Source: Promethearchaeota archaeon (lineage in GTDB: Archaea > Asgardarchaeota > Lokiarchaeia > Sigynarchaeales > SOKP01). Taken from it: a DNA stretch of 32,929 nucleotides. Shown here piece after piece: positions 1 through 32,929 of the stretch; position 1 is the first letter of the stretch, and the number at the start of each line of letters is the position of its first letter. Location: assembly GCA_019894735.1 (NCBI GenBank), contig JAGXOB010000017.1, positions 1 to 32,929 on the forward strand, in the 5' to 3' direction. Below the pieces are notes generated by a model. The model was not told the origin of the DNA, ran no database searches, and worked only from the letters and a program-made list of their open reading frames with translations. Made by a program: the position numbers and the translations under genes.

Positions 1-1575
1 AGTTATACCGCCCGTATCGCTATGGATTACAATATAATCACCATGTCTCCAGACTCTTTTTCCTACATCTTTATAATAATCAAAATAAGCGGCTTTGTAT
101 TTTGTCATGTTATCGTCGTCACCCCAGAAATAAATTGGCATGGAAGGCGCTGGCGCTTCACAAATAAGTTCAGCTTGTTCATCTTCAATTGGTTCAGCTT
201 TTCCTGAATAAGACTCAACTTTCATTGCTAATGCTCTACCTTGTAATTCACCGGAATAAACAGGTAGGATCGGAATAGCCCCTGCAAAACAACCGTTGAT
301 ATCAGTTCCTCCACTAATCGAATTAAAAAAGAGATCTTGTTTAATCTCTCTATAGACGTACTCAAATCCTTCTGGGGAAAGCGTTGACGCAGTTTGCGAA
401 ATTTCTCTTAGCGTACTAAGGTCGTATTTTTCGGAAGGTTTAACACCGAGTCCCATTAAATAATGAATATACGCAGCACTTGTCCCAAAAATAGAGATTT
501 TATGTTTTTCTATTAATTCAAAAAATCTCAACGGATCAGGGTAAAGAGGATTTCCATCGTATAGGAATATTGTGCAACCCACAGCTAATCCGCTAATAAG
601 CCAATTCCACATCATCCAAGAGGGTGCAGTTATGTAATTGAGTACATCACTTCTTTTGCAATCAGTAGAAAGAATAAGCTCCTTTAAATGATTGATCAAC
701 ACGCCACCAGCACTTTGAACTAGACATTTTGGTGCTCCTGTTGTTCCAGAAGAGAACATTACATATAATGGATGATCAAAGGGTAATTGTTCAAATTTTA
801 GGGTAGGATCCTCATCATTAGATATGAACTCGTCCCAATGAACAGCGATAGGAATGGTACTGATATCCGGTTTTCCTTGAGAGATATAAGAAACAACGAT
901 AACTTTTTCAATCGATGGAATCGCATCAACTACGGCTTTTGCATTTGAAATAATGTTAAATTCTTGATCTCTATAGAAATAACCATCTACAGTAAACAAG
1001 ATTTTTGGCTCGATTTGGCCAAATCTATCTATAACGGTGCTAGGCTGTAGTTCAGCACCACATGACGCCCAAGTTGCTCCAATCGCTGCTGCTGCTAGCA
1101 TAGCAACAGGCGTTTCAATCAAGTTTGGTATATAAGATACCACTCGATCTCCTACCTTAACTCCCGATTCTTTAAGTGATTTTGCTAATCGAGCAACAAT
1201 CTTGTGTAATTCATTGTAAGTCATTTGTTTGGTTACTTTAGTCTCACCTTGAAAGATAAAGGCTAGTTGATCGTCTTTATACTTCAGTAGATTTTCCGCG
1301 AAGTTTAAACGAGCGCCAGGAAACCATTTGGTGCCGGGAAAAACGCTTAAATCTTCTACCACTTTATCGTAAGGTTTAGACGCGATTATATCGGAAAATT
1401 TCCACATTGCCTCCCAGAAATCTTCTATTTTCTCTACAGAGAATTTATAAAGGTCTTTTCCCCCTTTTATGCTCTGTCCGTATTCCTTATTGACGAATTC
1501 AATAAATTGGGTTATGTTTGCATTTTTTATCCATTCTTCAGAAGGTTCCCATAGTTTTTTTCTTTCATCTTTCAT
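1..1575 (-). CDS. Acetoacetyl-CoA synthetase (AMP-forming), 3' end cut by window edge
   Basis: The reading frame is open from an ATG at 1575 to the window edge, giving 525 residues of a protein family that is usually about 650 long, so roughly the last 130 residues are missing. The adenylate-forming signature SSGTTGAPK lies at residues 275-283. The late motifs RHGDYI and the final HSDTGGI match the acetoacetyl-CoA synthetase subgroup of acyl-CoA synthetases, as does the N-terminal region with WFPGARLNFAENLL. Family members activate acetoacetate (or a related short acid) with ATP and CoA through an acyl-adenylate, in the cytosol, feeding ketone-body or butyrate/polyhydroxybutyrate-type metabolism. 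The phosphohexomutase gene behind it on the same strand shows no functional link. Substrate is inferred from family resemblance only; a propionyl- or other short-chain acyl-CoA synthetase is the alternative. Confidence 0.88.
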   Translation of the reverse strand, partial: MKDERKKLWEPSEEWIKNANITQFIEFVNKEYGQSIKGGKDLYKFSVEKIEDFWEAMWKFSDIIASKPYDKVVEDLSVFPGTKWFPGARLNFAENLLKYKDDQLAFIFQGETKVTKQMTYNELHKIVARLAKSLKESGVKVGDRVVSYIPNLIETPVAMLAAAAIGATWASCGAELQPSTVIDRFGQIEPKILFTVDGYFYRDQEFNIISNAKAVVDAIPSIEKVIVVSYISQGKPDISTIPIAVHWDEFISNDEDPTLKFEQLPFDHPLYVMFSSGTTGAPKCLVQSAGGVLINHLKELILSTDCKRSDVLNYITAPSWMMWNWLISGLAVGCTIFLYDGNPLYPDPLRFFELIEKHKISIFGTSAAYIHYLMGLGVKPSEKYDLSTLREISQTASTLSPEGFEYVYREIKQDLFFNSISGGTDINGCFAGAIPILPVYSGELQGRALAMKVESYSGKAEPIEDEQAELICEAPAPSMPIYFWGDDDNMTKYKAAYFDYYKDVGKRVWRHGDYIVIHSDTGGIT

Positions 1576-1615
1576 AATATTTACGCTTCAAATTTTAATT
1601 TGAACATTTAATTGG

Positions 1616-3400
1616 TTAAGAATAATGTAGTTTTATATAATCTTGCACTGCTTTTAATTCTTCTAAATGAGTTTCGCGGTCCCCAAAAATATAAAACCGA
1701 ACTTCGGGCCCAGTACCACTTGGTCTAAAATATAAAGTTGAATCTTTACTTTTTAACTGAAATATATCAATATTATTAATATTGTCTGACAACGCACTCA
1801 CTCTATACTCTTTATCCTTAATTGAGATGGTTTTATTGTCGTTTTTAGTAAAATTTTTCATGATTTTAACTTTTTCTCTATCAACGGCAGGAATAGTTCT
1901 GTTTATTCCTTTGATTGACCAATCAATAGATTTTGAAATTTCATGACCTCGAGCAATAAGTTCTGTTATTAATACTAGAGCAGGTACAGGATACTTGTCC
2001 GCGATAATTGGAAACTTGGATTCAAAGTGGAACCCGTCGAATTTATCAGCTCCAACAGGATTTAAGACATTAAGCGTGTGCCCTCCCGATTCTTCCCACA
2101 TCACGATTAAGAATTCTTCTTCAAATAAGTTGTTCTTATGAATAAGTTCAAACAGTTGTTGTTTTAAAGGTTCTGCGTTATCTATTTTCCTTAAATTATT
2201 ATTTTCTTCTTCAAAATATAGAATTGCTTTATCCACTTTTGACTTTTCGACCCCTATTCCCAATAGAAAGTATAAAATTACTCCTAAATGTTTATATCCT
2301 ACACCAGTTAAAATATTTATAAAACTAGTATTATCTCCTCGTAAATCACTTGGAATTGTTCTTACGTTTATAATTTTCTTTTGATACTCTCTAGCTAATA
2401 TGTTATGTAAAGCAGAATAAATCTCGTTAGGAATGTAATAATTATATTCGCCATTCTGTTTCACATATAAAGCGATTCTATCTCTATCTGCATCTAGCAG
2501 TATGGCTATATCTGAACTTTCTGATTCCATAACCTGTTTCAATTTACTTTCTCGAACTACCTTTATTGGATTAGGTGGATTTATTTCTTCGTCAATTAGA
2601 ATAATATCAGCTCCTAATCGTTTAAATAAGTTAACTATACCTCTAGCTTTTCCTAAATAAGGCCAAATTACTAGTTTTTTTTTCTTGATGCTTTCAATTT
2701 CTAACACTTTTGAAATAAGACTTATCACATAGTCGTTATTTTTCTTTTCAGCATCAATGGAAATAGATTTATATTTAGGATCAAACTTAATCTCTTTAAA
2801 ATTAAGTGCCATATTCGATATTTCTTTAAATAAATCTCCAGACATAGGCATTGGATAATCAATATAAAATTTAATCCCATTCCACGACAACTCATTATGA
2901 GAAGCAGTTAACACAATGATTAATTTAATTTCGTTTAATAAAGCAACAGAAGCAGCTCCGTATGGAGAAGAAACCTGAGATTCTCCGGGTAAATCCTCTT
3001 GATGATAAACCTCGTATCCATCGTAAGCAAAAATCTGAGAGCAATACTCTAATAAAATACCTCTCGTTGGTCTATTATCTGTAACAATTAATATTTTAAG
3101 GTTTTTACCCTCTTTCATCTCTTTATATTGTTGACTAATAGCTTTAAATACTCTGAGAAACAGGAAAAGCTTTTTGTTAGTTAGGATTAACTTCTTCTTT
3201 CCTTTTTTTTCGATTTGATCTAGAATTTGAATTCTTAACCCTGAGGTGGGTGCAACAATTGGATCTATCATAAATTTCTCTTCGTCAGTTAATTCTGGTA
3301 ATCTTAACATTTTATGAGTTCCAACATCAATAAATGATAATTCCTCTAATTCAAAATCAATCAATTTTATCACAATAACAAAATAATTAATAATAAGCAT
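1616..3400 (-). CDS. Alpha-D-phosphohexomutase (phosphoglucomutase/phosphomannomutase family)
   Basis: The protein has 594 residues and all four family loops are visible: the phosphoserine loop TASHN at 165-169, the metal-binding loop DADRDR at 303-308, the sugar-binding loop EESGG at 436-440, and the phosphate-binding loop RPSGTGPEVR at 559-568. Family enzymes interconvert hexose 1- and 6-phosphates through a phosphoserine intermediate with Mg2+. At 594 residues it is nearer to the PGM2-like phosphopentomutase/phosphoglucomutase branch than to the roughly 450-residue archaeal phosphomannomutases, so glucose- or pentose-phosphate use is possible. The metal loop reads DADRDR rather than the common DGDGDR, and the phosphate loop has GPE instead of TEP; both are tolerable variants. 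The first 30 residues have no clear homology and the true start could be internal. The gene lies 40 nt downstream-side of the acyl-CoA synthetase start on the same strand. Confidence 0.88.
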   Translation of the reverse strand: MLIINYFVIVIKLIDFELEELSFIDVGTHKMLRLPELTDEEKFMIDPIVAPTSGLRIQILDQIEKKGKKKLILTNKKLFLFLRVFKAISQQYKEMKEGKNLKILIVTDNRPTRGILLEYCSQIFAYDGYEVYHQEDLPGESQVSSPYGAASVALLNEIKLIIVLTASHNELSWNGIKFYIDYPMPMSGDLFKEISNMALNFKEIKFDPKYKSISIDAEKKNNDYVISLISKVLEIESIKKKKLVIWPYLGKARGIVNLFKRLGADIILIDEEINPPNPIKVVRESKLKQVMESESSDIAILLDADRDRIALYVKQNGEYNYYIPNEIYSALHNILAREYQKKIINVRTIPSDLRGDNTSFINILTGVGYKHLGVILYFLLGIGVEKSKVDKAILYFEEENNNLRKIDNAEPLKQQLFELIHKNNLFEEEFLIVMWEESGGHTLNVLNPVGADKFDGFHFESKFPIIADKYPVPALVLITELIARGHEISKSIDWSIKGINRTIPAVDREKVKIMKNFTKNDNKTISIKDKEYRVSALSDNINNIDIFQLKSKDSTLYFRPSGTGPEVRFYIFGDRETHLEELKAVQDYIKLHYS

Positions 3401-3459
3401 TAATTTTAAAAATCTTAAATTTCTTATGCTTTCACCAAGAATCCTAATTAGGTTTAGAA

Positions 3460-4356
3460 CTATTGGGAAATTTTATCTATTGCATCTCTTAAAATTGCCT
3501 GTATCATTTTTCGATAATCAGAGTTAATCGCAATCATACCGTGTACTTTTATAGGAGGATCTCTTACTACTTCAGATAGCATTTTTTCACAAAATTCAGG
3601 AGTGAGTCGATTGGGTATATCCTGTTTATTTGCAATTCCAATAACTAATTTATTCTTAAAACTTTTGTCTAAAATATCGCGAATTATGTCTTTAGTGGGA
3701 TTTAAAGATTCAAAAGTAGAATCAAGTACTAAAAGAACGATATCAGTTTTAACGAGTAAGCTCTTCCAGAGGGATCTAAAATTAGATTGACCAGCAAAAT
3801 CCCACAACATAATGGATCGATCTACGCCTATCTCCGTTCCATCGTAATTCGTGATATCCACATTTATGGTTGGCTGATATTCTAAGTTAATATCTTCACC
3901 ACATATTAATCGTAGGAGGGTAGTTTTGCCCACTCCTCCTAACCCAATTAACGACACCTTAATAGAACCAAGGATAAAATTGTCGATTTCTCTCTTAAAT
4001 TCTGCAAACACGCTGCGATTTCCTGACCATTCGCCACTCTTTAGTACTTCTCCGTACTCTTCGATAAATTTCACCCTTATATCGGTAATTTTTGAGTTAA
4101 CTACGGCGTCTTCCTCACTAAGATCAGAACAGACTACAATGATAATCTCATCAATAATGGTGTAAAAATATTTGAATTCATCCGTAGCTGTAGATTTAAT
4201 GTCGCTTTTACTAATCTCCTTCATAAAACCTGAAAAAGCACTGAGAAATCCCGCGAGTAAGTCTCTATCGACATCCGAACTACCGTAATTTCGGAATAAT
4301 AATGATTTGCCTTCACGGGTGAGGATATTGATATACTGAATCAAGGGTAATATCAT
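3460..4356 (-). CDS. Longin-like domain fused to Arf/Ras-type small GTPase
   Basis: Of 298 residues, 131-298 form a complete small GTPase: P-loop GLGGVGKT at 138-145, switch I threonine in PTIN at 162-165, the Arf-like G3 motif WDFAGQ at 185-190, the guanine-specifying NKQD at 243-246, and a weak G5 (AINS). Residues 1-128 resemble a longin/roadblock-type fold: a short beta start, a 'REGKSLLFRNYG' turn, a helix with LLAGFLSAF, then further strands. Such longin-GTPase fusions are known in Asgard archaea and recall eukaryotic trafficking GTPases and their longin partners. The glutamine in G3 suggests intrinsic or GAP-stimulated hydrolysis. No C-terminal prenylation motif and no N-terminal myristoylation glycine is present, so any membrane contact would have to go through the longin domain. 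The coiled-coil gene follows 52 nt away upstream on the same strand. Cellular role is inferred. Confidence 0.88.
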   Translation of the reverse strand: MILPLIQYINILTREGKSLLFRNYGSSDVDRDLLAGFLSAFSGFMKEISKSDIKSTATDEFKYFYTIIDEIIIVVCSDLSEEDAVVNSKITDIRVKFIEEYGEVLKSGEWSGNRSVFAEFKREIDNFILGSIKVSLIGLGGVGKTTLLRLICGEDINLEYQPTINVDITNYDGTEIGVDRSIMLWDFAGQSNFRSLWKSLLVKTDIVLLVLDSTFESLNPTKDIIRDILDKSFKNKLVIGIANKQDIPNRLTPEFCEKMLSEVVRDPPIKVHGMIAINSDYRKMIQAILRDAIDKISQ

Positions 4357-4408
4357 CTAATTTTTATACATGTACTTAAAGATTTTTGATTTTTAAGTGC
4401 TGTCATAC

Positions 4409-5302
4409 CTATTTCCAATTATAGCCACATTTTTTACACACATACTTCTTAGCATACATCGGAATAGTTCCACTATAGTAAAGAATTTTGTCTTTATCCT
4501 CAGTCTCTCTAATGTTTTTTCCTACTGCTTGACACATAGGGCAAATAATTCGTGTTTCATCGGAATAAACCGATTTCTCGTCAGCAGGTGGCTTTAATTT
4601 GGCCAATTCGTTCTCAACTTCTTCCAAACGAGCGGCTTGAGCAGCTATCATCTTTTCTTTATTGTCTATTAACTCAGAAAGTTCTTGAATTTTAGTGTCT
4701 TTCTGGAGTAAGATATTGTTCAACTCCATTAATTGACTGTTCAAGTTCGTTTCTTCGTCTTGAGTAATAGTTAGCTCGTTTCTCAATTCTTGAATTTCAG
4801 CGCTTAGCTTGTCAATTTGTACTTTGCGCTCAGAAGATGAACTATCTAAATCCTTTATTTGAGATTTAGAACTTTCGAGTTTAGAAGAGAAATCTAAGTT
4901 ATTAGTTTCAAGTTCATCAATTTTGTTTTCGAGTTCGCTTACTATGGACTTTGCACCCTCGAGATTAGCGTTCAACTTTGCAATTTCAGAATACAAATTC
5001 TCATTATTTTTCGTTTTTTCTTCAAGTTCAGTTAAGGTTTGGTCCAAATTAGATTGAGTGTCCCTGAGTTCCGCTTTTGTGCTCTCAAGACTGGATTTAG
5101 TACGCTCCAAAAGAGTTGTTGTATTTTCGAGACTTTCTCCGTTGGATTTAAGACTATTCCGCGTGCTATTCAATTCTTTTTTAGTATCAAATAGACGCTT
5201 TTCTAAATCGTTAGCTTTAGCTCTTAACTCAAGTAAAATTCTTCCCTCAACTGCTTGCTTCTTGTCTGGGTTTTCTTCTGCTTTAGGCCAATCGATTGGC
5301 AT
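4409..5302 (-). CDS. Long coiled-coil protein with C-terminal zinc ribbon
   Basis: Residues about 22-236 of 297 form an almost uninterrupted heptad-rich coiled coil (E/K/L/N/S-rich, with repeated L-E-x-T-K-x-x-L type heptads), and residues 250-297 form a zinc ribbon with CPMC at 254-257 and CKKC at 289-292. The N-terminus is short and polar, with no signal peptide or membrane span, so the protein should be cytosolic. A coiled coil of this length would extend about 30 nm and fits a tether, scaffold or cytoskeletal adaptor, but no catalytic domain is visible. It lies just upstream of the longin-GTPase on the same strand (52 nt gap), so the two may be co-transcribed; a GTPase with a long coiled-coil effector is an attractive but unproven idea. 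A TATA-like element lies about 50 nt upstream on the minus strand, in the region it shares with the divergent RHH gene. Function is unknown. Confidence 0.8.
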   Translation of the reverse strand: MPIDWPKAEENPDKKQAVEGRILLELRAKANDLEKRLFDTKKELNSTRNSLKSNGESLENTTTLLERTKSSLESTKAELRDTQSNLDQTLTELEEKTKNNENLYSEIAKLNANLEGAKSIVSELENKIDELETNNLDFSSKLESSKSQIKDLDSSSSERKVQIDKLSAEIQELRNELTITQDEETNLNSQLMELNNILLQKDTKIQELSELIDNKEKMIAAQAARLEEVENELAKLKPPADEKSVYSDETRIICPMCQAVGKNIRETEDKDKILYYSGTIPMYAKKYVCKKCGYNWK

Positions 5303-5368
5303 GATTCAAATCCTTTTTGATTTAATTTCGCTCAATAAATAGAAATATACTCTTTTTATAGTATCGTT

Positions 5369-5380
5369 AGTATATAAATA
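5369..5380 (+). promoter_or_regulatory. TATA-box region of the divergent 4409/5449 intergenic segment
   Basis: The 146-nt space between the coiled-coil gene (minus) and the RHH gene (plus) contains a plus-strand TATATAAATA-type box here, about 70 nt before the RHH start. A second box reading TATAAAAAG on the minus strand at about 5351-5360 faces the coiled-coil gene. This is read by eye from archaeal TATA consensus; no transcription start is known. Confidence 0.45.
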
Positions 5381-5448
5381 TTTTTATAATATTATTATTT
5401 AACATTTTAATGACAAAGTTTAAAAATGCCGATTTCTTCTAAAGTTTT

Positions 5449-5655
5449 ATGCCAACAATAGATTTGAATGAAAAAATAAAAGAAGATCTTAAAAAGATTA
5501 AAGAAGTTAATGGATGTAAGACCTACAGCGAAGCAGTAGCAATACTAATGAGAAGCAACAAAATTGAAGATATAATGTCAAATTTTTTCAGTCATATCAT
5601 GGGAAGGTTAACACAACTATCCCAATCAATTGAAAATATCAAGCAATCCCAGTAA
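5449..5655 (+). CDS. Small ribbon-helix-helix (MetJ/Arc-type) DNA-binding protein
   Basis: This 68-residue protein begins with the alternating beta strand TIDLNEKIKEDLKKIK followed by two helices with the signature 'TYSEAVAILMRS' at about 25-36, the usual pattern of a ribbon-helix-helix dimer like VapB/CopG-type antitoxins and small repressors. The C-terminal 25 residues form a helix rich in I, L, Q and N that could mediate oligomerisation. It would bind DNA as a dimer through the N-terminal strand. There is no clear Shine-Dalgarno sequence, so the transcript may have a short leader. No recognisable toxin follows; the next plus-strand reading frame (5756-5861) is frame-disrupted. It could be a free-standing regulator, possibly of its own divergent promoter region; target unknown. 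Confidence 0.7.
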   Translation: MPTIDLNEKIKEDLKKIKEVNGCKTYSEAVAILMRSNKIEDIMSNFFSHIMGRLTQLSQSIENIKQSQ

Positions 5656-5755
5656 GATATCATTTATCCAAAATGGTTAACTCATTAGTGTTAAAATAAG
5701 CCTGAAAAAATAATAATTAAAAGAATTCGAGACAACACACATCTTCTTTTATGTC

Positions 5756-5861
5756 ATGTGGGAATTAGCATTACCTGATACTTCAGAAATGGATGAAAAA
5801 AACCAACGACTGGTTCTGTGAAGAGTTAATTAGAGCATATTTTAGCAATTCAAAAAGTTAG
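5756..5861 (+). pseudogene. Frame-disrupted small ORF (about 34 residues)
   Basis: An ATG at 5756 opens a frame starting MWELALPDTSEMDEK. It reaches a seven-A run at 5796-5802 and then terminates early (after NQRLVL). Removing one A restores a frame ending TNDWFCEELIRAYFSNS and a TAG at 5859-5861, for a protein of about 34 residues. The repaired product has normal protein-like composition, with a Trp-Phe-Cys cluster and an amphipathic helix. It may be a real decayed gene, a homopolymer sequencing error, or chance. No family was recognised. It lies 100 nt after the RHH gene on the same strand. Confidence 0.3.
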
Positions 5862-5862
5862 T

Positions 5863-5874
5863 AAAAAAAAAAAA
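5863..5874 (-). terminator. Poly-T terminator of the 5878 zinc-ribbon gene
   Basis: Twelve consecutive A residues on the plus strand read as T12 on the minus strand, beginning 3 nt after the stop codon of the minus-strand gene ending at 5878. Archaeal RNA polymerase terminates at such T tracts. Confidence 0.6.
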
Positions 5875-5877
5875 GTA

Positions 5878-6192
5878 TTATGATGAACCTGAACTTCCCG
5901 AAGACATTAAATCAACTACTGATTGGGACGATATTACTGAATCACATTTTGAACAAGAGTGTAATATTAGTGGTACGGCTCCAATTTTATCCAAATACCG
6001 TTTAACAAATTTTAAAGTGTAACCTGCCATTCGTTTCATCATTTTTCCCCCAAATGGGACAACCTCAGCTTGAATATCTATGAAATTCTCGTAGGTTTTC
6101 ATAAGATCATCTTTAAACTTGTCATCGATGGGTCCTGGGGCAATTTCGAGTTTTATTTCAAGCTCCTCTTTACAATATGGGCACTTTGGCAA
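5878..6192 (-). CDS. Small zinc-ribbon protein of unknown function
   Basis: The 104-residue protein has CPYC at residues 4-7 and CSKC at 80-83, which together would form one zinc ribbon with a long insertion between the knuckles. The insertion (about 10-75) is predicted helical and includes a basic patch, KMMKRMAGYTLKFVKRYLDK. The C-terminus is a flexible Ser/Gly tail (SSGSSGSS). There is no signal peptide. Similar two-knuckle proteins with a helical insert are common hypothetical genes in archaea and are often thought to bind nucleic acid or protein. The family could not be named. The gene stands alone on its strand, with a T12 tract immediately downstream and the Nudix gene on the same strand 284 nt upstream. 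Confidence 0.7.
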   Translation of the reverse strand: MPKCPYCKEELEIKLEIAPGPIDDKFKDDLMKTYENFIDIQAEVVPFGGKMMKRMAGYTLKFVKRYLDKIGAVPLILHSCSKCDSVISSQSVVDLMSSGSSGSS

Positions 6193-6476
6193 CTTAAATC
6201 ACATCCTTAAGTTATTAATTATTATTGAATTTCTGTATTATAGTTAAATATTCTATTTAAATGGTAGGCAAATTTCATTAATAAGGTTATTTTAACTATG
6301 GTCTAAAATTTAAAAGTAATGATCTTATACGGTCTTTGTTTTTTATTTTTTTCATGATAGAAGGATATTTCTAAAGTGAGTGAGTAATAACTCATTCGAT
6401 AAATAAAACTCCATAACATCTCCATATCAATTATTAGTCAAGTTGACTTGACGAATTTTTATTTCTTTATGTGCAG

Positions 6477-7220
6477 TTATTTTAATCGATTATGACTAGA
6501 CACATTTTTCGAATTCTCAAATAGCTCTTGGATGGTTTTAAACTGTTTGAGTCGTTTTAGCGTGGAATATTGAGGGAATATTAATTTGATCTGCTTTTTT
6601 TTAAAATTCTTTATAATTTGTTTTGGAGTGCCCCATAAACTCTCTGTTAATTCATCGTTAAATAAATTAATATTTTGATTACGAGGAAATTTACAGAGAA
6701 AGAATTGCGTATCAAACCGAATGGGAGATAACTCAGGGGTGATAAATCTTCCAAAATATTGTAAATTATTCGCAGAATAATAAAGATTTTCTTTAGTCAA
6801 GACATCTGTCATAGTAATTTTATTTTTTTGAAGTTTCTTTTGGTATTTTTTTAGTTTCTTGGGTTTAGTTTCAATTTTTCCAAGTGAATTTTCTGATTTC
6901 TTGGTAGCAATTAAAATCCCCGCCTCTTCAAAGAGCTCGCGGATTGCAGCAATCCAGAGATTAGAAGGATCATCGCATATATCTTTTAAATTGTTGATAA
7001 TTGTTTCGTTCATTCCTACTAATTTTGCTCTTGATTTTTTAGTTGAGTCTTGTTCATCGATGCTCCCGCCGGGGAACACGTGATGTTCACTCATAAACCT
7101 TGCATTTTCATGTCTCTTAGCCATGAATACTTCAAATTCGCAGTCATCGTCAGATTTTAGATCAGGTGCTCGCTCCCGTAACAAAATTACGGTCGCAGCT
7201 AATTTTGGTTCAACTGGCAT
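6477..7220 (-). CDS. Nudix hydrolase, NUDT19/NUDT7-like (CoA- or nucleotide-diphosphate type)
   Basis: The 247-residue protein begins with the Nudix core AATVILLRER and FMAKRHENARFMSEHHVFPGG (split here as FMAKRHENARFM then SEHHVFPGG at about 44-52), and has the catalytic helix RELFEEAGI at 94-102, matching RExxEExG. Between the Gly loop and the catalytic helix there are about 40 extra residues where a standard Nudix box has about 11; this inserted form is typical of the NUDT19-like group, whose characterised animal members cleave CoA and acyl-CoA. A C-terminal region with a Trp (ESLWGTPKQII) continues as in that group. It would act in the cytosol and may recycle CoA, which would fit the acyl-CoA synthetase nearby, but substrate is inferred. 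It runs divergently from the OYE gene, starting 205 nt away from it. Confidence 0.82.
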   Translation of the reverse strand: MPVEPKLAATVILLRERAPDLKSDDDCEFEVFMAKRHENARFMSEHHVFPGGSIDEQDSTKKSRAKLVGMNETIINNLKDICDDPSNLWIAAIRELFEEAGILIATKKSENSLGKIETKPKKLKKYQKKLQKNKITMTDVLTKENLYYSANNLQYFGRFITPELSPIRFDTQFFLCKFPRNQNINLFNDELTESLWGTPKQIIKNFKKKQIKLIFPQYSTLKRLKQFKTIQELFENSKNVSSHNRLK

Positions 7221-7424
7221 CTAGATTAACTCCGATATTGTCTTCGATAAATAAAAAATGAAATATTTTGTTCATAAAAAGAATTTCGTCTTAAGATGTG
7301 AAAATTTCTGTGAGTTTTATTATAAATTTTAAAATTTATGTAATTATAGATTATACTGATTAGCGTTAAATAATTCCTAATATAAAAATATTTAATAAAT
7401 ATATTCAATTCAAAGTTGACGGAT

Positions 7425-8519
7425 ATGTCTAAAGTACAACCTCTTTTAAAAGAACTAACGATGGGTGATTTACACCTAAAAAATAGGATAGTAATGGCTC
7501 CTATGACTCGTAGTAGAGCTAATAATCCAGAGAATCGCCCCACTGAGCTTCAAGCTAAACATTATGGGCAGAGATCGTCTGCGGGACTAATTATCACTTG
7601 CGGATCCCAAGTCTCGAAAGATGCTGTTGGTTATATTAATACTCCCGGTATCTATTCAGAGGCGCAGGTTGATGGTTGGAAGTTAGTAACCGATGCTGTA
7701 CATAAAAGGGAAGGAAAAATTTTCATACAATTGTGGCACGTAGGAAGAATGTCGCATCCAGATTTCCATAATGGCGAACCTCCACTGGCACCATCTGCAA
7801 TAAACCCTAATTCAAAATCTTTCACTTACGAAGGGTTTAGAGAAACAGTTACTCCTAAAGCGATGACTATCGATGATATTAAACAGACTGTTCAAGATTT
7901 CAAGAACGCAGCTAATAATGCTATGAAGGCAGGATTTGACGGAGTCGAGATTCATTCCTCAAACGGGTATTTATTCCATCAATTTTTTACTAAATGTTCT
8001 AACAATAGGACGGACGAATATGGAGGGTCAATTGAAAAACGAGCCAGATTTCTATTCGAGGTCATTGATGCGATGAAGGGAGTAATGCCAGAGAATCGTA
8101 TTGGAGCGAGGTTAAATCCATCTTTTCACGATATTTTTGGAATTACGGTTGACGAAGATACTATTCCTACCTTCGAATATATAGTAAAAAAGCTGAACAA
8201 TTACGATTTAGCTTATTTACATCTATCCGAACCGTTTACAGACGTAACTAACGTACCATTTGCCGAAACTAATATTGCAAAACATTTTAGACCGTTATAT
8301 AAAGGAACTCTAATGATAAATAATGAATTTACCCAAGAAAAAGGGAATGGTGTTCTTCAAGAGAATTTAGCCGATCTCGTAGCGTTTGGAAAGCTTTTTA
8401 TTTCTAATCCCGATTTGCCAAAACGATTTGAGCTAAACGGTGATATAGCGCGGTGGGATAAAAACACTTTTTACACTCCTGGTGAAAAAGGGTATACTGA
8501 TTATCCATCATTACCTTAG
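7425..8519 (+). CDS. Old-yellow-enzyme family NAD(P)H:flavin oxidoreductase (ene-reductase)
   Basis: The 364-residue product is a full-length FMN-binding TIM barrel of the OYE/NemA type. It opens with GDLHLKNRIVMAPMTRSRA, has QLWHVGRMSHP at about 102-112, and carries the active-site segment IHSSNGYLFHQF, in which H177, N180 and Y182 match the substrate-binding His/Asn and the proton-donor Tyr of OYE1. The following NNRTDEYGGSIEKRARF is also highly conserved. These enzymes reduce activated C=C bonds of enones, maleimides or nitro compounds with NAD(P)H. The ATG at 7425 is preferred to an in-frame TTG at 7416, because the family aligns from there and the upstream residues add nothing. The sequence resembles bacterial OYEs closely, so lateral acquisition is plausible. 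It is followed immediately by a 22-bp palindrome. Confidence 0.93.
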   Translation: MSKVQPLLKELTMGDLHLKNRIVMAPMTRSRANNPENRPTELQAKHYGQRSSAGLIITCGSQVSKDAVGYINTPGIYSEAQVDGWKLVTDAVHKREGKIFIQLWHVGRMSHPDFHNGEPPLAPSAINPNSKSFTYEGFRETVTPKAMTIDDIKQTVQDFKNAANNAMKAGFDGVEIHSSNGYLFHQFFTKCSNNRTDEYGGSIEKRARFLFEVIDAMKGVMPENRIGARLNPSFHDIFGITVDEDTIPTFEYIVKKLNNYDLAYLHLSEPFTDVTNVPFAETNIAKHFRPLYKGTLMINNEFTQEKGNGVLQENLADLVAFGKLFISNPDLPKRFELNGDIARWDKNTFYTPGEKGYTDYPSLP

Positions 8520-8540
8520 AAAGGAGAAGCTTCTCCTTTC
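8519..8540. terminator. 22-bp perfect palindrome between convergent genes
   Basis: GAAAGGAGAAG is followed directly by its exact complement CTTCTCCTTTC, starting on the last base of the OYE stop codon and ending 13 nt before the stop of the minus-strand gene at 8554. RNA from either strand would fold into a 9-bp hairpin with a four-base loop. The position between two convergent genes suggests a bidirectional transcript end or a protein-binding site. Confidence 0.5.
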
Positions 8541-8553
8541 ACCAATACAGCCA

Positions 8554-8775
8554 TCAATGTTTTATGTAAGAATCAAAGTAACTATATCGATTTTTTTTGT
8601 AAGGTCTTTCAGGAGCATTAAAGAAGCAACGGGGACATAACACAGTTAATATTTTGTCGTTCCAGATGAGGAGGGCTCGTTCTTTAGTATATTGAGGGTG
8701 ATTCGTTAAAAACTCGCCGAACGAGATACTTTTTTTACAATCAGCACAATTACGATCCGGGGGAAAAAGAACCAT
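8554..8775 (-). CDS. Small four-cysteine zinc-binding protein
   Basis: The 73-residue protein has CADC at residues 10-13 and CPRC at 47-50, spaced as the two knuckles of a zinc ribbon, with a hydrophobic strand LLIWNDKILTVL between them. The C-terminus is rich in Tyr, Lys and Arg (PYKKNRYSYFDSYIKH), and could be a nucleic-acid or protein contact. There is no signal peptide. It is convergent with the OYE gene and lies 127 nt upstream of the membrane-protein gene that ends the radical-SAM operon, on the same strand but downstream of it. No family was recognised. Confidence 0.65.
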   Translation of the reverse strand: MVLFPPDRNCADCKKSISFGEFLTNHPQYTKERALLIWNDKILTVLCPRCFFNAPERPYKKNRYSYFDSYIKH

Positions 8776-8902
8776 ACTTGTAATTCTTATACGAACTATA
8801 TTAAAAATACATGGGTATTAACCAAGTAATTTATGAACTCGTGCTTAAAAAAATCGCTGATAATTCTTAAAGAACATAATCAATTGAATTCCTATGGATA
8901 TT

Positions 8903-9511
8903 TTAAAAGGAAAAAGGAAAAAAAACTAGTTGACTAATTATCCAAATTGACATAATAGTTATTTCTATATAGAAAAAACTTTTTCTTGACTTCATTAAAG
9001 ATATGATGCTACTTGCGATAACTAAGAACATTCCAATGTTTAATCCAAAATTACCAAAACCAGCTAATCGGTAACTCCAAAAAGGAGCGTACCTCATTAA
9101 AACAGGTTCTAGATCTGGCATGAGAGAAAACGAGTATTCAATTAATTTTACAATTAAAGTCATAGAAAGATAAATTAAAACAATGAAAATGAATATAAGT
9201 TCACCAAATAATTTCCTTTTTATATCTTCTAAACCAAATTCAATCGAAAGTATTAAAATTAAAATCGAAAATACAACTATTGCCATAGGTAGGAATATAT
9301 TTAGCATAAATGGTATATTGAGAAAAAAAGTTTGATTTAGTCCTTGGTAAAACCCCCAATACCACACATTGGATTGACTTGAGATAGAAATTCCTTCCAA
9401 CCCCCTAGAAATTGCGAATGGCGTGAAAAGTGAGATTATTATTAGAATTGCCCCTACCATCGGCAGTATTGCTATTTTGTTCTTTACAATCGTTTTAATT
9501 TTCTCAATCAT
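8903..9511 (-). CDS. Multipass membrane protein, last gene of the radical-SAM/peptide operon
   Basis: The 202-residue protein has about five hydrophobic segments: near residues 15-35, 65-88, 102-122, 150-172 and 180-200. An N-terminal cytosolic stretch is basic (EKIKTIVKNK). The first membrane segment is followed by an aromatic loop (NVWYWGFYQGLNQ). The fourth contains FWSYRLAGFGNFGLNIGMF, which resembles MWGYYIPSFGLIGLFLGVA in the 303-residue protein at 22298-23209; both share the pattern WxYxxxxFGxxGLxxG. Both genes directly follow a small YSTVK-tail peptide gene. The gap to the upstream peptide gene is 18 nt, so co-expression is very likely. The protein may be a partner, receptor or exporter for the peptides; nothing in it shows a known transporter family. 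Confidence 0.72.
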   Translation of the reverse strand: MIEKIKTIVKNKIAILPMVGAILIIISLFTPFAISRGLEGISISSQSNVWYWGFYQGLNQTFFLNIPFMLNIFLPMAIVVFSILILILSIEFGLEDIKRKLFGELIFIFIVLIYLSMTLIVKLIEYSFSLMPDLEPVLMRYAPFWSYRLAGFGNFGLNIGMFLVIASSIISLMKSRKSFFYIEITIMSIWIISQLVFFPFSF

Positions 9512-9529
9512 CTTTTCACATACATCTCT

Positions 9530-9799
9530 CTAACTAACTTTTAATTTCTTCCTAAAATCTTTATGTTTTACAGTCGAGTACATCGCACCAGTGGGGTACA
9601 CATTTTCGTTTATTTTTCGAGTTAGAAAAATAACAGAGTTAAACCATCCAAAAATAATTAGGAGCATGAAGAGAATTAGCAGAAATCTCCATAAATAAGC
9701 ATATTTACTATCATCAAAAATTAATATCTGAATTATCTCCTTTTTGGTTAGTCCTAAATCTTTACCTAGTTCAAAAAATTTTATTATATCAACAATCAT
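9530..9799 (-). CDS. Small membrane peptide of the YSTVK-tail family (copy 5 of the operon)
   Basis: This 89-residue protein has an amphipathic N-terminal helix (IIKFFELGKDLGLTKKEI, residues 5-22), a hydrophobic span at about 38-58, and the family tail YPTGAMYSTVKHKDF at about 68-82. There is no cysteine. Its N-terminus (MIxDIxKFxxxGKDLGL) is closer to the distant copy at 23223-23468 than to the four tandem copies at 11143-12309, and like that copy it is directly followed by a multipass membrane gene. The start codon is preceded by GAGGGAAG, a reasonable Shine-Dalgarno sequence. It lies 27 nt after the methyltransferase. Function is unknown; it is a candidate substrate or scaffold for the radical SAM enzyme. 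Confidence 0.78.
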   Translation of the reverse strand: MIVDIIKFFELGKDLGLTKKEIIQILIFDDSKYAYLWRFLLILFMLLIIFGWFNSVIFLTRKINENVYPTGAMYSTVKHKDFRKKLKVS

Positions 9800-9826
9800 A
9801 TTTCTTCCCTCGCGTTAGATATCTCT

Positions 9827-11146
9827 TTAATTAATTATTGGATCGAATTTTGGTCTATTTCCCTTCCTTTTTTTAATCCAATCGAATTCTTCTTGGATTT
9901 GCGATTTTAAATCTTGTTTATTTTTAACTTTGGTTATTTTAATTAGACGCAATGTCTTCTTATATACTTTTTCCGATTTATTGTATGATTCTAGCCGTGC
10001 TAAAGTTTTACTTAAATTCCAGAAAAATATATAATTATCTCGATTGAGTTTAATCGCACTTAAAAATAAATTATGAGCGTGAGTATAATTTTTTTGATGA
10101 AAAGATTTAATACCTAGATAAAATATGTTTAACGCTGTTCTCTCAATTAAAGCGACTGAGAATATTTTATTACTTAAATCTTTAGAGGTTTTGTTCAGAG
10201 TTTTAATTTTCCCTATGAGCTCTTCTCTGTTTTCTTTAGAATTTAGAATATTTTCTATTAATTTCCTAGCAAACGATTCTACAGAGAAAAAGACAATTCT
10301 CTGAGTTCCGGGATTTGTAGGCCCTTCAGTTATAGAATTAAAAAGTACATTCACAATTCTATGTTCAATTAAAAGCTCTGATAATTCTTTAATATTTAAA
10401 AAATCTCCCGGAGAAATATAGTTCTCATTCTCTATAACTAATAGTAAGGATTTAACGATTTCAGGCCATTTAAACAACAATTCGACAAATAATTCCTTAA
10501 TTAACTCTTTTTTTTTGGTTTGTCTTGACTCAAGAAGCTTCGAAGCAATGAAAATAACTAAATCTTCTTGCTCCTTAGTTAAGAAGGAATCTGTAAAATC
10601 AATTTGATTAGTTAAAAATAGTTCCTTACGGAGTTTAGAAATAATTTGAAAAACTTTAAAATCATCACCATTCCCCCTTTTGTAGCAATTAAACCTAACT
10701 GAAGGAATAGCTTCATGGTTGTAGAAACTGGAGGTTGTAATGTTCTCGAATCCAGTATTTTCCAATTGGTCGATTAAGAGGAACGAGGGAAAACATAATT
10801 TATGCTGCAATCCTTTATGAGGTATTCCAAAAAACCATCCCAAGATTTCTTTTTTCTGTTCTCTGTCCGCTTTTAGATAATGCTGACAACTTTTCTCGAG
10901 ATCAGGTGTTTCAATGATCAATTTCCCGTTAGGTTCTAATACTCTAAAAAATTCGCTAAGCGCGTAAATAGTTTCAAAAAAACTTAAGTGTTCAATAATA
11001 TGAATCGCTTTAATTTCTTCGCAACTATTGTCATCAAATTCAAGATTATAAGCTGACATCAGTCTATCAGCCACTAAATCTTCATACAAATCAACGTTAC
11101 AATAATCGGGATCGTATTTTTTACCGCAACCAATATTAAGCTTCAT
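9827..11146 (-). CDS. Class I SAM-dependent methyltransferase with helical C-terminal extension
   Basis: Residues 1 to about 165 of 439 form a methyltransferase-11 type domain: motif I LNIGCG at 3-8, the acidic strand-2 end NVDLYED, IHIIEHLSF near 47-55, and GKLIIETPDLEKS after strand 4. The remaining 270 residues are helical; near the C-terminus a TPR-like pair (SFHQKNYTHAHNLFLSAIKL and NYIFFWNLSKTLARL) can be seen. The ATG overlaps the stop codon of the preceding peptide gene by four bases (ATGA), so the two are translationally coupled. In this operon it may methylate a peptide, or a lipid or sugar. The extension could hold the substrate. Methyltransferases with this N-terminus are also common in surface-glycan clusters, which is the main alternative. 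Confidence 0.83.
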   Translation of the reverse strand: MKLNIGCGKKYDPDYCNVDLYEDLVADRLMSAYNLEFDDNSCEEIKAIHIIEHLSFFETIYALSEFFRVLEPNGKLIIETPDLEKSCQHYLKADREQKKEILGWFFGIPHKGLQHKLCFPSFLLIDQLENTGFENITTSSFYNHEAIPSVRFNCYKRGNGDDFKVFQIISKLRKELFLTNQIDFTDSFLTKEQEDLVIFIASKLLESRQTKKKELIKELFVELLFKWPEIVKSLLLVIENENYISPGDFLNIKELSELLIEHRIVNVLFNSITEGPTNPGTQRIVFFSVESFARKLIENILNSKENREELIGKIKTLNKTSKDLSNKIFSVALIERTALNIFYLGIKSFHQKNYTHAHNLFLSAIKLNRDNYIFFWNLSKTLARLESYNKSEKVYKKTLRLIKITKVKNKQDLKSQIQEEFDWIKKRKGNRPKFDPIIN

Positions 11147-11391
11147 TTCTTTTTCTCAAAGTCTTTTATTTTTACCGTTGAATATTTTGTTCCGGTTGGG
11201 TAAGTGTTGCTTATTGCCGATTCAACAATTAATACTATAAAATAACCGATAATTGAGAAAAATATAATTAAAATAATCAGTAATATGACTTTATTCTTAG
11301 TATTATCATAAAATAAGACTTTTTTTACTTCTTTTTTTGATAATCCTAGTTTTTTTCCGATTTGATATAGTTGGATCAGATCTTTCATCAT
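11143..11391 (-). CDS. Small membrane peptide of the YSTVK-tail family (copy 4)
   Basis: The frame is open from a GTG at 11406, but the ATG at 11391 is preferred: it aligns with the other copies (MMKDLIQL) and the local sequence GAGAAAATGATGAAAGA recurs at the starts of the neighbouring copies. This gives 82 residues: helix DLIQLYQIGKKLGLSKKEV, one strongly hydrophobic span, then tail NTYPTGTKYSTVKIKDFEKKK. There is no cysteine. The stop overlaps the methyltransferase start by 4 nt. It is one of four tandem copies downstream of the radical SAM gene. Function is unknown. Confidence 0.8.
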   Translation of the reverse strand: MMKDLIQLYQIGKKLGLSKKEVKKVLFYDNTKNKVILLIILIIFFSIIGYFIVLIVESAISNTYPTGTKYSTVKIKDFEKKK

Positions 11392-11461
11392 TTTCTCAGT
11401 AGTCACTCAAATTTTGAAGTTCTTAGTACTAGACTAAAAATTTATGACAAAATTGGTGAAT

Positions 11462-11734
11462 TTATTTTCTGGCATTGAAATCTTTTATTCTAACAGTAGA
11501 ATATAAAGTTCCCGATTGGTAAGTGTGATTTGATGGTAAATTTGGTGAATTTGGAGCCACAGAGAAACTAGTTAATATAATTAAAAAACCTATAAATGCG
11601 ATTATTATAATTAGCATAAATACCCCCAAATTTTTATCCTTAAAGTTGTTATAGGAAAATATCTTATTTATTTCTTTTTTAGCTAATCCCAATTCTCTTC
11701 CTATCTTATATAGTTGAATCAACTCTCCTTTCAT
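11462..11734 (-). CDS. Small membrane peptide of the YSTVK-tail family (copy 3)
   Basis: This 90-residue copy has helix ELIQLYKIGRELGLAKKEI, a hydrophobic span at about 36-56, and the tail HTYQSGTLYSTVRIKDF. It differs from its neighbours by a Pro/Asn/Ser-rich spacer (NSPNLPSN) between the membrane span and the tail, and by Arg in place of Lys in STVR. The spacer shows that distance from membrane to tail can vary while the tail itself is held constant. A clear Shine-Dalgarno sequence GGAGGG precedes the start by about 11 nt. Confidence 0.8.
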   Translation of the reverse strand: MKGELIQLYKIGRELGLAKKEINKIFSYNNFKDKNLGVFMLIIIIAFIGFLIILTSFSVAPNSPNLPSNHTYQSGTLYSTVRIKDFNARK

Positions 11735-11771
11735 TTTCTCAATAATCCCTCCTTCTTTGAATTTTAAACTT

Positions 11772-12020
11772 TCATTTTTTAGTTTTATAATCCTTTATTT
11801 TTACAGTAGAATAGTACGTTCCTGCTGCGTAAGTATTTCTGGAGGCTTCTATTCCTAATATTATTACTAGAACGCCAAAAAAAATAAATGATATTATCAA
11901 TAGGCTTTTGTATAATAAAGCATGTTTACTGTTGTTAAATATTAGTGCCTTATTTATTTCATTCTTACTTAATCCTAACTCTTTCCCAATTTTAAAGAGC
12001 TGAATTAAATCTTTCATCAT
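11772..12020 (-). CDS. Small membrane peptide of the YSTVK-tail family (copy 2)
   Basis: This 82-residue copy has helix DLIQLFKIGKELGLSKNEI, an LIFNNSKHA hinge, one hydrophobic span, and the tail NTYAAGTYYSTVKIKDYKTKK. In this copy the final aromatic is Tyr rather than Phe (KDY). There is no cysteine. The start is preceded by AAGGTGG and a run of ATTTAGAAA. Gaps to its neighbours are 37 nt on both sides, indicating one transcript. Confidence 0.8.
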   Translation of the reverse strand: MMKDLIQLFKIGKELGLSKNEINKALIFNNSKHALLYKSLLIISFIFFGVLVIILGIEASRNTYAAGTYYSTVKIKDYKTKK

Positions 12021-12057
12021 TTTCTAAATAACCACCTTTTATTTGGATTTTACAACT

Positions 12058-12309
12058 TTATTTCTTTTTAGCTTTGAAATCCTTAGTTTTTACCGTAGAA
12101 TATAATGTTCCCGCAGGATAGATATTTCTTGAGACTACAATTGCTATAAATATAATGATTATTCCTGAAAAGATAATAGCTATTATCATCAGTATTGTAT
12201 AGAGTATAGGGTTCTTTGTATTGTTAAATAGTAATACTTTACTAATTTCTTTCTTACTTAATCCTAATTCTTTACCTATTTTAACCAATTGAAAAAGATT
12301 TTCTAACAT
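12058..12309 (-). CDS. Small membrane peptide of the YSTVK-tail family (copy 1)
   Basis: This 83-residue copy is the first peptide after the radical SAM gene (33 nt away). It has helix NLFQLVKIGKELGLSKKEI, a short FNNTKN hinge, a hydrophobic span with almost only I, L, M, F and G, and the tail NIYPAGTLYSTVKTKDFKAKKK. A strong Shine-Dalgarno sequence GGAGGT precedes the ATG by about 10 nt, consistent with high expression. There is no cysteine, which argues against thioether chemistry within the tail. Confidence 0.8.
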   Translation of the reverse strand: MLENLFQLVKIGKELGLSKKEISKVLLFNNTKNPILYTILMIIAIIFSGIIIIFIAIVVSRNIYPAGTLYSTVKTKDFKAKKK

Positions 12310-12342
12310 CTTTAAGATACCTCCATTACTTTTTTTTTAAGA

Positions 12343-13446
12343 TTATTTGAAGACTACGTTATGAAACATATTTTTTATTACTGAAATTGTTGAATCCAAT
12401 TTCCCTTTAATAGGGTATTGGTTCGACGAAAATATTTTATTTTCTATGGCTCTTAAACAATAAGGCTCATCAAATTCTTTTATCGCATAAGCTGTCCCCA
12501 AGCATCCTCCCCGACATGATTTTACCACATCACAATTTACGCAATAACCATTTAACTGTCTTTGTTTTACCCTTAACTTCTCCAAAATCGTTTTTAAACT
12601 CTGCGTTCTAATATTACCTTCGATAAATTTATCTGGAAGGGTTAAACACCCTTTAATATTTCCGTTACTCTGAATACCTAAAACTGATATTCCTGCTTGA
12701 CACCCAACCCATGGATCCAGCCCTAAATTTGGTATGAACCTTGAAAAATGGCCGAAACAATGGGCACCAATAACTGGTAATCTTTTATAAGAATACTTTT
12801 TAACATTTATAGCAATGAATAACGCTACAGTGTAAAATTCTTCCCTAGAAATCGTTAACTCTCTTGGAAAGCGTCCGATAGGGATTGCTATCTGAATTTG
12901 CCAGGCAATATCTCGATCTAACAATATTTTTTTTATCTTATCTAGTTCGTTTAAATTCGTTTTACTTACTGCAGTGATAACACTGACAGGCAATTTTTCT
13001 TCTTTTAACCTATTAATCGCATTTATTGTTTTTTCAAACGCTCCTGGAATACCTCTAAGATAATCATGGACTTTTGCCGACCCTCCATCTAAACTAAGTG
13101 AAACGCAGTCAACTTTTAAGCGTTTTAATTTTTGAATGTTATCAATTAAAGTTAACCCGTTAGTAACGATAGATAATTCTAGTTTATACTTTTTAATTTC
13201 TTTCGCAATTTCATACCAGTCGTCTCTAATTAACGGTTCTCCGCCCATTAAAGCAACTCCTTTATAACCGCAATCACGAATATCCTTAACTAACTTTAAC
13301 GCTTCTTCGGTATTTAGTTCATCATCTCGAGTTTTTCCTGCTTTCGATCCACAATGGATACAATTACTATTACATTTTAGAGTAATTTCCCAAACAGCAC
13401 AAGAGGGCTTGATTCTCTGAGTTATAAGAGAAGTAATGCTTGGCAT
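12343..13446 (-). CDS. Radical SAM/SPASM domain enzyme, first gene of the peptide operon
   Basis: The 367-residue protein has the radical SAM cluster motif CNSNCIHC (C25, C29, C32), the GGEPL motif at 68-72, and TNG at 95-97. The C-terminal SPASM region is complete: C249 and C267 (GCQAG...GCL), then C302, C305, C311 and C315 (CVNCDVVKSCRGGC), and C330. Such enzymes carry one SAM-cleaving and two auxiliary 4Fe-4S clusters and usually modify ribosomal peptides (PqqE, anSME, sactipeptide or cyclophane maturases). It is encoded first on a transcript that goes on with four tandem small peptides, a methyltransferase, a fifth peptide and a membrane protein. There is no separate RRE-type leader-binding domain; the first 15 residues are too short. 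The substrate is most plausibly the adjacent peptides, by inference from position; heme or cofactor maturation is an alternative. Confidence 0.9.
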   Translation of the reverse strand: MPSITSLITQRIKPSCAVWEITLKCNSNCIHCGSKAGKTRDDELNTEEALKLVKDIRDCGYKGVALMGGEPLIRDDWYEIAKEIKKYKLELSIVTNGLTLIDNIQKLKRLKVDCVSLSLDGGSAKVHDYLRGIPGAFEKTINAINRLKEEKLPVSVITAVSKTNLNELDKIKKILLDRDIAWQIQIAIPIGRFPRELTISREEFYTVALFIAINVKKYSYKRLPVIGAHCFGHFSRFIPNLGLDPWVGCQAGISVLGIQSNGNIKGCLTLPDKFIEGNIRTQSLKTILEKLRVKQRQLNGYCVNCDVVKSCRGGCLGTAYAIKEFDEPYCLRAIENKIFSSNQYPIKGKLDSTISVIKNMFHNVVFK

Positions 13447-13632
13447 TTCATTTATTTGGATTCAATTTATTAATTGATATATTATTAAGTAAACTATTAA
13501 ATGTTCCTATCCAAAATACATTACTCTCTCGTTAAATTGTCGCGATAAATGATTTAATTTTCTTTAAAATTTTCGTATCCCGCGAAAGTTAATTGGCAAA
13601 AATGGTATTTGACACATTCCCTCACAGACTGA

Positions 13633-13645
13633 AATATATATAAAG
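13633..13645 (+). promoter_or_regulatory. TATA box upstream of the NosD-like surface-protein gene
   Basis: AATATATATAAAG lies about 65-78 nt before the ATG at 13711 and is the only strong TATA-like element in the 264-nt divergent gap after the radical SAM start. It fits an archaeal TBP site for the plus-strand surface-protein gene. The start of transcription is not known. Confidence 0.5.
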
Positions 13646-13710
13646 AAACATGACCTAACTATTAACTAATTAAACACTATCTTTTGCTATTATGTGATGG
13701 CGAATATAAG

Positions 13711-15411
13711 ATGAAATCGAAAACAAATTCAAAACTACCAATCATTTTAATCGCTTTAGGAATCCTTTTCGCTTTTTCTTCTATAATTAACGCTAACTCA
13801 AGATTAATCTCGAGCAATAAAAACAAAATTTTTGATTGTAGCGAAGAAATTTATTTTGATAATAAAAATCTACAACTTTCAGATGTTTCAGGAAAAATTC
13901 ATATCGATAATAATTGGTCTGCTGCTAAGAGTGTGGGAATTTGTACGGGGAATGGTATTTATTCCGACCCTTATGTTATAGAAGATTTGGTAATAGATAG
14001 TGGAGGTTCGGGAAATTGCATCTTGATCGAAAATTCCGACACTTACTTTAAGATTGAAAATTGCTCCGTTTACAATTCAGGAGAGAGTAATCTCTATGCA
14101 GGAATACGATTATCAAATGTAAACAATTCTCTGATAATCAACAATAATATCTCATCGAATCATTATGGGATATATTTAGGTGTGAGTAGTAATGGTACTA
14201 TTTCAGGAAATATAATGAATGAATGTGGATTACGATTATCCGGAAATCTTGAGATGTTAACTTCACTTATCATAGATACTACAAATTTAGTGAATGGAAA
14301 ACCATTATACTATTACTTCAATGAAATAGATTTAAGACCAAACAATTTTACAAACGCTGGGCAAGTAATTTTAGTTAATTGCACCGATTCACTAATATCA
14401 AACTTAAATACTTCAAATTGTCTCGCAGGAATTTCATTATATTATTGTAATAACAACAATATTACGGGAAATACCGCATATAACAACTATTGGGGGATTT
14501 ATTTATCACATAGTTATTATAACATCATTTCGGGAAATATTGCAAATAATAATAGTGATTCTGGGATACTGATACGATATAGTGATTACAACACCATCTC
14601 GGGAAACATCGCAAGTAATAACAGTGGATGGTATGGGATATATTTAACTTCAAGTGATTACAATATCCTTTCGGGAAACAACGCAAACAATAACAACAGG
14701 TATGGGATAACATTATATTCTAGCCATAACAACACCGTTTCGGGAAATACTGCAAATAATAACAGCGAAGGGTATGGGATATATTTAACTTCAAGTGATT
14801 ACAATATGGTTTCGGAAAATACCGCAAATTATAACGATTATAGTGGGATAGCACTACATCATAGCCATTACAACACCATTTCAGGAAACAACGCAAGTAG
14901 TAACAATGGAATTTCTGGGATATCTTTAGATCTTAGCTGTAACAATATGATTTTGGGTAATACCGCAGGGTACAATACCTATAATGGGATACGACTATAT
15001 AGAAGTGATTATAATGTCATTACGGGAAACATCGCAAATAACACCAATTGGGGGATAAGTTTATTTTATAGTGATTATAACACAATTTCGGAAAACATCG
15101 CACAAAATAAAATAATAGGAATTTATATAACTGGTAGTGATTATAATGATATCACGGGAAACAGCGCAAATAACAACATGTTTGGGATATGTTTATTATA
15201 TAGTGACTATAATACCGTTTCTGGAAATAATTTAGACGGTAATGACAACTGTATCTTTGAATACGATTGCCAAGGAAACATTTTTAACGATAATGGTTCT
15301 TGTACTTATGGTCAAGCAGATGAATTAATTCCCGGATATAACCTATTCTTTCTACTTGGCGTTTCATCCGTTATACCAATTGTTCTTAGTAAAAAAATAA
15401 AAAAATCTTAA
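13711..15411 (+). CDS. NosD-type right-handed parallel beta-helix surface protein with C-terminal anchor
   Basis: The ATG at 13711 is preferred to a TTG nine codons upstream because it starts directly with a signal peptide (MKSKTNSKLPIILIALGIL and a hydrophobic stretch to ASSIINANS-like residues). Of the 566 residues, about 240-510 consist of a run of about a dozen 22-24-residue rungs with the pattern N-x-I-S-G-N-x-A-x-N-N-x-x-G-I-x-L-x-x-S-x-Y, a textbook NosD/periplasmic copper-binding-like beta-helix. The end has IPGYNLFFLLGV, a hydrophobic stretch and KKIKKS, a tripartite PGY-membrane-basic tail like archaeal surface-sorting signals. The protein should be exported and held at the cell surface. 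Two rungs are near-identical at DNA level. Ligand is unknown; carbohydrate or S-layer association is more likely than copper. Confidence 0.88.
   Translation: MKSKTNSKLPIILIALGILFAFSSIINANSRLISSNKNKIFDCSEEIYFDNKNLQLSDVSGKIHIDNNWSAAKSVGICTGNGIYSDPYVIEDLVIDSGGSGNCILIENSDTYFKIENCSVYNSGESNLYAGIRLSNVNNSLIINNNISSNHYGIYLGVSSNGTISGNIMNECGLRLSGNLEMLTSLIIDTTNLVNGKPLYYYFNEIDLRPNNFTNAGQVILVNCTDSLISNLNTSNCLAGISLYYCNNNNITGNTAYNNYWGIYLSHSYYNIISGNIANNNSDSGILIRYSDYNTISGNIASNNSGWYGIYLTSSDYNILSGNNANNNNRYGITLYSSHNNTVSGNTANNNSEGYGIYLTSSDYNMVSENTANYNDYSGIALHHSHYNTISGNNASSNNGISGISLDLSCNNMILGNTAGYNTYNGIRLYRSDYNVITGNIANNTNWGISLFYSDYNTISENIAQNKIIGIYITGSDYNDITGNSANNNMFGICLLYSDYNTVSGNNLDGNDNCIFEYDCQGNIFNDNGSCTYGQADELIPGYNLFFLLGVSSVIPIVLSKKIKKS
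14440..15240 (+). repeat. Tandem rung repeats within the beta-helix gene
   Basis: Degenerate units of about 66-75 bp encode the repeated 'YNxISGNxAxNN' rungs. The most recent duplication is visible at about 14635 and 14777, where GGGATATATTTAACTTCAAG and the following GATTACAATAT are identical. The repeats explain several spurious reverse-strand reading frames in this region and may cause length variation between strains. Confidence 0.75.
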
Positions 15412-15472
15412 ACTCTATTTTATGGTTACAAATTAAATTAATATTATTGACTAAAACGGAGATCTCTCTCTA

Positions 15473-16867
15473 TTGAAAAAAAAAGTCTGGATTAGTATCA
15501 TTATATCTATAATAGTGTGCGGTATACCATCAACCATGGGAAAATCTTTTCAGAATTCAGAAGAATCTTCTCAAGATTACCCGTTAGGTTTATCAGATTC
15601 CGATTCATGGTCAAGAATCGTAAAGGAAGGAGAAAGAATTTTCTGGCCATATTGTGAATTAATTAATGGTTCATTATTTATTATCGGAGAGACGGAGTTA
15701 GATCATTTATACATATCGAAGTTTAATTCCTCAGGAAATAGAGAGTGGGAACTTATAATTAAATTAAAAGGTGATTCCTATATCTCTTATGTTTTTGATA
15801 ACGAAAATAATTTATTTATTTTGTCTAAATATTATAGTTCAAAGAATATATCACTTGTAAAAGTGAATTCTTCAGGGGCAGTTCTTTTTTCAAAAGAAAT
15901 TAGTCTAGAGCTAAGTAGTTATGATCTTGCTTTAGTTTTAAGCGATAATAATTCTTTGTTGGTTTTGGGATATTATGATCAACGGGATCATCCTAAAAGA
16001 TTTTTTTTAATGAAATTTAATAATGTGGGTCAATTTCTATGGAATACATCGTATTATATTGATTATGCTTATAACTCGTATTTCATAGAAGATTCCGGAA
16101 ATAATATATATCTTCAATTTTGGAACAATTCTATAAATTACCTGGCTAAATTTAATAGTTCAGGGGTTATTTTGTGGCAAACGGCTTTAGTAGATGGTTT
16201 TGAAACATTTTTAATAGATAGTAATGAAGAATTATTTGTAGTGGGAGAAAAAAGTTATACGACAGTATATATTCATAAATTAAATAGTACTGGGAATCGT
16301 ATCGAGGAGATTCTAATAGAGTATATTAATGGTAAATACTTGAGAGTTTGGTATTTGGATGATCTTTTTGTATTTAATTATGTAGATATGTCACTTTTAT
16401 GCTATGATTTGAATCTTAATCTGATATGGAACTCTTCATTATCAGATTATCTTGGTTCCTATTGGTTAGCTCAGACTTTTCTAGCTAAAGATTCGCACGA
16501 CAATGTTTACATCCTTCAAAATAATGGGTTAGGAAATATTGATTTGGTAAAAATAAGTAGCACAGGTAATTTTCTTTCACAAAAAATTTGGGGAGGAGGC
16601 ACTGTTAAAAGACCAAGATCCCTGAATATAGATTTAGATAATAATGTTTATTTTTTGTGTAATTGCGAGTATTCAAATATATGGGGATACTGGGCCGAAT
16701 ACACGATATTAGTTAAAAATCCTGTAAATGGGGGTATTCCTCCGGAACTCAAAAGAGAATTGGTAATAGAAGATTATTTTATCTTCAGCGTTATAGGTAT
16801 TTCGTGTATAATTTCTCTTCTAGCATTATTATCGATATTGAGAAGTAACAAGAGAAGAATTAGTTAA
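15473..16867 (+). CDS. Secreted beta-propeller-like protein with C-terminal membrane anchor
   Basis: The 464-residue protein starts at TTG 15473, behind an ACGGAGAT Shine-Dalgarno-like sequence, with a signal peptide KKKVWISIIISIIVCGIPS. Residues 40-410 are beta repeats of about 45-50 residues, each carrying forms of 'LxKFNSSGxxLWxxxxx...DxxNNxFxLxxY' (for example FNSSGNREW, VNSSGAVLF, FNNVGQFLW, FNSSGVILW, LNSTGNRI, ISSTGNFL). This is the SBBP/PQQ-like propeller pattern. A single membrane span at about 432-455 and a basic RSNKRRIS end anchor it. It follows the beta-helix gene by 61 nt on the same strand, so the two surface proteins are probably co-expressed. No catalytic residues are visible; a binding or adhesion role is likely. 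Confidence 0.8.
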   Translation: MKKKVWISIIISIIVCGIPSTMGKSFQNSEESSQDYPLGLSDSDSWSRIVKEGERIFWPYCELINGSLFIIGETELDHLYISKFNSSGNREWELIIKLKGDSYISYVFDNENNLFILSKYYSSKNISLVKVNSSGAVLFSKEISLELSSYDLALVLSDNNSLLVLGYYDQRDHPKRFFLMKFNNVGQFLWNTSYYIDYAYNSYFIEDSGNNIYLQFWNNSINYLAKFNSSGVILWQTALVDGFETFLIDSNEELFVVGEKSYTTVYIHKLNSTGNRIEEILIEYINGKYLRVWYLDDLFVFNYVDMSLLCYDLNLNLIWNSSLSDYLGSYWLAQTFLAKDSHDNVYILQNNGLGNIDLVKISSTGNFLSQKIWGGGTVKRPRSLNIDLDNNVYFLCNCEYSNIWGYWAEYTILVKNPVNGGIPPELKRELVIEDYFIFSVIGISCIISLLALLSILRSNKRRIS

Positions 16868-16872
16868 TTCGT

Positions 16873-17376
16873 TTATAATAAAATAACTGGCAAATAAGCT
16901 AAGAGACCGACAAGAAAAGATGTGATATTTGCAAAAAGAGTTCTTATAATTATATATTTTGATTGTATGACTACATTATCTACCCTTTTCAATTCAATTT
17001 TTAAAAGAAAAGATTCAATCAACACAACTCCAATCTCTATGAGAAAAACGTAAAACCAAAATAAATGCAAGAAATATATATGAAAAAAATAAGCAAATAT
17101 TTGTGTTAGAGGAAAGGTCACAAGATTTATTCTTAATAGTAATGTGAAATAGCTAGTTGAGATATAAGTATAATTATGTTTTTCGAAAAATTTTGAATTA
17201 AAATATGCGGACTCTACCCGCACTCCTACAAAAAACATGAGTATTAATAGTGGGACCGTTATAAACGGATTTTCAGGTAGATCCATATAAACAGGATTTC
17301 CGCAAACATTCTGAGTAAAAGTTATACACAAAAATATGAAAATCACTACGTCTAATAAGATTAGTTTTCGCTTCAC
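16873..17376 (-). CDS. Small multipass membrane protein with N-terminal signal-like segment
   Basis: The 167-residue protein begins with a basic, hydrophobic leader (KRKLILLDVVIFIFLCITF), then an exposed segment NPVYMDLPENPFITVP and three or four more membrane spans, ending in VGLLAYLPVILL. An acidic residue in FFVGVRVESAYF and the pair of glutamates in FLIEIGVVLIES sit inside or next to the membrane spans, which may be functional. It is convergent with the propeller gene, with only 5 nt between stop codons, and belongs to neither operon. Small archaeal membrane proteins starting with a short exported loop and buried Glu residues are frequent, but the family could not be named. Confidence 0.65.
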   Translation of the reverse strand: MKRKLILLDVVIFIFLCITFTQNVCGNPVYMDLPENPFITVPLLILMFFVGVRVESAYFNSKFFEKHNYTYISTSYFTLLLRINLVTFPLTQIFAYFFHIYFLHLFWFYVFLIEIGVVLIESFLLKIELKRVDNVVIQSKYIIIRTLFANITSFLVGLLAYLPVILL

Positions 17377-17585
17377 ATTAATAATTTAGATATGTAAATT
17401 TTAATACTCTTTGGTTTCTAAATCTGACTCTATAATTTAAATTATCAATATTTCCTACAAAAACCCCGTAACTATAATTTGTAACTTGTTTCCATCCTAC
17501 ACATTTTTGTAGAAATATATTTAAAGAATTACATCATAAATATTTATCATCTATCAAATTTATTTTCTCGAAATCTAAAACAGAA

Positions 17586-18086
17586 GTGAAAAATATTATG
17601 AATATAAATAAAACCTTCAGAATTATTGTTGGAGTATTACTGCTTATAAACACTGTTACCATCTTTGCCTTGCTGTTTATAGAAATTGAATCTTTAGCCG
17701 TTCTTTTTGATTTTGGCATCGATATTCAAGCAGAAAATTTAGGTGAGGCTATTGCTGGTTTAGCTGCTAGTATAGCTGCGGGAATAGTGTTTTTTATTGC
17801 AATGGTTATGGTAGGAATTATTAACATCCTTATTTATACAGTGATCGGAGTGCTGACATTAGTTCTTAAAAGAACTAAAGCTATGCCAATCATAGTTTTG
17901 ATAATCACTGCTTTAGGTCTTTATATCGGAGTTAGAGCCTTAATTATTCTATCCTTAGGAGGATATCCAAGTATAATACTACCCCTGCGTGTTACAAGCG
18001 ATATTGCAGTAATAGCATTGTCAGTAACCTCTCTTATCCTAACCTTTAGAGAAGGAAAGATTCCTCGGCTTGAATCTTCAAATTAA
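17586..18086 (+). CDS. Four-TM membrane protein of unknown function
   Basis: A GTG at 17586 or the in-frame ATG at 17598 starts a protein of about 162-166 residues. There are four hydrophobic segments: near 10-32, 55-85, 96-118 and 130-152. The second is preceded by an Ala/Gly-rich run (GEAIAGLAASIAAGIV). Loops are short, and the C-terminus is a small basic cytosolic tail (REGKIPRLESSN). A TATA-like AATATATTTAAAG lies at about 17512-17524, about 60-70 nt upstream. The gene stands alone between minus-strand genes. No family was recognised. Confidence 0.65.
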   Translation: MKNIMNINKTFRIIVGVLLLINTVTIFALLFIEIESLAVLFDFGIDIQAENLGEAIAGLAASIAAGIVFFIAMVMVGIINILIYTVIGVLTLVLKRTKAMPIIVLIITALGLYIGVRALIILSLGGYPSIILPLRVTSDIAVIALSVTSLILTFREGKIPRLESSN

Positions 18087-18238
18087 ATTTACATCATTTT
18101 TTTATCTTTATTAAACAGAACCTTACAAATAAAAAATAAAAGTACTTAGTGATTAGGAAAAATGACTCATTTTATTTACTCATAAAGTCGACGTACATAT
18201 AGCTTAACTGAAGAAATCTTCAACTTAATTTTTAACTA

Positions 18239-18257
18239 TTTTTTTATATTTTTTTTA
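18239..18257 (+). terminator. T-rich terminator tract
   Basis: Two T runs separated by ATA (TTTTTTATATTTTTTTTA) lie about 150 nt after the four-TM gene, overlapping the stop codon of the convergent MBL gene. This is the form expected of an archaeal T-tract terminator for plus-strand transcripts. Confidence 0.4.
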
Positions 18258-19136
18258 TTCCATTGGCCATTCAAGCAAGGAAATTATTAGATTTTTGTTA
18301 GATAAACCACCTCGAGTAAGTGTGCCTACGAAATTTTCTCGTAGAAACATATTTTTTAGAACATACCGTAAAAGTCGTTTACCCTGTAATCCGTTTTCTT
18401 TTGCTTGAATTTGAAACCTATGTGCCTTCAGATGGAGCGAATTAATCTCATCCATTTTTTCTTTTAAAAAGCTTCTACCTTTAAATACTCCCTTCCCAGA
18501 CGTAAAGAGAAGTAAATTGTCCATTCCTTCTGTGAATTCATATAATTTTTTAATCGATTGATATATCAATGAGATGTCCTCGGGAATATCTGTATCTTTA
18601 CCAAATATCATTTGATATTTTGGCATTACTGCGTCGGTGATAAATGCCCATTGTTGTTTTCGTTCAATTAAGCTAATTTGTTCAAGAGCATGTCCAGGAG
18701 TATCTAATATGTCAAAAAAATATTTGCCCGATTTAGAATAAATTGAATCTTTTAATAGTTCAGCTTTAAATGGGTGGTAATTTTCGCCCCAGGTCATCTG
18801 ACGATAATCAGGGTAGTTTTTTTCATTCATTAATAGTGGAATAGCCAGCTTACTAGCGAAAACGGGAATGTTAAAATCTTCTTGAAGCATATGACCTCCG
18901 CCACAATGATCTTCGTGGTTATGGGTAATTACACACTTTTCAATCAAATTCTCGGAATCAAGAGATTTGACAAATTCTTGTAAATCTTCTACCCCTCCTG
19001 GAGCGCCTGCGTCAATTAACAACCCGTCAATTAAAAATACTGATGTCCAAAAAGGCTGTGGCATTAATTTGCTGTCTGAAGACCATTTCCATTCTAATAT
19101 CTCGTTATTATTGTGATAAACTATTTGAACAACCAT
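18255..19136 (-). CDS. MBL-fold metallohydrolase (LACTB2/glyoxalase II-like)
   Basis: The 293-residue protein has the metallo-beta-lactamase motif THNHEDHCGG at 71-80 (H72, H74, D76, H77 as metal ligands), a third ligand in LDTPGHALEQ, and the bridging aspartate in FITDAVMP. This predicts a dinuclear Zn or Fe site. The C-terminal third (about 220-293) is helical with KGVFKGRSFLKEKM and RYVLKNMFLRENFVG, comparable to the small winged-helix-like tail of the LACTB2/RNase-like and hydroxyacylglutathione-hydrolase-like groups. No signal peptide is present. The substrate cannot be named; thioester or phosphodiester hydrolysis are both possible. The gene is monocistronic, with an A12 tract (terminator of the gene behind) just upstream. 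Confidence 0.85.
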   Translation of the reverse strand: MVVQIVYHNNNEILEWKWSSDSKLMPQPFWTSVFLIDGLLIDAGAPGGVEDLQEFVKSLDSENLIEKCVITHNHEDHCGGGHMLQEDFNIPVFASKLAIPLLMNEKNYPDYRQMTWGENYHPFKAELLKDSIYSKSGKYFFDILDTPGHALEQISLIERKQQWAFITDAVMPKYQMIFGKDTDIPEDISLIYQSIKKLYEFTEGMDNLLLFTSGKGVFKGRSFLKEKMDEINSLHLKAHRFQIQAKENGLQGKRLLRYVLKNMFLRENFVGTLTRGGLSNKNLIISLLEWPME

Positions 19137-19160
19137 AATACTCTCATTTTTATTAAAAAT

Positions 19161-19172
19161 AAAAAAAAAAAA
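19161..19172 (-). terminator. Poly-T terminator behind the DUF423 gene
   Basis: An A12 run on the plus strand, preceded by AAAAAT, reads as T12 on the minus strand, 56 nt after the DUF423 stop. The same AAAAAT-A12 arrangement occurs after mscL at 20385-20402. Confidence 0.55.
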
Positions 19173-19227
19173 TTACCTATAATATTACTACTTTATCAGC
19201 TCTTTATTCCCGAAGATTTAATTGAGT

Positions 19228-19608
19228 TTATTTACTCTTAAATCCTACGTACATCAAACCTAACCAACCAAAGGTGAAAGCAAAACCACCAATAGGAGTT
19301 AGAAACTCTATCCACTGAAAGCCGGTAAAAACGATAAAATACAAACTTCCACTGAAAAGGATTATACCAATTAAAAATAGCCAACCTGAAATATCTACCA
19401 TCTTTAACTGTATGTTACGTGCTAAAAGAGCTACAATAACTAAGGCAAATGCGTGATACATCTGGTACCGCACAGCTTTTTGAAACGTTATCAGAAGAGG
19501 AGAATCAGGCCAACCCGCATCAATTATATGTGCACCGTAAGCTCCAGCCAAGACTGCAAAAGCGGCATTAAAAGCGCCAAGAATTAACCACAAATTTTTC
19601 CTGTCCAT
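19228..19608 (-). CDS. DUF423 (YgdD-like) four-TM membrane protein
   Basis: From the ATG at 19608 (preferred over an upstream TTG at 19620) the protein has 126 residues and four membrane spans. It matches the DUF423 family in its key segments: GAYGAHII after the first span, FQKAVRYQMYHAFALV in the second, LFSGSLYFIVFTG in the third, and TPIGGFAFTFGWLGLM in the fourth. The family is widespread in bacteria and found patchily in archaea; its biochemical function is not established. It lies 57 nt downstream of the FrnE-like gene on the same strand, so it may share its transcript. Its close match to bacterial proteins suggests horizontal acquisition. Confidence 0.88.
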   Translation of the reverse strand: MDRKNLWLILGAFNAAFAVLAGAYGAHIIDAGWPDSPLLITFQKAVRYQMYHAFALVIVALLARNIQLKMVDISGWLFLIGIILFSGSLYFIVFTGFQWIEFLTPIGGFAFTFGWLGLMYVGFKSK

Positions 19609-19677
19609 TTTAATAACCAAATTTATTTTTATGTTATATAAGAAAGTTTTTTCAGTTTTTAATAATCTCTTATTTTA

Positions 19678-20301
19678 TTATAATATCAACTCTTTTTCAA
19701 GGGCTTTCCTTATAACTTCCTCAAAAACCTCGTATGGTTGAGCTCCAACTACTATGCTCTCACCAATTATGAATGTTGGTACCCCATTTATCCCGTTCTT
19801 CCTTAAATCTTTAAGCGATTTCTTTAATACGTCATACGGTTCTTCACTATCAATGTATTCAAGAATTTCTTTCCTTTCAAAACCAAGTGATTCCGCGATA
19901 CTCATTAAAAAGGCTCGATCACCGATGTCTTTTCCTTCTTTCCAGTAGCCATCGAACACTAACTTGTGAAACTCGTCAAATCTCCCCTTTTTTCTAGCAA
20001 ATTCAGAAAAATACAGTGCCAATCGGGAGTTTGGTAGCTTATCGGAAAGCTTAAAAGTAACGCCAACATCATCGGCAAGCTTTTTAATATTTGCTTTCAT
20101 CATCTCTAAATATTCTTCAGGAAAGGGTAAATTTCTCAATTCGGTGCCGTCCTTTGGGGTCTCTGGATGAATTTCAAAAGGTCGCCACTCAACTTCTATA
20201 TCAAAATTTTCCTTAAGCTGCTCTACGCGATAAAATCCAATATAACAAAAGGGACAAATATAATCTGAAAATACGATAATTTTTAACTTTTTTTGACTCA
20301 T
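19678..20301 (-). CDS. DsbA-family oxidoreductase, FrnE/HCCA-isomerase-like
   Basis: The 207-residue protein begins with IIVFSDYICPFCYIGF, placing the redox motif CPFC at residues 16-19 at the start of the first helix of a thioredoxin fold with a helical insertion. The end has NGINGVPTFIIGESIVVGAQPYEVF, which contains the cis-proline loop and the final strand of the FrnE group. Members are cytosolic DsbA-like disulfide oxidoreductases or isomerases, and some are linked to oxidative stress. No signal peptide is present, consistent with a cytosolic role. The gene is followed by DUF423 and preceded by mscL, all on the minus strand. Confidence 0.88.
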   Translation of the reverse strand: MSQKKLKIIVFSDYICPFCYIGFYRVEQLKENFDIEVEWRPFEIHPETPKDGTELRNLPFPEEYLEMMKANIKKLADDVGVTFKLSDKLPNSRLALYFSEFARKKGRFDEFHKLVFDGYWKEGKDIGDRAFLMSIAESLGFERKEILEYIDSEEPYDVLKKSLKDLRKNGINGVPTFIIGESIVVGAQPYEVFEEVIRKALEKELIL

Positions 20302-20390
20302 AGTTAACAGTTTAGAAGAGAAAACAACCTTTTATAATTTATTGAATTAAAAAATAGGAAATGTATACTGTATGTCTATTGGACAAAAAT

Positions 20391-20402
20391 AAAAAAAAAA
20401 AA
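20391..20402 (-). terminator. Poly-T terminator behind mscL
   Basis: A run of twelve A residues preceded by AAAAAT on the plus strand gives a T12 tract 13 nt after the mscL stop codon in the minus orientation. Confidence 0.6.
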
Positions 20403-20415
20403 TTTGTTTAAATGG

Positions 20416-20790
20416 TTATTCAAGTCCGATCTTTGTCGCAAATTTAACAATTATGAATATTATTACTGCAACTATTATAAAATTGATAAACGCTGCTATG
20501 AAATTACCGATCCCAAATACTCCAACTTTGATATCTGCAATGGTATCAAATCCAGGTATAGCGAGTCCGATTATTGGAGTTATAATATCTTTAGCCAAAG
20601 AGAGGATTAGTGCATTTACAGCAAGACCAATTATAAAAGCTGAGGCAAGACCTAGAATTTTATATCGTTTTATAAAATTCAAAAATTCCCTCGCGAGATT
20701 TTTTGGTTTTTCTTTTGGTGGTGCTGTTGGAGGAGTCAAGAGTTCTCGAATTTTCGTTAATTCAGCTAACATTTCATCTTCTTTTGTCAT
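20416..20790 (-). CDS. mscL: Large-conductance mechanosensitive channel
   Basis: The 124-residue protein fits MscL: a charged N-terminal segment, then EFLNFIKRYKILGLASAFIIGLA leading into TM1 (about 38-62) with the pore-lining AFIIGLAVNALILSL, the conserved SLAKDIITPIIG turn, a short periplasmic loop, and TM2 (about 93-117) starting FGIGNFIAAFINFIIVAVIIFIIVK (quoted here as FGIGNFIAAFINF and IIVAVIIFIIVK). The N-terminal 35 residues, with a Pro/Lys-rich linker (LLTPPTAPPKEKPK), are unlike the short amphipathic N-terminus of bacterial MscL, and the C-terminal helix bundle is missing. It opens under membrane tension to release solutes in osmotic downshock. The gene is single, with its own T12 terminator. 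Confidence 0.92.
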   Translation of the reverse strand: MTKEDEMLAELTKIRELLTPPTAPPKEKPKNLAREFLNFIKRYKILGLASAFIIGLAVNALILSLAKDIITPIIGLAIPGFDTIADIKVGVFGIGNFIAAFINFIIVAVIIFIIVKFATKIGLE

Positions 20791-20947
20791 ATATCTTCAC
20801 TTTAAAATTTATAAATAGATTTATTATAGATTTCAATAAATTAAGGTTTAAATTATACTTTCTTTGGTCTTACTTAAATTTTTTATTTATAATTTATGAG
20901 ATAAAAATAACTTTGGAAGTTCTTCTTTTTGAGGGATTCAGCTTAGA

Positions 20948-20971
20948 TTCGAACTTCAATTGAACTTCGAA
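20948..20971. promoter_or_regulatory. 24-bp near-perfect palindrome (operator candidate)
   Basis: Three palindromes are nested: TTCGAA, TTCAATTGAA and TTCGAA, separated by single C bases. The whole 24-bp block equals its reverse complement except at those two spacers. It ends 9 bp before the TATA box at 20980-20988 of the TIGR04076/MBL operon, where an archaeal repressor or activator overlapping the BRE would bind. It can also be read as a direct repeat of GAACTTC with an 11-bp period. Confidence 0.5.
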
Positions 20972-20979
20972 CCTTAACA

Positions 20980-20988
20980 CTATAAATA
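20980..20988 (+). promoter_or_regulatory. TATA box of the TIGR04076-MBL operon
   Basis: CTATAAATA, about 57 nt before the GTG start at 21038, is the best TATA match in the region and directly follows the palindrome. Transcription would start near 21010. Confidence 0.55.
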
Positions 20989-21037
20989 CCCCTATCGCTA
21001 TTAATACATAAGGTGATAATTAGAAAAATAAAAATAA

Positions 21038-21358
21038 GTGTTTGATTTGAGCAATGTAAAAATAACTGTCGTAAAACAATTTAGTCCTGAAGATGTAATA
21101 GGAAAAGAGTTTATACGGGCTGATGGAAACCCAATTGAGAAATGTGGAATGAGAGAAGGTCTTGAATTCACCGTTGGTGATTCAGGGGATATGCCGGAAG
21201 TGTTCTGTCATCACGCGTGGTATGGTCAATATAAAAATGTCGCAATTTTGCAATGCGGTGGTGGTTTTCCAAATTGGACAGGGGAAGATATGATTTATAC
21301 CACATGTCCTGACGGAATTCGCCCTGTATGCTTTAAAGTAGAACGCGTTTCAGGGTGA
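21038..21358 (+). CDS. TIGR04076 family protein
   Basis: The 106-residue protein shows the TIGR04076 pattern: a beta start KITVVKQF, then a conserved Cys in IEKCGMREGLEF, VFCHHAWYGQYK with Cys and an aromatic cluster, a Gly-rich LQCGGGFPNW, and the characteristic end TTCPDGIRPVCFKVERV. Function of the family is not established; the four conserved cysteines suggest metal or redox roles. The start chosen is GTG 21038; a TTG at 21047 is possible. The gene is followed 12 nt later by an MBL-fold gene whose Shine-Dalgarno (GAGGT) overlaps this gene's stop, so the two form an operon, preceded by a TATA box and a palindrome. It may act with the hydrolase on one substrate, but this is inference. Confidence 0.82.
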   Translation: MFDLSNVKITVVKQFSPEDVIGKEFIRADGNPIEKCGMREGLEFTVGDSGDMPEVFCHHAWYGQYKNVAILQCGGGFPNWTGEDMIYTTCPDGIRPVCFKVERVSG

Positions 21359-21370
21359 GGTAATGAAAAA

Positions 21371-22210
21371 ATGGAAGCTAAAAAATTGGATTTTGAATCA
21401 ATTTATTTTGATCTTTACGAATTAAATGAAGGGATTTTTGCAGCAATTTCAGCAGAAAAACTACCCACTTCAAATGCGGGATTCTTTGATCTTGGCAATT
21501 ATCTAGTCGTGTTCGATACGCTCATGGATCCTTACGCTACTAAGGATCTCATCAAAGCGTCAAAACAATTTACAAACAAGGTACCATCTTTTCTGATAAA
21601 TAGTCACCATCATTTGGATCACCTATTTGGGAATCGCCTTTTTCCCACAACTGTTCCAATTATCAGCAGCTCAGGAGCGCTATTGGAAGCTCAAGAGACT
21701 TTAGGAGCGCGGCTTAAAGATTTTAAAAAAAGAGCTCCGGAAGAACTTAAAAGAACAGAAGCAGAATTATTGAACGAAAAAAACCCAAATAAAATACTGG
21801 AATTAAAGAATGATGTAAATACATGGAACGAAATCAAGAAACCAAATTTCAATTTTAGATTCCCAGATTTTATCGTAAACGACTCATTTACAATACAGGG
21901 CACTAAAAACCAAGTTCAGATAACTTACATAGGAGCGGCTCATTCAAAAGGAGACATAATAGCTTTATTCGAAAAGGAAAAGATTGTTTTTATGGGAGAC
22001 CTACTATTCGAGGAAACTGACCCTAGTTGGGCTACTGCTACTGAAGGTGTGCCACGACCCCCAAATCCTTCACACCTTCGCGATACATTAATTGAATACG
22101 CTGAAAAGGATATTGATATTTATGTTCCGGGACACGGAAATCTTTGTACAAAAAAACACCTTCGAGAAAACGCCGAATTCTACAAAGAGTATTACATAAA
22201 AAAAAACTAA
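21371..22210 (+). CDS. MBL-fold metallohydrolase
   Basis: This 279-residue protein has the MBL motif SHHHLDH at 78-84 (H79, H81, D83, H84), followed by IGAAHSKGD with the third His, VFMGDLLFEE with the bridging Asp, and VPGHGNLC with the last His. All metal ligands of a dinuclear MBL hydrolase are present. A long charged helical insertion at about 105-160 (many E/K, RAPEELKRTEAELLNEKN) distinguishes it from the MBL gene at 18255. No signal peptide. A GAGGT ribosome-binding site lies 10 nt before the start and overlaps the stop of the TIGR04076 gene. Substrate is unknown. Confidence 0.85.
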   Translation: MEAKKLDFESIYFDLYELNEGIFAAISAEKLPTSNAGFFDLGNYLVVFDTLMDPYATKDLIKASKQFTNKVPSFLINSHHHLDHLFGNRLFPTTVPIISSSGALLEAQETLGARLKDFKKRAPEELKRTEAELLNEKNPNKILELKNDVNTWNEIKKPNFNFRFPDFIVNDSFTIQGTKNQVQITYIGAAHSKGDIIALFEKEKIVFMGDLLFEETDPSWATATEGVPRPPNPSHLRDTLIEYAEKDIDIYVPGHGNLCTKKHLRENAEFYKEYYIKKN

Positions 22211-22236
22211 CGATAGTATAATGTGCTTTAATATTA

Positions 22237-22250
22237 TTTTTTTTCTTTTT
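22237..22250 (+). terminator. T-tract terminator of the TIGR04076-MBL operon
   Basis: T8, C, T5 lies about 27 nt after the MBL stop codon on the plus strand, a typical archaeal terminator. Confidence 0.5.
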
Positions 22251-22297
22251 CTATTGTAAATTACATTTATTTAAACATAACCAGCTAAATTATTGAC

Positions 22298-23209
22298 TTA
22301 GTTTAACTCTTCATCCGGTTTTTTGCGCACATAAAGAAATAATAGAAATATAAAGAATAAAATTGCTGGGAGATAAATAGAAATAAAGAATCTAGTTAAA
22401 AACGACAAATATAATGCCATTAGCGAAGTAATGTTATAAAAGTAAGAAATTATAAGAAAAAAAGAAGAAAAATAAATATCTTGAGAAAAAAGACTCGACA
22501 GAACGCAAAAAATTATAATGAATCCAATAAAACGGTTTGAGAATGATTCATAAATAAAACTATATACGAAGAATATTAATATAATTGTTATAAAACTTGT
22601 AAGAAAATTGGCTAGATCAAAATAACAAGAACTGACAAGATAAAGGGAGACCGACGCAAGGATAATTAAAATTTCGTATAGTTTTACCTTCGTAAATTTT
22701 ATCGAAAAAAGTACCCCTAAGGAAATCATCGCCACACCGAGAAAAAGACCAATTAATCCAAAACTTGGAATGTAATAACCCCACATATCAGCCGTAAACC
22801 AACCTACTGTAATTGTATGAATGTGTAGATAAGGTAAAAAAATTAGCAAATTAGTCGTTAAAAATAAAATAGTAGTAGAATAGGTAAAGATTTGTTTTTC
22901 ATATATCTCCTTGTTAATTTTTCTTTTCTGTGCTAAATAAGTGTTCATGATAACCATGATTGGGCAAATGAGTATCAGGAGATTTATAAAGATATTAAAT
23001 CCGTATAAAAATATAGAGTAATCCGAAAGTGCTTCATGCGAAGAAAAACTCCAAATCCAGTGTATTGGGGGCAAACTTTGCACAAAGCTTTTAGGAGAAG
23101 CTAAAGGAAAAAAAAAAGATAAAAATACGAAAATCGAGCCTGAATACATCAATATATTAATGTTATTACCCAAAATCGGCAATTCATACTTTTTCATTTG
23201 CTCGTACAT
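22298..23209 (-). CDS. Multipass membrane protein paired with a YSTVK-tail peptide
   Basis: The 303-residue protein has about eight hydrophobic segments and very short loops. Segment 1 (GSIFVFLSFFFPLA) is followed by an aromatic loop (PIHWIWSFSSHE); a later segment, MWGYYIPSFGLIGLFLG, shares the pattern WxYxxxxFGxxGLxxG with the 202-residue protein at 8903-9511. Both also start with a short basic tail and a span ending in F(F)PxA / FTPFA. The second half has extra spans that the shorter protein lacks. The C-terminus is charged (VRKKPDEELN) and likely cytosolic. It follows the peptide gene at 23223 by 13 nt. The repetition of the pair suggests the two gene products work together; the mechanism is unknown. 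Confidence 0.7.
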   Translation of the reverse strand: MYEQMKKYELPILGNNINILMYSGSIFVFLSFFFPLASPKSFVQSLPPIHWIWSFSSHEALSDYSIFLYGFNIFINLLILICPIMVIMNTYLAQKRKINKEIYEKQIFTYSTTILFLTTNLLIFLPYLHIHTITVGWFTADMWGYYIPSFGLIGLFLGVAMISLGVLFSIKFTKVKLYEILIILASVSLYLVSSCYFDLANFLTSFITIILIFFVYSFIYESFSNRFIGFIIIFCVLSSLFSQDIYFSSFFLIISYFYNITSLMALYLSFLTRFFISIYLPAILFFIFLLFLYVRKKPDEELN

Positions 23210-23222
23210 GTCATCCTATCCA

Positions 23223-23468
23223 TTATTTTTTGAAGTCTTTTATCTTTACAGTTGAATACAAAGTACCTCTAGTATAAGTATTTTGAACGATAGTTATGTT
23301 TAGCACAGTCAAAGAAATGAACCATATTAAGAAAATAATAACCATCATTGTGATGAATACAAATTTCAGAAGAAATCTTTTTTCAAACAATAAGGACGAA
23401 TTAATTTCTTTTCTACTCAATCCTAAGTCTTTTCCTATTTGATAAAATTTAAAAATATCATCAATCAT
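23223..23468 (-). CDS. Small membrane peptide of the YSTVK-tail family (distal copy 6)
   Basis: This 81-residue copy lies 10 kb away from the operon, outside the reach of its transcript. It has helix DIFKFYQIGKDLGLSRKEI, one hydrophobic span, and tail NTYTRGTLYSTVKIKDFKK, matching the tandem copies at almost every tail position. The N-terminus is closest to copy 5 (MIxDIxKFxxxGKDLGL). It has no cysteine and is immediately followed by a membrane-protein gene, like copy 5. No radical SAM gene lies next to it, so it would be modified in trans if at all. Confidence 0.8.
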   Translation of the reverse strand: MIDDIFKFYQIGKDLGLSRKEINSSLLFEKRFLLKFVFITMMVIIFLIWFISLTVLNITIVQNTYTRGTLYSTVKIKDFKK

Positions 23469-23593
23469 GTTTTCGTAATATTGGATTAAATTCTTTATGT
23501 ATTACTTGTAACACCTAAATTTATAAATATTTCTTAAGGATGATAATGAATTTAGTCAAAAATTATTTAATTCCTAATTAATTTCATTTAATT

Positions 23594-24448
23594 ATGAGTA
23601 ATGCTGGATTTAATCAGTTTAAAGGAGATGTAAATACAGAAAGGATCAAATATATTGCCGATCCTCAACTGAGAAATATAGTTAATGTTTCTATTGCCTT
23701 GGCACGACCTTTGTTGGTAAAGGGTGAGCCGGGCACTGGAAAAACGCTGTTATCCCACGCAATTGCTGAATCCTTGGGAAAGAAACTTATTATTTGGAAT
23801 GTAAAAAGCACAACGGAAGCAATTGATGGTGCTTATATGTACGATACGGTCCAACGTTTAAACGATTCGCGATTTGGAAGCGACGATCGAAATGTTGATA
23901 ACGTAAAAGATTACATTACTTATGGACCTTTAGGCGAAGCTTTTGACTCTGACGAGCAGGTTGTACTTCTTATAGATGAAGTAGATAAAGCAGACATCGA
24001 ATTCCCCAACGATCTCTTACAAGAATTAGATGTAATGGAGTTTTACGTGAAAGAAACAAAGGAGTTCGTAAAGGCTAAAAATCGTCCAATCGTTATTATA
24101 ACATCCAACAACGAAAAAGAACTTCCCGACGCTTTTTTACGAAGGTGTGTCTTTCACTGGATAGAATTTCCCTCAAAAGAATTTATGGCAGAAATTTGCA
24201 ATCTTCACTACCCAAATTTAAAGCAGAATCTTTTAGATCAATGTCTTAAGCATTTCTACGCTTTAAGAGCTATAACGAAATTGAGAAAGATGCCATCGAC
24301 GTCGGAACTTCTTGATTGGATCGGTGTATTGCTAAAAAGCGGAATAAGCTTAGACGAACTTAAGGGAGGTATCCCTTTTCTGGGTGTGCTCCTTAAAAAA
24401 GAAAAAGATCTTGAAATTGCGTTAGAAAAAATTAAATTTCCGACTTAA
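23594..24448 (+). CDS. MoxR-family AAA+ ATPase
   Basis: The 284-residue protein has Walker A GEPGTGKT at 44-51, Walker B VVLLIDEVD at 123-131, sensor 1 in ITSNNEKELPDAFLRRC (N172/N173), and arginine-finger candidates R183/R184. It lacks the long extensions of bigger AAA+ proteins. MoxR ATPases form hexamers and remodel or activate metalloproteins and complexes, normally with a VWA-domain partner encoded next door, as here: the VWA gene begins 5 nt after its stop. The client protein is not obvious from the neighbourhood. An A/T-rich promoter region with a TTTATAAATATTT element lies about 65 nt upstream at 23520. Confidence 0.9.
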   Translation: MSNAGFNQFKGDVNTERIKYIADPQLRNIVNVSIALARPLLVKGEPGTGKTLLSHAIAESLGKKLIIWNVKSTTEAIDGAYMYDTVQRLNDSRFGSDDRNVDNVKDYITYGPLGEAFDSDEQVVLLIDEVDKADIEFPNDLLQELDVMEFYVKETKEFVKAKNRPIVIITSNNEKELPDAFLRRCVFHWIEFPSKEFMAEICNLHYPNLKQNLLDQCLKHFYALRAITKLRKMPSTSELLDWIGVLLKSGISLDELKGGIPFLGVLLKKEKDLEIALEKIKFPT

Positions 24449-24453
24449 AGTAG

Positions 24454-25878
24454 ATGTTTGTAGAGTATTTTTATTATCTCAAGGAAAGATTACCGGTCAG
24501 CATAACGGAATATATGGCTTTGATAGAAGCGTTAGATAAAGGCCTTATCCACAACATGGTCGAGTTTTATTATGTTTCTCGATCGATCTTGTGTAAAAAC
24601 GAACACCACTTCGATATGTACGATATCGCGTTTGCTAATTTTTTTAAGAACGCTGTAATTAAATTTCCCGACGATATTAAACAAGAAATCTGGGATTGGT
24701 TGAACCAAGACATTACTATCCCCGAGTTAATCGAAGGATTGAAAATTCTATTGAGAGAATACCAGCAATATCTAAACATTGAAGACCTCCAACAATTCCT
24801 CGAAGAATTACTACAGAAGCTTAACGAAGGCATCGAAGGAAAGTTATTAATTAACGCTCCACAGGACGTCAAAGATGAAATCTGGGACTGGTTACAAAAA
24901 AATATGGATTTATCACAAGTTGATGGCAATTTTCAAGAGATGCTAAGTCAATTTTTTAACCTCGAAGAAATGCAAAAGCAATTTGAAGACTTGATGCAAA
25001 GACAAGATGAGGAGCATAACGGTGGAGACCATTGGGTAGGAACTCAAGGAACGTCTCCGTTTGGAAATTCGGGACAAAATCCGATGGGAATGAGAATAGG
25101 TGGTTCTTCGGGGATGCGTATGGCAGTTCAAATCGCCCAAAAAAGAATATTTTCTGATTATCGAAAAGATGTCGTTTTAGACACTCGCCAAATTAAAGTT
25201 GCTTTAAAGCGCCTTAAAAAATTAGAAGAAATCGGGAAACTTGACGAGCTCAATATGGATAAAACAATTGACCAGACCGCAAAGAACGGGGGCGATATCG
25301 ATATTGTTTTCGAAAAACGCCGTAAAAATAACGTAAAACTCGTTCTTTTAATGGATGTCGGCGGTAGCATGAGCCCATACGCCCAATTAGTTAATCTTCT
25401 TTTTTCAGCCGCAAATAATATGTCACACTGGAAAGATTTCAAATTTTATTACTTCCATAATTGTGTTTACGATAAACTCTATTTCAACGCACAACGGAAT
25501 CCTGAAGAAGCAATAGATTTCGAAGATTTTGCCAAGAAATACGATAGTAAGTATAAAATAGTCGTTGTAGGTGACGCTGCTATGGCATCGTGGGAGTTAA
25601 CTGAACGGTATGGCTCAATTTATTATTACCACAGAAATGAAATGCCGGGAATTTACTATATCAGAGAAATTGCGAATCATTTTAAAAATAATGTTGTTTG
25701 GCTAAATCCAGAATTAATACGATTAGAGTGGGTTCCTTGGACTAGAAAAATCATATCAAGCATCATCCCAATGTATAACCTGACGGTGGAAGGAATCGAA
25801 GAAGCCATGGACTACTTAAGGACAGGTGGCAAAAATCAATACACTACGGTCCAAATGCTCAAAGGATTAAATTATTAG
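24454..25878 (+). CDS. VWA-domain (CoxE-like) partner of the MoxR ATPase
   Basis: The 474-residue protein has a helical N-terminal half, a Gly-rich middle segment (GGDHWVGTQGTSPFGNSG), the VALKRLKKLEE helix, and a C-terminal von Willebrand A domain whose MIDAS motif DVGGSMSPY is at 301-309, preceded by KLVLLM. The conserved YYFHNCVYDKLYF follows at about 332-344. Gly replaces the common Ser in D-x-S-x-S (DxGGS), as is normal in this MoxR-linked group. Together with the upstream ATPase it likely forms a chaperone-like pair that inserts metal or reshapes a client complex. The start ATG is 5 nt after the ATPase stop, implying translational coupling. Confidence 0.87.
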   Translation: MFVEYFYYLKERLPVSITEYMALIEALDKGLIHNMVEFYYVSRSILCKNEHHFDMYDIAFANFFKNAVIKFPDDIKQEIWDWLNQDITIPELIEGLKILLREYQQYLNIEDLQQFLEELLQKLNEGIEGKLLINAPQDVKDEIWDWLQKNMDLSQVDGNFQEMLSQFFNLEEMQKQFEDLMQRQDEEHNGGDHWVGTQGTSPFGNSGQNPMGMRIGGSSGMRMAVQIAQKRIFSDYRKDVVLDTRQIKVALKRLKKLEEIGKLDELNMDKTIDQTAKNGGDIDIVFEKRRKNNVKLVLLMDVGGSMSPYAQLVNLLFSAANNMSHWKDFKFYYFHNCVYDKLYFNAQRNPEEAIDFEDFAKKYDSKYKIVVVGDAAMASWELTERYGSIYYYHRNEMPGIYYIREIANHFKNNVVWLNPELIRLEWVPWTRKIISSIIPMYNLTVEGIEEAMDYLRTGGKNQYTTVQMLKGLNY

Positions 25879-25884
25879 GTTAAT

Positions 25885-26790
25885 TCAATTCATGTAGTTA
25901 GCTTTTCTTTTAAATCCTAGTATGATTATTACCATAGAAAATAAAGTTCCTAATTCTAAGATTAGAGCTCCAATCCTCTCCCCTTCTAGTGAGGTTGGTC
26001 CTATTACATTTGTTAATAAAGGTAAAATAAGATTAGATATCAAATAACAAGTAAAACCGATGCTTATGATTAAACTGTTTATTTCTGATAGAATTTTTCC
26101 TTTGTGAGCCGTAAAGAAAACCCAAATAACAAAACTTAGGGAACTTAAAGTCATAAATGCCCCAACATAGGAGAAAAGATTTATTTCATCTAGGAAAATA
26201 ATAATTATAAAGAATATTGGAAAATAGAATATACTAAATAATCCTGTATATTTTTTTGAAAGTCTCTCTCGCTCAAAATCGGGTTTTCGTAGGTTTAATC
26301 TGAAAAAATATAAGTAAATTCCACTTAGAAAGAGGGGTAGAATGCTAAATGTTAAAATAAAATACCTCAATTTGATAATGTTTAATAATAAATAATAAGA
26401 AAATCCGTAATCTGCGTACAAACGATAGGTTGTAAAAACGAGTATATCCATTAACTTAGCGGGAATAAATAAAAAGAAAAAATATCCAAATATTAATGGT
26501 AGATCAGTGAACCTCTGTGAATTTTTTGAAAACCATATTTTAAATAAAAAATAAGCAGCATAAAACGATATTGAAATTCGAACTACAATAATTAGGGTTA
26601 GAATTGTAATAAAATAATTTGTGAAGTACATCTCTGAGATTTCAGAATAATATGGTATATAATAAAATAAGATCACAAGACAATAGAATATTACAACAAA
26701 TATCAGAGACGCGCTGATAATTAACTTCTTCTTTTTCTTTAGTTTAGTACATTTATTATTAAAACTTGATTTATAGTTATTACTAGACAT
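25885..26790 (-). CDS. Eight-TM membrane protein of unknown function
   Basis: The 301-residue protein has a basic, polar N-terminal tail (residues 1-24, ending KKKKK) and about seven to eight hydrophobic segments. Conserved-looking polar positions within spans include YFFFLFIPAKLMDILVF, RYFILTFSILPLFLSG and FSYVGAFMTLSSLSF. The C-terminus (KRKANYMN) is short and basic. It is convergent with the VWA gene, 6 nt away from its stop. The arrangement of spans is similar to that of 7TM/8TM sensor-like domains found in Asgard genomes, but no signalling domain is attached and the family was not recognised. Confidence 0.65.
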   Translation of the reverse strand: MSSNNYKSSFNNKCTKLKKKKKLIISASLIFVVIFYCLVILFYYIPYYSEISEMYFTNYFITILTLIIVVRISISFYAAYFLFKIWFSKNSQRFTDLPLIFGYFFFLFIPAKLMDILVFTTYRLYADYGFSYYLLLNIIKLRYFILTFSILPLFLSGIYLYFFRLNLRKPDFERERLSKKYTGLFSIFYFPIFFIIIIFLDEINLFSYVGAFMTLSSLSFVIWVFFTAHKGKILSEINSLIISIGFTCYLISNLILPLLTNVIGPTSLEGERIGALILELGTLFSMVIIILGFKRKANYMN

Positions 26791-26828
26791 ATAAATATCT
26801 CCTAATCCAACTTAGCTTATTTTATTGC

Positions 26829-27164
26829 TCAATCACTATTATTTTCTTTTTGGGAAGAATTCTCATCCCACATTTGTTCGATTTTTTCTAGAAGTTTTTC
26901 TTTATTTAATACCTTTTTGTAAGTGCCATCATCTTCTAAAACATAGGAATGAGTAGGCAAGCGAAGATTCTCGATTCTCTTTAATTCAGGATTGTCATGG
27001 ATGATTTCTTCTGCCCTCCCCTGTATTACATGCAATAGATATTGGGAAACACTTTTAAATCCTAAATTAGGATTTTTAACAACAAAAGCTTCAAAGAGTA
27101 TACGGAGTTCGTTTGGAATGTTCAACGTATAATAATCGTAATCTTTACGAGCTTTTTTAGGCAT
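26829..27164 (-). CDS. Ribbon-helix-helix-like protein with acidic tail
   Basis: The 111-residue protein opens with a basic patch (PKKARKDYD), then strand YYTLNIPNELRILFEAFV and helices NPNLGFKSVSQYLLHVIQGRAEEI, a pattern of an RHH DNA-binding fold (strand, helix, short turn, helix). The C-terminal third is charged and disordered (SSQKENNSD). A TATA-like sequence TATATAAA lies about 40 nt before the start on the minus strand. It is encoded alone. It is likely a small transcription regulator or chromatin-type protein; target unknown. Confidence 0.6.
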   Translation of the reverse strand: MPKKARKDYDYYTLNIPNELRILFEAFVVKNPNLGFKSVSQYLLHVIQGRAEEIIHDNPELKRIENLRLPTHSYVLEDDGTYKKVLNKEKLLEKIEQMWDENSSQKENNSD

Positions 27165-27602
27165 GGTGTCAGTTCAAGTTTTGATAATAGGAGGTAGTTA
27201 CATTTATATACTTTCTTATTAATTAAATAATTAACTAAATTTACCACAAATTTGGGGCAAATATAAACTTATCCAATGTTAGCTCTTTAAACTAAAAGGT
27301 CTTCATAGATCATTTTACAAGACAATATTAACTCAAATTAAAAAAACAAAAATTATTAGTATTTCTTTTGAATATACTTTCCTTGCTCTTCTTCTTCCGT
27401 TTGATAAATTAAAAGAGAAAATCTTCTATTCTCAAATAAACACTTGTTTACATATGGAATTAGTAAAGGTTAAGGTTATGGATTTCAGCCCTTTTGAAAT
27501 ATAGCAATAAAAAGGTATAAAACCTTTTAGCATAAAATTTCTATTCTTTTTTTTTATATATTATGGATGGTAATTATTGTTTATTTTATAAAAATAAATG
27601 AG
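27165..27602. other. Gene-free interval between the RHH-like gene and the HdrA 3' structure
   Basis: About 440 nt of AT-rich DNA. It holds the minus-strand TATA element (about 27202-27215) of the RHH-like gene. A short start-less minus-strand frame at about 27363-27470 (ending EEEEQGKYIQKKY) is visible but lacks an initiator. No RNA gene or repeat was seen. Confidence 0.6.
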
Positions 27603-27673
27603 TCCGAAAACCCCTGCAGAGGGTTAGTTCTCTCCCAACTATGATTTTTTTGAGAGCGTCATTCTATCTCGGA
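27603..27673 (-). promoter_or_regulatory. SECIS-like RNA structure in the 3' UTR of the selenocysteine HdrA gene
   Basis: Read on the minus strand, the transcript just after the HdrA stop (10 nt away) contains an outer stem UCCGA (27673-27669) paired with UCGGA (27607-27603), enclosing two hairpins. The first has a lower stem UAG (27666-27664) with CUA (27627-27625), then AUGA at 27662-27659 opposite AGAA at 27631-27628, then an upper stem CUCUCAA with UUGGGAG, and an A-rich apical loop. AUGA opposite GA with AA in the apical loop is the core of eukaryotic SECIS elements (kink-turn-like tandem G-A pairs), and Lokiarchaeota are reported to use this type. The second is the stem-loop AACCCU/GGGGUU. 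One unpaired G interrupts the first helix. This was folded by eye, so the exact pairing is provisional. Confidence 0.65.
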
Positions 27674-27682
27674 TTAAGTTTT

Positions 27683-29080
27683 TTAAGGAGTTAATGGCTT
27701 AGATTCTTTAGTAATAAGCTCAACAGTATCAATAAATTCATCTCTATACTTAAGCTCAGTACTACAAATTCCTTTAATTTCTTCGACAAATTGAAGGTCT
27801 CTATAATACTTGAGGTCAATTGCTCGGGCTGGACAAGACGACACGCAAACACCGCAACCTTTACATTTTAAACCGTTAACTTCAGCAATAGCGTCTCCGT
27901 TGACTTTTATCGCTTCGTAATTACAAACTTTTTCGCATCTACGACAACCCATACAGAGATTATTTTCTACTTCAGCTACCATTAATTCTTGTACTATGGT
28001 ATCTTTGGAAAGCAATATAGCTGCCTTACTTGCGGCAGCTGAAGCTGTTGAGACGGAAGATGGTATGTTTTTTGGTCCCGCAGCGCATCCGCATATATAA
28101 ACGCCCATATTAGTTGTCTCCTGAGGTTTTAAGCAACCATGGATTTCCGATAAAAATCCATAACTATCTGAACTCATACCCAATGTTTCAGTTAGTTTTG
28201 CTGAATATTTAGAAGGAACCATACCCGTTGATAAAACAAATAAGTCAGCGTTCAGGTTAACGATATGATTTGTAAGAGTATCGAAAGCCGTTAATTTTAA
28301 TGCTTTAGTTTCTTGGTCTTCTTGAATTTCTCCAGCTTTTCCCCGAATTGTTAAAACACCCGCTTTTCTCACTTTTCGGTAGTATTTTTCGTTACCTTTA
28401 TCCCATGTGCGCAAGTCTATGTAAAATATAACAATTTCCGTGTCTGGATATTCCTGTTTTAACAGCTGAGCGTTTTTAAGAGCAACGCTACATCATACTA
28501 CGGAACAATAGGGGTTTCCTTTTAACGATCTTGAACCAACACATTGAATCATAGCAACTATTTTTGGCTTTTTTCCGTCAGAAATTCTGTATAGATGACC
28601 TTCCGTTGGTCCAATCGGACTTAGCATTCGTTTTAACTCAATTTGAGTTATCACATCAGGATAAATACCGTATTTATAATCGTTATATTTCATAATTGGA
28701 TACTCGTCCCAACCAGTTGCGACTATTACTGCCCCAACATTAAAATCAAGATATTCTGGTCGTTGATCAAATTCGATCGCTTCAGTGGGACAACTTCTTT
28801 GGCAGCTATTGCATTCAATACATACACTCCTATCTATTGTAGCGATTTTAGGCACTGACTGTAGAAATGGTATGTAAATCGCGCTCCTTTCACCAATTCC
28901 CCTGTCAAATTCGTTGGGTACTTTAATAAGACATTTTTCCGTACATAGTCCGCAGCCCGTGCATTTTTTTTCGTTCACATAGCGGGGATTTTTCTTTACT
29001 TTAACATTGAAATTCACTGACATTCCACTGAATTCAACGATTTGCTGCATGTAAGTAAGGTTTAATAATCTCCTTTTCAC
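27683..29080 (-). CDS. hdrA: HdrA-like heterodisulfide reductase subunit with in-frame TGA (selenocysteine), N-terminally short
   Basis: Reading through one TGA at 28495-28493 gives a continuous 465-residue product. The TGA falls in CVGSRSLKGNPYCSVV-U-CSVALKNAQLL, exactly where the plus-strand HdrA in this window has YCSAICC, and where selenoprotein HdrA of methanogens carries Sec. The first part has 4Fe-4S motifs C40, C43, C46, C50 and C87, C90, C93, C97; the last has CMGCRRCEKVC and CKGCGVCVSSCP. HdrA is the FAD subunit of bifurcating heterodisulfide reductases. Compared with full HdrA, about 85 N-terminal residues (the GGGISG FAD loop and DCS.C region) are missing; the frame begins GTG at 29080, at NLTYMQQIVEFSG. 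This may be a truncated gene or a variant. The SECIS-like hairpin lies 10 nt after the stop. A TGA pseudogene reading is the alternative. Confidence 0.75.
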
Positions 29081-29095
29081 TCTTCGGTTTGTTTT

Positions 29096-29248
29096 TCATC
29101 CAATTTTTACGACATACCCACATTTGGGGCATATCGCTAAAAATCTAATATCTGTACTGCATATGGGGCAGATAGGTTCTCCAACAGGTTCTATTTGCTG
29201 CTCGTATGGTGTGGTTCCATTTTTTTTTAAAGAGGATTTTAATTGCAA
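29096..29248 (-). CDS. 50-residue double-knuckle zinc-ribbon protein upstream of hdrA
   Basis: A TTG at 29248 opens a 50-residue frame: a basic N-terminus (LQLKSSLKKNG), then EPICPICSTDIRFLAICPKCGYVVKIG with CPIC and CPKC, forming a compact zinc ribbon. It is too short for the usual ORF length cut-offs. It lies 15 nt upstream of the HdrA GTG and, notably, in the same frame, separated from it by its TGA stop and five codons. The plus-strand HDR locus also begins with a small zinc ribbon (29720-29881). Small iron-sulfur or zinc proteins frequently accompany Hdr; a rubredoxin-like electron carrier is conceivable since CPxC-x12-CPxCG resembles rubredoxin knuckles, but the spacing is shorter. Function is unknown. 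Confidence 0.6.
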   Translation of the reverse strand: MQLKSSLKKNGTTPYEQQIEPVGEPICPICSTDIRFLAICPKCGYVVKIG

Positions 29249-29719
29249 CCATAAAAAAAATGAATAATTAATTTTAAAATCAGTTAAAATTTAATAATAT
29301 AAGAAAACTGACATAACTTTAATGGGATTCATGGATATAATTATGGAATATATAAGTATTATTTATGATATTATTAATGGTTTTTATAATTCTGAAGTAT
29401 TTTGATTGTTGATTTCCAATAAATTGATCAAATCTCTATATTTATTTTAATATTCTTTTATTAATGGTTTTTAATAATTAAAATAGTAGTTAATGTTTTT
29501 ATACTTTGAATCATATTTTAATCATGACGATGGATTATTAAAAAAAAAAATACCATTATTACGATAACACTCAGGATTGTTAATGTTCTACAAACATTAG
29601 CCTAAATTGATAATCATTGCTTTAACTATGCATGTATAGTGAATCTAACGGTTCTATAATAATATAAAACAAACTTTTAAAAATAGAAAGTTGTTTCAAA
29701 AAATTGGGTGGAAAAATAA
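29249..29719. other. Gene-poor divergent interval between the two HDR loci
   Basis: About 470 nt of very AT-rich DNA containing promoters for the two divergent transcripts presumably, an A10 run near 29540, and a direct repeat of ATTAATGGTTTTTA at about 29367 and 29461. One 27-codon plus-strand frame from 29322 looks like chance. No RNA gene was recognised. Confidence 0.5.
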
Positions 29720-29881
29720 ATGTTAGTAGAAATAAAGGAAAGGAAAGAAAAGACAGAAATATGTAGTAAGTGTAAGGCACTTTTAAATGATACTGACTAT
29801 ATTTACAGACGCAAAGCACCTGAAGTTAAAACATATGTATGTTCTAACTGTGGATATTCTGAAATTTATTTCGAGGAGTAA
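29720..29881 (+). CDS. 53-residue zinc-ribbon protein, first gene of the plus-strand HDR operon
   Basis: The ATG at 29720 opens a 53-residue frame with a charged start (MLVEIKERKEKTE), then CSKC at 18-21, a basic middle (YRRKAPEVKTYV), and CSNCGYSEIYFEE with the second CxxC at 42-45. It would fold as a single zinc ribbon. It ends 6 nt before the ATG of the HdrC-HdrB fusion and its last codons (GAGGAG) serve as the ribosome-binding site of that gene, so the two are translationally coupled. Too short for common gene finders. Compare the minus-strand 29096-29248 protein, which occupies the equivalent place before the other hdrA. Confidence 0.7.
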   Translation: MLVEIKERKEKTEICSKCKALLNDTDYIYRRKAPEVKTYVCSNCGYSEIYFEE

Positions 29882-29887
29882 TTGTTG

Positions 29888-31138
29888 ATGACGTCTTATA
29901 TCAATAATGAAAATAAATCTGTTAATTCTAACTTCCAAGTCTCAGAGCATGATATTAAAAATATAATTTCAATGGCCAATTATTGTTATGGATGCAATCG
30001 ATGTGTAAATGTGTGTCCACTTTCGCATTTAGGCATGTTTTATCCTCGAAATTTGATAGGAGATTTAGTTTTTTCTTCATTAGGAGAAGTTTTAAAGAAA
30101 AATAATATATGGAATTGCCTTACATGTGGTCAATGTACAATTTATTGTCCGATGACTCAAGAGAATAAAGGTGTAAGAATACCAGAATTAATTTTAGAAT
30201 TAAGAAAGATTTCAAGTAATACTAATTCAGAATTGGATAAGATTGCTAAATGCGAAACCCATGATGAAATTTTTCCATTAATTTCAAAAATTATGGCAGG
30301 AGATCAATTAGAGCCAAATAAATTAGAATTTTTAAAAGAAACTCATTTAAAAACAACAGTGTCAGGTGAAATTGCTTATTTTCTTGGATGTTTACCATTA
30401 ATGGAAGATATTTTCTATAATTTGGATATTAATTATTCAAATATAGCAAAATCAATAATAGGTTTACTTAATGAGAAGGGAATTGTGCCAGTTGTTTTAA
30501 ATGAAAAATGTTGTGGTCATGATGTTTTATGGGGTAGAGGAGACATTGAAACCTTTAAAAAACTTGCTGAGTATAATGTTAAATTATACAAAAATGCTGG
30601 AGTTAAAACAATTATAACAAGCTGTGCTGAGGGATATAGAACTTGGAAATTTGATTATCCAAAAATAATAAAAGATTTTGATTTTAAAGTCTTGCATTTC
30701 ACAGAATTCTTTTTGAAAGAGAAAATTCTTGAAAATATTAGATTCCCTCAAAGACTTAATCTCAAGGTTACATATCATGACGCTTGTCGATTAGGGCGTA
30801 TAGGAGGAAAATTATATGATGCTCCAAGAGATTTAATTAAAAAGATCCCTGGTGTTGAATTAGTTGAAATGGAAAATATAAAAGATGATGCAAATTGTTG
30901 TGGTGTTTCAGCATTTACCGGTTGCAATGAGTTCACACATTTATTAAGGCAAAATCGTATTAATGAAGCAGCTAATACTGGAGCAGATTATTTAATTGTT
31001 CCTTGCCCTAAATGTCTAACACACTTCAATTGTTATATGAATGAGCTTTATTTAAATAAAGAGCATAATGAATTGAGAAATAATATAAAGGTAGTAGATT
31101 TAGCAAGTTTTATTGGGAAATTGCTAATGCTTGTTTAA
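29888..31138 (+). CDS. Fused HdrC-HdrB (HdrD-like) heterodisulfide reductase subunit
   Basis: Using the ATG at 29888 (behind GAGGAG) rather than the TTGs before it, the 416-residue protein has an HdrC-like N-terminus with two 4Fe-4S motifs, C33/C36/C39/C43 and C77/C80/C83/C87, and an HdrB-like C-terminus with two CCG domains. CCG 1: C168, CCGHD at 208-209, and C246 (SCAEGYRTW). CCG 2: YHDACRLGR (C300), CCGVS at 337-338, and PCPKC (C373, C376). In HdrB/HdrD, the CCG cysteines hold noncubane 4Fe-4S clusters that reduce disulfides. In the first CCG domain the last Cys is replaced by Gly (CAEG), so only the second may hold a full cluster. It is followed 57 nt later by hdrA. The natural disulfide is unknown in this organism. 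Confidence 0.88.
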   Translation: MTSYINNENKSVNSNFQVSEHDIKNIISMANYCYGCNRCVNVCPLSHLGMFYPRNLIGDLVFSSLGEVLKKNNIWNCLTCGQCTIYCPMTQENKGVRIPELILELRKISSNTNSELDKIAKCETHDEIFPLISKIMAGDQLEPNKLEFLKETHLKTTVSGEIAYFLGCLPLMEDIFYNLDINYSNIAKSIIGLLNEKGIVPVVLNEKCCGHDVLWGRGDIETFKKLAEYNVKLYKNAGVKTIITSCAEGYRTWKFDYPKIIKDFDFKVLHFTEFFLKEKILENIRFPQRLNLKVTYHDACRLGRIGGKLYDAPRDLIKKIPGVELVEMENIKDDANCCGVSAFTGCNEFTHLLRQNRINEAANTGADYLIVPCPKCLTHFNCYMNELYLNKEHNELRNNIKVVDLASFIGKLLMLV

Positions 31139-31195
31139 ATTAATCTTACAAAATTGGGATATAAAGTTAATAAATTTTTTTAATAAATGTGACAA

Positions 31196-32929
31196 ATGTC
31201 AAATTTGCAGAGTAGCGTTTTGGTTATTGGAGGAGGAATCTCAGGGATGCAGGTATCCTTAGATCTATCTAAGTTAGGTTTTAAGGTATATTTAGTCGAA
31301 ATTAAACCAACTATAGGGGGTACTATGGCTCAATTAGACAAAATATATCCCACCCTTGATTGTAGTTTATGTATCTTAGCTCCGAAAATGGTTGATATAT
31401 ATAGAAATCCAAATATTGAGTTATTTTCTTATTCTTTTGTTAAAAATATTAGTGGATCTGCTGGTGATTACACAATAACAATTATAAAAAAGCCAAGATA
31501 TATAAAAGAAGACCTCTGTACAGGATGTGGAGATTGTGGCGAAATCTGTTCAGTTAGAGGAATTCCTAGCGAATTTGATACTCATTTAAAAACTCGAGGT
31601 GCGATATATATTCCGTTTCCATCATCAGTACCCCCAATATATCTCATTGATGAATCAAAATGTTTATATTTAAATTATAAAATATGTGGACTTTGTGCTA
31701 AAGCTTGTAATGCAGAAGCAATAGATTTTTTACAAAAACCAAAAGAAATAAATTTAAAAGTAGGGGCTATTGTTATTGCTACCGGACATAACCAAGAAAT
31801 GCCAGACGTTTATGATTCTTTTTCTGGCTCTTCCCCGAATGTTTTTTCTAGTATGCAATTTGAACGTCTTTTATCTGCAAATGGACCTACTGGTGGTCAA
31901 ATCATAAGATTAGATGATAAAAAACATCCTCATTCAATTGCTTTTATACAATGTGTTGGGTCTCGAGACGTTCATCATCCTGAATGTAAAAAATATTGTT
32001 CTGCCATATGTTGTATGAATTCGGCTAAAGAAGCAATTGTTGTTAAAGAACATGATCCAAATATTGAGTGTTATATTTTTAACACAGAAATCAGAGCTAA
32101 AGGTAAGAACTTTTATGAATTTATTGAAAAAAGTAAGAATGAATACAATGTTAAATATGTGAATGGTCATGTTTCATCTATCAAAGAAAATTTGGATAAT
32201 GGAAAATTAAAATTATATTACGAGGATATTGATAAAGGAAAAGTTGGAATTTTTGAAGTAGATATGGCTATATTAGCTAGTGCATTATCTCCAACTCCCT
32301 CTTATTATGAACTTTTAAGACAACTTAATGTGGGTTGTAACAATTTAGGTTATATTGGTGAAACAGATATAATCTTACTTGAAAAAAAGAATATATTCGT
32401 AACTGGTTATTCTAGAAAACCCAATGATATTCAAATGGCAGTTGTTGAAGGTTCTGCATGTGCTGCTAAAATTAGCGAAAAATTAGATTCTGTCAGATTT
32501 CAAAATATAAAAAAATTGAAATATCCTCCAGAAATACCCGTAAAACCAGAGGATGAACCTCGTGTAGGTATTTTAGTTTGTCAGTGTGGTCTTAATATCG
32601 GAGGTATTGTTAATGTTTCTGAAGTAGTAGAGTATGTTTCTAAATTGCCATATGTTGCACATGTTGAAGAAAATATGTATTCTTGTAGTTCTGATTCCCA
32701 AGAACGGATTAAAGAAATAATTCTAAAATATAATCTTAATAGATTTATAGTTGCTTCTTGTACCCCGCGAACTCATGAACAGCTTTTTAAAAATACTCTA
32801 AGAGAAGCTGGATTAAATCCATTTTTATTTGAACTAGTAAACATAAGAAACCAAGATTCTTGGGTCCATCAAAATGAACCTAAAAAGGCTACTAAAAAAG
32901 CATGTGATTTAATTAGAATGTATTTAGCA
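31196..32929 (+). CDS. hdrA: HdrA-type flavoprotein with a second HdrA unit starting at its C-terminal side, cut by window edge
   Basis: The frame is open from ATG 31196 to the edge (578 residues). It starts with the FAD-binding VLVIGGGISGMQ and GGTMAQLDKIYPTLDCSLC, then two ferredoxin-type motifs (CTGCGDCGEIC; then CLYLNYKICGLCAKAC, an unusual spacing), then FIQCVGSRD and YCSAICCMNSAK, with Cys where the minus-strand HdrA has Sec. From about residue 455 comes EPRVGILVCQCGLNIGG and IVASCTPRTHEQLF, ending in a helix with KKACDLIRMYLA. That is the N-terminal domain found at the START of canonical methanogen HdrA, so the protein seems to hold one HdrA core lacking that domain, followed by a full HdrA. 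It forms an operon with the zinc ribbon and HdrC-HdrB upstream. Confidence 0.87.
   Translation, partial: MSNLQSSVLVIGGGISGMQVSLDLSKLGFKVYLVEIKPTIGGTMAQLDKIYPTLDCSLCILAPKMVDIYRNPNIELFSYSFVKNISGSAGDYTITIIKKPRYIKEDLCTGCGDCGEICSVRGIPSEFDTHLKTRGAIYIPFPSSVPPIYLIDESKCLYLNYKICGLCAKACNAEAIDFLQKPKEINLKVGAIVIATGHNQEMPDVYDSFSGSSPNVFSSMQFERLLSANGPTGGQIIRLDDKKHPHSIAFIQCVGSRDVHHPECKKYCSAICCMNSAKEAIVVKEHDPNIECYIFNTEIRAKGKNFYEFIEKSKNEYNVKYVNGHVSSIKENLDNGKLKLYYEDIDKGKVGIFEVDMAILASALSPTPSYYELLRQLNVGCNNLGYIGETDIILLEKKNIFVTGYSRKPNDIQMAVVEGSACAAKISEKLDSVRFQNIKKLKYPPEIPVKPEDEPRVGILVCQCGLNIGGIVNVSEVVEYVSKLPYVAHVEENMYSCSSDSQERIKEIILKYNLNRFIVASCTPRTHEQLFKNTLREAGLNPFLFELVNIRNQDSWVHQNEPKKATKKACDLIRMYLA

Follow-up and report, generated by a model that had tools for sequence, protein, structure and literature searches.

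A radical SAM/SPASM enzyme, membrane peptides with a common C-terminal tail and a methyltransferase as a conserved gene set in Asgard archaea: a candidate tail-editing system placed beside the PlpX spliceases

What could a radical SAM enzyme and a methyltransferase be doing in one operon with a series of small membrane peptides? The question arises from a stretch of 32,929 nt of a Promethearchaeota archaeon (contig JAGXOB010000017.1; hereafter the window), in which eight genes, each with an open reading frame, follow one another on the minus strand between positions 8903 and 13446. They encode a radical SAM/SPASM enzyme of 367 aa (12343..13446), membrane peptides 1 (83 aa, 12058..12309), 2 (82 aa, 11772..12020), 3 (90 aa, 11462..11734) and 4 (87 aa, with a GTG start, 11143..11406), a class I methyltransferase with an all-helical region (439 aa, 9827..11146), membrane peptide 5 (89 aa, 9530..9799) and, directly 3' of it, a multi-span membrane protein of 202 aa (8903..9511). 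The intergenic gaps are 33, 37, 37, 55, -4, 27 and 18 nt, the negative value corresponding to the 4-nt overlap between the genes of peptide 4 and the methyltransferase. Recomputed reading frames and gaps thus agree with the initial annotation of this DNA, which had described the eight genes as a same-strand operon with these spacings.

The peptides were delineated from their reading frames, hydrophobicity profiles and tail alignment. The five in the operon contain no cysteine, each has a single hydrophobic stretch (Kyte-Doolittle mean of 2.6-3.3 over the best 19 residues), and they end in a common tail, Y-x-x-G-x-x-Y-S-T-V-K-x-K-D-F, located at the C-terminus (YPAGTLYSTVKTKDF, YAAGTYYSTVKIKDY, YQSGTLYSTVRIKDF, YPTGTKYSTVKIKDF and YPTGAMYSTVKHKDF in peptides 1 to 5, respectively). 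These features and all five peptides had been noted before; a sixth peptide had been overlooked. It has 81 aa and the tail YTRGTLYSTVKIKDF, is located outside the operon, 10 kb away on the same strand (23223..23468), and was identified by the DNA pattern of the tail and by tail alignment. The degenerate pattern, with one mismatch allowed, matched six times in the window and at most 0 times across 100 shuffles. A multi-span membrane protein of 303 aa (22298..23209, minus strand) begins 13 nt after peptide 6, being weakly similar to the last protein of the operon (22% identity, E 9e-06 in a single comparison). Comparison of the six tails, 15 codons each (225 codon pairs), gave 78 identical, 86 synonymous and 61 residue-changing pairs, while the first 61 codons of peptides 1 and 2, the one pair taken outside the tail, gave 16, 18 and 27, respectively. 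By these counts, the tail copies are old and the tail is better kept than the rest of the peptide.

We observed the same association in other genomes. A peptide adjoins the radical SAM gene in 39 of 43 Asgard loci as judged by HMM, and in the other four (L020, L025, L065 and L079) the contig ends inside the radical SAM gene; the matches in Thor loci are weak (best E per locus from 1e-7 to 0.008) and the tail motif is present there. The methyltransferase is found in 36 of the 43, a contig end lying within 2.5 kb downstream of the radical SAM gene in the other seven. The same gene set recurs in Thermoplasmatota and Elusimicrobiota, and in other phyla a similar core lies next to relatives of the enzyme, in proteins that are soluble, resemble lipoproteins or carry a Kunitz domain, the last in Geobacter, Syntrophus and Smithella. 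A leader and a C-terminal core are kept, and the middle varies by clade, being a membrane span, nothing, a lipobox-like stretch or a Kunitz domain. At some loci the radical SAM relative is present and either the methyltransferase or a recognised substrate is absent: no substrate was recognised at L054 and L080, and the leader-lipobox proteins of two Elusimicrobia loci (L064 and L072) have no visible tail. The D-F core is missing from the HMM matches in L069 and L071. The proposal of the initial annotation that both enzymes modify the tail stands in part: neighbourhoods conserved across phyla indicate that the enzymes belong with the peptides and make the tail a well-supported candidate target, and the modification itself is what we infer.

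Short precursor genes adjoining a modifying enzyme, kept across genomes, are a trait of RiPP systems that this gene set shows. Among the eight operon genes we recognised no peptidase or exporter for leader removal, which may be encoded elsewhere, and no RRE by Pfam. Neither the six window peptides in Pfam nor the five operon peptides in NCBIfam matched a leader of the Nif11 or nitrile-hydratase type.

The identity of the 367-aa enzyme was approached by Pfam, ortholog alignment, a tree and signature residues. Pfam matches to PF04055 (radical SAM, 7e-28) and PF13186 (SPASM, 9.3e-05) confirm its earlier assignment, and the CxxxCxxC motif is found at C25-C29-C32. Its best NCBIfam model is TIGR04103, with 204.2 bits, below the cut-off of 725 bits (ten relatives scored 162-236 bits), and it scored 169.8 bits with TIGR03913, far below the cut-off of 591.75. 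Identity is 36% over 338 aa with a cyanobacterial enzyme of TIGR04103 and 32% over 347 aa with one of TIGR03913. In a quick tree, whose outgroup consisted only of AhbD-type and a few paralogous enzymes and did not fall on one side of a branch, the enzyme's own family (SH-aLRT 96) formed one clade (98) with TIGR04103 and TIGR03913, apart from the AhbD-type rows. Twelve signature residues (L23, G33-S34-x-A36, G37, R40, W182-Q183-x-Q185, G232, W246 and G266) are each present in at least 90% of 55 rows of its own family and eight TIGR04103 rows, and in the single TIGR03913 row, versus at most 31% of 13 outgroup rows. With this placement and the differences given below, the enzyme ranks as a sister of the PlpX spliceases and not as a member of their family.

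TIGR04103 is the model for the cyanobacterial PlpX splicease type, with enzymes beside Nif11 precursors that carry Xaa-Tyr-Gly cores. All eight TIGR04103 loci fetched, each above the cut-off, contained precursors with cores of the PLYGV or MYGV type, and two of these, when scanned, matched Nif11 in Pfam (7e-15 and 1.7e-14). PlpX is described as excising tyramine at Xaa-Tyr-Gly (PMC10533398; PMC11002830). The system described here resembles PlpXY in having a radical SAM/SPASM enzyme for which the PlpX-type model is the nearest in NCBIfam, which falls in the same clade and has signature residues in common, and in having substrates with a tyrosine after a variable residue, followed by glycine in most Thor and Thermoplasmatota relatives. 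It differs in that its enzyme is shorter and scores far under the cut-off of TIGR04103, in the absence of a Nif11 leader, in having Tyr-Ser instead of Xaa-Tyr-Gly in the window, and in its single C-terminal core per peptide, membrane span and conserved methyltransferase. No gene like that of PlpY, the partner with a truncated RRE, was recognised in the operon, which has no small gene besides the peptides; Pfam would miss PlpY, since the small gene 3' of two cyanobacterial enzymes gave no significant Pfam match.

The likeness to TIGR03913 (rad_SAM_trio, GDL motif peptide-associated maturase) lies in a related enzyme and in substrates with PLYA followed by an acidic-hydrophobic pair, GDL there and KDF here. 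The proteins with PLYA at the TIGR03913 locus differ, however, in type, the one scanned being a DUF1842/DUF1843 protein, for which the operon studied here has no Pfam match, and the 3-kb locus examined has no methyltransferase, which is conserved here. At E 1e-100 TIGR03913 matched none of 148 genomes from the phylum to which a Geobacter locus (L050) belongs, and the controls gave no match either; at E 1e-150 it matched one of the 398 genomes searched from the phylum that includes L080. The earlier statement that nothing alike has been described finds no support in that form, given a radical SAM enzyme that is sister to TIGR04103 and TIGR03913 and a tail of the form Xaa-Tyr-small residue. The titles and abstracts searched, in a collection with few subscription papers, contain no description of the archaeal system; part of this family may already have been described, most likely in Scott et al., 2022 (Chem, doi 10.1016/j.chempr.2022.09.017).

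We hypothesize, with a probability of about 0.5, that the tail is edited at its central tyrosine, most likely by a splicease-like excision of tyramine, which corresponds to a loss of 135.0757 Da, and that the methyltransferase acts on the tail or on the product. The peptides would be the substrates of a protein-tail editing system, with the N-terminal helix (IGKELGLSKKEI) as a recognition leader, the membrane span as the product's anchor and the C-terminal tail as the core. The radical SAM enzyme would act first, and the methyltransferase would follow, with the tail or the keto group newly formed in it as its target; the TPR-like end of the methyltransferase could hold the peptide. Speaking for this reading, 21 of the 28 distinct Thor tails and 21 of the 22 distinct tails from Thermoplasmatota have glycine after the tyrosine. 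Speaking against it, Tyr-Ser is present in the tails of all six window peptides and in 47 of 51 distinct Loki tails, and seven of eight distinct bacterial tails have tyrosine or phenylalanine at that place; the low TIGR04103 score, the lack of a Nif11 leader and of a recognised RRE, peptidase or exporter, and the loci without the methyltransferase or a recognised substrate weigh on the same side. The tyrosine is the sole element common to the recognised substrates, its invariance in the tail survey being built in, since the survey pattern itself included it.

A different reaction of the radical SAM enzyme at the same tyrosine or its neighbours is possible, though less probable than excision: a C-C or ether crosslink (cyclophane or Tyr-Tyr), side-chain cleavage or oxidation. 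The predicted structure of the enzyme is of mediocre quality (pLDDT 71.7), and its fold matches do not tell reactions apart. In three-residue cyclophane systems the +2 residue is crosslinked through its beta carbon; threonine at this position in the window would allow this, but four relatives (L056, L058, L073 and L077) have glycine there.

For the methyltransferase, identified by Pfam, AlphaFold2, fold matches and its conservation as a partner, the model (mean pLDDT 93.2) shows a methyltransferase domain at residues 1-159 and a TPR-like domain at about 335-429, at the end of the all-helical region; in Pfam, Methyltransf_11 was just above the cut-off and TPR_2 just below. The fold matches comprise C-, N- and S-methyltransferases as well as the RiPP enzymes LahSb and CgnL and, being mixed in type, do not name the target. 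In aminopyruvatide (apy) biosynthesis, a keto-forming metalloenzyme, ApyHI, is paired with a methyltransferase, ApyS, which C-methylates beside the ketone (PMC11117315). This metalloenzyme-methyltransferase pair serves here as no more than an analogy for the possible role of the methyltransferase, and it differs in that an MNIO enzyme acts on a C-terminal Asp, not a radical SAM enzyme of the family seen here.

It is unlikely, in our assessment, that the radical SAM enzyme targets the leader or middle of the peptide, or another protein, and that the tail is kept for binding a partner, for instance the TPR-like domain or the membrane protein. C-terminal peptides are common ligands of TPR domains, and the fold matches of the methyltransferase include Tah1 with an Hsp90 peptide; a related multi-span membrane protein follows both peptide 5 and peptide 6, and all eight members of this protein cluster lie directly 3' of a peptide. 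Nevertheless, the membrane protein was found in only 7 of 81 sources, some of which are truncated at contig ends, the tail being far wider, and the core persists where span and middle vary between clades. That the peptides are ordinary small membrane subunits merely sharing an operon with two enzymes is disfavoured and very improbable: membrane complexes often contain small proteins with one span, but 24 of the 26 genomes with a peptide match, among 195 sampled from the Asgard phylum, also have the radical SAM enzyme, and the similar core beside its relatives in other phyla includes proteins of other types. In the two exceptions (G058 and G105) the contig ends beside the peptide or inside its operon, so that peptide homologues widespread without the enzyme, which the initial annotation would have counted against its proposal, were not seen.

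Tail editing would also allow a wider, still speculative and rather doubtful picture, that of a backbone-editing system spanning both domains, in which, in Asgard archaea and in lineages from four or more other phyla of archaea and bacteria, the PlpX sister splices tyramine from the tails of membrane-anchored or exported proteins. The TPR-like methyltransferase, where present, would alkylate the enolisable carbon beside the ketone and lock its configuration, so that the membrane would display a methylated alpha-keto-beta-amino acid that is stable; in some lineages, substrates with a Kunitz domain might point to a function directed at proteases. Bacterial peptides are known to undergo backbone editing. 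If the proposal is right, Asgard archaea may chemically rewrite the backbone of proteins in their membranes, which would extend such editing to archaeal membrane proteins, offer a defined substrate and enzyme set (peptide and radical SAM enzyme) and new splice tags, and suggest what protein families without a dedicated Pfam or NCBIfam model might do.

The exact DNA pattern of the tail, which passes over Loki tails that do not fit it and is not a census, gave 18 matches in 9 of 25 genomes (8 of the 15 with the radical SAM enzyme and 1 of the 10 without), 15 of which adjoin the radical SAM gene on its own contig. The other three (in G046, G152 and G026) were considered as possible tags on other proteins and taken as chance, because a backward control pattern gave two matches in the same genomes; the one in G152 is antisense to an oxidoreductase.

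The operon at 8903–13446 (minus strand) is organized as the initial annotation described, with genes, in this order, for a radical SAM/SPASM enzyme (rSAM), four one-span membrane peptides, a methyltransferase, a fifth such peptide and a multi-span membrane protein, separated by gaps of exactly 33, 37, 37, 55, -4, 27 and 18 nt. As also stated there, the five peptides have in common a helix of leader type, a single span and a tail at the C-terminus, and none (0/5) contains cysteine. A sixth peptide copy is present at 23223–23468, 10 kb from the rSAM operon, and the tail pattern is matched six times in the window and never in 100 shuffles. At most 25 nt after this copy, and likewise after peptide 5, there is a multi-span membrane protein (22298–23209 for the sixth copy); the two proteins are weakly similar, and all eight members of their cluster (loci and window) directly follow a peptide. 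The genes at 23223–23468 and 22298–23209 are a duplicated peptide/membrane-protein pair. The divergent neighbor of rSAM (13684–15411, plus strand) codes for a long protein with N-x-x-x-G-N type repeat units, as in a NosD-like beta helix, and a terminal hydrophobic segment.

A peptide profile search at E 1e-3, scoring the 7973 candidates with most words in common, retrieved at least 400 proteins, and an rSAM search at E 1e-60 retrieved 956 (120 listed in each case). Genome contigs were scanned with the rSAM alignment, and the best 80 of 368 places were assigned to taxa by name, or by tree position where the name was vague. These best 80 places belong to archaea (43 Asgard, namely 27 of Loki type and 16 Thor, 13 Thermoplasmatota or alike and 3 Nanohaloarchaeota or alike) and to bacteria (12 Elusimicrobiota, 4 Desulfobacterota/Nitrospirota, 4 Gastranaerophilales or alike and 1 Alphaproteobacterium). 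A peptide match adjoins rSAM in 39 of the 43 Asgard loci, the remaining four ending within the rSAM gene; the Thor matches have weak E-values, but the tail is nevertheless present. With a model built from members of the very loci scored, and counting matches of at least 50 bits on the same strand within 4 kb of rSAM, a same-family methyltransferase was identified in 61/80 loci: 36/43 Asgard (the other seven are cut soon after rSAM), 10/13 Thermoplasmatota, 3/3 Nanohaloarchaeota, 11/12 Elusimicrobiota, 1/4 Desulfobacterota/Nitrospirota, 0/4 Gastranaerophilales and 0/1 Alphaproteobacteria.

Peptide homologues spread widely among genomes devoid of rSAM were named in the initial annotation as a refutation of its proposal. 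Among 195 genomes from the phylum of the fetched locus L003, rSAM was detected in 45 (E 1e-60) and the peptide in 26 (E 1e-6), and 24 of these 26 also contain rSAM. The remaining two, G058 and G105, have a peptide contig that starts inside the methyltransferase or stops at the peptide, so the usual place of rSAM is missing from the assemblies. The converse is less complete, since 21 of the 45 rSAM genomes gave no peptide match with a profile made from Loki-type peptides and at most 28 candidates scored per genome. In this direction the search is insensitive, because such a profile is weak on Thor and few candidates were scored; direct reading, in contrast with the weak detection by profile, revealed peptides in 15/16 Thor loci. 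The tail DNA pattern gave 18 matches in 25 genomes, 15 of them adjoining rSAM.

The tail reads mostly Y-x-x-G-T-x-Y-S-[TS]-[VI]-[KR]-x-K-D-F in Loki, Y-x-P-G-[TS]-x-Y-[GA]-[ST]-I-x-P-x-D-F in Thor, x-Y-G-T-[IV]-S-I-[KN]-D-F in Thermoplasmatota and YPCG-[TS]-[RK]-Y-[YF]-T-V-x-x-x-D-F in Elusimicrobiota and Geobacter, as collected with a search pattern requiring tyrosine, one of a limited set of residues after it and D/N with F, L or Y. Between leader and core, judged by eye, Asgard peptides have a membrane span and those of Elusimicrobiota a signal-like stretch in which a lipobox-like cysteine is frequent; the 60-residue Thermoplasmatota peptides have no hydrophobic part there. Tails also terminate Kunitz-type protease-inhibitor proteins, with domains over the Pfam cut-off in Geobacter (L050 7412–7960, 1.7e-13), Syntrophus (L058 7553–7978, 1e-13, core KYGGVSIRDF) and Smithella (L056 7586–7987, 1.3e-04, core KYGGVGLRDF), and just under it in Nitrospiraceae (L057 7559–7987, core KYGAVGIRDF); upstream of the Smithella protein there is another Kunitz protein (L056 5482–5850, 2.9e-13), which lacks the tail. 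In Gastranaerophilales-type loci, which have no methyltransferase, proteins adjoin a relative of rSAM (L073 3803–4725, L076 7399–7983, L077 7527–7967 and L078 3227–3592), and repeated RYAGP motifs are present in those of L073, L077 and L078 (the L076 sequence was read in part). Nanohaloarchaeota-type arrays (L062 6103–7983, L069 3739–4465 and L071 7606–7977) comprise between one and five similar proteins that have the leader, hydrophobic stretches and YGVY, YNVY or similar ends. The sole element common to the recognized substrates is a tyrosine, and the residue after it is in most cases small; no core was recognized in four loci (L054, L064, L072 and L080). Since the neighbors are conserved, the core persists while its carriers vary and none of the genomes with a peptide clearly lacks the enzyme, the peptide tail is very probably the target of rSAM.

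For the window rSAM, the highest-scoring NCBIfam models were TIGR04103 (PlpX splicease type, presumably the counterpart of the InterPro entry of PlpX; 204 bits) and TIGR03913 (rad_SAM_trio, GDL motif peptide-associated maturase; 170 bits), both far under their cut-offs, and the same two lead, in varying order, for ten rSAM relatives. In pairwise alignments it is 36% identical to a TIGR04103 enzyme and 32% to the TIGR03913 one, and the solved structure nearest by sequence profile is SkfB (8.5e-20), with a match confined to the rSAM core. In a quick 81-row tree, whose outgroup of AhbD-type and a few paralogous enzymes does not form one side of any branch, the window-rSAM family (SH-aLRT 96), TIGR04103 and TIGR03913 constitute one clade (98) apart from the AhbD-type rows; the node uniting TIGR04103 with TIGR03913 has 100, but the TIGR03913 row is flagged as a long branch and three very long rows lie between. 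Twelve signature residues (L23, G33, S34, A36, G37, R40, W182, Q183, Q185, G232, W246 and G266) are conserved at 90% or more in the 55 own-family rows and in the 8/8 TIGR04103 rows, are present in the sole TIGR03913 row and reach at most 31% in 13 outgroup rows; four gut-type rows keep them except G37 (1/4). rSAM belongs beside a known kind of enzyme.

TIGR04103 was over its cut-off in 13/244 genomes from the phylum of L076, and the precursors of the eight loci retrieved have cores of PLYGV or MYGV type (Nif11 leaders in both precursors scanned). PlpX is reported to excise tyramine at Xaa-Tyr-Gly, and the TIGR04103 loci show the arrangement described for it (PMC10533398, PMC11002830). We do not class the window rSAM as a PlpX-type splicease, because its score is under the cut-off and neither the Tyr-Gly site nor the leader of that type was found. 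The single TIGR03913 locus found (L092 2–1222) codes for a pair of proteins in which PLYA and Y-x(10)-GDL occur, and the one of them that was scanned matched DUF1842/1843; PLYA inside Y-x(10)-GDL resembles the PLYG site of spliceotides, and these proteins and spliceotides may, judging from the motifs, have chemistry in common.

Glycine stands at +2 in several substrates, which makes a three-residue cyclophane unlikely as their shared reaction. Kinship to TIGR04103, the signature residues in common and the Xaa-Tyr-small pattern favor splicease-like tyramine excision; against it stand Tyr-Ser in Loki tails, Tyr-Tyr and Tyr-Phe in Elusimicrobiota tails and no recognizable partner gene. We give a probability of roughly one half to the complete proposal, in which rSAM would edit the tail at its tyrosine, most likely by such excision, and the methyltransferase would act on the tail or its product.

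In the literature searched, a scope outside which Scott et al. 2022 falls, we found no published description of a system of the window type, whose new features are substrates that are anchored in the membrane and have a single core, the conservation of a methyltransferase with a TPR-like end, and a spread over archaea and bacteria. The tail-peptide system carries further elaborations in Thermoplasmatota: the cassettes (L036, L039, L042, L044–L047, L049, L052 and L060) combine, in most cases, short tail peptides, a second rSAM gene of the same family and the methyltransferase with a nearby gene coding for about 461 amino acids, found in 10 loci; the one member of this gene family that was scanned matches AMP-binding enzymes at 1.5e-06, slightly short of the cut-off.
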